Source: Rhodospirillaceae bacterium (GTDB lineage Bacteria; Pseudomonadota; Alphaproteobacteria; Rhodospirillales; Casp-alpha2). From it: 46,151 nucleotides of DNA. The stretch lies in contig JABJBP010000078.1 of assembly GCA_018665815.1 (NCBI GenBank), positions 1-46,151 on the forward strand, in the 5' to 3' direction. The position numbers and the translations under genes were made by a program. Shown piece after piece: positions 1-46,151 of the stretch (the first letter of the stretch is position 1; every line of letters begins with the position of its first letter). The notes beneath the pieces were generated by a model. The model was not told where the DNA came from. It did no database searches and worked only from the letters and a program-made list of their open reading frames with translations.

Positions 1-553
1 GAGGCGGACTCTGTCTGAAAGGCGTCTCACAGGGAAATGCTCCGCTGGGACGCTGAGAACCAATGGTTTTTGGCAGAAATTGCATGCATCGAGCCCGGCT
101 CACTCTACCATCGTCGAAATAAGGCATTATTCGAGGTGCCCCTTAGATCGGACGAACTTTCGATAACGCCAAAATAATAAATTACAAAAGAAAAACATAA
201 AAATGGAATTGATATAATATAAAATATTATATTTTCTTTATTAGAATATGATGTGTTCTGTAATTTATCCATATTATGAATGCCTATATTAAATAATAAA
301 TTTTATGATTCCCTTCGTTCGGTGACATTTTCCTTTTTTGCCGAACAACCACCACTCCCATGATCGAGATTTTTGGATTACTGACGCGGAAATGCAAGTA
401 GGGATTTGAATTCTACCTGACAGAAATTAATCGCCTTACCGTGGAAGTTACAAGCGACGGCTACATATCGATTGGAATTATGTCGGCGTGGGTTTGCCAT
501 CCCCGATGGCCTGCGCCAATCTTCCACGTGCCGTTTGAACTGGGGAGATTGCA
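1..553. other. Gene-free left end with an AT-rich block
   Basis: I find no convincing coding region here; the short open frames have no recognisable protein content. Roughly 165-345 is much richer in A and T than the rest of the window. It contains a perfect 9-base inverted repeat (212-220 and 224-232) around an AAA loop, followed by a T-rich run. A Shine-Dalgarno-like GGGGAG at 542-547 belongs to the next gene. The composition contrast suggests a promoter or spacer region, or a remnant of imported DNA, but nothing decides between these. Confidence 0.6.
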
Positions 554-1555
554 TTGGCGAATTTGAACCTCTCATTTGGATGTTGGAACTACGACCGCGT
601 GCGTCCAATACAAGATGGGCGCGTCCGGATCGACGGTGTGCAGATCACCCCGCATGTGCTGTACCCCACCGATATATTTGCCCGCGCGTTTACCGAGGCG
701 CCGTTCGATATCTCTGAGCTTTCAGCGTCGAGCTATATCCTGCAGTTGGCCCAAGGTGAGTGCGCCTATCAGGCGATCCCGGTGTTTGTGTCGCGGGCTT
801 TCCGCCATGGCGGTTTTTATGTGCGTTCCGATAGCGGCATCGAGACGCCGAAAGATTTAGAGGGCCGGTTAGTGGGCGTGCCTGAATATCAAATGACCAT
901 GGCACTCTGGGCGCGCGGGCTTTTGCAAGATGAATACGGCGTTGATTTTCGCACGCTCAAATACCGAACCGGCGGCACCAACAAGGCGGGGCGCAAGGAG
1001 CGTTTGGCGCTTGATCTACCCGACACATTGGACGTTCAGCCAATCGGCGGAGACGCAACACTGAACAGCCTCATGTTGAACGGTGAAATTGATGCGATGA
1101 TCTCACCCATGACCCCCGGTGCTTATACTGAAGGTGATGCGCGGGTGCGCCGTTTGTTCCCCGATACATTGGCCGAAGAACGGAAATATTTCACCAAGAC
1201 CGGGCTGTTTCCGATCATGCATGTCATCGGCATTCGCAAGACGTTGTTGGCTGAAAATCCGGAGCTTGCGGTGCAGGCGTTTGATGCGTTCGTCCGCGCA
1301 CGGCGCGTTGCCATGGATGAGATGGAAACGACGGCGACCGCATCGGCGCTGCGTTTGCACTTACCATGGGTGCAAGCCGAGTGGGAGACCACCCGCGCGC
1401 TCATGGGGGCTGAGTATTGGCCATACGGGGTCGCGGAAAACTCCAAGGACTTGGATGCTATGTGCCGCTATTCGGTCGAACAGTACCTGGCGCCGCGCCG
1501 GCTCGAAATTGAGGAATTGTTCGTGCCCGAGACGTGCGGGCTCGCGGGCGTATAA
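554..1555 (+). CDS. Periplasmic-binding-fold protein, 4,5-dihydroxyphthalate decarboxylase-like
   Basis: This 333-residue protein resembles the 4,5-dihydroxyphthalate decarboxylase group of the type 2 periplasmic-binding fold. The family opening is visible: a short beta strand, then YDRVRP, then DGRVRIDG about 20 residues in, followed by FDISELSASSY near residue 55. No signal peptide is present, which fits the cytoplasmic enzymes of this group better than a transport binding protein. The start is TTG at 554, supported by GGGGAG 6-7 bases upstream. It is the first of three closely spaced same-strand genes. The substrate is unknown: no phthalate pathway genes lie nearby, so the name marks the family, not the reaction. 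Confidence 0.8.
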   Translation: MANLNLSFGCWNYDRVRPIQDGRVRIDGVQITPHVLYPTDIFARAFTEAPFDISELSASSYILQLAQGECAYQAIPVFVSRAFRHGGFYVRSDSGIETPKDLEGRLVGVPEYQMTMALWARGLLQDEYGVDFRTLKYRTGGTNKAGRKERLALDLPDTLDVQPIGGDATLNSLMLNGEIDAMISPMTPGAYTEGDARVRRLFPDTLAEERKYFTKTGLFPIMHVIGIRKTLLAENPELAVQAFDAFVRARRVAMDEMETTATASALRLHLPWVQAEWETTRALMGAEYWPYGVAENSKDLDAMCRYSVEQYLAPRRLEIEELFVPETCGLAGV

Positions 1556-1589
1556 GGGCGTAGCGTCAATGAGGAGGATATAAATTTAT

Positions 1590-2744
1590 ATGCCGAGCCG
1601 CCGGACGATACTATCCATGGGCGTGGTCGTCCTCGTATCAGCACTCTGTGCCGAAATCTTCGCCCGTATTTGGCTGTGGACACCGCCAGCTAATCTTGAT
1701 CTCGGTACACCGCGCCGCGGCCTCAGTGTGCAAGCTGTTGGTGATTGGTCTCCTTCGCAAGATGCGATCTGGATGAATATCGAGGGCCACCCTTTCTACG
1801 TTCACATTAATGACCAGGGGTTCCGAAATATTGAAAACCTGCGGGCCGGTGCTCGGCGCATTTTGGCATTGGGTGACTCGTTTACCTTCGGGCTGCATGT
1901 CTCATCTCATGACATTTGGACCAATGTAACAGAGCAAATCTTAAACGCCGATGGTGCAACCGATGTCCAGGTGCTGAACAACGGATTGCCTGGTTCGACA
2001 ATTGTCGATCATGGCGGGTATTTGACTGAGAAAGGCAAACGCATAAAGCCGCAGACGGTTTTGTTCAGCGTGTTTACCAATGACCTGAGCGATCTGGCGA
2101 AGAGCCGTACATCTGTTGGCCGGGCGCGTGAGGTCAACATGCAATTCGCCAAGGACGCATCGGGGGCCTGGCATGAAATTCGTTGGTATCTCCGACACCA
2201 TTCGGGTCTTTATGTGCTGGCGCGCGAATTGAAGGATTGGTTTTTGGTGCACCGCGGGATTTCAGAACTGGAACAAGCCGGTGTGCCGCGGATGGCGCCG
2301 ACAAAACCCACTGACCCACAGCCCGTTTCCGGTACTCCGAAAAAGGCGGCGCCCGAAACTGCTGCCAGTGGCGCTTCCAAATTGGATTTCGGCGCCCTGA
2401 AAAAATCCTATGCCCAACATTTTCATGCTGCCGTTGACGCGGCCCGGTCCTTGGGCAGCCAGGTGCGGGTCGTGATGTTCCCGGATTATTTTGAGATGGT
2501 GAGGCCCAAGGGCAATCGTGTGTTTCGCGAATTTCCGAATTTTGTCACCGAATTATGCCGGCGCGCTGAGATTCCAATGTTGGATTTAACACCGGTCTTT
2601 GCAAAGCATGATCCGCACTTGTTATATTTGATGTCGCCGGTTCACCACCCGACGAACGCGAATGTCCAAGACCAGCATTTATCCAGGGCGGGGAACATTG
2701 TTGCCGGCAAGGAGATCGCAGCATTTCTCAAAGCGAACAAATGA
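1590..2744 (+). CDS. Membrane-anchored SGNH/GDSL-family hydrolase
   Basis: A 384-residue protein with an N-terminal hydrophobic anchor (about residues 7-29) and an SGNH hydrolase domain outside it. The nucleophile block GDSFTFG puts the serine at residue 97. A glycine block (NNGLPGS, about 130) and an asparagine block (FTNDLSD, about 162) follow. Near the C terminus DQHLSRAG gives the Asp361/His363 pair. A Pro/Ala/Lys-rich stretch at about 230-260 looks like a linker. The family removes or transfers acyl groups on lipids and glycans; the substrate here is unknown. The start has a strong GAGGAGGA site at 1571-1578. It lies 34 bases after the upstream gene and 33 before the WD40 gene, so an operon is likely. 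Confidence 0.8.
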   Translation: MPSRRTILSMGVVVLVSALCAEIFARIWLWTPPANLDLGTPRRGLSVQAVGDWSPSQDAIWMNIEGHPFYVHINDQGFRNIENLRAGARRILALGDSFTFGLHVSSHDIWTNVTEQILNADGATDVQVLNNGLPGSTIVDHGGYLTEKGKRIKPQTVLFSVFTNDLSDLAKSRTSVGRAREVNMQFAKDASGAWHEIRWYLRHHSGLYVLARELKDWFLVHRGISELEQAGVPRMAPTKPTDPQPVSGTPKKAAPETAASGASKLDFGALKKSYAQHFHAAVDAARSLGSQVRVVMFPDYFEMVRPKGNRVFREFPNFVTELCRRAEIPMLDLTPVFAKHDPHLLYLMSPVHHPTNANVQDQHLSRAGNIVAGKEIAAFLKANK

Positions 2745-2777
2745 TTTCCCCAAGCGCATTTGAAGGTAAAATTTGAA

Positions 2778-4718
2778 ATGACGGGCCCGGACGAAACGGC
2801 ACAACAATGGGCCGTGGATGCGCGCCGACGCAGCGCGGTGAAGCGGTTGAAGCTGCAGGTCGCGGCCGCGTTGGTATTCTCAGCCGGCTTCATTGGATAT
2901 TCCTGGTATGCCGGTCAGCCAGAGCCGGTGATGGAGGTATCGGACTCCGTGCAAGCCGACGGACAAAATCCTGAACAGTCCGCGAAGCGCAACCCCGGGG
3001 CATCAGCCGGAAGTGCTCAAATCGATACTGCCCAAAGGGCAACTCAGCGGGCGCGAAAGCTGGTTGCTTTATCACGTGGGCGTACCGCTGCCGGCGATGC
3101 GGTGACGGGCGCGTTGCTGGCGCTCGAAGCGTTGCCGGACAATCTTGAGGGCGCGGAGATACCGGCAGCGACGGCCATTGAACACGCGCTGTACGCGGCG
3201 CATTTCTCGCACCGCGAGGTTGCCGTCCTGGGCGGGCACATTGCCGATGTGCATGTCGCGCGGTTCAGTCCCGACGGCAAGTTTGTGTTGAGTGCATCAT
3301 CAGACCGGACGGCCCGTCTGTGGCATGTCGCCGACGCCACCGAGGCGGCATTTTTAAAAGGACATTCCGATGAAGTTTGGTCCGCTGCCTTTGGCCCCGG
3401 CGGGCCCGCCAATCCCGAGATTGCACCCCGCGCGGCGACAGTTGCGTCGAATGGGTTTGTCAGACTTTGGGATGGCCGTAGCGGAAAATTGATTGCCGTC
3501 ATCAAGGGTCATGAAGACGCCGTTGTCGGTGTCGACTTCGGTCCCCACGGGCGGCTTTTCGTGACCGCGTCCCATGATGGCACGGCGCGCCTTTGGGACG
3601 CGCGGACCGGGGCACGTGTCGGTGTGCTCAAGGGCCATCAACAGCGGGTTCTATCGGCCGTATTCAGCCCTGATGGACAGCGCATCCTGACAACGTCGGA
3701 TGACGCGACGGCCAGGCTCTGGAACGTCAAGTCGGGCACTCAAACCACCGTCCTCGCGGGGCATTCAAGTGGCGTCACCGGCGCTGCATTCAGCCCCGAC
3801 GGGGCGCGTGTCGGGACCGCTTCGTCTGACGGTACCGCGCGGCTTTGGAACAGTGCGACAGGCGCTGAGATCGCCGTTCTCAAAGGCCATGAAACTTGGG
3901 TCAGCGCCATTGCTTTCAGCCCCGATGGAACGCGTCTGGCGACGGGGTCGCGTGATCATACGGTGCGTCTTTGGGATGGCGTGGACGGCGCCAAAGTCGC
4001 CGTTCTTCGCGGCCATACGGGGTGGGTGAATGCCTTGGCGTTTGGTCCCGATGGCAAGCGATTGGCGAGCGCGTCGGGTGATTATACAGCTAGGCTTTGG
4101 ACCGCCCGGACCGGGGCGTCATTGGCGAAATTGGGCGGCCACGGGAATGAGGTTGCCTCGGTCGCTTTTAGCGGTGACGGCCGCCGCCTGTTGACGGCCT
4201 CCGGCGATGGAACGGCCAGGCTTTGGGAAACCCGGGGACCGGTATCGGCTTTTGGATCCGCAGGCTCCGTTAAGGTCTTGGTTCAATCTCATAGTCCCGA
4301 CCGCAAACGCCGTGTGCAAATTTCGGATGACCGGCTCACGATGCGTATTCTCGATGCCGCGAACGGCGCCGTCATCGCCGTCTTGAAAAGCCATCAAGCG
4401 CCGATCGCAGCCGCGGCGTTCAGCGCCGATGGCCGGCGCGTGGTCAGTGCATCCGCGGACGGTACGGCGCGCCTATGGGACGCGGCGACGGGTGCCGAGA
4501 TCGGCCGCATTGAAGGAGCGGCAGGGGCGCTTGCCCGTGCCGGTTTCAGCCCCGATGGACGTCACGTCGTTATCGTCTCAAAAAGCGGCCACCAACAAAC
4601 GTGGCGTATATTTGCCGACCTGGGCAGTCTTGTGCTGCATTTGAAGGATGTGCTGCCGCGAACGTTGACGCGTCAGCAGCGCCGGCAATATGTGCTAAAA
4701 TTAGATTTTGGCCGTTAA
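2778..4718 (+). CDS. Membrane-anchored WD40 repeat protein
   Basis: A 646-residue protein with a short cytoplasmic N terminus, one transmembrane segment (about residues 28-48) and a helical linker ending in ALLALEALP. A long run of WD40 repeats follows from about residue 150. I count about eight clear repeats with the pattern GH-(x)-FSPDG-(x)-SDGTARLW and two or three degenerate ones at the C-terminal side, enough for one or more propellers. The linker is typical of bacterial WD40 proteins that carry a STAND ATPase or kinase domain in front; no such domain is present here. I chose ATG at 2778, preceded by GAAGG at 2762-2766. An in-frame TTG at 2760 has no ribosome site. A scaffold role is inferred; partners are unknown. 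Confidence 0.85.
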   Translation: MTGPDETAQQWAVDARRRSAVKRLKLQVAAALVFSAGFIGYSWYAGQPEPVMEVSDSVQADGQNPEQSAKRNPGASAGSAQIDTAQRATQRARKLVALSRGRTAAGDAVTGALLALEALPDNLEGAEIPAATAIEHALYAAHFSHREVAVLGGHIADVHVARFSPDGKFVLSASSDRTARLWHVADATEAAFLKGHSDEVWSAAFGPGGPANPEIAPRAATVASNGFVRLWDGRSGKLIAVIKGHEDAVVGVDFGPHGRLFVTASHDGTARLWDARTGARVGVLKGHQQRVLSAVFSPDGQRILTTSDDATARLWNVKSGTQTTVLAGHSSGVTGAAFSPDGARVGTASSDGTARLWNSATGAEIAVLKGHETWVSAIAFSPDGTRLATGSRDHTVRLWDGVDGAKVAVLRGHTGWVNALAFGPDGKRLASASGDYTARLWTARTGASLAKLGGHGNEVASVAFSGDGRRLLTASGDGTARLWETRGPVSAFGSAGSVKVLVQSHSPDRKRRVQISDDRLTMRILDAANGAVIAVLKSHQAPIAAAAFSADGRRVVSASADGTARLWDAATGAEIGRIEGAAGALARAGFSPDGRHVVIVSKSGHQQTWRIFADLGSLVLHLKDVLPRTLTRQQRRQYVLKLDFGR

Positions 4719-4874
4719 AGACTGGGGCTGAATTTGTACCAGTGAGCCAAATAATACGGTGCTTTCGGCGCATAATTTTGCTCTAACCCTTTCGCTGGAC
4801 GGTAAAAATCCCATATCATAGAAGGAATCGTTGATGGGCCGTGAAATGCGCGCGGCGTAGAAGAATGGAATGAG

Positions 4875-5264
4875 ATGAGCGGACAAGACGACACACCGAA
4901 AAGGCCAGGGCGAATTGACGATGGCGATGATGGGGCCGGACGCGACGGTACCGGCGTCGCGCTGAAAACCCGTTCGCGGACGAAAAAACCGTCCATGTAC
5001 AATGTGTTGATGCTGAACGATGACTACACGCCGATGGAGTTCGTGGTCTATGTGCTGCAACGCTTTTTCAGCCTGCCGCCCGAACGCGCCACGCAGGTTA
5101 TGCTGCACGTCCATCAACGCGGCGTCGGCATCTGCGGCGTCTTTACCTATGAGGTCGCGGAAACCAAGGTGAATTTGGTAATGGACCTGGCGCGTGAGAA
5201 CCAACACCCCCTGCAATGCACCATCGAGAAAGATGGCGGCGATAACGACGACGGAGAAACCTGA
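4875..5264 (+). CDS. clpS: ClpS, ATP-dependent Clp protease adaptor
   Basis: ClpS binds proteins with destabilising N-terminal residues and hands them to ClpAP. The 129-residue protein has the usual flexible acidic N terminus. The ClpS core then begins at about residue 40, with the [10 protein letters not shown] motif (Asn and Asp residues that hold the N-degron amino group) and HVHQRG on the later helix. The start follows GGAATGAG. The stop is two bases before clpA, so the adaptor and unfoldase are co-translated. The aat gene at 22182 supplies one route for making such N-degrons in the same genome. Confidence 0.97.
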
Positions 5265-5266
5265 AC

Positions 5267-7603
5267 ATGCTTTCGCGCAATCTCGAACAAACGCTGCACC
5301 GGGCCTTGACCTATGCGACGGATCGCTATCACGAGTATGCAACGCTGGAACATCTTCTGTTATCGCTGACCGAGGATCAGGATTCGATCGCCGTGTTGAA
5401 AGCGTGCGGCGTCGATACGGAACGTCTGACATCTGAACTCGAGGAGTTTCTCGACCAGGACCTGGACGATATGCGCTCAGGGACAGCCATCGAGCCCAAA
5501 CCGACCGCCGGTTTTCAACGGGTCATCCAACGCGCCGTCATTCATGTGCAATCATCGGGCCGCGAAGAGGTCACCGGGGCCAATGTATTGGTCGCCATGT
5601 TCTCTGAGCGCGAATCGCACGCGGTCTATTTCCTGCAGATGCAGGACATGTCGCGCCTGGATGCGGTCAATTACATTTCCCACGGCATTGCCAAGGTCCC
5701 GGGCGAAGCGCGGTCTCATGCCGTGCATGGCGCGGATGAGGACATGGACGATGAAAAAATTGTCGAGAAAGGCCAGGAAGCGCTTGATGCCTATTGTGTC
5801 GATCTCAATCACAAGGCCCGAGAAGGCCGCATTGATCCGCTGATCGGGCGCACCGAGGAAATAGAGCGGACCATCCAAATCCTATGCCGACGCAACAAAA
5901 ACAACCCGCTCTATGTGGGCGATCCGGGCGTCGGCAAAACCGCCATTGCCGAAGGTCTGGCGAAGCGCATCGTCGAAGGTGAAGTGCCGGAAGTTCTGGA
6001 AGATGCGACGATATTTGCACTCGATATGGGCGCGCTGTTGGCCGGCACGCGCTACCGGGGTGATTTCGAGGAACGCCTTAAGGGCGTCATGGTTGAGTTG
6101 GAAAATACCCCGGGTGCCATCTTGTTCATCGACGAAATTCACACCGTGATCGGTGCCGGCGCGACGTCGGGTGGTTCCATGGATGCATCGAACATTTTGA
6201 AGCCCGCGTTGCAGGGCGGGACGCTCAAATGTATGGGGTCGACGACGTACAAGGAATATCGGAGCTATTTCGAAAAAGACCGGGCGCTTGTCCGCCGGTT
6301 CCAGAAGATCGACGTTTATGAGCCCTCCATTGAGGACACGATCAAGATATTGAAGGGCTTGAAGCCGTATTTCGAGGAACACCACAATGTCCGCTATACG
6401 GCCGAGTCGCTGAAGACCGCGGTCGAGTTGGCGGCACGCTACATCAATGACCGCAAATTGCCGGACAAGGCACTGGACGTTATTGATGAGGTCGGCGCCT
6501 CAAGAATGCTGTTGCCGCCGAACCGGCGTAAGAAGACCGTGACTGTCCGCGATGTCGAGGAAATCGTCGCCAAGATCGCCCGTATTCCGCCGAAAACCGT
6601 GTCCACCGACGACCGCAAGGCCCTGGCCAATCTGGAGCGCGACTTGAAGACCGTGGTCTTCGGTCAGGACAAGCCCATCGGTGCCCTGGCCAGCGCCATC
6701 AAGCTGGCCCGCGCCGGACTGCGTGAGCCCGAAAAGCCGGTCGGCAGTTATCTGTTCTCGGGCCCCACCGGCGTCGGCAAAACCGAGGTCGCCAAGCAAT
6801 TGGCGCACATCATGGGTGTGGAGCTGGTGCGGTTCGATATGTCGGAATACATGGAACGCCATTCGATCTCGCGCCTGATCGGCGCGCCGCCGGGCTACGT
6901 CGGCTTTGATCAGGGCGGTTTGCTGACGGATGCCATTGATCATCAGCCGCATTCAGTATTGCTGCTCGATGAGATCGAGAAGGCGCACCCGGATCTGTTC
7001 AACATCTTGTTGCAGGTCATGGACCACGGCAAGCTCACCGATCACAACGGCAAGGGCATCGATTTCCGCAACGTCATCTTGATCATGACCACCAATGCCG
7101 GCGCCGCGGATATGGCCAAACCGGCCATGGGATTCGAGCGTGATGAACGCATCGGCGATGATACGGAAGCCATCGAGAAAATGTTCACGCCGGAATTCCG
7201 CAACCGGTTGGATGCGATCATCGGGTTCTCGTCGCTGTCATCGGAAGTGGTATCCAAGGTTGTCGATAAGTTCGTCATGGAACTGGAATTCCAATTAGAA
7301 GACCGCAACGTGATGATTGAGTTGACCGACGGTGCGCGCGAATGGCTGGCGAAGAAGGGCTATGATCCGAAGTTCGGCGCCCGCCCGCTTGGCCGTGTCA
7401 TCCAAGAACACATCAAAAAACCGCTGGCCGAGGAATTGCTGTTCGGTAAGTTGACGAAGGGTGGTGTTGTCGTCGTCAAGATCGAAGACGGCAAGCCGGT
7501 CTTCGATTATCCCGAAGGCGGCTCCAACCTGCCGGCGAAGCGTAAAAAGACTAAACCGCCGGCGAAACGCGGCGGCGACCAGGTGCCGGCTTTGGCCAAA
7601 TAG
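5267..7603 (+). CDS. clpA: ClpA, ATP-dependent Clp protease ATP-binding subunit
   Basis: A 778-residue class I AAA+ unfoldase that threads substrates into the ClpP chamber. An N-terminal Clp_N repeat domain (about 1-145) is followed by the first AAA module with GDPGVGKT at 218-225 and Walker B LFIDEIHT. The second module has GPTGVGKT near residue 500 and LLLDEIEKA. After TTNAG the sequence PAMGF occupies the position of the ClpP-docking IGL/F loop, which separates ClpA from ClpB. The C terminus is a lysine-rich tail not needed for the fold. It is directly downstream of clpS. No clpP lies in the window, so the protease must be encoded elsewhere. Confidence 0.97.
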
Positions 7604-7666
7604 GCTGGCGGCGTTGGGCGTAGGCCCTAGGCAGGCGGCACTAATTTTAGTTAATTCGCTGCGTCC

Positions 7667-8344
7667 TTATCCTATTACACCGCGCACACCGGAAAGGTCC
7701 GACAGTTCCGCATCCGGTGCATAGGCCGCGTCGCCGGTCCGTCCATAACGGTTGATCCAAATGCGCCGCCCGAAGCCCAGATCCTTGGCGGCGCGCATGT
7801 CGTGATAAAAACTTTGTGCGATATGGGTGACGGACGATGCCGGCGCGTTGATACGGGCCAACAGCGCTTCAAACATCCCGGCCGCCGGCTTATAGCATTT
7901 GGCCTCCGTGGCGAGCACGACGACGTCCATGGGCACACCGATACGCGCAATGTTGTGGCGGATGATGTCCGGTTCCGAATTTGAGAGAATTGCCAGCCGG
8001 TGATCGTGGTTGAGATCGCAGAGCGCGGGTGCAACATCGGCAAAAGGCTCTGCCTCGCAGACCGCCGTGATCATCGTGTCCTCATCGTCGGGCGTGCTTT
8101 TAATTCCAACGGCAGCAAACGCCGCCCTGAGACTTTCACGCAAAATGACGTTTAGCGGGGCAAACGGACCTTTCTGCAAGCCGCGCTCGACGGTCTCGAA
8201 GGTTTCCTGCGCTAGGGCCTGGGCCTCATCACCGCCAACTTTGGCGTGCACCAAGGCAGCCAATGCCGTGGCCTTGCTCTCGGAGTAGCGAACCAAGGTG
8301 TCGTAACAATCGAAGCTGAGCCAGGGGCGGGTATCGTTAGGCAT
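7667..8344 (-). CDS. HAD-superfamily hydrolase, haloacid dehalogenase type II-like
   Basis: A 225-residue HAD protein. Motif I is FDCYDTL near residue 11 with the nucleophilic aspartate. Motif II is LSNSE, motif III lysine lies in KCYKP, and motif IV is represented by the HDMRAAKDLGF region. The D-x-Y-x-T spacing is that of the L-2-haloacid dehalogenase branch rather than the classic DxDx phosphatase, but this branch also contains phosphatases, so the substrate cannot be read from the sequence. The gene converges on clpA with a 63-base gap that shows no clear terminator. Confidence 0.85.
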   Translation of the reverse strand: MPNDTRPWLSFDCYDTLVRYSESKATALAALVHAKVGGDEAQALAQETFETVERGLQKGPFAPLNVILRESLRAAFAAVGIKSTPDDEDTMITAVCEAEPFADVAPALCDLNHDHRLAILSNSEPDIIRHNIARIGVPMDVVVLATEAKCYKPAAGMFEALLARINAPASSVTHIAQSFYHDMRAAKDLGFGRRIWINRYGRTGDAAYAPDAELSDLSGVRGVIG

Positions 8345-8373
8345 GGACGATCGATAGGCCTATGTGGCCCGGC

Positions 8374-8949
8374 TCACGATTTACACGCCACATCGGCCAG
8401 ATAGCTGACCCCGACCGCGCCTTTTGGGTTGATTGGAATCACTGATTGAGGTTTCATCTTGTAAGCTTGACGGCCCATGGATTTGCCGCCGGGCGCGAAG
8501 CGTTCGATGGCGGCGCCGCGGCACGAGTTGCAGCCGTTAACCAGAACAACTTGCCCCGATGAACTTTGGCGTACTGACACGCAATTTCGCTGGGCCGTCT
8601 GTTGGGACCGGGGGTCGATGATGTTTTGCGCCGCGCCTTTTTCTCCCTCGCAGGCGACCTCGCTGGTGATCCGGGAAATGCCCGGGCCCTTGAAAGAGAC
8701 CGGGAATTTGGATCGTGCGCGGACGTTGAAGGTTCGCATCACCGGCATGGCGATGCCGCGGCGCTTGCGTTGAATATTGACGACCCGGCACGTGTGGCAG
8801 TTGTTGATGATGAATTCCGAACCACCTTGCTTGGCGACCCGGGTGCAGCGCCCGGCGCTGTCGGCGGCCTTCGGGGCGACCAATGCCATCAGTATGGACA
8901 AGGTCGCGAGCACCGTGAGGGTGCCCCGTGAAATCTCAAAATGGCTCAT
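8374..8949 (-). CDS. Secreted protein with two internal cysteine repeats
   Basis: I do not recognise the family. The 191-residue product has a signal peptide (hydrophobic core about residues 10-27, likely cleavage after ADSAG). The rest is two similar halves, each with four cysteines: C35, C51, C54, C100 and C123, C140, C143, C189. The spacings are nearly identical (16-3-46 and 17-3-46), and each half holds an N-(x)-C-x-x-C-R core. This points to a tandem duplication, probably disulfide-bonded in the periplasm. I chose ATG at 8949, with GGAG nine bases upstream, over an in-frame TTG three codons earlier. Confidence 0.7.
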   Translation of the reverse strand: MSHFEISRGTLTVLATLSILMALVAPKAADSAGRCTRVAKQGGSEFIINNCHTCRVVNIQRKRRGIAMPVMRTFNVRARSKFPVSFKGPGISRITSEVACEGEKGAAQNIIDPRSQQTAQRNCVSVRQSSSGQVVLVNGCNSCRGAAIERFAPGGKSMGRQAYKMKPQSVIPINPKGAVGVSYLADVACKS

Positions 8950-9103
8950 TGTCTTCAACTCCGTCGCAAGGGCTGAAGTCTAGACGGAAAAGGTTAACGG
9001 AGAGTCACCGGAGTGTTGGATTTCTGCCAATTATTGTATCAGCAAATTCCGAGCGGATGGGGACCAGCCGCGACGACGCATTTGCGGCTAAAATATTCAT
9101 CGA

Positions 9104-10282
9104 TCAATTCGCGTCATTGTCCTGGCGAAACGGCGAATGACGGGTGTTGATGGTCATCTCGTGCTCAATCCCCTGACGTTCGTCGTCCAAGAACCGGGCA
9201 ATGGCGTCGCGGAGCCCGGGGTCGGCGATCCAGTGGGCCGAATAGGTAGGGGAGGGCAGGTAGCCGCGTTGGATTTTGTGCGGGCCCTGGGCGCCGGCCT
9301 CGACCCGGCTCAAACCGTGTTCGATGGCGAAATCGATGGCTCGGTAATAACAGACCTCGAAATGTAGGAATTTGAAGTTGGCGGCGGATCCCCAATTGCG
9401 GCCGTAGAGCGTGTCGCTGCCGACTAAATTCAGCGCGCCGCAGACGGGAGTGCTCTCGGCCACGCCATAGATCAACACCACATCGTCACCGCAACGTTCA
9501 CCGATTAGCGAAAAAAACTCGCGGGTCAGATAGCTTTCGCCCCATTTGCGGTCGGTGGTGTTGCAGTAAAACCCATAGAATGCGTCCCAGTGTGCCTCGG
9601 TGATCTCGGCGCCCCTAAGCGCTTGAATATCGAGTGGCATCTCTTTGACGCGGGCGCGCTCCTTTTTGATGTTCTTGCGCTTGCGCGATGACAATTGGGT
9701 AAGGAAATCATCGAAGGTCTCATAGCCTTGGTTTTCCCAATGGAATTGTTGGCCCTGGCGCTGCAGATAACCGACGTCGCCCATTAATTTCCATTCGGCC
9801 TCATTTGGGAAATTGATATGCACGGAAGAAACCTTCATCCGCTCGGCGACCTGCACCATGGCGCTCGCCAATGTCGCCTGGAGGTGCTCGGTCTGGTCGG
9901 TGGAAGTGCCGGGTCTGACCATCAGCCGGGGGCCCTGGGCAGGTGTGAATGGAACCGCGCAAATGAGCTTCGGATAATACCGGCCACCGGCCCGTTCATA
10001 GGCCTCGGCCCAGCCCCAGTCGAACACATACTCGCCGTAGGAGTGGTTCTTCAAATACATCGGCGCGACTGCCAGATACCCACCTGCCTCATCTTCGATC
10101 ACCAAATGCTGCGCCGCCCAGCCGGTCTCGGCAGTGGCGGATCCACTGTCTTCAAGGGCGGACAGAAAGGCATGACGAACAAATGGGCTTTCGGTGCCGG
10201 CGCAGGCATCCCAACCGGCCGCATCAACCTCGGCCAAGCTTCCGGCAACTCTTACTGTGATCGCTTCGCGTCCATCGGGCAT
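9104..10282 (-). CDS. FemAB/GNAT-like protein (DUF482, PF04339 type)
   Basis: A 392-residue protein matching the GNAT/FemAB-like family often labelled 'peptidoglycan biosynthesis protein' without direct proof. Visible family stretches are SPFVRHAFL near residue 32, FDWGWAEAYERAGGRYYPKL near 90, SSRKRKNIKKER near 195 and GAQGPHKIQRGY near 335. No signal peptide or membrane segment is seen. The reaction is presumably acyl or aminoacyl transfer, but the acceptor is unknown. The start lacks a good ribosome site, and the frame stays open about 35 codons further upstream, so the N terminus is uncertain. It is divergent from the protease gene at 10416. Confidence 0.8.
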   Translation of the reverse strand: MPDGREAITVRVAGSLAEVDAAGWDACAGTESPFVRHAFLSALEDSGSATAETGWAAQHLVIEDEAGGYLAVAPMYLKNHSYGEYVFDWGWAEAYERAGGRYYPKLICAVPFTPAQGPRLMVRPGTSTDQTEHLQATLASAMVQVAERMKVSSVHINFPNEAEWKLMGDVGYLQRQGQQFHWENQGYETFDDFLTQLSSRKRKNIKKERARVKEMPLDIQALRGAEITEAHWDAFYGFYCNTTDRKWGESYLTREFFSLIGERCGDDVVLIYGVAESTPVCGALNLVGSDTLYGRNWGSAANFKFLHFEVCYYRAIDFAIEHGLSRVEAGAQGPHKIQRGYLPSPTYSAHWIADPGLRDAIARFLDDERQGIEHEMTINTRHSPFRQDNDAN

Positions 10283-10415
10283 GGAATAGATGTGGGAGAT
10301 TTCGGCCTTTGAGGCAAGGTATTCGTCAGCTAGCCGCGTTTTAATGGCAATGTTAGCGCTTAGGGCGCATTGGCGTTAAACTTGGTCAAATATTATCGGC
10401 GGCGAGGGGGCCCCT

Positions 10416-11677
10416 ATGGTGCGGATATCCAAAGTATTTACTGTTGGCGCTGTGATTGCTGCGCTCGGCCCTGCTATCGGTCTTGTGCTCGGTCCCGGCG
10501 ACGCGACGGCGGTCTAGAATATGACAAGTCCGGTAAGCAGGTCATCAAGAAGGGCAGCGCGAAAAAGAAATCGTCTGCGAAGCGGGGGGCTCGGCGGACG
10601 TTCTCAAATGATCCCACGGATCCGGTTAACAAGTTCGAGCCTGGTGAATTGGTGGTCTCCAATGCGCCCAGGGATTTTGCCACCATCGCCGCCGGGATGG
10701 GCTACCGCGTGGTTGAGACGGTGGGCCTTGAAAGCCTGGGCATGACGGTGTTGCGGGTCCGGATTCCGAGGGGGCAGACGGTGCCCGGCGCGCGACGCGA
10801 GCTCGCCGCGCGGTTCCCCGGTGCCAGCATTGACGCTAACCATCAGTTCGAGTCGCAAGCGCGCAAGGTCATGCATGCGCGCAATGCCATGGGATGGGCG
10901 AAAGCGTCTGCCAGTTGCGGGCAGGGCGTTATCTTGGGCCAAATCGATTCCGGGGTGGACGTTACGCACGCGGCGTTACGTGGCCAGCAGGTTGAGTTTC
11001 GGTCCTTTCACCGCAAAGGGCGCCGTCCGGGGCCGAAGGTCCATGGCACCGCCATCGCGGCGATGCTTGTGGGTAAGCCGAAATGGGGCGGCTTGCTGCC
11101 CGGCGCGTCGCTGAAGGCGGCAAGCATGTTCGAGACCAAGAAGAGCGGCGGCAAGGTCGGCTCTGCCATGGGGTTGCTGAAATCGTTGAACTGGCTGGCC
11201 AAGAGCCGCGTTCATGCCATCAATCTGAGCATCGCCGGGACTGACAACAAAACTATCCGCCTCGCATTCACCAAGGCGAAAAAAATCGGCCTGGTGCTGA
11301 TTGGCGCGGCCGGCAATTGGGGCCGAGCGGACAGGCCGGCTTTTCCCGCGGCCTATAAAAACGTCGTTGCGGTCACCGCGGTGAACGCTAGGAAACTCAT
11401 TTACGGCCACGCCAACCAGGGCAAGTATATCGACTTCGCGGCACCAGGCGTGAAGATTTACGCGGCCGTCCCGGGTGGCGCGAAAAAGATGAGCGGCACA
11501 TCCTTTGCGACGCCTTACATCACGGCGCTGATCGGACCCGAGGTCGCACACAGCGGCACACGCAAGGCATCGTTGCTGAGGAAAAAGCTGAAACGCCACG
11601 TCGAAGACTTGGGCCGGCCCGGCAAGGACAGCGTCTTTGGATATGGCCTCATAAAATTAAAGCCGCGGTGTAAGTAG
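10416..11677 (+). CDS. Secreted subtilisin-like (S8) serine protease, with apparent frameshift
   Basis: The catalytic domain is intact. Asp lies in GQIDSGVD (codon 10946), His in VHGTAIA (codon 11042), the oxyanion Asn in GAAGNWG and Ser in MSGTSFATP (codon 11501). This frame runs open from about 10370 but begins with an implausible Arg/Cys-rich stretch. A good start, ATG 10416 after GAGGGG at 10404-10409, lies in another frame. It encodes a textbook signal peptide (MVRISKVF then a hydrophobic core, ending PGDATAV) and hits TAG at 10515. A one-base loss between about 10490 and 10514 would join the two. It could be a real frameshift mutation or a sequencing error. I annotate the joined gene. 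Confidence 0.75.
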
Positions 11678-11696
11678 TCTTCGGAAAAATAAGTCT

Positions 11697-12167
11697 TCAG
11701 GCGATCTCGAAGATGCCGTCCACTTCGGTGGCAACGCCCAATGGCAAGGACGGCGCGCTGACGGCGAACCGGGCGTGCTGGCCGGCGGGTTCACCGAAAA
11801 CTTCCACCATCAGGTCTGACGCACCGTTGATTACCTTCGGTTGATCGGTGAATTCAGGCGGTGAATTAACGAAACCGCCCAACTTGATGACCTGCTTTAC
11901 CCGGTCAAGGTCTCCACCGGCGGCGGCCTGCAATTGGGCGATGAGATTCAGGCCACAAACGCGCGCCGCCTGATAGCCCTCGTCAACGCTGAAATCTGAT
12001 CCGACGCGGCCGATATACTTTAATTCGCCGTTCCACATGGTGATCTGGCCGGAAATGAAAACAAGATTTCCTGAGATCGTATAAGGCACATAGTTGGCTG
12101 CCGGCGCCGAGGCGGCGGGCAGTTCGATGCCAAGTTTGGCTAAGCGTGCGTCCACTGTTCCAGCCAT
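11697..12167 (-). CDS. RidA/YjgF-family protein
   Basis: A 156-residue member of the RidA (YjgF/YER057c/UK114) family, whose best-known members hydrolyse reactive enamine/imine intermediates. The length and layout (VPYTISGNLVFISGQ, then GYQAARVCGLNLIAQL, then LGGFVNSPPEF) match the longer, LPS-efflux-type subgroup, which is not always catalytically proven. The start follows AAAGGAAT. It lies downstream of the REC-MBL gene on the same strand but behind a terminator, so it is probably a separate unit. It converges on the protease gene with a gap of only 19 bases. Confidence 0.9.
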   Translation of the reverse strand: MAGTVDARLAKLGIELPAASAPAANYVPYTISGNLVFISGQITMWNGELKYIGRVGSDFSVDEGYQAARVCGLNLIAQLQAAAGGDLDRVKQVIKLGGFVNSPPEFTDQPKVINGASDLMVEVFGEPAGQHARFAVSAPSLPLGVATEVDGIFEIA

Positions 12168-12197
12168 GGGGTCATTCCTTTATTTCGCGTGTTTATG

Positions 12198-12235
12198 AAA
12201 AAAATAGCCGCCGCGCCATCGCGCATTGGGGCTAT
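12198..12235 (-). terminator. Rho-independent terminator after the REC-MBL gene
   Basis: On the minus strand an ATAGCC/GGCTAT stem, extended by GC-rich pairing inside, runs straight into a T7 run (12204 down to 12198). It sits 6 bases past the stop of the REC-MBL gene, separating it from ridA. Confidence 0.75.
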
Positions 12236-12240
12236 GTGTA

Positions 12241-13476
12241 TCAAACTTTAAAGCGGTCGCCCTCGCGCGGAGACAAAACCTCAACCGGCGAATTTTTCTT
12301 GGAAAGATACTCTTTTGCCAAGTCGAATTTGTTATCAATATCCGCATCATCCTGGTCAGGGTCGTGATGGAACAAATACAAGGTTTTTACATTCGCTGCA
12401 TGAGCCAGATCAGCCACCTTACCGACACATGAATGCCCCCAACCCACTTTGGTGGCGTACTCTTCGTCCGTGTAGGTGGTGTCGGTGATCAGGCAATCAG
12501 CGTCGGCGCAGAATTCCGCGAGTTTGCGCTCATAGTGCGGGGAATAAAACTCGCTGGTCTCCATGAACATTTCATTGTCGGTGATGTAGCAAATAGATCG
12601 GCCATTGTAGTTGATCCGATAACCCAAGCATTTGCCCGGGTGACTGAGCAACTTGGTTTCGATACCGATGCCGTCGATTTCGATGCTCTCTTCTTCCAGG
12701 TCCCTGAAATAAACCCGGGCCGCAAACTCGCTGAGCGTGATCGGAAAATACACGCCGTCCATCTGCGCCGAGATCAACTCGCGCATGGTGTTGTCACCTT
12801 GATTGGCGCCCGGCAATTCAAATTCGTTACCTTGCACGTAAAGCGGGGCGAAAAAGGGAATGGCGTTGATGTGGTCCCAATGGGGATGGGAAATAAAAAT
12901 CCGGGCACGAATACGCGTGCGCTTTTGAGCCATCAGCGAATCGCCGAGGTTCTTGATGCCGCTGCCGCCATCGAAAATGAAGAACTGCTCGCGCGGAAAT
13001 TCAAGCGTTACACACGATGTATTCCCGCCGTACTTCAGTGTATTTTCCCCGCTGGCGGGCAAAGTTCCACGGACCCCCCAAAACGTCATATCGATGTGAT
13101 CATCCAATATCCGATTGACCCTGTCGGAGAAAGTTTCCGTGTTCAGCGGCTTGCGTATATAGCCATCGGCGCCAAACTCGAAGGCGCGTTTTTGGTCAAA
13201 TTCATAAGCCTTGGCGGACACCATGATAAACCGGGTGCCGTCCAGATCAGCGGTTTCGCGAACGCGTTTGCAGAGATTGAGGCCATCGACCTCGGGCATC
13301 ATCAAATCACAAATATTGCAGTCCGGCCGTGCTTCCATAATTTTGTCGAATGCTGACGCCGCGTCGGTCGTGGACTCGACCTGATGTCCGGATTCCGCCA
13401 GCAACGTGGTCATGACTTTGACCGACAGACTGTCGTCGTCGACGAGGAAAATTTTAGATTTTGTTTTCTCGCCCAT
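12241..13476 (-). CDS. Response regulator receiver fused to metallo-beta-lactamase-fold hydrolase
   Basis: A 411-residue two-domain protein. Residues 5-125 are a CheY-like receiver with the acidic pocket D13-D15, phosphoacceptor D57 in CDLMMPEVDG, S87 and K109 in IRKPL. Residues about 128-411 are a metallo-beta-lactamase domain of the WGVRGT...YGGNTSC type, with the metal motif HPHWDH at 197-202, a later DTTYTD, GHSCVG and FHHDPDQDD near the C terminus. The obvious reading is a hydrolase switched by phosphorylation of D57. The substrate is unknown; relatives include phosphodiesterases of cyclic nucleotides and phosphonate metabolism. The start has a strong GGGGAGGAAT site. No histidine kinase lies nearby. 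Confidence 0.88.
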   Translation of the reverse strand: MGEKTKSKIFLVDDDSLSVKVMTTLLAESGHQVESTTDAASAFDKIMEARPDCNICDLMMPEVDGLNLCKRVRETADLDGTRFIMVSAKAYEFDQKRAFEFGADGYIRKPLNTETFSDRVNRILDDHIDMTFWGVRGTLPASGENTLKYGGNTSCVTLEFPREQFFIFDGGSGIKNLGDSLMAQKRTRIRARIFISHPHWDHINAIPFFAPLYVQGNEFELPGANQGDNTMRELISAQMDGVYFPITLSEFAARVYFRDLEEESIEIDGIGIETKLLSHPGKCLGYRINYNGRSICYITDNEMFMETSEFYSPHYERKLAEFCADADCLITDTTYTDEEYATKVGWGHSCVGKVADLAHAANVKTLYLFHHDPDQDDADIDNKFDLAKEYLSKKNSPVEVLSPREGDRFKV

Positions 13477-13664
13477 TATTCCTCCCCGGTCTCACTGACG
13501 TGCGACAATACTGCTTCTTTCCTGTCAATGGTACTTAACAGGGGTTTCCCCACTTTCACAGACATTGGACATGGCGCGGATGCCATTGAATGACAATACA
13601 ATACGGCGCCATTGACGGTAAGAGCCCTGGTTCCGATTTGGGCGCAGAATAGTGAGATTCAGGC

Positions 13665-13708
13665 AAAAAAATGGGGCGATGCCAGGGAGTGTCCCTGACA
13701 TACGCCCC
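13665..13708 (-). terminator. Rho-independent terminator after nrdJ
   Basis: On the minus strand GGGGCG, an interrupted ATG/CAT segment and CAGGGA pair around a CAC loop with TCCCTG and CGCCCC, followed by ATTTTTTT. The stem is long and GC-rich and lies 35 bases past the nrdJ stop. Confidence 0.9.
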
Positions 13709-13742
13709 GAGTTTCCCAGGGAGGATTCCTAAATTTCAATCA

Positions 13743-16700
13743 TCATGAACATCCGTTTGTTGATCCACACGTGTTGCATTTCATGCATGTACCGTTCCGG
13801 ACCAAGGTGAAATTGCCGCATTCACCACACGGATCACCTTCGTAACCCTTCATGCGGGCGACCCGCGCTTGATCCATATGAGCGTCCGCTTTGGCCATCA
13901 CTTCCGAGGAAATATCGGCAATGGCTTGGGCAATCTCTTCTCTTGGCGTGCTCTGTGCGCCGACAGCTTGCGGGATTGGATCATCCATACTCGTTGCGTG
14001 TTCGGCGACCGGCGGGGCCGGTGGTGGGCCGCTCTTGGCACCATCGATAACCAAAAGTTTTCTCATGTAGCCACGGCTCGCAACTTTTTGTACTGCTGCT
14101 TCCGCCGCCGCCGGCAAGTTACCTTCGTGTTCACCTTCACCCAAAGCATCGGGCAAAAGATCTTTCGGCTCGACGTGGGCAAGGTCGTTGCGGCCCAAGT
14201 ACGACACCGCAAGTTCACGGAAGATGTAATCGAGGATCGACGTTGCCATCTTGATGGTGTCATTGCCGGTCACCGTGCCCGATGGATCGAAGCGGGTGAA
14301 GGTGAAGGCTTCGACGTATTCCTCAAGCGGCACGCCATACTGCAGACCGATGGAAATCGCGATGGCGAAGTTGTTCATCAGCGAGCGGAAAGCGGCACCT
14401 TCCTTGTGCATGTCGATGAAGATTTCCGACAGGCGACCATCTTCGTATTCGCCTGTCCTCAGATACACCTTATGTCCACCAACAGTGGCTTTCTGGGTGT
14501 AGCCTTTGCGCCGATGTGGTGGGCGGATGCGTTGCGCGATGTAACGCTCAACAATCCGTTCGGCGACGATTTCCGGCCGCGCGGCAATCGCCGCATCGAC
14601 AAGTTCGTCATCGTCTTCAAGATCGTCCTCGTCGACCAATGCCGCCGACAGGGGCTGTGATAGTTTCGAGCCGTCGCGATAAAGCGCATTGGCTTTGATG
14701 CCAAGCCGCCATGACAGCATGTAAGCATCCATGCAGTCTTCGACACTCGCCGAACTCGGCATATTGATGGTCTTCGAGATCGCGCCGGTGATAAACGGCT
14801 GGCTGGATGCCATCATCCGAATATGACTTTCTACCGACAAGAAACGTTTGCCGATCCGGCCGCACGGGTTCGCGCAATCAAAGATCGCGATGTGCTCGTC
14901 TTTGAGATGCGGCGCGCCTTCCAAAGTCATGGCGCCGCAAATGTGTGTGTTAGCAGCGTCAATTTCAGATTTCGAGAAGCCTAAGGCGGACAACATATCA
15001 AAGCTGACATCATCAAGATCGGCCACAGGAATGCCAAGTTTTCCGGTGCAGAAGTCTTCGCCCAAGGTCCATTTATTGAAGGCGAATTTGATATCAAAGG
15101 CTTCACCAAGCGCATCTTCCAGAGCGTTAAGCTCGGTGTCGCCAAAACCTTTGGCGGCGAGGGTTTCGGGATTGATGCCCGGCGCATTTTTAATCGATCC
15201 ATGTCCGACGGCGTAGTCGACCATTTCTTTGATTTGGCTTTCTTCATATCCAAGATTGGCCAGGGCCACCGGCGCCATGCGGTTGATGATCTTGAAGTAT
15301 CCACCGCCGGCGAGTTTTTTGAACTTCACCAGGGCGAAGTCAGGCTCGATGCCCGTGGTGTCGCAATCCATGACCAGACCGATTGTGCCGGTCGGTGCGA
15401 TGACGGAAACCTGCGCATTGCGATAACCGTGAGCCTCGCCCATTTCCAAGGCCCGGTCCCAAGCCCGCATGGCGGCTGTCGCCAAGCCGGCGTCGGGGTT
15501 CTCATTGGCCTGAAGCGGCACCGGCAACGTCGCCAGTCCCTCGTAGCCACAATCGGCGGCATGCGCCGCACGGCGGTGGTTGCGGATCACGCGTAACATG
15601 GGGTCGCGGTTTTCATCGAACCGTGGAAACGTACCCAACTCTTCGGCCATTTCCGCCGACGTCGCATATGACGTGCCGGTCATCAGCGCTGAGATGGCGC
15701 CGCAGATGGCGCGGCCTTCGACCGTGTCATAGCCAAAGCCCGATGCCATCAGATAGCCACCGATATTGGCAAAGCCGAGACCAAGCGTTCTGAATTCGTA
15801 GGACAACTCGGCAATTCGCGGGGCCGGGAACTGGGCCATGAGGACCGAGATTTCCAAGGTCAATGTCCACAGTCGGACAGCGTATTCGAAGCCTTCGACA
15901 TTGAACGTGTTGTCGTCTTGGCGGAACTGGAACAGGTTCAGCGACGCCAAATTGCACGCGGTGTCGTCGAGGAACATATACTCTGAACACGGGTTCGATG
16001 CATTGATGCGGCCACTGTTCGAGCACGTATGCCAATCATTAATGGTCGTGTCGTATTGCAATCCGGGGTCGGCGCACGCCCAAGCCGAATAGCCGATATC
16101 TTGCCATAAATCCTTGGCCCTGACGGTCTTTGCGATCTTGCCGTCCTTGCGTTGGATCAAGTTCCATTCGCCATCATCCATGACTTTCGACAGGAATTCG
16201 TCGGTGATTCTAACTGAGTTATTGGAATTCTGGCCGGAAACGGTCAGATAGGCGTCAGAGTCCCAATCCGTATCAAAGGTCGGGAAATCGATATCTGTGA
16301 ACCCTTGGCGAGCGAATTCAATGACGCGCAGAATATAGTTTTCCGGTATCATCGATTTGCGCGCCGCGATCACGGCCTTTTTCAACGCCTTATTTTTGCG
16401 CGGCTCATAGCGGTCTTCGTCGGCGGCATCGGCGTCGGCACACGCTTCCATCACCAAGTTTAAATGCTTCGCCGTGATTCGTGAGCCGGCGACCAGGGAT
16501 GCGACTTTTTGCTCTTCAAGAACCTTCCAGTTGATGAATGCGTCGATATCCGGATGGTCGATGTCGACGACGACCATCTTGGCCGCACGGCGCGTCGTGC
16601 CGCCCGACTTGATCGCGCCCGCTGCACGGTCACCGATTTTGAGGAAGCTCATCAGCCCAGATGACTTGCCGCCACCTGACAAGGGCTCGCCGTCACCGCG

Positions 16701-17414
16701 GATTTGCGAAAAGTTGGAGCCGGTGCCTGAGCCGTATTTGAACAGCCGCGCTTCGCGGGTCCACAGATCCATAATGCCGCCTTCATTGACCAGATCGTCG
16801 GAGACACTTTGGATAAAGCAGGCATGAGGCTGGGGATGCTCGTAGGAAGATTTGGCCCGAACCAGGTCGCCAGACTCGAAATCTACGTAGTGGTGACCTT
16901 GGGCCGGCCCATCAATGCCGTAGGCCCAGTGCAGTCCTGTATTGAACCATTGCGGTGAATTAGGCGCCGCGAACTGCGCGCACAACATGTAGCGCATTTC
17001 GTCGAAGTAGACGCGGGCGTCGGCCTGGGCGTCAAAATAACCACCTTTCCAGCCCCAATAGGTCCAGGTGCCGGCCAACCGGTCAAAAACTTGCTTGGCG
17101 CTGGTCTCGCCGATGTAGCGGTCATCTTCGGGAAGTTCGCTCAGGGCGTCTTCGTCGGGAACGCTGCGCCAAAGCCATGACGGGATGGAATTCTCTTCAA
17201 CTTTTTTCAGGCGCGCCGGGACACCGGCCTTGCGAAAATATTTTTGCGCCAGCACGTCACAGGCAACCTGTGACCACGCTGTTGGGACTTCCATGTCTTT
17301 TAAACTGAATACGACCGAGCCGTCCGGATTCCGGATTTCACTGGCCGTCTTCCGGAATTCAAATGATTCGTAGCTTGATTTGTCTTTTTTGGTGAAAAAC
17401 CGCGTAATCCGCAT
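13743..17414 (-). CDS. nrdJ: Adenosylcobalamin-dependent (class II) ribonucleotide reductase NrdJ
   Basis: Reduces ribonucleotides to deoxyribonucleotides using adenosylcobalamin, without an oxygen-dependent partner subunit. The 1223-residue length is that of the long alphaproteobacterial NrdJ. Landmarks are [11 protein letters not shown] near 230, [11 protein letters not shown] near 270, [20 protein letters not shown] near 455, the substrate-loop PTGTIG near 640 and a C-terminal tail with CGECG and CMKCNTCG. The tail probably binds zinc or re-reduces the active site. A region of about 110 residues near 1000 with acidic runs is a probable linker. The start is ATG at 17414. Probable NrdR boxes lie upstream. 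It is a single-gene unit ending at a strong terminator. Confidence 0.97.
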
Positions 17415-17791
17415 TATGCCCCCACGTAAGGTCTCGGGTTGTTGACTCGTTTAGGACCCTTAAATTCCGGTGCCCCGTTTGCGACCCTGTAAATGAGACT
17501 TCCCATTTTCACGATTCCAGCTTTGTGACCTACCAGATATCGTGTGTGCCCAAGTGCAACGGCTGCGAAATGTAGCTGATCCTCGTTCCGCCCGCAATAG
17601 GAAAATCCCACATGTTGGGGCTCATGTTTCCAAATAATACTTTATTTTGTGTGAATGAAAGGAATTTGTGCACCGGCAGCGAATCGCCGGATTCCTGCCA
17701 TCGAATCGTAGCCTATTGAATTTGATAGGGAGCTCGGAGCAGCATAAATTTTTACGCGCCATTTTTAGCACTGTCGCCGCCCATGGCCCTT
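17415..17791 (-). other. Long nrdJ leader region with an uncertain 65-codon frame
   Basis: Between the NrdR-box pair and nrdJ lie about 375 bases. A 65-codon minus-strand frame (17611 to 17414) ends in TAATG overlapping the nrdJ start, but its product has no recognisable features and one NrdR-like box falls inside it. I do not call it a gene. A small CCGGC/GCCGG hairpin lies near 17673-17690. I see no cobalamin riboswitch pattern. Confidence 0.45.
17530..17545 (-). promoter_or_regulatory. Possible third NrdR-like box
   Basis: The 16-mer CTACCAGATATCGTGT keeps the ATATCGTGT half of the NrdR pattern and closely resembles the second box of the pair at 17814. It is about 115 bases upstream of nrdJ. 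The left half is poor, so this is weak on its own. Confidence 0.35.
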
Positions 17792-17829
17792 ACACAATAT
17801 CTTGTGTCTCCCTGCACCAGATATTGTGT
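17792..17829. promoter_or_regulatory. Pair of NrdR-like boxes upstream of nrdJ
   Basis: Box one, ACACAATATCTTGTGT (17792-17807), is a near-perfect palindrome matching the known NrdR consensus (ACACtATATaTTGTGT type). Box two, GCACCAGATATTGTGT (17814-17829), keeps the right half and most of the left. Their starts are 22 bases apart, two helical turns, so two NrdR units could bind the same face. NrdR represses ribonucleotide reductase genes when dATP is high. The pair is about 380 bases from nrdJ and about 140 from the divergent NDUFA12 gene, so which promoter it controls is not settled; nrdJ is the expected target. Confidence 0.6.
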
Positions 17830-17966
17830 ATCCCTAATTCTCGGCATCACCAAATGCGCGGTTCGATTTTCCAATAACGCGCCACCGATCGGACTGGACG
17901 GCGGATAGTGGGAATGCCATAGTCGCAGCGCTGGCAACGATAGAGACGAAACGAGGATGTCCGGCG

Positions 17967-18323
17967 ATGAAAATCGGCACGCTTATCCATACCTGGATCA
18001 ACGGTGAACTGACCGGAACCGATGAGTTCGGCAACCGTTACTATCGGGGAAAAAAGAAAAATCAATGGGGCCGCGAGCAGCGCTGGTGCCTGTTCAAGGG
18101 CGGCGACGAGGCGTCAAAAGTGCCCCCCGAGTGGCACGCTTGGCTCCACCACACCGTTGACCAGCCGTTGACGCACTTGTCCACGGAAATGAAACCTTGG
18201 CAGCAAGAGCATCAACCCAATATGACTGGCACAGCTGGCGCTTACCGGCCGGCGGGGCATGCTTACCAGGGCGGTGAGCGCGCCCGAGCTACCGGTGATT
18301 ACGAGGCCTGGACGCCGGAATGA
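17967..18323 (+). CDS. Complex I accessory subunit, NDUFA12 family
   Basis: A 118-residue member of the NDUFA12 (B17.2) family, an accessory subunit of NADH:ubiquinone oxidoreductase found in mitochondria and alphaproteobacteria. Visible family features are the early GxDEFGNRYY segment (residues 18-26), RWCLFKGG near 40 and the PPEWHAWLHH core near 55, followed by a Pro/Gly-rich tail ending YEAWTPE. It is encoded apart from the nuo operon, as is usual in this group, ahead of the mlaD-type genes. GAGGA lies upstream of the ATG. Divergent from nrdJ. Confidence 0.93.
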   Translation: MKIGTLIHTWINGELTGTDEFGNRYYRGKKKNQWGREQRWCLFKGGDEASKVPPEWHAWLHHTVDQPLTHLSTEMKPWQQEHQPNMTGTAGAYRPAGHAYQGGERARATGDYEAWTPE

Positions 18324-18390
18324 CGGCCATCATCGGGTACGAACCTGAGAATCAACTGTCTGGCCGAGCCCGCTGGGCTCACGCCACATT

Positions 18391-18882
18391 ATGAGTAGGG
18401 AAATCCGTGAAATTGTGATCGGCGCGGTCACCATATCGGCCTTGCTGCTGATTTTGGTATTTATGAACGCGCGTCATGACCTCAGCGGCCCGGCGACCGG
18501 CAATGCCTTGAGCTTGGTTGGAAAGTTCAACAAGGTGGATGGCTTGGTTGAAGGCAGCGAAGTCCGTTTGGGCGGAATTAAAATCGGCCAGGTATCGGAT
18601 ATGGCGCTGGATAGCGCATACCGGGCGGTTGTTACGTTCAATGTCGATACCGTGGTCGGTCTGCCGCTGGATACGTCGGCGGCCATTCATACCGACGGGC
18701 TGTTCGGATCAAAATTCGTCGTGTTGGAGCCCGGCGCCGAGGAAGCCGTGTTGAAATCCGGTGATGAAATTACCCTGACCCAGGATGCGGTTGTCGTCAG
18801 TGATCTGCTAGAACTGATCATTTCCGAGGGCAAAGTTGCCCAGGCGAAAGCAAAATCCGGGGCAAAGTCCAAGTCGGAATGA
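18391..18882 (+). CDS. mlaD: MlaD-family protein (first of two)
   Basis: A 163-residue protein with an N-terminal transmembrane anchor (about residues 8-26) and an MCE/MlaD domain (about 38-115). The domain's signature VEGSEVRLGGIKIGQV is followed by SKFVVLEPG. MlaD forms the inner-membrane hexamer that carries phospholipids between the membranes with the MlaFE transporter; mlaE and mlaF are not in this window. The C terminus is a short Lys/Ala-rich tail. It is followed 20 bases later by a second MlaD-type gene, whose product differs considerably, so the two may form mixed rings or serve different transporters. Confidence 0.88.
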   Translation: MSREIREIVIGAVTISALLLILVFMNARHDLSGPATGNALSLVGKFNKVDGLVEGSEVRLGGIKIGQVSDMALDSAYRAVVTFNVDTVVGLPLDTSAAIHTDGLFGSKFVVLEPGAEEAVLKSGDEITLTQDAVVVSDLLELIISEGKVAQAKAKSGAKSKSE

Positions 18883-18901
18883 ACGCGAAGGAGTAACGTC
18901 C

Positions 18902-19360
18902 ATGGGGCGCAATGCGGTTGAAACGATTTTGGGCGCGATGGTGCTGGCGGTGGCCGGTATGTTCGTCTTTTTCGCCTATGGGACCGCCCAGGTGAAAGCG
19001 GTGACGGGCTACGAAATTTCCGCAAACTTCTTCAAGATTGGTGGTTTGACGGCCGGTAGCGATGTCCGCATTAACGGTATTAAGGTCGGTGCCGTTAAAG
19101 CCAACAGGCTTGATCCGAAAACCTTCGATGCTGTCGTAGAGATGTCGATCTCCGCGGCAGTTCGCGTGCCTAATAATTCGACCGCCAGCATCGGCAGTGA
19201 AGGTATCGTTGGCGGCAAATACATTCGGATTGAGCCGGGCAACGCCAAGGACATGCTCAAGCCCGGCGGTCGGATTCTGAAAACCAAGGATTTCCGCTCG
19301 CTTGAAGATCAGGTCGGCGAAATCATATTCCTTGCAACCGGCGGCAAGGGCGGCAAGTGA
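18902..19360 (+). CDS. mlaD: MlaD-family protein (second of two)
   Basis: A 152-residue MlaD-type protein with an anchor at about residues 9-25 and the MCE core TAGSDVRINGIKVGAV near 53, then GGKYIRIEPG near 110. This is the layout of classical MlaD. I place the start at ATG 18902, with GAAGGAG at 18887-18893; an upstream in-frame extension overlaps the preceding gene and lacks a ribosome site. It ends three bases before the methyltransferase start. Of the two tandem proteins, this one looks closer to the canonical lipid-asymmetry MlaD, judged only by motif order. Confidence 0.9.
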   Translation: MGRNAVETILGAMVLAVAGMFVFFAYGTAQVKAVTGYEISANFFKIGGLTAGSDVRINGIKVGAVKANRLDPKTFDAVVEMSISAAVRVPNNSTASIGSEGIVGGKYIRIEPGNAKDMLKPGGRILKTKDFRSLEDQVGEIIFLATGGKGGK

Positions 19361-19363
19361 GCA

Positions 19364-20152
19364 GTGCCGTCTGAAGACGGCAAATTGCCCGCCCCGGCGC
19401 AAACCTGGAACGCTGAGCGTTATGCGCGACATGCCGGCTACGTTGCCGAACATGGTGCTCCCGTCGTTGATTTATTGGCGCCCATGGCCGGCGAACGAAT
19501 TTTGGATTTGGGATGCGGCGACGGCCGCCTGACGGTGCGCCTTCTGGAATCGGGGGCGGATGTATTCGGCATCGATGCCAGTCCTGGGCAAGTTCACGCG
19601 GCCCGCGCCCGCGGCATCAATGCCAAAACGGTCGATGCGACGGCGCTGAATATCAACGCCGAGTTCGACGCTGTCTTTTCCAATGCCGTCCTCCATTGGG
19701 TGTCTGACATTGACACCGTCATAGGAGGGGTCTTTCGTGCGCTGCGGCCTGGCGGGCGGTTCGTTGGCGAAATGGGTGGCCAGGGAAATGTTGAAACCAT
19801 CATTGCGGCTAGCACCAATGCTCTGCGTGAACGGGGCATTGATCCGGCGCCGTTAAATCCATGGTATTTTCCGGATACGGCGGCATTTAAAAGGCTTTTG
19901 GCCGGCCACGGCTTTCGCATCGACTATTTGGAGCTGATACCGCGTTGGACCGCTCTCGATACGTCGTTGAGCGGATGGATGGACACCTTTGCAGAAAGCT
20001 ATTTGTCTGTCCTGGCGCTTGCCGATCGCCCAGCATTTGTGGCCGAGATCGAGGCCGCATTGGCGTCGCAATTTCGGGATACGGAAGGTGGTTGGCACGC
20101 GGACTACGTGCGCTTACGCTTCAAGGCTGCAAAAGAGAAAGGCGCACAGTAA
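19364..20152 (+). CDS. Class I SAM-dependent methyltransferase
   Basis: A 262-residue methyltransferase. Motif I is ILDLGCGDGRLT near residue 45, with the acidic end of strand 2 in VFGIDAS and motif III-like FDAVFSNAVLHWVSD near 105. The ALRPGGRFVGE strand is near 128. This resembles the trans-aconitate/BioC-like methyltransferase branch, but the acceptor is unknown. The start is GTG at 19364, immediately after the mlaD stop; a weak AAGGG lies within the mlaD end. It is tightly packed between mlaD and the DUF2155 gene, so it is part of the same transcript. Confidence 0.85.
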   Translation: MPSEDGKLPAPAQTWNAERYARHAGYVAEHGAPVVDLLAPMAGERILDLGCGDGRLTVRLLESGADVFGIDASPGQVHAARARGINAKTVDATALNINAEFDAVFSNAVLHWVSDIDTVIGGVFRALRPGGRFVGEMGGQGNVETIIAASTNALRERGIDPAPLNPWYFPDTAAFKRLLAGHGFRIDYLELIPRWTALDTSLSGWMDTFAESYLSVLALADRPAFVAEIEAALASQFRDTEGGWHADYVRLRFKAAKEKGAQ

Positions 20153-20154
20153 GC

Positions 20155-20619
20155 ATGCGACGTATCATTAGGACGGCGGTTTGGGCGGGCGCCCTCGGCT
20201 GGATGTTGATGCCGACGCCCCCTGGCGCGGCGCCGCACCGAACAACGGTTCTGCAAGGCCTCGATAAAGTAACGGCGCGGGTCTCAACTATAGACGCTTC
20301 AATTGGCGCAACAGTGCGCTTCGGCACGCTCGAGATCATCGCGCGCCATTGTGACAAACGCCCGCCGGAGGAAACGCCGGAAAGCGCGGCTTTTTTGGAT
20401 ATCTGGGAAACCCGGCCGGGGGAATCCGCTGTATCGCTGTTTCGTGGCTGGATGTATGCGTCGAGCCCGGCTTTGAGTGCCGTCGAGCATCCCGTGTATG
20501 ACGTCTGGGTGCTTGATTGCCGTGAACAATTGGCGCCGGGCGAAAGTTCCGAGCCGGCGCCGCGGCCGAAAAGAAAATTCACACTCCCCGACCTTGGGCT
20601 GGGCACCAAGCCACGTTGA
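20155..20619 (+). CDS. DUF2155 secreted protein
   Basis: A 154-residue DUF2155 protein, a family of unknown function almost confined to alphaproteobacteria. It has a signal peptide (to about residue 25, ending PPGAA). A beta-rich core follows: TTVLQGLDKVTARV, GTLEIIARHC, AAFLDIWE and SLFRGWMYASSPALSAVEHPVYDVWVLDC. Two cysteines (in ARHC and VLDC) are conserved in the family and may pair in the periplasm. The ATG at 20155 follows the methyltransferase stop by two bases; the open frame extends upstream inside that gene but without reason to use it. In related genomes it is often near NDUFA12 and aat, as here. Confidence 0.88.
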   Translation: MRRIIRTAVWAGALGWMLMPTPPGAAPHRTTVLQGLDKVTARVSTIDASIGATVRFGTLEIIARHCDKRPPEETPESAAFLDIWETRPGESAVSLFRGWMYASSPALSAVEHPVYDVWVLDCREQLAPGESSEPAPRPKRKFTLPDLGLGTKPR

Positions 20620-20772
20620 ACGAGCGTCGCAAGTTTCGCACGGCGCGCCAATGCCCGACGAAATTTTGCGCTTTGGAAACCTTTGTTGGTTCGCCTACAG
20701 TGTCCTTGTTGATTGGCGAGAGGTTGGATCGCTGGACGATGCGGGGCAATACCAACGCGGAAATGGAACGTC

Positions 20773-22125
20773 GTGGACAACAACACGCACCACACTGACA
20801 GCAAGCCCGACCACGGAATTGTTCCGCCAGCCTATATTGGGCATGCCGGATTGAGCCTGCAGCTTTTGAATGCCAGTCCCAATATGATTTGTTTCTGCCG
20901 TGACGGTATTGTCGAATACGTCAACGACGCGGCTGTCAAAGTGATGCGGGCTGGCACGCCGGAAAACCTTATCGGCCGGCCGTTTCGAGAGTTTTTTGAC
21001 GTCGATTTCGGTGCCTTGATCGCCGACGATATGGATGCTTTCTCGGAAGATGAGGCGGGAACCCCGCTGAAGACGTCAACACTCAGCGGCGAATGGTTGG
21101 ATATGGCCATGCATGTGACCCGCTTGGACCTAGGCAGCGCCGGCGCGCCGATGGAAAACGTCTTTGTCATCGAGTGCAATGACATCACCCAATATATCAA
21201 AACATCAGAGTTGACGCGCCTGCGCGAAGCTCGGGTCGCACGCATTTTAAATTCGATCACCGAAGCCATCATTACTACCGATGAGCTTGGAAACATTGAG
21301 GATTTCAATCCCGCCGCTGAGAAAAGTTTTGGCATCTCCAAACAACAGGCCCTCGGCGAGAACGTTGAAATTTTAATTCCCGAACTGGAACGCCCGGAGC
21401 ATCGCGATCAAATGGCGCGGTATCTACAGACGGGCGAGTCAAACATCATGGGCGAACTCAGGGAATTCGAGGGGGTGCGCGCTGATGGTGCTCGGTTTCC
21501 CATTGAGGTAACCGTTTCGGAAATTTACGAAGGGCAGAACCAGCGGAAATTTATCGCCGTGCTTCGCGACATCACCGAACGCCGCCAGCGTGATGAGCGC
21601 ATTGAGTTTCTAGCCCATCATGATGCGTTGACCGGGTTGCCGAACCGGCATTTGTTCGAAGACCGTTTGAACCACGCCATTAATGCCCACCGCCGTCGCC
21701 GTGCGACCATGGCGTTGATGTTTATTGATCTTGATAAATTCAAGCCAATCAACGACACGCTCGGCCATGAAGCCGAAGACATTGTCCTTAAGGCTGTGGC
21801 AGAACGCTTGTTAGAGCGCGTTCGAACCAGTGACACGGTGGCGCGTGTCGGCGGGGACGAATTCGTCATAATATTGGACGATATCGATAGCGCGGAAAGC
21901 GCTGGAAACGTCGCTGCCGGGATTATCGATATATTGACCAATCCCATACAGGCCGCCGGTGAGGAGTGCACCGTCGGTGCGAGTATCGGCGTTGCCATGT
22001 TCCCCGACGACGCCAATGACGCGTCAGGATTATTGGCTTGCGCCGATCAAGCCATGTACCGAGCCAAGGCTGCTGGTCGGAACAGTTATTTGTTTTATAA
22101 TCCGGATGCTATGAAAAAAACGTAA
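20773..22125 (+). CDS. PAS-PAS-GGDEF diguanylate cyclase
   Basis: Makes the second messenger c-di-GMP. A first PAS domain lies at about residues 24-135 and a second at about 148-265, ending in the usual RDITERRQRDE linker. The cyclase domain (about 275-445) begins FLAHHDALTGLPNR. The active-site GGDEF is intact, with RTSD exactly five residues before it, the inhibitory I-site. No transmembrane segment is seen, so the sensor is cytoplasmic. No EAL domain is present. The start is uncertain: GTG 20773 is chosen, and an in-frame TTG at 20713 would add 20 residues. Neither has a strong ribosome site. Confidence 0.9.
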   Translation: MDNNTHHTDSKPDHGIVPPAYIGHAGLSLQLLNASPNMICFCRDGIVEYVNDAAVKVMRAGTPENLIGRPFREFFDVDFGALIADDMDAFSEDEAGTPLKTSTLSGEWLDMAMHVTRLDLGSAGAPMENVFVIECNDITQYIKTSELTRLREARVARILNSITEAIITTDELGNIEDFNPAAEKSFGISKQQALGENVEILIPELERPEHRDQMARYLQTGESNIMGELREFEGVRADGARFPIEVTVSEIYEGQNQRKFIAVLRDITERRQRDERIEFLAHHDALTGLPNRHLFEDRLNHAINAHRRRRATMALMFIDLDKFKPINDTLGHEAEDIVLKAVAERLLERVRTSDTVARVGGDEFVIILDDIDSAESAGNVAAGIIDILTNPIQAAGEECTVGASIGVAMFPDDANDASGLLACADQAMYRAKAAGRNSYLFYNPDAMKKT

Positions 22126-22190
22126 CTGATATTAGATTAATTTAAATATTAATTTAAATACAGTTACTTTTTTAATTTGATCTAATTTTT
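22122..22190. terminator. Bidirectional terminator between the GGDEF gene and aat
   Basis: GTAACTG (22122-22128) pairs with CAGTTAC (22161-22167), followed by six T, for the rightward gene. Within and around it ATTAGAT (22131-22137) pairs with ATCTAAT (22180-22186). The interior is nearly all A and T. Both flanking stop codons lie inside the structure. Confidence 0.65.
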
Positions 22191-22847
22191 CAAAACCTCA
22201 CCCAGCGCATCCTGCCACCCTTCGGGCGATGGGTGGGTCGGGAAAACGGCCTGAAATTTCAGGGCATTTTCCAATTCCACCAGATAATCACGGGCCGGAA
22301 CCTCAATAACGCCGAATTGCGCCAGGTGATCGGTGACAAATTGTGTGTCGAGCAGCCGAAATCCACCCAATTTGAGTCGAGCAGCCAAGTGTACGAGGGC
22401 AACCTTGCTGGCGTCGGTAGCTCTTGAAAACATGCTCTCGCCAAAAAACGCAGCGCCCAATGAAATGCCGTATAGCCCGCCGACAAGCGCGTCGTCTTGC
22501 CAACATTCGACGCTGTGGGCGAAGCCCATTTGGTGTAACTCGTTGACGGCCGCCTCGATTGGCGGGTTGATCCAAGTATCCTGGCGCTTATGGGTGTGCT
22601 CGGCGCAGGTCTCGACAATCTTCGAAAACACCGTATTGCATGTGACCTGGTATGGCCCTTTGCGGACCGTGCGGCGTAGCCGCCGGCCGGCATGAAAGTT
22701 ATCCAACGGCAAAATGCCGCGGCGTTTCGGATCAACCCAGAATACGTCGTCCGTTTCGCGGCTTTCAGCCATCGGGAAAATACCGGCTGCGTAGGCCCGG
22801 AGCATCAACTCCGGTGTCATGACCAGGGCGTCGTCGCGCCGGCTCAT
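22182..22847 (-). CDS. aat: Leucyl/phenylalanyl-tRNA-protein transferase Aat
   Basis: Adds Leu or Phe from tRNA to proteins that begin with Lys or Arg, making them ClpS/ClpAP substrates. The 221-residue protein shows the family blocks AYAAGIFPM, FWVDPKRRGILPL near 40, DTWINPPIEAAV, HSVECWQ, GGLYGISLGAAFFGESMFS near 140 and LLDTQFVTDHL. The start ATG 22847 overlaps the accC stop as ATGA, so translation is coupled; a longer frame upstream is not needed. Last gene of the aroQ-accB-accC-aat operon. Confidence 0.96.
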   Translation of the reverse strand: MSRRDDALVMTPELMLRAYAAGIFPMAESRETDDVFWVDPKRRGILPLDNFHAGRRLRRTVRKGPYQVTCNTVFSKIVETCAEHTHKRQDTWINPPIEAAVNELHQMGFAHSVECWQDDALVGGLYGISLGAAFFGESMFSRATDASKVALVHLAARLKLGGFRLLDTQFVTDHLAQFGVIEVPARDYLVELENALKFQAVFPTHPSPEGWQDALGEVLKN

Positions 22848-24193
22848 GGTTCTCCGTCGTCGGAAACAAACGCTTCCAGCCAATGGATATCGTACTCGCC
22901 GTTAACGAACGACGCCGATGACATCAGTTTTTGATGCAAAGGGATCGATGTCTCAATACCGTCAATAACGTATTCGCTCAACGAGCGCCGAAGCCGCATC
23001 AGGCATTCATTTCGATTGGTGCCGTGAACAATCAGCTTGGCAATCATGGAGTCATAATGTGGCGGCACGCTATAGCCGGAATACAGTGCGGAATCGATCC
23101 GCACCCCTAATCCGCCGGGTGCGTGGTAATCGCCAATACGGCCCGGTGACGGTGCAAAGGTTTCCGGGTTTTCGGCGTTGATCCGGCATTCAATGGCATG
23201 GCCGTTGAACTTCACGTCATCTTGGGTGAACCCCAGGGGCGCGCCACCGGCGAGGCGTATCATCTCGCGGACCAAATCGAGGCCGCAAATCATTTCCGTG
23301 ACCGGGTGCTCGACCTGCAGGCGGGTGTTCATTTCAATGAAATAAAACTCGCCGTCTTCGTAAAGAAATTCGATCGTGCCGACGCTGCGATAGCCGATTT
23401 TTCGCATCGCATCGGAGACGATGGCGCCGATGGTTTCACGCTCCGAGTTGTTGAGCGCGGGCGAGGGGGCCTCTTCGAGAATTTTCTGGTGGCGGCGCTG
23501 CAGGGAACAATCGCGTTCGCCGAGATGGACAACAGTGCCGTGATGGTCGGCCAGCACCTGAACTTCAATATGGCGGGGGCGGCTCAGGAATTTTTCCATG
23601 TAAACGGCGCCGTTGCCAAAAAACTGCTGCGCCTCGGCGCGTGCGGTGGTGTAAGCCTCATCGAGTTCAGCGGCCGAATTTGCAACCTTCATGCCGCGGC
23701 CACCGCCGCCGGCAGAGGCTTTGATGAGCACTGGAAATCCCGTCACTTCGGCGGCTTTGCGGGCCTCATCAAGACTGATGACTTCGCCGTCGGAGCCCGG
23801 AACAACTGGAATGCCGGCATCACTGACGGATTTCTTTGCGGCAATCTTGTCGCCCATCAGTCGGATGTGATCGGGCGACGGTCCGATAAAGGTGAACCCG
23901 TGTTCTTCGACCATAGCGGCGAAGTCGGCATTTTCAGACAAAAACCCATAGCCCGGGTGAATGGCGTCGGCGGCGGAGATGGTGGCCGCCGACAAAATCG
24001 CATGGGTATTCAGGTAGCTGTCTTTGGCTGCCGGCGGGCCGATACAGATACTTTCGTCAGCCAGGCGGACATGCATAGCGTCGGCGTCGGCAGTGGAATG
24101 CACGGCGACAGTTTGCACACCCATTTCCCGGCACGCCCGCAATATGCGAAGTGCAATTTCGCCGCGGTTGGCGATCAGGACTTTTTCGATCAT
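22844..24193 (-). CDS. accC: Acetyl-CoA carboxylase biotin carboxylase subunit AccC
   Basis: Carboxylates the biotin on AccB with ATP and bicarbonate, the first step of fatty acid synthesis. The 449-residue length is standard. Visible motifs are KVLIANRGEIALR at the start, HPGYGFLSEN near 85, the ATP-grasp glycine loop GGGGRGMKV near 163, ERDCSLQRRHQK near 230 and EMNTRLQVEHPVTE near 285, which holds the catalytic residues. The start is ATG 24193, at the usual MIEKVLIANRG. It follows accB by 10 bases and overlaps aat by 4. Confidence 0.97.
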   Translation of the reverse strand: MIEKVLIANRGEIALRILRACREMGVQTVAVHSTADADAMHVRLADESICIGPPAAKDSYLNTHAILSAATISAADAIHPGYGFLSENADFAAMVEEHGFTFIGPSPDHIRLMGDKIAAKKSVSDAGIPVVPGSDGEVISLDEARKAAEVTGFPVLIKASAGGGGRGMKVANSAAELDEAYTTARAEAQQFFGNGAVYMEKFLSRPRHIEVQVLADHHGTVVHLGERDCSLQRRHQKILEEAPSPALNNSERETIGAIVSDAMRKIGYRSVGTIEFLYEDGEFYFIEMNTRLQVEHPVTEMICGLDLVREMIRLAGGAPLGFTQDDVKFNGHAIECRINAENPETFAPSPGRIGDYHAPGGLGVRIDSALYSGYSVPPHYDSMIAKLIVHGTNRNECLMRLRRSLSEYVIDGIETSIPLHQKLMSSASFVNGEYDIHWLEAFVSDDGEP

Positions 24194-24203
24194 CCGCCGG
24201 CCA

Positions 24204-24686
24204 TCATTCGATGATCGCCAGTGGTTCACCGAATTCCACCGGTGTTTCCGTGTTCACCAAGATCCGGCTGACCCGTCCGGCCCGCGTTGCGGCGATCGGG
24301 TTGAAAACTTTCATGGCTTCAATCAGGAACAACGTTTGGCCTTCGCTGACCTCATCGCCGACCTGGACGAAGGGCGCGGAGTCGGGATCGGGAGACGTGT
24401 AAACGACGCCGACCATGGGCGCTTTCAGGGCGCCGGGATGATCGGCGAAACCCGGATCGTCGTTAACCGCGGGCGCCGGCACACTTGGCGCGGTAGCGAC
24501 AGGCGACGCCGGCAGGCCAACCATCATTGGCCCGCCTTGTCCGCCGTGTTTCGCAACCCTGATGGTCAGGCCGTCCTTGCCGTATTCGATTTCGTTGAGA
24601 CCCGTCTCATCCAACAGCCCGGCCAATTTTCGGACAAGGTCTTCATCAATGGCCGAACTTGAGTCCGCTGGTGTTTTTTTCGCCAT
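24204..24686 (-). CDS. accB: Acetyl-CoA carboxylase biotin carboxyl carrier protein AccB
   Basis: The 160-residue carrier has an N-terminal helix segment, a Pro/Ala-rich hinge (about 65-90) and a C-terminal biotinyl domain with the thumb region and the biotinylation motif EAMKVF. Lys in AMK is the biotin site; the following F replaces the more usual M or L, which is tolerated in the family. The start ATG 24686 opens MAKKTPAD; a longer frame overlapping aroQ is out of family range. It begins 7 bases after the aroQ stop. Confidence 0.96.
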   Translation of the reverse strand: MAKKTPADSSSAIDEDLVRKLAGLLDETGLNEIEYGKDGLTIRVAKHGGQGGPMMVGLPASPVATAPSVPAPAVNDDPGFADHPGALKAPMVGVVYTSPDPDSAPFVQVGDEVSEGQTLFLIEAMKVFNPIAATRAGRVSRILVNTETPVEFGEPLAIIE

Positions 24687-24693
24687 GTTGCGC

Positions 24694-25149
24694 TTATACC
24701 TTTTTGTTATCGTCACCGCGGCGTGCCGCGACGGCATCGAGGGCAAGCAGGTAGCCCTGCGAACCGAGACCGCAGATGACGCCGGTGGCGGCCTTCGAAA
24801 TATAGGAATGGTGGCGAAATTCATCGCGCTGATAAATGTTGGAGAGATGCACCTCCATCACCGGCAGGCCAACCGCCAGCAGGGCATCAAGTATGGCCAC
24901 CGAAGTATGGGTATAGGCGCCGGCGTTGATAATGATCGCTTCACACGATTTACCGACGGCTTGAATGATCTCCACCATCTCGCCTTCATTGTTGGATTGG
25001 CGGAAATCCGTCGTCAGGCCCAATGCACCAGCATGGGCGGCGCAGGCGCCTTCAATATCGGCCAGCGTTTCGGCGCCGTATATGTCGGGCTCGCGGGTAC
25101 CCAATAAATTCAGATTGGGCCCATTCAAGATCAAAACGGATGCAGACAT
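24694..25149 (-). CDS. aroQ: Type II 3-dehydroquinate dehydratase AroQ
   Basis: Dehydrates 3-dehydroquinate in the shikimate pathway. The 151-residue size is typical of the dodecameric type II enzyme. Active-site stretches are complete: [17 protein letters not shown] with the catalytic Tyr, [21 protein letters not shown], and [18 protein letters not shown] with the catalytic His/Arg region. It is the promoter-proximal gene of the accB-accC-aat transcript; the aroQ-accB link is common across proteobacteria. Confidence 0.97.
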
Positions 25150-25318
25150 AGGGTGTGTGGTTCCTGCGCATGAAAAGCTTCCCTATCATGCCGGTGAGGC
25201 TCGGAAACGTCCAGTTCCGGCTGTTGTTCGTGGTTGAAAGCCCCGCTCTAGAGGCTCATAATTCACCCATCAGACTGGTAAAATGGTTGGATTTCCCAGG
25301 AAAAGAAGGATCGCCGGC

Positions 25319-26329
25319 ATGCGATTGACGATTAATGGCGAAGAGCGGGATTTCGATGCCCCGATGACGGTTGCCGAGCTACTTGGGCGAATCGGCCTCG
25401 ACGACCGGAGGGTCGCTGTGGAACGAAATCTCGAGATCGTGCCGAAATCCGCCTACGATGGCATCGGCCTTGGCGAGGGCGACAAGCTTGAAATTGTCCA
25501 TTTCATCGGCGGTGGTGCCCCCGATGGCGCGCCCACATCAACAGATCAAATTGACGCCGGTGAAGACCTCCTTGAGATTGCCGGTAAGACCTACCGCTCG
25601 CGGTTGATTACCGGGACTGGCAAGTATGATGACTATGACGTCAATCGCTTGGCCGCCGAGGCCGCAGGCGTTGAGATTATTACCGTCGCGGTGCGCCGGG
25701 TGAACCTGGATGATCCGGACAAACCCTTGCTCGTCGATTATCTGGATCCGAAGAAATATACCTATCTGCCGAACACGGCGGGTTGTTTTACCACCGATGA
25801 TGCGTTGCGCACGCTCCGCCTAGCCCGCGAGGCCGGCGGGTGGGATTTGGTCAAATTGGAAATCCTGGCCGACCAAAAGACCTTGTATCCGCAAATTATC
25901 GAAACCTTGGAAGCCACGAAGATCCTGACGAGGGAAGGCTTCAAGGTAATGGTCTACTGCACCGATGACCCGGTCATGTGCAGGCGCCTGGAAGATGCCG
26001 GCGCGGTTGCCATTATGCCATTGGGCGGCCCCATCGGATCGGGCTTGGGAATCCAAAATCCGGTTAACATCCGGATAATCGTCGAACAATCCAGCGTTCC
26101 GGTGATTGTTGACGCCGGCGTCGGTACGGCATCAGATGCGACCATCGCCATGGAATTGGGTTGTGACGGCGTATTGATGAATACGGCGATTGCCGAGGCC
26201 AAGGACCCGGTTCGCATGGCCCGCGCTATGAAGCACGCGGTCGAAGCCGGCCGCGATGCCTACTTGGCGGGGCGCATGCCGAAAAAGAAATTCGCCGATC
26301 CGTCATCCCCACTGGCCGGTTTGATTTAG
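25319..26329 (+). CDS. thiG: Bifunctional sulfur carrier ThiS / thiazole synthase ThiG fusion
   Basis: A 336-residue fusion. Residues 1-65 are ThiS, a ubiquitin-like carrier ending in IGGG. A linker of about 15 residues leads to ThiG (about 80-336), with the catalytic Lys in LVKLEIL and phosphate-binding GGPIGSG and [10 protein letters not shown]. Together they build the thiazole of thiamine. In separate proteins the ThiS C-terminal Gly becomes a thiocarboxylate; here it is followed by the linker, so the sulfur chemistry must differ or need cleavage. Such fusions are known in alphaproteobacteria. Start ATG 25319 has AGAAGGA at 25304-25310; an ATG 12 codons earlier lacks one. No TPP riboswitch is visible upstream. 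Confidence 0.94.
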
Positions 26330-26372
26330 TTACATTTAGCCGTTGGCATCGCTAATCTTAGCAATATTCATA

Positions 26373-26394
26373 TTTTGGACTTTTCGGTCCAAAA
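26373..26394. promoter_or_regulatory. Perfect inverted repeat, candidate TetR-family operator
   Basis: TTTTGGAC, six bases, then GTCCAAAA: a perfect 8-base inverted repeat 43 bases before the regulator start. TTGGAC could serve as a -35 element, with TGTATC or TATCAT at 26398-26405 as -10, so a bound dimer would block the promoter. No T run follows the repeat on either strand, so it is not a terminator. Autoregulation is inferred from position. Confidence 0.6.
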
Positions 26395-26436
26395 CAATGT
26401 ATCATCGAGTTTCCGTCAACAGACGAGGCGCTCGCG

Positions 26437-27018
26437 ATGGCACGGCACAAGGCGTTCAATACCGTTGATGTGATTGAAGAGGCGATGCAGGTCTTTTGGA
26501 CGCAAGGCTATGAAGCGACATCGCTTTCCGATCTGACCTGGGCCATGGGGCTATCAAAATCAAGCTTTTATGAGACTTTCGGCTCAAAGCACGATTTATT
26601 CCTGGTCGCCATTGAGCATTACAAGAATACCGTCACCGCGAAGATTACTGACGCGGTAGAGATCAATGCGCCGGCGCGCCGTGTGATCGAGTCTCTATTC
26701 GACAGGGCGTTGGAGCGAATCCTGAGCGATGATGGTCGGCGTGGTTGCTTTCTGAACAATACTGCCGCGGCGGTCGCCATTCACGACGCGGCGGCGCAAT
26801 CCGGTGTGCGCGAAGGCCTTGGCGTCATGGAAGACGCCATTCATCAGTTGGTTATTCGTGGCCAGCGCGAGATGCAAATCAACCCGGCCCACGACCCGCG
26901 CCGCTTGGCGCGGTTTATCACTTCCAGCCTGAACGGCATGCTGGTCATCGGCAAAGCCAATCCTGATCGGGAAGTCTTAGGGGATATCGCGAAGGTATCG
27001 TTGGCGTCGCTGGATTAG
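26437..27018 (+). CDS. TetR/AcrR-family transcriptional regulator
   Basis: A 193-residue regulator. The N-terminal helix-turn-helix (about residues 8-55) contains QVFWTQGYEATSLSDL and the recognition region GLSKSSFYETFGSKHDLF, standard for the family. The C-terminal ligand domain (about 75-190) is of the AcrR type with a conserved RRGCFLNN stretch near 103. The ligand and targets are unknown; the genes on either side (thiSG and rhlE) are not typical targets. The perfect inverted repeat just upstream suggests it represses itself. Confidence 0.93.
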   Translation: MARHKAFNTVDVIEEAMQVFWTQGYEATSLSDLTWAMGLSKSSFYETFGSKHDLFLVAIEHYKNTVTAKITDAVEINAPARRVIESLFDRALERILSDDGRRGCFLNNTAAAVAIHDAAAQSGVREGLGVMEDAIHQLVIRGQREMQINPAHDPRRLARFITSSLNGMLVIGKANPDREVLGDIAKVSLASLD

Positions 27019-27049
27019 AATTGGAATTTCTCTTGGCCTGCCGCCGGTA

Positions 27050-28642
27050 TCAACCTTTGTCTTTGAGGTCGACCTCACGCAGCATGAACGCCGGCACGTG
27101 ATTGCCGAGTCCTTTCACGCCGCTGCTGTCCTGGCCACGGTCCTTATTCGTGTCATTTGCAGGCGCCGGATTGTGGCGTCCGGCGTTCCGCGATGGCGCA
27201 GACCGGGGCTCGGGTAGCGGCATGGGCTCTTCATCAGCCGGCGATTCTTCCTCAGCCGGCGGTGCAGCCTCTTCGGATGATGGCGCGGCGTTTTCTTCCG
27301 TTCGGCCACGACCACGACCGCGCCGACGCTTCGGGCGCGCTTCGGCTTCAGTATCGGCTTCGGGTACCGGTGCGGCCTCCGTCTGGGGCTGTTCGGAACT
27401 CTCGGCTGATAGCGCAGGCGCATCGGCTGCTGCCGATACCGGCGTGCCGGCGACAGGTGATACAGGCGCATTGGCGGCGGGTGCTAAAGGTGCGTCGGCG
27501 CCTGATTTAATTCTCGGAATGGGGCTGCCGATGAGCCGTTCAATACCGTCAATGTATTTGCCGTCAATCGGCATGGCTATCGTGAAAGCCCGGCCCTGCT
27601 TACCGGCGCGGCCGGTGCGGCCGATACGGTGGACATAATCTTCGGCGTGGGTCGGCACATCAAAATTGAAGACGTGGCTCATTTCCGGAATATCCAGGCC
27701 CCGCGCGGCGACGTCCGAGCAGACCAGAAATTTCACGTCGCCGGTCTTGAATTTGTCCAGCGTCTCCATGCGCATGGGTTGCGACATATCACCGTGCAAA
27801 CGCGCCGCGTTCAAGCCGTGACGCTCAAGTGAACGGTATACCACATCGACGTCGCGCTTACGGTTGCAGAAGATCAGCGCATTGCGTGGTTGTTCTTCTT
27901 CCAAGAGATTGCGCAACAGATCGCGTTTGATTTTTTGTTCGGCGCCGGGCTGGCGGCTTTTCGGCCGATCCAGCATGATCAACCCCTGGGTAATCGTGTC
28001 GGCTGTTGTCGCCGGACGTGAAACGGTCACCTCTTTCGGGTTCATCAGGAACTTTTCGGCCAATTTTTTGATTTCTTTCGGCATGGTCGCCGAAAACAGC
28101 AACGTCGTGCGGAGTGGCGGCAGCATCGCTGCAATGCGTTCGACATCGGGGATGAAACCCATATCGAGCATTCGATCTGACTCGTCGATGACAAATATTT
28201 TCACATCGTTGAGCAGCAGATGTCCACGCTCAAACATATCGATCAAACGTCCCGGCGTGGCGATCAGTACATCGACGCCCTTGTTCAGGATCTTTGCCTG
28301 CTCGCCCAAATTTTCGCCACCGATCAGCAACGCCTTGGTGAGCCGGTGATTTTTGCCGTAAACATCGAAGTTATCGGCGACTTGTGCCGCCAATTCGCGG
28401 GTCGGTTCCAAAATCAATGAGCGCGGCATCCGCGCCTTGGCCCGACCCTGGGCCAGGATATCGATCATTGGCAGAGTGAACGATGCGGTCTTGCCGGTGC
28501 CGGTTTGCGCACACCCCAAGATATCACGTCCCATCATCACATAGGGGATCGCCTCCGCCTGAATGGGCGTTGGTTCTGAGTAGCCAGCATCTTTGACGGC
28601 ACTGAGTAAGTCTTCGCTGAGACCAAGATCGGAAAAAAGCAT
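27050..28642 (-). CDS. rhlE: DEAD-box-family RNA helicase, RhlE type
   Basis: A 530-residue ATP-dependent RNA helicase. The Q motif is at PTPIQAEAI. AQTGTGKT at residues 45-52 is motif I, EPTRELA motif Ia, ATPGRLIDM motif Ib, FSATMP motif III, ARGLDIP motif V and HRIGRTGRAG motif VI. Motif II reads DESD (153-156) rather than DEAD. From about residue 385 to the end is a low-complexity tail: Ala/Pro-rich, then the basic RPKRRRGRGRGR, then an acidic Glu/Pro stretch, likely disordered and RNA-binding. Such tails occur in the RhlE group involved in ribosome assembly and cold growth. Confidence 0.93.
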   Translation of the reverse strand: MLFSDLGLSEDLLSAVKDAGYSEPTPIQAEAIPYVMMGRDILGCAQTGTGKTASFTLPMIDILAQGRAKARMPRSLILEPTRELAAQVADNFDVYGKNHRLTKALLIGGENLGEQAKILNKGVDVLIATPGRLIDMFERGHLLLNDVKIFVIDESDRMLDMGFIPDVERIAAMLPPLRTTLLFSATMPKEIKKLAEKFLMNPKEVTVSRPATTADTITQGLIMLDRPKSRQPGAEQKIKRDLLRNLLEEEQPRNALIFCNRKRDVDVVYRSLERHGLNAARLHGDMSQPMRMETLDKFKTGDVKFLVCSDVAARGLDIPEMSHVFNFDVPTHAEDYVHRIGRTGRAGKQGRAFTIAMPIDGKYIDGIERLIGSPIPRIKSGADAPLAPAANAPVSPVAGTPVSAAADAPALSAESSEQPQTEAAPVPEADTEAEARPKRRRGRGRGRTEENAAPSSEEAAPPAEEESPADEEPMPLPEPRSAPSRNAGRHNPAPANDTNKDRGQDSSGVKGLGNHVPAFMLREVDLKDKG

Positions 28643-28861
28643 GTAAGCCGGGTGTACCCGTCGCTGTTTTTGCGGCTGTGTAAGCCGTCCATTGCCAAAG
28701 GCTGGTGGATAGTAGGGCTTTGTTGCGCGCTGTCAATGAATTCCAGGGCAAATTCTGTAGATTGCGGATGCCACTGGGATTGCGACGTTTCAGCCGGCCT
28801 TGGCCATATACGGGGACTTCGCTAACGTTGGGCGGTTGCCGCCCTGGGTGGAGTTGAAAAC
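28643..28861. other. Divergent spacer between rhlE and the alpha/beta hydrolase gene
   Basis: About 220 bases with no gene I can support. It must hold the rhlE promoter, and possibly that of the rightward gene set. I see no riboswitch or terminator pattern. Confidence 0.5.
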
Positions 28862-29563
28862 ATAAACGATAGAATACCGCTGTTGCTGTTGCCGGGCTTG
28901 CTTTGCAGCGCCGCTTTGTGGCGCGCGCAAGTGTTGGGCCTGGCCGATGTCGCGGACAGCCGGGTAATGAATTTGACGACCGATGCAACAATGCCAGCCA
29001 TGGCCGCACGGGTTCTTGAACAAGCGCCTGACACTTTTGCGCTGGCGGGGTTATCCATGGGCGGGTATTGCGCGCTGGAAATTATACGCCAAGCACCTGA
29101 GCGGGTGACGCGACTGGCGCTTCTGGATACGTCGGCTGAACCGGACACCCCGGATCGCACCGAAATTCGGATGCAGTGGATCGATGAGGCCGCCGCGGGC
29201 GGGTTCGAAGATCTTATTCCACGCCACGCGCGAATGTATCTGCCGCCGTCGCGCCTGGGTGAGGGGGCACTGGCGGCCACGGTCGCGTCATCAGCGCGGA
29301 ATGTCGGCGCGGCGGCCTACCAGCGCAATCAGAAAGCGATTGCCGGGCGCGCCGACAGCCGCGCGGTATTGGGCACAATCACCTGTCCGACCTTGGTTTT
29401 GTGCGGCCGCCAGGACATGGCCACACCTTTGGCATTGCATGAAGAGATGGCCAAGGGTATCCCAGGCGCGCGTCTGGTGGTGATCGAAGATTGCGCGCAT
29501 TTATCGCCGCTGGAACGCCCCAATGAGGTGACAGCGGCGCTTCGTGATTGGCTAACCGCCTAG
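28862..29563 (+). CDS. Alpha/beta-fold hydrolase
   Basis: A small alpha/beta hydrolase of about 230 residues. The first strand and oxyanion loop are LLLLPGLLC, the nucleophile elbow is GLSMGGY, the acid lies in CGRQDMATP and the histidine in CAHLSPLERP, so the triad is complete. The substrate is unknown. The start is a problem: TTG at 28883 would cut into the first strand, and no ATG, GTG or TTG lies between the upstream stop (28823) and there. GGTGGAG at 28847-28853 sits eight bases before an ATA at 28862, which I use as a tentative start. It precedes the carbonic anhydrase gene by 47 bases. Confidence 0.75.
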   Translation: MNDRIPLLLLPGLLCSAALWRAQVLGLADVADSRVMNLTTDATMPAMAARVLEQAPDTFALAGLSMGGYCALEIIRQAPERVTRLALLDTSAEPDTPDRTEIRMQWIDEAAAGGFEDLIPRHARMYLPPSRLGEGALAATVASSARNVGAAAYQRNQKAIAGRADSRAVLGTITCPTLVLCGRQDMATPLALHEEMAKGIPGARLVVIEDCAHLSPLERPNEVTAALRDWLTA

Positions 29564-29610
29564 CTATAGTGTCAGCCAGGAATCTAGTGACAACTGAATA
29601 GGACGAAGCC

Positions 29611-30198
29611 GTGAGCGACAACATCCTGAGTATACGGGGCAAGACGCCGATCATCGCCGATGATGCCTTTATCGCCTCGACCGCCGTCGTTATCGGCGAT
29701 GTGGAAATCGGCAGCGGGTCGGGGATCTGGTATCACTGCGTGGTACGTGGCGACATCAATGAAATTCGGATCGGCGAAAACACCAATATCCAGGACGGAT
29801 CCGTTGTCCACGTTGACCGCTTCACCTACGGCACTTTCATCGGCAACAACATCACCGTTGGCCATATGTGTCTGATCCATGCTTGCCGATTGGAAGACAA
29901 CTGTATGGTCGGCATGCATGCTACCGTGATGGACGGCGCGGTGGTCGAGACGGGGGCCCTGGTTGCCGCCAAGGCGTTGATTTCACCGGGTAAGCGCGTG
30001 CCGGCCGGCCAAGTTTGGGCGGGGCAGCCGGGCAAATATCTTTGTGATGTGAAGGAAGCGCAGCAAGCGATGATGGACCGCATCGCGCCGGGTTACGTAG
30101 AATTGGCCGGGGAGTTCCGTGCCGCCGGCCTCGATATTCGTGATTTGGACGCGACTTTGTCGCAGATGGACACGCCTACCGCCGACGTTGGAGACTGA
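29611..30198 (+). CDS. Gamma-class carbonic anhydrase-like hexapeptide protein
   Basis: A 195-residue left-handed beta-helix protein. The metal ligands of the gamma-carbonic anhydrase family are in place: H67 in SVVHVD, H85 in TVGHMC and H90 in LIHACR, with the typical five-residue step between the last two. WYHCVVRGDIN and NIQDGSVV are family hallmarks. The C terminus has an extra tail of about 20 residues. Many such proteins bind zinc but have not been shown to hydrate CO2, and PaaY-type relatives are thioesterases. The start is GTG. It is followed by meaB after 5 bases, so the two are co-transcribed. Confidence 0.9.
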   Translation: MSDNILSIRGKTPIIADDAFIASTAVVIGDVEIGSGSGIWYHCVVRGDINEIRIGENTNIQDGSVVHVDRFTYGTFIGNNITVGHMCLIHACRLEDNCMVGMHATVMDGAVVETGALVAAKALISPGKRVPAGQVWAGQPGKYLCDVKEAQQAMMDRIAPGYVELAGEFRAAGLDIRDLDATLSQMDTPTADVGD

Positions 30199-30203
30199 GA
30201 CAG

Positions 30204-31172
30204 GTGGCCCGCAATATTGACTTCGATGCCTTGGTTAGGGGCGTGCTGGCCGGTGAAACCCGCGCCATTGCGAAAATGATGTCGGAAGCTGAAGCCGGCT
30301 TCGATGACGGTCGTGCCGCGATGGCCGAGATTTACCGCCGCGCCGGCCGGGCCCAGGTCATTGGCCTGACCGGTGTGCCGGGCAGCGGCAAATCGACCCT
30401 GGTCGGCGCATTGACCACAGCGGTGCGCGCCACCGGGCGCCGGGTCGGTATCGTTGCCGTCGATCCTTCAAGCCCGTTTTCCGGCGGTGCCATCCTGGGT
30501 GACCGGGTGCGCATGGCCGAACATACAACGGATGACGGCGTGTTTATCCGCTCGTTGGCGACGCGCGGCAGCCTTGGCGGCTTGGCGGGTGCGGCGCTTG
30601 ATACCGTTGATATTCTTGATGCCGCCGGGTTTGACCTGGTGCTCATCGAAACCGTCGGGGTCGGCCAGGATGAGGTTGATATCGCGACGGCCGCACATAC
30701 CGTCGTCGTCGTTTCCGCACCGGGGCTGGGCGATGATATCCAGGCGATTAAAGCCGGTGTCCTGGAGATTGCCGACATTCATGTGGTTTCAAAAGCCGAT
30801 CGTGATGACGCCAACCGTACCGCCACTGATCTCCAGGCCATGTTGGGCTTGGGCCTAACTGGCAAGGATCGCCGCGGCTGGCCGGTGCCGGTCATCCGCA
30901 CCAGTGCGGAAACGGGCGAAGGGGTTGATGAACTGCTGGCGTCCATTGACGCCCACGGCACGCATCTCAGTGACAGCGGTGAGATCGAGGAACGCCGCCG
31001 CTCCATTGCCGAAATGCGCGTTTTGAAAACCGCCGAGGACTTGGTGAGGGCGAAAATCACCGCCGGACGCGATACGGAATTCAGGCAAATCCTGAATGAC
31101 GCCGCCGAGCGAAAAACCGCCCCGGCGACAGCCGCGCGGGAGTTGATTCAGAACCTGAAGATTGAATCGTAA
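30204..31172 (+). CDS. meaB: MeaB, methylmalonyl-CoA mutase-associated GTPase
   Basis: A 322-residue G3E-family GTPase that protects and reloads B12-dependent methylmalonyl-CoA mutase. Motifs: P-loop GVPGSGKST near 55, DPSSPFSGGAILGDRVRM (switch region) near 88, ETVGVGQDEVDIA near 150 and SKAD near 200 in place of NKxD. The start is GTG at 30204. No mutase gene is in the window, so it must lie elsewhere. Together with nrdJ it marks a genome that depends on adenosylcobalamin. Confidence 0.95.
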   Translation: MARNIDFDALVRGVLAGETRAIAKMMSEAEAGFDDGRAAMAEIYRRAGRAQVIGLTGVPGSGKSTLVGALTTAVRATGRRVGIVAVDPSSPFSGGAILGDRVRMAEHTTDDGVFIRSLATRGSLGGLAGAALDTVDILDAAGFDLVLIETVGVGQDEVDIATAAHTVVVVSAPGLGDDIQAIKAGVLEIADIHVVSKADRDDANRTATDLQAMLGLGLTGKDRRGWPVPVIRTSAETGEGVDELLASIDAHGTHLSDSGEIEERRRSIAEMRVLKTAEDLVRAKITAGRDTEFRQILNDAAERKTAPATAARELIQNLKIES

Positions 31173-31512
31173 CCCACTAAATCGAATCATAATTTATGGA
31201 TTCACGCAATGATTCTAGACGCGGCCCGCCGCGAAAAAAGGTGTGCCTTCATCTCACCCACCCAGAAGTAGAAGTTGTCACGGTTGCGTGAGATTGTGGC
31301 GCTGTGGTTTCCCAGCGTTAATTGCTCAGTTAGATTACATTCAAAGTTTTGCATGTTTGCATTTTTCCGCGCGCCGCCGTGATCATTCGGCGGCCCATTG
31401 AATTCTCATGGAGATCAAACAAGCCCTCTCTTCATGACCGTCTGCGGTTGCTGCTGGGGCGGTTGAAGCGATCGGGAAATTGCCACAGGATAGCGGGTCG
31501 GAGGACTGTGAC
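31173..31512. other. Intergenic region with a GC-rich inverted repeat
   Basis: A 340-base region without a supported gene. It contains a loose AT hairpin (GAATC ... GATTC at about 31183-31203). A perfect GCCGCCG/CGGCGGC repeat lies at 31373-31394 around TGATCATT. Neither is followed by a T run on the proper strand. The second could be a leader hairpin or operator for the PrpD-type gene. GGAGG at 31500-31504 is that gene's ribosome site. Confidence 0.5.
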
Positions 31513-32910
31513 ATGACCATAGCGTGGCGTTTGGCAGAAAACATCCTTGCAGTGCGTCACGACGTGCTGCCACCTGAAGCCGTTCATTGGGCGAAAGTCG
31601 GCATTTTGGACACCGTCGCCGTCACCTTGGCTGGCGCCCCGGAAGAGTGCACCCGCCTGACCGCAGCGCTGCCAGGCATTGCCGAGACACAAGGGCCTAG
31701 CCAACTATTCGCCATGGGGCGCCGTGCATCGGTGTTGGATGCGGCGCTGATCAACGGTGTCGCTTCACATGCCCTGGATTTCGATGACGTCAACAATCAG
31801 ATCGGCGGGCACCCCTCGGTGCCGTTGGTGCCGGCGCTGTTTGCGGTGGCCGATTTGGTTGGCGGAGTCAGCGGGCGTGATGCCATTGCGGCCTACGTGG
31901 CGGGCTTTGAAGCGGAAACCCAAATTGGATTGGGCGTCCATTACCATCACTACAACAAAGGCTGGCACCCGACCGCGACGCTCGGCATCTTCGGCACCGT
32001 CGCCGTCGCGTCGCGGTTGATGAATTTCTCTGTCGAACAAACGGCGATGGCGCTCGGCATGGCGACCTCGCTGGCCTCCGGCGTAAAGGCGAATTTCGGC
32101 ACTATGACCAAGCCTTTGCACGTCGGCCATTCGCTCAGAAACGGCGTCATGGCGGCGCTTCTGATCCGCGATGGGTTCACGGCCAATGCCGGTGCGTTCG
32201 AACACAAACAAGGATTTTTCGAGGTCTTCAATGGTGCGGGCACTTATGACGCTGAGCGCATCTTCGAGGGCTGGGGGGCGCCCTGGAATGTGACCGATCC
32301 GGGGCCCAACCTGAAGGCCTATCCGTGCTGCGGCTCAACCCATGGCGCCATCGATTGCGCCTTGGCTATTCGCGGCCAGGACGGATTTGACACGGATGAA
32401 ATCGCCTCGGTCGAGATGTTGACCGACCCGAAACGCTTGCCGCATACCGACAACCCGGACCCGGGTTCAGGATTGGAAGCGAAATTCAGTGTCCACTATG
32501 TTGTTGCACGGGGGCTTCTCGACGGTGCCGTGCGGTTAGGCGATTTTGAGAACGCCGCCTATGACGACGCGACGGCGCGCGCCCTGATGGCTAAGGTCAA
32601 GACCGGCGCGCATCCCGATATGATGGACCCGGATGTCGATTCTTACGGCGCCGAGTTGACCGTTACCCTGAATGACGGACGGACATTTTCGCATCGCATG
32701 GATGGCGCCGTACTGCGTGGGCCGGCCCGCCCCATGAGCGACGCCGAATTGCGCGCCAAGTTCGACGATTGCGCGGCCAGAGCCATGCCGACGGAGGCCT
32801 CGGCCGCGCTGTTTGATCGCCTGAGTGCGCTGGAAATCGAACCTGATATCGCAAAAATATCCAAATTGGCGGCGGGCGTTGGCGCCAAGGATATCCGCGC
32901 TGCGGAGTAG
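31513..32910 (+). CDS. MmgE/PrpD-family protein
   Basis: A 465-residue member of the MmgE/PrpD family, which includes 2-methylcitrate dehydratase and cis-aconitate decarboxylase-like enzymes. Landmarks are ILDTVAVTLAG near 35, NGVASHALDFDDV near 82, HYNKGWHPTATLG near 145 and YPCCGSTHGAIDCAL near 275. The ATG at 31513 is preceded by GGAGG with an 8-base gap; an upstream in-frame start lacks this. No other methylcitrate-cycle gene is adjacent, so the substrate is open. Converges on phaC with only seven bases between them. A second, broken member of this family lies at 45645. Confidence 0.92.
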   Translation: MTIAWRLAENILAVRHDVLPPEAVHWAKVGILDTVAVTLAGAPEECTRLTAALPGIAETQGPSQLFAMGRRASVLDAALINGVASHALDFDDVNNQIGGHPSVPLVPALFAVADLVGGVSGRDAIAAYVAGFEAETQIGLGVHYHHYNKGWHPTATLGIFGTVAVASRLMNFSVEQTAMALGMATSLASGVKANFGTMTKPLHVGHSLRNGVMAALLIRDGFTANAGAFEHKQGFFEVFNGAGTYDAERIFEGWGAPWNVTDPGPNLKAYPCCGSTHGAIDCALAIRGQDGFDTDEIASVEMLTDPKRLPHTDNPDPGSGLEAKFSVHYVVARGLLDGAVRLGDFENAAYDDATARALMAKVKTGAHPDMMDPDVDSYGAELTVTLNDGRTFSHRMDGAVLRGPARPMSDAELRAKFDDCAARAMPTEASAALFDRLSALEIEPDIAKISKLAAGVGAKDIRAAE

Positions 32911-32917
32911 AAGCGGC

Positions 32918-34723
32918 CTAGTCTTCCGCCTTCATCATCACATAAGTGCCGGGCGCGTCGCATAGGACCTTGAGCTTACCGTCGCCGGGTTTGCGGGCCG
33001 GAACGGTTTCCTTGCCGGACAGTTTTTTCGTCCATTTGTCCCAGTCGGGCCACCATGAACCTTCATGTTCGTCGGCGGATTTGAACCAGGCATCTGCGGT
33101 CTTTGGCAGCTTGTCATTGGTCCAGTATCCGTACTTGGGTTTCGCCGGCGGATTGACGATACCGGCGATGTGCCCGGAACCCGCCAGGACGAACCGGGTG
33201 TCGCCTTTGTAGAGTTGCGTAGCGCGGTAGGTGGATTTCCACGGTGCGATGTGATCTTCGCGGGTTGAGATGATGTAGCTCGGCACCTTGATCTTGCGGA
33301 GATCCAACTTCTCGCCGGCCAATTCAATGCCGCCGGGCTCAACCAGTTTGTTTTCAAGATACATATTGCGCAGATAGAAACTGTGCATGGCGGCCGGCAT
33401 CCGGGTCGAGTCCGCATTCCAATATAGAAGATCGAAGGGGAAGGGATCCTTGCCCAACAGGTAATTGTTGATGACGAACGACCAGATCAAGTCGTTCGAC
33501 CGCAGCATATTGAAAGTCGACGCCATTTCGCCGCCTTCCAGGAAACCACGTTCGTTCATCTTTTCTTCAAGGCTGGCCAATTGTTCTTCATCGATGAACA
33601 CGCCCAGCTCACCCGATTCTTCAAAATCCACCATGGTGGTGAAGAAGGTTGCGGAATTAATAATCTTGTCCTTGCCCTTGGCGGTCAGGTAGGCGAGGGA
33701 CGCAGCCAGCAAAGTGCCGCCGATGCAATAGCCGATGACGTTGATGCTTTTCTCACCGGTTGCCTTGGACACCGCGTCGATGGCCTCCACCGGGCCCTCA
33801 AGCATATAATCTTCAAAGGATTTTGCGGCGAGCCCGGCGTTCGGGTTGACCCAGGACACGACGAATACAGTGTGCCCTTGGCCAACGGCCCAGCGGATGA
33901 ATGAGTTCTTTTCGCGCAAATCGAGAATGTAATATTTGTTGATCCATGGCGGCACAATCAACAATGGCTTTTTCACCACTTCGTCGGTGGCTGGGTCAAA
34001 CTGCAGCAATTCCATCAGGTCGTTGCGGAACACCACCTTACCGGGGCTGGTGGCGATGTCCTCGCCGACGGCGAAGGCGTCAGGGTCGGACATCTTTATT
34101 TTCAGTTTGCCGTCGCCGTCTTCCATGTCCTCGAGCATGTTCTCAAGGCCTTTGAGCAGGTTTTCGCCACCCGATTCCATGGTCGCACGCAGGACTTCTG
34201 GATTGGTCATGGCGAAATTGCTGGGTGACATGGCATCAACGAGTTGACGCGTGTAGAAATCGACCTTATCGGCGGTCTTGTTATCCAGCCCCTCAACATC
34301 GTTGACCGATGTCTGCATCCAGCGTGACGTCAGCAAATAAGACTGCTTGAAGAAATCAAACACTTGATTGTCTTCCCACGCGTCATCCTTGAAGCGGCGG
34401 TCGCCGGCTTCCGGTTCAATCACTGGGTCTGTATCCTGGCCCATCATGCGCTGCGCCGTGGTTTGCCAGAGGTTCAGGTAATCCTGCCAAAGCCCGATTG
34501 ACGATTGCATCACCTGGGCTGGGTTGGCCATCATCTGCTGCGTCATCGCGGCAAATGCCTCGCCGACATTCAAGGGATCGGCATCAGGCACCGTACCGTT
34601 AGCCATTTGGCGCTGGACAAAATCATTGACGAGGCGCTGCGAACGCTCGGCGATACCGGTCATGGATTGAGATATTTCGGCGGCATCCGGGAAGCTTGAC
34701 GTCGAGCGCGGTTGATCGTTCAT
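32918..34723 (-). CDS. phaC: Class I poly(3-hydroxyalkanoate) synthase PhaC
   Basis: Polymerises hydroxyacyl-CoA into storage granules. The 601-residue length is typical of class I. The lipase-like box is GYCIGG with the nucleophile Cys333. The Asp lies in STREDHIAPW and the His in GSGHIAGIVNPP. TPDKPWINKYYILDL-type sequence (PPWINKYYILDLREKNS) precedes the core. The start follows AAAGGA. It diverges from the OmpA-type lipoprotein gene. No phaA, phaB or phaR is adjacent. Confidence 0.96.
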   Translation of the reverse strand: MNDQPRSTSSFPDAAEISQSMTGIAERSQRLVNDFVQRQMANGTVPDADPLNVGEAFAAMTQQMMANPAQVMQSSIGLWQDYLNLWQTTAQRMMGQDTDPVIEPEAGDRRFKDDAWEDNQVFDFFKQSYLLTSRWMQTSVNDVEGLDNKTADKVDFYTRQLVDAMSPSNFAMTNPEVLRATMESGGENLLKGLENMLEDMEDGDGKLKIKMSDPDAFAVGEDIATSPGKVVFRNDLMELLQFDPATDEVVKKPLLIVPPWINKYYILDLREKNSFIRWAVGQGHTVFVVSWVNPNAGLAAKSFEDYMLEGPVEAIDAVSKATGEKSINVIGYCIGGTLLAASLAYLTAKGKDKIINSATFFTTMVDFEESGELGVFIDEEQLASLEEKMNERGFLEGGEMASTFNMLRSNDLIWSFVINNYLLGKDPFPFDLLYWNADSTRMPAAMHSFYLRNMYLENKLVEPGGIELAGEKLDLRKIKVPSYIISTREDHIAPWKSTYRATQLYKGDTRFVLAGSGHIAGIVNPPAKPKYGYWTNDKLPKTADAWFKSADEHEGSWWPDWDKWTKKLSGKETVPARKPGDGKLKVLCDAPGTYVMMKAED

Positions 34724-34894
34724 TACTTAATCCTTTAAGATCGGTCGCGAACAGCCGGTGTTGGAAACGGTGCCGTATTTCGCGCGACAAATTTGTATTC
34801 GGTTAACTATTTGAAAGCATCCTGTAATTCAAGGTAAAATGCTGCAAGTGCGAAATCATAAAACGACTTAACACCGAGGAGGGATTGCGGTCGG

Positions 34895-36028
34895 ATGTTT
34901 GAAACCAAAAATCAATTTCGCGCTATCATTGCGCGCCGGGCCACCGGATGGGGCGGTGTGCTCATTGCCGGCGCGTTGCTGAGCGGTTGCTCGCAAGTCC
35001 CGGATGCCGTCAATCCCGCTGAATGGTACAAGAGCACGGTCGATTTCTTTGCTGGCGAAGATGAGGAACAAGAAACGGCAACAAAGGCCACCGCAAGCAC
35101 TTTGGCCAAGGATCGCGGCAAGGCGCCTCCGGGTGATAGTAAAAATTTTCCCAAGCTTTCTTCGGTTGATCAACAGAGCGATTACCACGAAGCTCGAAAG
35201 CGCGGCGGATTGGTCGCTGATACGGAAGGCCGGAAATATGCACCGGCCATTGCTCGTCAAGGTGAACCTTCAAGCCGCCTAGCCGCCACGCCGCCGGCGG
35301 CGCCTCAACAGATCACATCAGCCGCGGCCCAACCGGCGCCGGCTGCGCAGCCGGCCTCACCGGTGAGCATTGCCGGCTCTTCGACGCAGGCCGCGTCACT
35401 GCCTTCGACGTCCGAGCAAAAGGCCTTTCAATCCCGACTGCAGTCGCGTTTGAATGAAATTCGCGCGCGAGCTGGGCAGCCGCCTGTCGATCTGCCGACA
35501 TCCGTCGGCAATCCGCTCGCGCAGGATGATTTCGGTACCGTCGTGGTCTCGTCGGTGGGCGTCAGTTCCGGCTATGGCAGTGGTGTGTCTGCCGCTGCTC
35601 CCGTGACCGCCGTGATGGCGAATGCCGGCCCGCTGACCCATATCGCACGGCCGGCCCGTCCATTAACCGCGGGCGCAGTTAAAGTTGCGACCATCAACTT
35701 TTCCAACGGCTCCGCATCGTTAAGCTCGCGTGACCGTCAAATCATCGCTAATGCGCACCAGTTGCAAAAAGAGCGGGGCGGCAAAATCCATATCGTCGGC
35801 CATGCATCAAGCCGCACCAATTCCACAGACCCGGTCCGCCACAAGATGGTGAATTTCAAGGTGTCGGTCGATCGCGCGGATGCTATTGCCCGGGAATTGA
35901 TCAGGCTTGGCGTGAAAAAGGAAGAGATGGTCGTCGATGCCATATCCGACGCCAATCCGCTGTATTTCGAATTCATGCCGACCGGAGAAGCCGGCAACCG
36001 CCGCGCGGAGATTTATCTGGAGAGCTAA
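34895..36028 (+). CDS. OmpA-family lipoprotein
   Basis: A 377-residue lipoprotein with lipobox LLSGC near residue 31, after a long charged N-region. A Pro/Ala/Gln-rich linker occupies about 60-250. A C-terminal OmpA domain (about 262-377) begins VATINFSNGSASLSSRDRQ, continues IHIVGHASSRTN and ends GEAGNRRAEIYLES. The domain binds peptidoglycan, tethering the outer membrane. GAGGAGG lies about 12 bases before the ATG. A terminator candidate follows at 36060. Confidence 0.9.
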   Translation: MFETKNQFRAIIARRATGWGGVLIAGALLSGCSQVPDAVNPAEWYKSTVDFFAGEDEEQETATKATASTLAKDRGKAPPGDSKNFPKLSSVDQQSDYHEARKRGGLVADTEGRKYAPAIARQGEPSSRLAATPPAAPQQITSAAAQPAPAAQPASPVSIAGSSTQAASLPSTSEQKAFQSRLQSRLNEIRARAGQPPVDLPTSVGNPLAQDDFGTVVVSSVGVSSGYGSGVSAAAPVTAVMANAGPLTHIARPARPLTAGAVKVATINFSNGSASLSSRDRQIIANAHQLQKERGGKIHIVGHASSRTNSTDPVRHKMVNFKVSVDRADAIARELIRLGVKKEEMVVDAISDANPLYFEFMPTGEAGNRRAEIYLES

Positions 36029-36059
36029 ACTGTTCTGAATTTACGTGCGTTTGTCGTCG

Positions 36060-36084
36060 CCACTTCAGACTAGTGGGCCTTTTT
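36060..36084 (+). terminator. Probable terminator after the OmpA-type gene
   Basis: CCACT and AGTGG pair around a seven-base loop, followed by GCC and five T. The stem is short (extended by one bulged G-C pair), so efficiency is uncertain, but position and orientation fit. Confidence 0.5.
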
Positions 36085-36235
36085 GCCTTAAATTTGCTAG
36101 AATGTTCGCCCAATAAATCAGTGACGTGGTGCCGGAACGTGCTTGAGCGCGCCCGGGGCTTCTGGCATTTCAATGGAATATCCAGACGGTTTTCCGGCGG
36201 ATTCCCGATAACGACCTGAAGAACGGTTTAAAGCC

Positions 36236-37459
36236 ATGGACCAGGACTTTCATAAAATTAGGCGCCTGCCGCCATACGTATTTGCCGAAGTAAACAACAT
36301 GAAGGCCCGCGCCCGCGCCGCTGGCGAAGATATCATCGACTTCGGCATGGGGAATCCCGATCAGCCACCGGCCGAGCATATTGTTGAAAAGCTTCGCGAG
36401 ACGGTGCTCGATCCGAAGGTTCATCAGTATTCGAATTCGAGAGGCATTCCCGGCTTAAGGAAAGCCATTGCGGCCTATTATGAGCGCCGTTTTGGGGTCG
36501 ATGTTGATCCGGAAACGGAAGCCATTGTAACGCTGGGATCGAAAGAAGGGCTGGCCAATTTGTCATCGGCGATCACGACGCCGGGCGACGTCATTTTGGT
36601 GCCGAACCCCAGTTACCCCATTCACCAGTTTGGTTTCATCATTGCCGGCGCCGCCGTGCGCAATATTCCCGTCGAGCCCGGGCAAGGGTTCATGAAGGCG
36701 TTGGAGCGCGCGGTGCTGCACAGCGTGCCGAAGCCCACCGCACTGGTACTGAATTACCCCAACAATCCGACGGCCATCTGCGTTGACTTGGACTTCTATA
36801 CGGAAGTTGTCGATTTCTGCCATTTCCACGGCATTTATATTCTGTCTGATTTGGCTTATGCGGAACTTTATTATGACATCGCGCCGCCGCCTTCGATCCT
36901 CCAGATCCGGCGCGCCTGGGAAATCGCCGTTGAATTCACGTCCATGAGCAAAACCTATTCGATGCCCGGGTGGCGTATCGGTTTTGCCGCCGGTAACCCA
37001 CAACTGATCGGCGCCCTGGCGCGGGTTAAATCGTATCTAGATTACGGCGCTTTCACCCCCATTCAAGTGGCCGCGACAGCGGCGCTGAATGGTCCGCAAG
37101 ATTGCGTTGATGAGGTCCGTGCGCTTTACAAAGATCGCCGTGACGTGCTGGTCGAAGGCTTGGCTGCCGCCGGTTGGGACATCCCGGCACCGGACGCGAC
37201 GATGTTTGCATGGGCGCCGATCTCGCCGCAATTCGCCGACATGGGCTCGTTGGAGTTTTCGAAGTTCCTGCTCAGTGAGGCCAAGGTGGCGGTTTCACCG
37301 GGCATCGGTTTCGGCGAGCACGGCGAAGGTTACGTGCGAATAGCCTTGTGCGAGAATGCCCATCGAACCCGCCAGGCCATCCGGTCGATCAAGGCCATGA
37401 TGGGGCTTGGCAACAAAAAACGCGCACTAACGAAGCGCTCGAAAGCAGCTGCGGAATGA
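36236..37459 (+). CDS. Class I/II PLP aminotransferase (alanine / LL-diaminopimelate aminotransferase group)
   Basis: A 407-residue fold-type I aminotransferase. DFGMGNPDQP opens the substrate region, SKEGLANL follows near 103, NYPNNPTA near 175, SDLAYAELYYD near 205 and the PLP-binding Lys239 in SMSKTYSMPGWRIGF. This matches proteins annotated as LL-diaminopimelate aminotransferase or AlaC in alphaproteobacteria; the true amino donor cannot be told by eye. A short Lys/Arg-rich tail ends the protein. Its stop overlaps the hom start as ATGA, so the two are translationally coupled. Confidence 0.9.
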   Translation: MDQDFHKIRRLPPYVFAEVNNMKARARAAGEDIIDFGMGNPDQPPAEHIVEKLRETVLDPKVHQYSNSRGIPGLRKAIAAYYERRFGVDVDPETEAIVTLGSKEGLANLSSAITTPGDVILVPNPSYPIHQFGFIIAGAAVRNIPVEPGQGFMKALERAVLHSVPKPTALVLNYPNNPTAICVDLDFYTEVVDFCHFHGIYILSDLAYAELYYDIAPPPSILQIRRAWEIAVEFTSMSKTYSMPGWRIGFAAGNPQLIGALARVKSYLDYGAFTPIQVAATAALNGPQDCVDEVRALYKDRRDVLVEGLAAAGWDIPAPDATMFAWAPISPQFADMGSLEFSKFLLSEAKVAVSPGIGFGEHGEGYVRIALCENAHRTRQAIRSIKAMMGLGNKKRALTKRSKAAAE

Positions 37460-38748
37460 CAACACCTTTGAAAATCGGCATTGCCGGCCTGGGTACGGTC
37501 GGCGCCGGCACCGTCGATGTTCTCAATACCCATGGAACGCAGTTGATACATCGCGCAGGCCGGCCGCTTGAAATTACGGCGGTATCAGCCCGCGATAAAT
37601 CAAAGGACCGTGGCGTCGATCTATCCGGTGTGACTTGGCACGACGACCCCATAGCTTTGGCCAGTGATCCGAATGTTGATTTGGTTGCTGAATTGATCGG
37701 CGGGTCCGATGGTATAGCCAAGGATCTCTGCGAGGCGGCGTTGGCCGCCGGCAAGCATGTCGTGACCGCCAACAAGGCGCTGATCGCGCATCACGGCACG
37801 GTGCTGGCGGAAACCGCCGAAACAAATAGCGCATGTCTGGCCTATGAGGCAGCGGTCGCCGGCGGCATTCCGATCATTAAGGCTTTGCGTGAAGGCCTGG
37901 CTGCCAATCGCATCGACAGCCTCTATGGAATTCTCAACGGGACTTGCAATTATATCCTGACCAATATGGCCGAATCGGGACGCGAGTTTGAAGACGTGCT
38001 CGATGAAGCGCAGCAACTGGGTTATGCGGAAGCCGATCCGAGTTTCGATATCGACGGTGTCGATGCGGCCCACAAGCTGGCGATCCTGGCCAGCCTTGCC
38101 TTTGGCACGGCTGTAGATTTCGGCGGGGTTCACGTTGAGGGGATTCGCCATGTGTCGCCCATCGATATCGAATTTGCCGCCGAATTGGGGTATGGCATCA
38201 AGCTTCTGGGTGTTGCCCGGCGGACCGATGCCGGCATCGAACAGCGTGTGCACCCGTGCATGGTGCCGGTTGACGCGCCGATTAATCATGTGCGCGGCGT
38301 ATTCAATGCCGTTGAAGTTGTCGGCGATTTCGTCGATAGGACAATTTATCAAGGCCGTGGCGCCGGCGCCGGGCCGACGGCATCAGCGGTTGTTGCCGAT
38401 ATTATAGATATCGCACGTGGCGGCAGAGTGCCGGCCTTCGGCGTCCCGACGGCGGCCCTGAAGCCGGCGGCCACGGTGGCCATGGAAAGCCACCAAGGCC
38501 CTTATTACGTGCGTTTGATGGTGGTTGATGAGCCGGGCGTGTTCGCCGGCATCGCGGCTTCGCTTAGCGATCATAGCGTGTCGATGGAATCCGTCCTGCA
38601 ACGCGGTCGCGCGCCCGGTGAACCGGTGCCCGTGGTGATGACGGTCCATGACACCAAAGAGGCCGATATGGTGAAAACCCTTGATGATATCGCGGGCTTG
38701 AGTGCCGTAGTTGAGACGCCGCGCATGATCCGCATTGAGATGGTCTAA
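37456..38748 (+). CDS. hom: Homoserine dehydrogenase
   Basis: Reduces aspartate semialdehyde to homoserine for threonine and methionine. The 430-residue protein has the NAD(P) loop GLGTVGAG at residues 10-17, HVVTANKALIAHHG near 105, the homoserine-binding NGTCNYILT near 165, EADPSFDIDGVDAAHKLAIL near 200 and a C-terminal ACT domain (about 350-430) for feedback control by threonine. The start ATG 37456 overlaps the aminotransferase stop. This gene order with glpX and recJ downstream is common in alphaproteobacteria. Confidence 0.96.
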   Translation: MTTPLKIGIAGLGTVGAGTVDVLNTHGTQLIHRAGRPLEITAVSARDKSKDRGVDLSGVTWHDDPIALASDPNVDLVAELIGGSDGIAKDLCEAALAAGKHVVTANKALIAHHGTVLAETAETNSACLAYEAAVAGGIPIIKALREGLAANRIDSLYGILNGTCNYILTNMAESGREFEDVLDEAQQLGYAEADPSFDIDGVDAAHKLAILASLAFGTAVDFGGVHVEGIRHVSPIDIEFAAELGYGIKLLGVARRTDAGIEQRVHPCMVPVDAPINHVRGVFNAVEVVGDFVDRTIYQGRGAGAGPTASAVVADIIDIARGGRVPAFGVPTAALKPAATVAMESHQGPYYVRLMVVDEPGVFAGIAASLSDHSVSMESVLQRGRAPGEPVPVVMTVHDTKEADMVKTLDDIAGLSAVVETPRMIRIEMV

Positions 38749-38817
38749 AAACTTTCCGCTCTGGACCGGCGCCCATAGGCCGTTAAACGGTTGGCAAGAG
38801 CGGCACTTCGCGCCAAC

Positions 38818-39801
38818 ATGGCTCTTATGAACGAAACGTCCGCACCTGATCGAAATCTTGCACTGGAAGCGGTCCGCGCGACCGAGGCGGCTGCCATCGC
38901 GGCGGCCAGATTCCTGGGCGGCGGTGATGAGCGGGCCGCAGATGAAGCGGCGGTGTCGGCCATGCACCGGGCCCTTGGTAAATTTCAGGTCGAAGGCACC
39001 ATCCGCATCGGCGAGGCCGGCGGCGAAGGCTCAGGACCGCTATTCGCCGGCCAGCAAGTTGGTATGGACGGATTTCCGAAAGCCGATATTGCGCTGGTGG
39101 CGATTGAAGGCACCTCCATTGTCGCGCGTGGCGGCTATAATGCGATATCCGTTTTGGCCATGGCAGAAGAGGGCGGTTTCCTTGAGGTCCCCGATATTTA
39201 TATGGATAAGATCGCTGTCGGGGTCGGCATTTCGCCCGATGCGATCGATTTGGACAGGGATATTGCGGAAAACCTAGCCGCCGTCGCTGAGTCTAAAGGC
39301 GCCGCCGTTTCAGACTTGGTGGTCTGCCTTCTGGACCGGCCCAGGCATGGTCAATTGGTGGCGAAAATCAGGGATGCCGGAGCGCGCATTCAGTTGATTT
39401 TGGATGGTGACGTCAGCGGCGTTGTCGCCACCGGACTTCCCGAAAACTCCGTTGATATTTATGTCGGTATTGGTGGCGCTCGCCAGGGCGTGCTGGCGGC
39501 CGCCGCCTTGCGTGGCCTTGGCGGGCATATGCAGGGCCGACTGGTTATTCGCAGCGCTGTTGACGGTGCCAAGGCGCAAGCCTCCGGCATCGAAGATCCA
39601 GATTACAAATACGGCGTCGATGAGATGGCGCGCGGCCATGTGACGTTCGCCGCCACCGGAGTCACGCAAGGACCCTTGTTGGACGGCGTCCGCCTTTATC
39701 AGGGCAGTGCGATCACCCATTCCATGGTGATGCGTTCGCGGACCGGTACTTTTCGCTTTTTCGAAGGACACCATGACTTTACCCGGAGCCGAAAAGACTG
39801 A
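38818..39801 (+). CDS. glpX: GlpX-like protein, probably inactive as fructose-1,6-bisphosphatase
   Basis: A 327-residue protein clearly homologous over its full length to class II fructose-1,6-bisphosphatase and in the usual hom-glpX-recJ position. Key residues differ from E. coli GlpX as I recall it. GRGDKN becomes GGGDER (Lys29 replaced by Glu38). GEGEIDEAP becomes GEAGGEGSG. VDPIEGT becomes LVAIEGT (Asp85 replaced by Val94). GGAPEG becomes GGARQG (Glu213 replaced by Gln223). The DGDVSG and YMDKIAVG stretches remain. Loss of metal and catalytic residues predicts no FBPase activity, or a new role. The frame is intact and overlaps recJ by 29 bases. The start is chosen at ATG 38818; ATG 38827 is possible. 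Confidence 0.88.
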   Translation: MALMNETSAPDRNLALEAVRATEAAAIAAARFLGGGDERAADEAAVSAMHRALGKFQVEGTIRIGEAGGEGSGPLFAGQQVGMDGFPKADIALVAIEGTSIVARGGYNAISVLAMAEEGGFLEVPDIYMDKIAVGVGISPDAIDLDRDIAENLAAVAESKGAAVSDLVVCLLDRPRHGQLVAKIRDAGARIQLILDGDVSGVVATGLPENSVDIYVGIGGARQGVLAAAALRGLGGHMQGRLVIRSAVDGAKAQASGIEDPDYKYGVDEMARGHVTFAATGVTQGPLLDGVRLYQGSAITHSMVMRSRTGTFRFFEGHHDFTRSRKD

Positions 39802-41581
39802 CGCGATGACCGAGCCGGCGGCGTATCTGAACGTCGATCAATCCGCCGAAGGTCAGCGTTGGCTGTTGCGCGACACCGATGAGCGAACCGCATTGGCCTT
39901 ATCGCAGCGTCTGGACATACCGGATGCTGTTGGCCGGGTCATGGCGTCACGTGGAATTGGGTTGGACGATGGCGCATCGTTTCTGGCACCGACGCTTCGC
40001 GAACTCCTTCCCGACCCCAGTCATCTCAACGATATGGACGTCGCGGCAGAACGATTGGCCGCCGCGATTATGCAAGATGAAGGTCTGGCGGTTTTTGGTG
40101 ATTACGATGTCGATGGCGCGACGTCGTCGGCGCTGTTTAAACGGTTTGTTGAAAGTGTCGGGGGGCGGTGTCGGATTTATATTCCGGATCGGCTGCGCGA
40201 AGGTTATGGGCCGAACGCACCGGCGCTGCTGGAATTGGCCGAAGGCGGTGCTTCCGTGGTGGTCACCGTGGATTGCGGAACCGCCGCGCATGAACCACTT
40301 GCCGTGGTGCGCGACGCGGGCCTGGATGTGATCGTCGTTGATCATCATACGGCGGAAGCCCAGTTGCCGCCGGCGGTGGCGGTGATCAACCCGAACCGCT
40401 TAGATGATGACAGCGAGCACGGCCAGATGGCAGCGGTCGGCGTGGCGTTTTTGCTGATTGTCGCGGTTAACCGCACGCTCCGTGAGGCCGGCTGGTACAA
40501 GGATCGCCCGGAACCCGACCTCACTCAGTTTCTCGATTTGGTCGCATTGGGAACGGTTTGCGATGTGGTGCCATTGACAGGCGTGAACCGGGCCTTGGTG
40601 ACCCAAGGGTTGAAGGTTATCGGCCGTCGGCGTAACGCCGGCCTCCGAGCCCTGGCCGATGTCAGCGGCGTCAGCGAGATGCCGGAGGCCTATCATCTGG
40701 GGTTCGTTTTTGGCCCGCGGGTGAATGCTGGCGGCCGGGTAGGCGCCTCGGATTTGGGCGCGCAGTTGCTGACGACGGACGATCCCGCCGAGGCTAACAA
40801 GCTTGCCCAGCGTCTTGACACCTTCAACAGTGAACGCCGCGAGATTGAGGCGCAGGTCCTGGCCGAAGCCTTGGATTCGCTTATAGACAACCCGCCGGGT
40901 GCCGTCGTGTTCGCACTCGGCGAAGGCTGGCATCCGGGTGTCATCGGGATTGTCGCCAGCCGCCTGAAGGAACGCTACAACCGCCCGGCCTGCGTGATCG
41001 CGGTGGATAAGGAAACCGGGCTTGGTACCGGATCAGGACGCTCGGTTACCGGGGTTGATTTGGGCGCCGGCATCATCGCTGCGCGCCAGGCCGGATTATT
41101 GGAACGCGGTGGCGGGCATCGGATGGCGGCGGGATTTACGGTCACTGCCGATCAATTGACCGCCTTTCGAGCGTTTATGGATGAGCGCGTTGCCGAACGC
41201 GTCGAAGAGGCCGGGATTGTGCCGACCTTGCGTCTTGACGGCGCGGTGACGGCCATGGGCGCCAACTTGGAATTGATTGAAGCCTTGGAATGCCTGGGGC
41301 CCTTCGGCAGCGGCAACCCCGAACCCCGGTTTGTTATTCCGGCCGCCCGGATCACCTTTGCCGATGTGGTCGGTAAAGATCATGTGCGGTGCACGTTTGA
41401 GAGCCCCGAAGGCGGCACGCTGAAAGGTATTTGTTTTCGTTGCGTCGACCGCCCCATCGGTAAAGTGCTGCTGACGGCGGAAGGCCGACCGGTGCACGTC
41501 GCCGGGCGCCTCCGGGCAAATTCCTGGCAGGGCCGGACCAGTGCGCAACTGTTTGTCGATGATGCGGCGCCGTTGTGGTAA
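39773..41581 (+). CDS. recJ: Single-stranded-DNA-specific exonuclease RecJ
   Basis: A 5'-3' single-strand exonuclease of recombination and mismatch repair. The 602-residue protein has the DHH-family motifs GDYDVDGATS near 107, TVDCGTAAHEP near 165, VVDHHTAE near 190 and RVNAGGRVG near 320, the DHHA1 block GGGHRMAAGF near 450, and a C-terminal OB-fold. The start ATG 39773 lies inside the end of glpX with GAAGGA four bases before it, so it is probably coupled to glpX. ATG 39806, after the glpX stop, is a weaker alternative. Confidence 0.95.
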   Translation: MTLPGAEKTDAMTEPAAYLNVDQSAEGQRWLLRDTDERTALALSQRLDIPDAVGRVMASRGIGLDDGASFLAPTLRELLPDPSHLNDMDVAAERLAAAIMQDEGLAVFGDYDVDGATSSALFKRFVESVGGRCRIYIPDRLREGYGPNAPALLELAEGGASVVVTVDCGTAAHEPLAVVRDAGLDVIVVDHHTAEAQLPPAVAVINPNRLDDDSEHGQMAAVGVAFLLIVAVNRTLREAGWYKDRPEPDLTQFLDLVALGTVCDVVPLTGVNRALVTQGLKVIGRRRNAGLRALADVSGVSEMPEAYHLGFVFGPRVNAGGRVGASDLGAQLLTTDDPAEANKLAQRLDTFNSERREIEAQVLAEALDSLIDNPPGAVVFALGEGWHPGVIGIVASRLKERYNRPACVIAVDKETGLGTGSGRSVTGVDLGAGIIAARQAGLLERGGGHRMAAGFTVTADQLTAFRAFMDERVAERVEEAGIVPTLRLDGAVTAMGANLELIEALECLGPFGSGNPEPRFVIPAARITFADVVGKDHVRCTFESPEGGTLKGICFRCVDRPIGKVLLTAEGRPVHVAGRLRANSWQGRTSAQLFVDDAAPLW

Positions 41582-41615
41582 ATATTGATGAGGCAATTTG
41601 AAGGAAGGGCGCCGA

Positions 41616-42059
41616 ATGCTTGATAAATGGGACCAGCGGTTCATGGATTTGGCGACCTTTGTGGCCGGGTGGTCGAAGGACCCATCGACCCAGGTCGGTG
41701 CGGTGATTGCCAATGCGAATACCAAACGCGTCGTATCCATGGGATTTAACGGATTTCCAGCCGGCGTCGAAGACACGGCGGAGCGCCTGGAAACCCGTGA
41801 AATCAAGTATGAAATGGTCGTTCATGCGGAAGCCAATGCGTTGCTGTTTGCCGGGCCGGCGGCGGAAGGATGCACACTGTATGTTACGCCCTTGCCACCT
41901 TGCGCACGGTGCGCCGTGTTGGTGATCCAATCGGGCATTTCGCGTGTTGTTTGCCCGACACCTGATAAATCGAAAGAACCTTGGGCGACGCAAAGCCGGA
42001 TATCGGAAGCCATGTTCGGCGAAGCCAAGGTGCATCTGGATTACGTCGATCTGGATTGA
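41616..42059 (+). CDS. dCMP deaminase-type zinc deaminase
   Basis: A 147-residue cytidine/deoxycytidylate deaminase-family enzyme. The zinc site is HAEANAL near residue 71 (His ligand and catalytic Glu) and PLPPCARC near 93 (two Cys ligands). SKDPSTQVGAVI and SMGFNGFPAG are dCMP-deaminase hallmarks, which favours dCMP to dUMP for thymidylate supply. AAGGAAGGG lies before the ATG at 41616. 35 bases after recJ, so probably in its transcript. Confidence 0.93.
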   Translation: MLDKWDQRFMDLATFVAGWSKDPSTQVGAVIANANTKRVVSMGFNGFPAGVEDTAERLETREIKYEMVVHAEANALLFAGPAAEGCTLYVTPLPPCARCAVLVIQSGISRVVCPTPDKSKEPWATQSRISEAMFGEAKVHLDYVDLD

Positions 42060-42093
42060 ACGCGGTGGGGTTGGCCGATCCCTCAATCGCCTC

Positions 42094-42109
42094 TCAGGTG
42101 TTCACCTGA
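42094..42109. promoter_or_regulatory. Perfect inverted repeat before the GNAT gene
   Basis: TCAGGTG and CACCTGA are separated by TT, a perfect 7-base inverted repeat, followed by an AT-rich GATATAAAATC. It lies about 135 bases before the GNAT start. No T run follows directly. It could be an operator or a weak terminator stem for the upstream gene; I have no protein to assign. Confidence 0.35.
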
Positions 42110-42244
42110 TATAAAATCAATATCATTGGACCGTTCCCGTCATATCGGTCACAATCGCGTAAACTAATAAGCAAAAGCACAAACTGTCGGTGGGGCCATG
42201 TTGATCTCGTTCGTTCGCACGGGCGATAATTCGGGGCAAATCTA

Positions 42245-42742
42245 TTGAATGATGTGACGAACGCGCCACCTGATATTGATGTCGGGGCGATCGCTTTTCG
42301 ATCCGCTGTGCCTGACGACATCGAGCCGCTGCACGATCTTTACCGCGAACTGATTCCAGATGAGGATCCCGATACCGCCGACATGCGCGCCGCCTTGGTG
42401 GCGATCTTGGATAACCCGCGTTTCGGGGAAATCGTTATCGGTGAATTGAACGGCTTGATCGTTGCGACGTGCCAATTCATCTCATATGACAATTTAATTC
42501 GTTCACCGCAACGCAAGGCGATGACCGATTCGGTTGTCGTCAAGAATGGCTACCGCCACCGCGGCATCGGGACCATCATGATGCAATGGGTGCTCGATAA
42601 TTTGGGCTCGGAAACGACGTCGAAATTTATCGTCTCCACCGCCTACAACCGCAAAGAAGCCCACGGACTTTACGAAAAAATGGGCTTTGACCAATCGGGG
42701 TACAGTTACATCTTCAGTTACGGCGAAAAAGGCGATTTCTGA
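42245..42742 (+). CDS. GNAT-family N-acetyltransferase
   Basis: A 165-residue acyltransferase with the GNAT fold. The acetyl-CoA loop is YRHRGIGTIMM near residue 100 (R/Q-x-x-G-x-G/A type), with strand 4 SVVVKNGYR before it and SEKMGF-like YEKMGFDQSGYSY at the end. The substrate is unknown. The start is TTG 42245, with GTG 42254 an alternative; neither has a strong ribosome site (CGGGG about 12 bases upstream). Confidence 0.85.
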   Translation: MNDVTNAPPDIDVGAIAFRSAVPDDIEPLHDLYRELIPDEDPDTADMRAALVAILDNPRFGEIVIGELNGLIVATCQFISYDNLIRSPQRKAMTDSVVVKNGYRHRGIGTIMMQWVLDNLGSETTSKFIVSTAYNRKEAHGLYEKMGFDQSGYSYIFSYGEKGDF

Positions 42743-42772
42743 GCCTGTCGGCGCTGTCGCGGCGCGCCGCCG

Positions 42773-43420
42773 TCAATTGTCTTCCAATTCAACAAGCCCT
42801 TTGCCGGGACAATAAGTGTAGTTGTTGTCGTCGCGTTGCTTATTTTTGCCCGGCTTGGCCGTTGTCCATCGAAACTTCAGGCAGTGTTTGATACCGTGCG
42901 CCTCGAAATCAAGCTTGAGAATTTCGATGGTCATGCGCCGCAAGTATGACTTGCCGGTGGGCTTGGCATATTTCGCAAGGAACGCGCGTTTCTCAAATTC
43001 CCGCCATGTGCCCAGGGGAAATTTAGCACCGCCGACAATGCTTGTCTGATAGCGCGGGTCATACACCCGGCCCAGCGCCGCACCATCGTGATTGACGGCG
43101 AACAACTGCTTTTTGTTCTGCGTGGTGTGGGTGCGCTCATAGATTTTGATTTGATTGCCGCTCACAGGGGCCGTCCAATCGACAGGGCCGGAAATCCTTT
43201 TTCGGCCATCACCAAATGTCAGATCCGCATCGGTCATCGTGATCTCGAAGGAGCCATTCCAGGGCGCGCCTGTCCAAAGTTGGACGGAAATAAACCGGCT
43301 GCCGGCGGCGGCGTTGATTGATTTATCCTACGGATCGGCCCTGACCGTCGACGATAATGCGCCCAAAGCCAATAGGGCGCTCAGGGTGAATGCGATGGTC
43401 GCGGTCAGCGTCCGCGTCAC
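42773..43420 (-). pseudogene. Secreted-protein gene interrupted by an in-frame TAG, coupled to the PFK gene
   Basis: The uninterrupted frame 43237-42773 encodes 154 residues and looks N-truncated. The same frame continues upstream to a TAG at 43330-43328. Before that lie 30 codons from GTG 43420 that encode a clear signal peptide (VTRTLTATIAF, hydrophobic core, then STVRADP). The GTG overlaps the PFK stop as GTGA. So the ancestral gene ran 43420-42773, with a cleavage site just before the TAG. The mature part begins DKSINAAAGSRF and contains FEITMTDADLTFG and KHCLKFRW; I do not recognise the family. It may be a pseudogene, a suppressed stop, a start downstream of the TAG, or a sequence error. 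Confidence 0.7.
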
Positions 43421-44625
43421 CGGCCCAAAACCTTGGGGATGCTCGGTGCGCGAAGGCGGTGCGCTTCGGGCATCGGGCCGACCAGGGGCCTGGCATAATC
43501 GAGGAATGCCGGCGTCACATCGGTGCCCGACGCGGCAATCAAGGCGTCATCCATGACCTTGGTTTTAGCGGCGACATCGGTGAGATCGTTCAATCGGTAT
43601 TCCACGGCATAATCCCCGACTCGGTTGATGGTCACCGTGCCGTTGCGCGCCCTCGTGGCTGCAAACTGCACGGCACGGTTGCCGACTTCGCGGGCCTCGC
43701 GCTGGTCAACTTCCGACACGCAGCCCAGGAATGAGCGTTGCAGATACCCGAACGTGTCGCCGCGTACGCGTTTGATGTCGGTGTTTTGCTTAATGGCGTT
43801 GGTCAACAGATCCGCCAACGCGCCGGTGCCTGAAAGCTGCACGTTGCCGTGCGCATCTTTTTCGACGTCGGCTGCAAGTTTGGTCAAAATCGGCGTGCCG
43901 TCGGCATCGTGTATGCCTTCGGATACCGCGATGACACAGCGCCCGTATTTGTCATGGACGGCTTTTACATCGTTGGTGAACGCGTCCATATCGAAACTGC
44001 GTTCCGGCAGATAAATCAAATGCGGGCCGTCGTCCGGATAGTGCCGCGCCAGCGCGCCGGCGGCGGTCAGGAAGCCGGCATGGCGCCCCATGACGACGCC
44101 GACATAGACGCCCGGTAGGGCACGGTTGTCCAAATTCACCCCAGCGAAACTCGACGCCACAAACTTTGCCGCCGACGGGAACCCCGGTGTGTGGTCATTG
44201 ACCATCAGGTCATTATCAATGGTTTTTGGAATATGGACGCAGCGCAGCGCGTAATTCACCTTCACTGCTTCTTCGGAAAGAATGCGCAATGTGTCGGACG
44301 AATCGTTGCCGCCAATATAGAAAAACGTGCCGATCCCGTGCGCCTGCAACACCTTGAATATTTCCTGACAGTACGCCAAGTCCGGTTTGTCGCGCGTGGA
44401 TCCCAATGCTGAGCACGGCGTATTGGCTACCAATTCTAAATGGGCGTCGGTTTCCTGCGCCAGGTCGACGAAATCCTCGTTGATGATGCCGCTGACGCCG
44501 AGCATGGCGCCAAGGACACCTTCAGCGCCCATACGCCGCGCCTCCAATACAGCGCCGACAAGGGATTGGTTGATAACCGCCGTCGGGCCGCCGCCCTGGG
44601 CAATGAGAACTTTACCTTGCAGCAT
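43417..44625 (-). CDS. pfp: 6-phosphofructokinase, pyrophosphate-dependent type
   Basis: A 402-residue phosphofructokinase. IAQGGGPTAVINQS is the N-terminal phosphate loop. YIGGNDSSDT near 105 has Asp where ATP enzymes have Gly, and IPKTIDNDL has Lys where ATP enzymes have Gly. Both are the marks of PPi-using PFKs. GRHAGFLTA is the MGR sugar site. Such enzymes are reversible, interconverting fructose 6-phosphate and the 1,6-bisphosphate. ATG 44625 has AAAGG nine bases before it; GTG 44631 is two codons upstream. The stop overlaps the downstream broken secreted-protein gene. Confidence 0.93.
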   Translation of the reverse strand: MLQGKVLIAQGGGPTAVINQSLVGAVLEARRMGAEGVLGAMLGVSGIINEDFVDLAQETDAHLELVANTPCSALGSTRDKPDLAYCQEIFKVLQAHGIGTFFYIGGNDSSDTLRILSEEAVKVNYALRCVHIPKTIDNDLMVNDHTPGFPSAAKFVASSFAGVNLDNRALPGVYVGVVMGRHAGFLTAAGALARHYPDDGPHLIYLPERSFDMDAFTNDVKAVHDKYGRCVIAVSEGIHDADGTPILTKLAADVEKDAHGNVQLSGTGALADLLTNAIKQNTDIKRVRGDTFGYLQRSFLGCVSEVDQREAREVGNRAVQFAATRARNGTVTINRVGDYAVEYRLNDLTDVAAKTKVMDDALIAASGTDVTPAFLDYARPLVGPMPEAHRLRAPSIPKVLGR

Positions 44626-44872
44626 GGACACGCACCTTTCGTTCGCTGTTCGAAAACCCTGTAAATGCGACGATTGCCGCTGGGAAATCCCTATTGGCGG
44701 CGTTTGCAGCCACGATCGATATTAGAAAGCGCCGGGGTTTGAGGAAAGGCCCAATCAGCGCATCGGACATCTGATGGGCAGCCGATTTCGGAGATATGAA
44801 AATAACTTAGTAATATCGATGCTTTTTGATCTTGATTTCTATGTCCGGGACGGCTACCTACTCGCGCTACGC

Positions 44873-44950
44873 GACCCCTTCGTCTAGTCAGGTCTAGGAC
44901 GCCAGATTTTCATTCTGGTAACACGGGTTCGAATCCCGTAGGGGTCGCCA
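44873..44950 (+). tRNA. tRNA-Glu (anticodon UUC), with encoded CCA
   Basis: Acceptor stem GACCCCT/AGGGGTC, discriminator G and encoded CCA (44948-44950). The anticodon stem is CCAGA/TCTGG with loop TTTTCAT, anticodon TTC at 44909-44911. The T arm is GGGTTCGAATCCC. This matches tRNA-Glu. Integrase debris lies directly downstream, so its 3' end probably served as an attachment site. Confidence 0.97.
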
Positions 44951-45092
44951 ACTTCCTTCTGTATCCCTTGTTCAGTAACGGTTACAGAAAACCCCGAAAT
45001 TCAGTCCACCAATTAGTCCACCAAAAGTGATTTGCTTGATCTCTGGTGGGTTGCCCGTCGCGCTTTGGAAGTTTTGACGCCGCCACCAATGA
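44951..45092. other. Spacer after tRNA-Glu with a short direct repeat
   Basis: AGTCCACCAA occurs twice, at 45003-45012 and 45015-45024, within a non-coding stretch between the tRNA and the integrase remnant. Such arrays beside a tRNA may be integrase arm-type sites, but two copies are weak evidence. I see no gene here. Confidence 0.4.
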
Positions 45093-45284
45093 CTTAGCCG
45101 GAAACTGCTAGGTTTTCATTTTTTCGCAAATTCTGAATGTCTGCGATTTGTGGCCTCGAAGGCGGTGCAAACCTTCGTTTGGCATAGTAGCCTCGCCGAC
45201 ACGATGGATCGGTACGGGTGCCTGTTCCCGTCTGACGGTGGCGTGGCGGCGATGGATGCGATAGCGAGGGAGTTGATGAGGTAG
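45093..45284 (+). pseudogene. C-terminal remnant of a tyrosine-type integrase
   Basis: A frame with no start codon, closed by TGA at 45090 and TAG at 45282, reads through about 45138-45281 as the end of a phage-type integrase. The stretch is KAVQTFVWHSSLADTMDRYG, then CLFPSDGG and AAMDAIAREL. The HSS motif and the catalytic Tyr in MDRYG are family hallmarks; the usual GHSS reads WHSS and GHLFP reads GCLFP. The first two thirds of the gene are missing. Its place about 190 bases after tRNA-Glu marks an old integration event. Confidence 0.75.
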
Positions 45285-45302
45285 TCATGGAGAGAAGAGA
45301 AA

Positions 45303-45641
45303 TTAAAATATGAAACCGTTCAAATTAATAATTTTCATACTTATTCTTTCTGGTTGTTCGACACATACATCACCACGGCAAGCCCCGAAAGGTGAGCAAT
45401 TTATGTTTGTCACGAATAATGAAGAGGACATCTTCAGATGGACCAAAGGCCGGTCATGCACTAACATCAATCGTGGACCTGTCAATGGGGGCCGATCAGG
45501 GTTGGGGTTATCTTTCAGCACCCAGCTCAGTCTGTGCATAATAGGTATGCGCTGCTCCCGCGACATCGCCGCCAATTCGTCCGTTGTGAACATTCGTGAC
45601 GCTGCCTCTGAGATGGCGTTCTGTGATACTTCATCGGTCAA
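45303..45641 (-). pseudogene. Possible N-terminal gene fragment facing the lipoprotein fragment
   Basis: From TTG 45641 the first 55 or so residues (TDEVSQNAISEAASRMF, then TTDELAAMSREQRIP, then HRLSWVLKDNPNP) have normal protein composition. The rest is antisense to the lipoprotein fragment. I do not recognise the family. The frame is the same as that of the PrpD fragment just upstream, separated by a TAA, which may be chance. Both facing frames seem to lose sense near 45445-45480, a likely junction. Confidence 0.35.
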
Positions 45642-45648
45642 TTCTTAA
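45310..45648 (+). CDS. Small lipoprotein, probably a 5' fragment fused to antisense sequence
   Basis: The first 45 or so residues look like a real lipoprotein: hydrophobic core, lipobox LILSGC, then a polar chain. A ribosome site GGAGAGAAG lies upstream, and the DNA is AT-rich. After about 45445 the translation looks like random sequence and the opposite strand looks more protein-like. I read this as a lipoprotein gene cut off by a rearrangement and running on by chance to 45648. Confidence 0.35.
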   Translation: MKPFKLIIFILILSGCSTHTSPRQAPKGEQFMFVTNNEEDIFRWTKGRSCTNINRGPVNGGRSGLGLSFSTQLSLCIIGMRCSRDIAANSSVVNIRDAASEMAFCDTSSVNS

Positions 45649-46052
45649 GCCTCCGACCCCGCGACAAAGGCTTCCAGAAAGTCTGCTCCGCTGACGTTTG
45701 CCTGCTCCCCGACGGCGAGAACCGCCGGTAGGACAATCGCCGAACCATGGACCACGCCTGCATAGCTGGTGTCGTCAAAGTCGAGCGCATGGGCGCTAAC
45801 GCCATTGGCCAACGCCGCGCCGGGGGCTGATGCACTGTCGGAGGTTCCCAAAAGACTGCTTGGTTCAGAACCATATTGCGTTGAGACATGGTCCCGCATC
45901 CGCAGAGCCACCGGCGTCCGGCTGCCCGCAACGGCAACGGAAATAGTATCGGCGATGCAGCGCCGGGTAATGTGAAGTACCTCTTCCGGCACCTGATCCA
46001 GGGACAAACCAGCGACCCATGCGCCAAGACATCCGGCAATGCCACTGTCTTG
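45645..46052 (-). pseudogene. Truncated MmgE/PrpD-family gene
   Basis: An N-terminal piece of about 135 residues of an MmgE/PrpD protein. GCLGAWVAGLSLDQVPEEV, ADTISVAVAGS and NGVSAHALDFDDTSYAG are typical, and the last correspond to the NGVASHALDFDDV of the complete homologue at 31513. It stops at TAA (45645) after EAFVAGSEA, where a full protein would go on for more than 300 residues. At the 5' end the frame runs into mobile-element repeats and no native start remains. So it is broken at both ends. Confidence 0.8.
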
Positions 46053-46151
46053 TGTCAACGGCGGAGTAAAACCAGTCCAAAAGGCGGAGTAAAACCAGAC
46101 CACTTAATGTGAAGACGCGCGGTGTGTTGTGGGTTGTCCCGGTAGTCCATA
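46053..46151. mobile_element. Terminal repeats of an IS21-like insertion sequence, cut by the window end
   Basis: From TGTCAACG at 46053 the sequence carries GGCGGAGTAAAACCAG twice, at 46060-46075 and 46083-46098, each followed by (T/A)CCA. Multiple internal repeats of a GGCGGAGTAAAA...CCAC type just inside a TGT terminus are, from memory, characteristic of IS21-family ends. The transposase genes would lie outside the window. The junction falls at the extreme N terminus of the PrpD-type fragment, which it seems to have interrupted. Confidence 0.55.

Follow-up and report, generated by a model that had tools for sequence, protein, structure and literature searches.

Analysis of the window, by which we mean the whole stretch of 46,151 nucleotides, revealed that its glpX-like gene (38818..39801, + strand; 327 aa plus stop) encodes a member of a known family, class II fructose-1,6-bisphosphatase (FBPase), whose active site has degenerated. 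At a probability of roughly 0.6, we read the product as a class II FBPase that lost catalysis at its ancestral locus and was retained as a sugar-phosphate-binding pseudoenzyme. In pseudoenzymes in general, catalytic residues have been lost and the binding site and fold are kept. The loss of catalysis is well supported by the residues found in the protein and its relatives, and the window protein very probably lacks FBPase activity. A non-catalytic binding role of the degenerate GlpX appears slightly favoured over its absence, and the neighbouring pyrophosphate (PPi)-dependent phosphofructokinase (PFP) probably acts in the gluconeogenic direction.

Fold and active site of the window protein

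The frame at 38818-39801 contains no internal stop, and an alternative start is available at an in-frame TTG at 38791. Profile PF03320 covers residues 12-319 of 327 over its entire length (profile 1-307/307; E 7.5e-110, 367.1 bits against a cut-off of 27), in agreement with the end-to-end alignment with class II FBPase described in an earlier note on this DNA. An AlphaFold2 model built from a 35-row alignment reached a pLDDT of 91.1 and a pTM of 0.89 and matched the F. tularensis structure 7js3 (TM 0.90, 1.8 Å) and the substrate-bound E. coli structure 3d1r (TM 0.91, 1.3 Å), which indicates that the GlpX fold is present in the predicted structure. The window protein thereby shares end-to-end homology, the predicted fold and the 6-phosphate and furanose pockets with the class II FBPase GlpX of E. 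coli (3d1r/2r8t), F. tularensis (7js3/7txg) and M. tuberculosis (6ayy/7txb). The model TIGR00330 ('class II fructose-bisphosphatase') is passed by a margin of 2.4 bits (261.7 bits vs a cut-off of 259.3); it is an equivalog model, and automatic annotation would label the window protein a class II FBPase.

The catalytic site of E. coli GlpX, as listed in PMC5892879, consists of D33, E57, D85, E88, T90, Y119, K164, R166, D188 and E213. According to the same account, D85 and E213 hold one metal, at the position of the Mg that lies close to the 1-phosphate in M. tuberculosis, D33 and E57 hold the second, and the M. tuberculosis counterpart side chains are Asp79/Asp82/Glu208 (PMC5892879). For F. tularensis GlpX, the Asp is described as a side-chain ligand of M1 with Glu57 as its apical ligand, and Thr89 (E. 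coli T90) is the proposed nucleophile, the T89A variant being dead; RPR is assigned to the 6-phosphate pocket and IxDGD to the furanose motif (PMC10289334).

Alignment of the window protein to E. coli K-12 GlpX, taken from NC_000913 as the residue reference, reproduced the letters given in the earlier note: K29 corresponds to E38, D85 to V94 and E213 to Q223, and GEGEIDEAP reads GEAGGEGSG. Thus, Val stands for the catalytic metal ligand Asp85 at codon 94 (39097..39099, + strand; ligand role as described in PMC5892879 and PMC10289334), and Gln stands for the metal ligand Glu213 at codon 223 (39484..39486, + strand; role as described in PMC5892879). In the lid (codons 65-73, 39010..39036, + strand), E57 is kept and E59, D61, A63 and P64 are changed. 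Eight of the ten residues listed in PMC5892879 are retained in the window copy, namely D33, E57, E88, T90 (the nucleophile, here T99), Y119, K164 as Arg, R166 and D188; the two lost ones, D85 and E213, are those whose side chains bind the metal next to the 1-phosphate. The DEAP lid motif and the D85/E213 metal ligands of a working FBPase II are therefore absent, and the 6-phosphate motif RPR (R174, R176; RPRH at 39337..39348, + strand) and the furanose motif IxDGD (as ILDGD; ILDGDV at 39397..39414, + strand) are present, with pocket roles as described in PMC10289334. Only for Lys29, which had been counted among the lost catalytic residues, did the earlier reading fail: Glu at this position (codon 38, 38929..38931, + strand) is ordinary in alphaproteobacterial GlpX, being the residue in 64 of 77 canonical copies, and Lys29 is missing from the catalytic list in PMC5892879. 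K29→E as a catalytic loss is ruled out by its being the usual state among canonical relatives.

The degenerate clade

The residue changes seen in a single protein are real, but they do not concern one gene. Among 61 genomes, comprising the window's own and 60 relatives, PF03320 was present in 56, and the window's type of GlpX, separated from a second type (group B) by sequence and here termed group A, was complete in 49. D85 is missing in 45 of these 49 copies, and E213 is missing as well in 38 of the 45, so that the loss of the catalytic metal site, D85→V and E213→Q in the window, is confirmed as a state shared across a clade. The 45 D85-less copies span 12 families of one order; sequencing error, chance and decay in one genome are ruled out as explanations by this pattern common to many genomes. 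A scan of named genomes, in which the canonical sample consists of near relatives, showed D85 in 76 and its absence in four (L074, L075, L084, L131) of the best 80 loci listed. The protein of L074 is identical to L024, being the same protein as the copy of genome G033, and the degenerate copies among the named records come from MAGs that carry the labels Rhodospirillaceae, Alphaproteobacteria or Proteobacteria.

Whether the changes form a clade, as the earlier note had asked, was answered by the tree of homologues, in which the degenerate copies and a few intermediates group together. In total, 51 rows form one group with an SH-aLRT support of 96, 48 of them without D85 and three with it (L003, L005, L009); L004 lies outside this group in the full tree, on a long branch. 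After removal of 49 active-site columns, 51 degenerate and intermediate rows remained exclusive at a support of 79, now with L004 inside and the duplicate L074 left out. An artefact of shared active-site changes is rejected by this persistence, although support drops from 96 to 79. The canonical copy of G055 (L002) and its named sister L078 fall outside the degenerate clade, within which branches are longer.

Residue counts were obtained for 44 clearly degenerate copies and 77 canonical ones, excluding 14 group B copies, the E. coli sequence, L074, five fragments (L068, L069 twice, L070, L071) and seven intermediate or long-branch copies (L003, L004, L005, L006, L009, L055 and L131, with D, E, D, C, D, N and N at position 85, respectively). 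In the degenerate copies, a group defined by the absent Asp, position 85 is exclusively V (26), L (9) or M (9). E213 is retained in four of the 44 and replaced by Gln in the other 40; T90 is retained in nine and otherwise reads K (19), P (9), A (5) or S (2), hence is lost in 35 of 44 counting Ser; and of the lid, D61 is kept in 5/43, E59 in 7/43 and P64 in 1/44. By comparison, T90, E213, D61 and P64 are each found in 77/77 canonical copies. All 44 degenerate copies retain D33, E88, G89, Y119, both arginines of the 6-phosphate pocket (R164, R166), G187 and D188; E57 is kept in 41, and D186 in 37 with Gly in the other seven. Expressed over columns that are nearly invariant in the canonical set and leaving D85 out, retention falls below half in seven of ten metal, nucleophile and lid columns vs none of six binding columns, both sets having been hand-picked from published roles after the residue table had been seen. 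These counts suggest that the degenerate protein retains its ligand pocket and gives up the chemistry.

It is unlikely, in our view, that the protein is still an enzyme, be it a phosphatase with a metal site rearranged towards the D33/E57/E88 side or one with a new substrate. Residual or altered activity would be conceivable because D33, E57 and E88 are present, as is T90 in the window copy, so that the second metal site could persist, and in the rearranged-site version the Lys at position 90 of many relatives would replace a metal charge. Gln213, Thr279 (in all copies) and the aliphatic-only position 85, to which the left-out intermediates add two N, one C, one E and three D, look selected rather than drifted. 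However, the four newly conserved columns of the degenerate copies (S102, V115, Q213 and T279) hold no acidic residue, the nucleophile position varies between T, K and P within the window's own genus, and a T-to-A change that abolishes activity in two characterised class II FBPases (PMC10289334) occurs naturally in five of the 44 copies.

A second GlpX, group B, occurs in the same order (L013, L036, L054, L056, L057, L058, L060-L067). D85, E88, T90 and E213 are kept in 14/14 of the copies counted, D33 is changed in 8/14, E57 is replaced by Asp in 7/14, DEAP is intact in only 2/14, and D186 is Ala or Gly in 14/14. Group B has thus often lost the other metal side, an erosion complementary to that of group A. 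The group B glpX at L069 (G024:C4) is broken into two frames that overlap, which may reflect a frameshift or decay.

Phosphofructokinase and other fructose bisphosphatases

Downstream of the glpX locus, the gene at 43417..44631 (− strand) encodes the sole PF00365 match of the window's genome. Its product exceeds the family cut-off of NF010675, the model for diphosphate--fructose-6-phosphate 1-phosphotransferase (468.3 bits vs 273), and carries the PPi-type active-site motifs IGGNDS and PKTIDND, and is accordingly predicted to be a PPi-dependent phosphofructokinase; the structures nearest to it are solved PPi-PFKs (3hno, 3k2q), and it matches this NF010675-type enzyme in family and PPi signatures. 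It differs from the described system in that the motif reads GGND rather than GGDD and in that the gene adjoins a degenerate FBPase gene. GGDD and PKTIDXD are given as PPi signatures, with the Lys alone not being decisive, and the PPi-PFK reaction is described as readily reversible and its enzymes as typically non-allosteric (PMC12203962).

The same arrangement, with PFP convergent downstream of the glpX locus, was found in 23 genomes, 22 of which carry a complete D85-less GlpX and one (G048) a glpX fragment only. A further 10 genomes have a class I fbp downstream of recJ, on the glpX strand (L040, L042, L046, L047, L049, L052, L053, L192-L194), with an intact FDPLDGSSN motif in 10/10 and a D85-less GlpX beside it. 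Around the 76 canonical named glpX genes from the best 80 loci listed, the stretches read contained neither PFP nor fbp (0 and 0); recJ together with 4 kb or more of downstream sequence was available for 38 of the 76, the remainder being a partial test. Whole genomes were compared for 50 of the best 80 named loci listed, i.e. four degenerate and 46 canonical genomes, and window-type PFP was present in 4/4 vs 1/46, the canonical exception being Pelagibius (G076), which combines an intact GlpX with a window-type PFP. Class I fbp scored over its cut-off in 7/46 of these canonical genomes, with GlpX intact, and in 1/4 of the degenerate ones.

Within the order, 41 of the 45 D85-less genomes carry a window-type PFP or a class I fbp. 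G003, G014 and G035 showed neither gene, and their contigs stop within the deaminase gene or recJ, short of the position at which PFP or fbp would lie; in G007, which is D85-less and 67% complete, 411 bases beyond the deaminase gene contain neither. Compared with the 46 canonical named genomes, Fisher's test gave 3e-13 for the presence of PFP or fbp and 1e-9 for that of PFP alone; these values are descriptive only, as the degenerate genomes amount in essence to a single clade and are hence not independent. Phosphofructokinases were classed by hand from bit scores (window-type about 130-180 when complete, the other type about 280-340). Window-type status was also assigned to the partial matches of G015 and G048, for which the sequence confirmed it; a second, partial match in G056 (115.8 bits) and a partial other-type match in G060 were classed by score only, and the G091 match (two pieces of 111.7 and 86.1 bits) was left unclassed.

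Taken together, the position of PFP as the only phosphofructokinase of the genome and the association of PFP or fbp with D85-less copies lend support to the suggestion, made in the earlier note, that the PPi-type enzyme at 43417 makes FBPase dispensable. An obligate partnership between dead GlpX and PFP is ruled out, for genomes with class I fbp and without window-type PFP (G005, G009, G010 and others) retain the degenerate protein as well; a link between the two is attractive, though not as an obligate one.

The genomes of the order cover a range of GlpX states. G055, which is 100% complete, has neither class I fbp nor window-type PFP, and its GlpX is intact; it is the sole genome of the 61 that is more than 93% complete and lacks both genes. 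G039 and G058 keep D85, T90, E213 and E57 with the DEAP lid gone, and G049 keeps D85 with T90 and E213 gone, all three with a window-type PFP. G053 and G054 gave no PF03320 and no PF00316 match, and PFP is present. Overall, PFP, class I fbp or a group A GlpX with D85, T90, E213 and E57 was found in 56/61 genomes, the five without any of them being 67-93% complete. In 18/61 genomes, eight of which are at least 94% complete, a window-type PFP is the sole phosphofructokinase, class I Fbp and a second GlpX are absent, and the group A GlpX is degenerate or absent.

A search of the window's genome for another fbp or glpX, as the earlier note had proposed, returned the window GlpX as the single PF03320 match; FBPases of classes I, III and V were not found, with zero matches to the profiles PF00316, PF01950 and PF06874. 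A single gene of the class II aldolase family scores above its cut-off in this genome, which also contains a PPDK_N-domain gene, either PPDK or PEP synthase. We consider it rather unlikely that gluconeogenesis runs through an unrecognised FBPase instead of PFP, such as a member of the inositol-monophosphatase family (class IV) or a Bbp-like broad histidine phosphatase, and such an enzyme could exist together with a GlpX pseudoenzyme. Candidates are at hand in five PF00459 stretches and four PF00300 matches, and Brucella Bbp offers a precedent (described in PMC11005471), but all five PF00459 stretches score below the cut-off for bifunctional FBPase/IMPase (best 155.9 vs 264 bits, scored on domain stretches only, which lowers the values).

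The locus and selection on the gene

In line with the conserved locus named in the earlier note, the window glpX lies between hom and recJ, the place that canonical alphaproteobacterial glpX genes occupy. An aminotransferase gene upstream of hom, a conserved member of the locus (36236..37459, + strand; NF006604 LL-diaminopimelate aminotransferase, 699 bits), is followed by hom, encoding homoserine dehydrogenase (37348..38748, + strand; ORF from GTG 37348, NF004976 542 bits, the searches having used the part from 37450), and, beyond glpX, by recJ for the single-strand DNA exonuclease (39773..41581, + strand; TIGR00644 536 bits). The overlap of glpX with recJ stands if recJ starts at ATG 39773 and falls if it starts at ATG 39806. 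There is an opposite-strand gene upstream of the window glpX, which we take to be phaC. A deaminase-like protein is encoded between recJ and PFP (41598..42059, + strand); many of the genomes have this gene there, with PFP or fbp beyond it, and it gave weak family matches only.

In the stretches read, both hom and recJ adjoin 40 of the 49 group A copies and at least one of them adjoins 48, G049 having neither; both lie in the stretch of 54/76 canonical named loci among the best 80 listed. Two MAG contigs titled Candidatus Marinimicrobia (L077, L083) contain a hom-glpX-recJ locus of alphaproteobacterial type with GlpX proteins that group with Rhodospirillaceae-labelled records; these bins are probably mislabelled or contaminated. 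In G037, G041 and G050 (L203, L204, L206), hom lies next to recJ, beside PFP, and glpX is gone, with no convincing glpX remnant at the hom-recJ junction, an apparent clean loss at the same locus.

Pairwise dN/dS values of glpX, calculated on stop-to-stop frames for the first six pairs per group, lie at 0.03-0.28 and in the range of hom and recJ from the same genomes, many dS values being saturated; the window's own values come from two pairs only, both with saturated dS. Third-position GC is similar, at 0.63 for glpX vs 0.64 and 0.68 for its neighbours. The statement of the earlier note, which had also suggested measuring dN/dS, that this is 'not simple decay' is supported, as the gene is intact, constrained and at a conserved place. 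A loss of essential catalytic residues that is shared by a clade under purifying selection, the mark of a pseudoenzyme, is what the sequences indicate here.

That the gene is instead a vestige under weak constraint, lingering through its place between hom and recJ, seems improbable to us. glpX does appear dispensable in places, given its absence from the junction in the three genomes above and the lack of a group A copy in 8/38 PFP genomes, and the longer branches of the clade fit relaxed constraint. However, no stop interrupts any PF03320 match in the 61 genomes, dN/dS is like that of the flanking hom and recJ, binding residues were kept while metal and lid residues went, and D85-less copies occur in 12 families. 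An ordinary active FBPase that tolerates its residue differences is very improbable, since, despite the eight of ten catalytic residues including T90 in the window copy and the narrowly passed TIGR00330 cut-off, the side-chain ligands D85 and E213 and the lid are gone, and T90, E213, D61 and P64 are universal in the canonical set.

A possible course of events and its significance

The reading of GlpX as a retained, non-catalytic binding protein would be accommodated by the following course of events, in which PFP gain precedes GlpX loss. An ancestor with an ordinary alphaproteobacterial hom-glpX-recJ locus and an intact GlpX may have acquired a PPi-dependent phosphofructokinase beside the locus (other branches have a class I fbp there), and with it a second route from fructose 1,6-bisphosphate to fructose 6-phosphate. 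With PFP present, hydrolysis by GlpX would be unneeded and could waste fructose 1,6-bisphosphate, which the loss of the catalytic metal would end. Loss of D85 and E213, which bind the catalytic metal, and of the lid would then have followed, as would loss of the nucleophile T90 in many lines, with purifying selection holding the fold and the 6-phosphate and furanose pockets, so that the protein has most likely remained able to bind fructose phosphates. Because it stayed with its pocket intact, a sensing or binding role for fructose phosphates is suggested, and the degenerate GlpX may act as a sensor or partner protein in place of turnover; if it regulates something, PFP would be one candidate partner.

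No GlpX pseudoenzyme was found in searches of open-access full texts. The GlpX of Brucella suis biovar 5 is reported to be non-functional, with other enzymes supporting gluconeogenesis; it carries two substitutions, of which Arg316Pro is thought to cause misfolding, and the B. abortus GlpX is active (as described in PMC11005471). Unlike this case, the loss of the metal site reported here is clade-wide, and the protein is predicted to fold well.

The window case illustrates that an automatic 'class II FBPase' label can misstate metabolism. A 2025 review treats it as undetermined whether there is an organism in which PFP is the principal enzyme for both directions. With GlpX intact in some genomes and intermediate, degenerate or deleted in others, the clade shows what looks like a predicted inactivation of FBPase and makes this question testable. 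A tentative and rather doubtful extension would be that this lineage of Alphaproteobacteria carries out the step between fructose 6-phosphate and fructose 1,6-bisphosphate in both directions by PPi-PFK alone, with no working FBPase, and that the old FBPase serves as a fructose-phosphate sensor supplying the regulation that the typically non-allosteric PPi-PFK lacks. The degenerate GlpX clade may represent a possible family of sugar-phosphate sensors.
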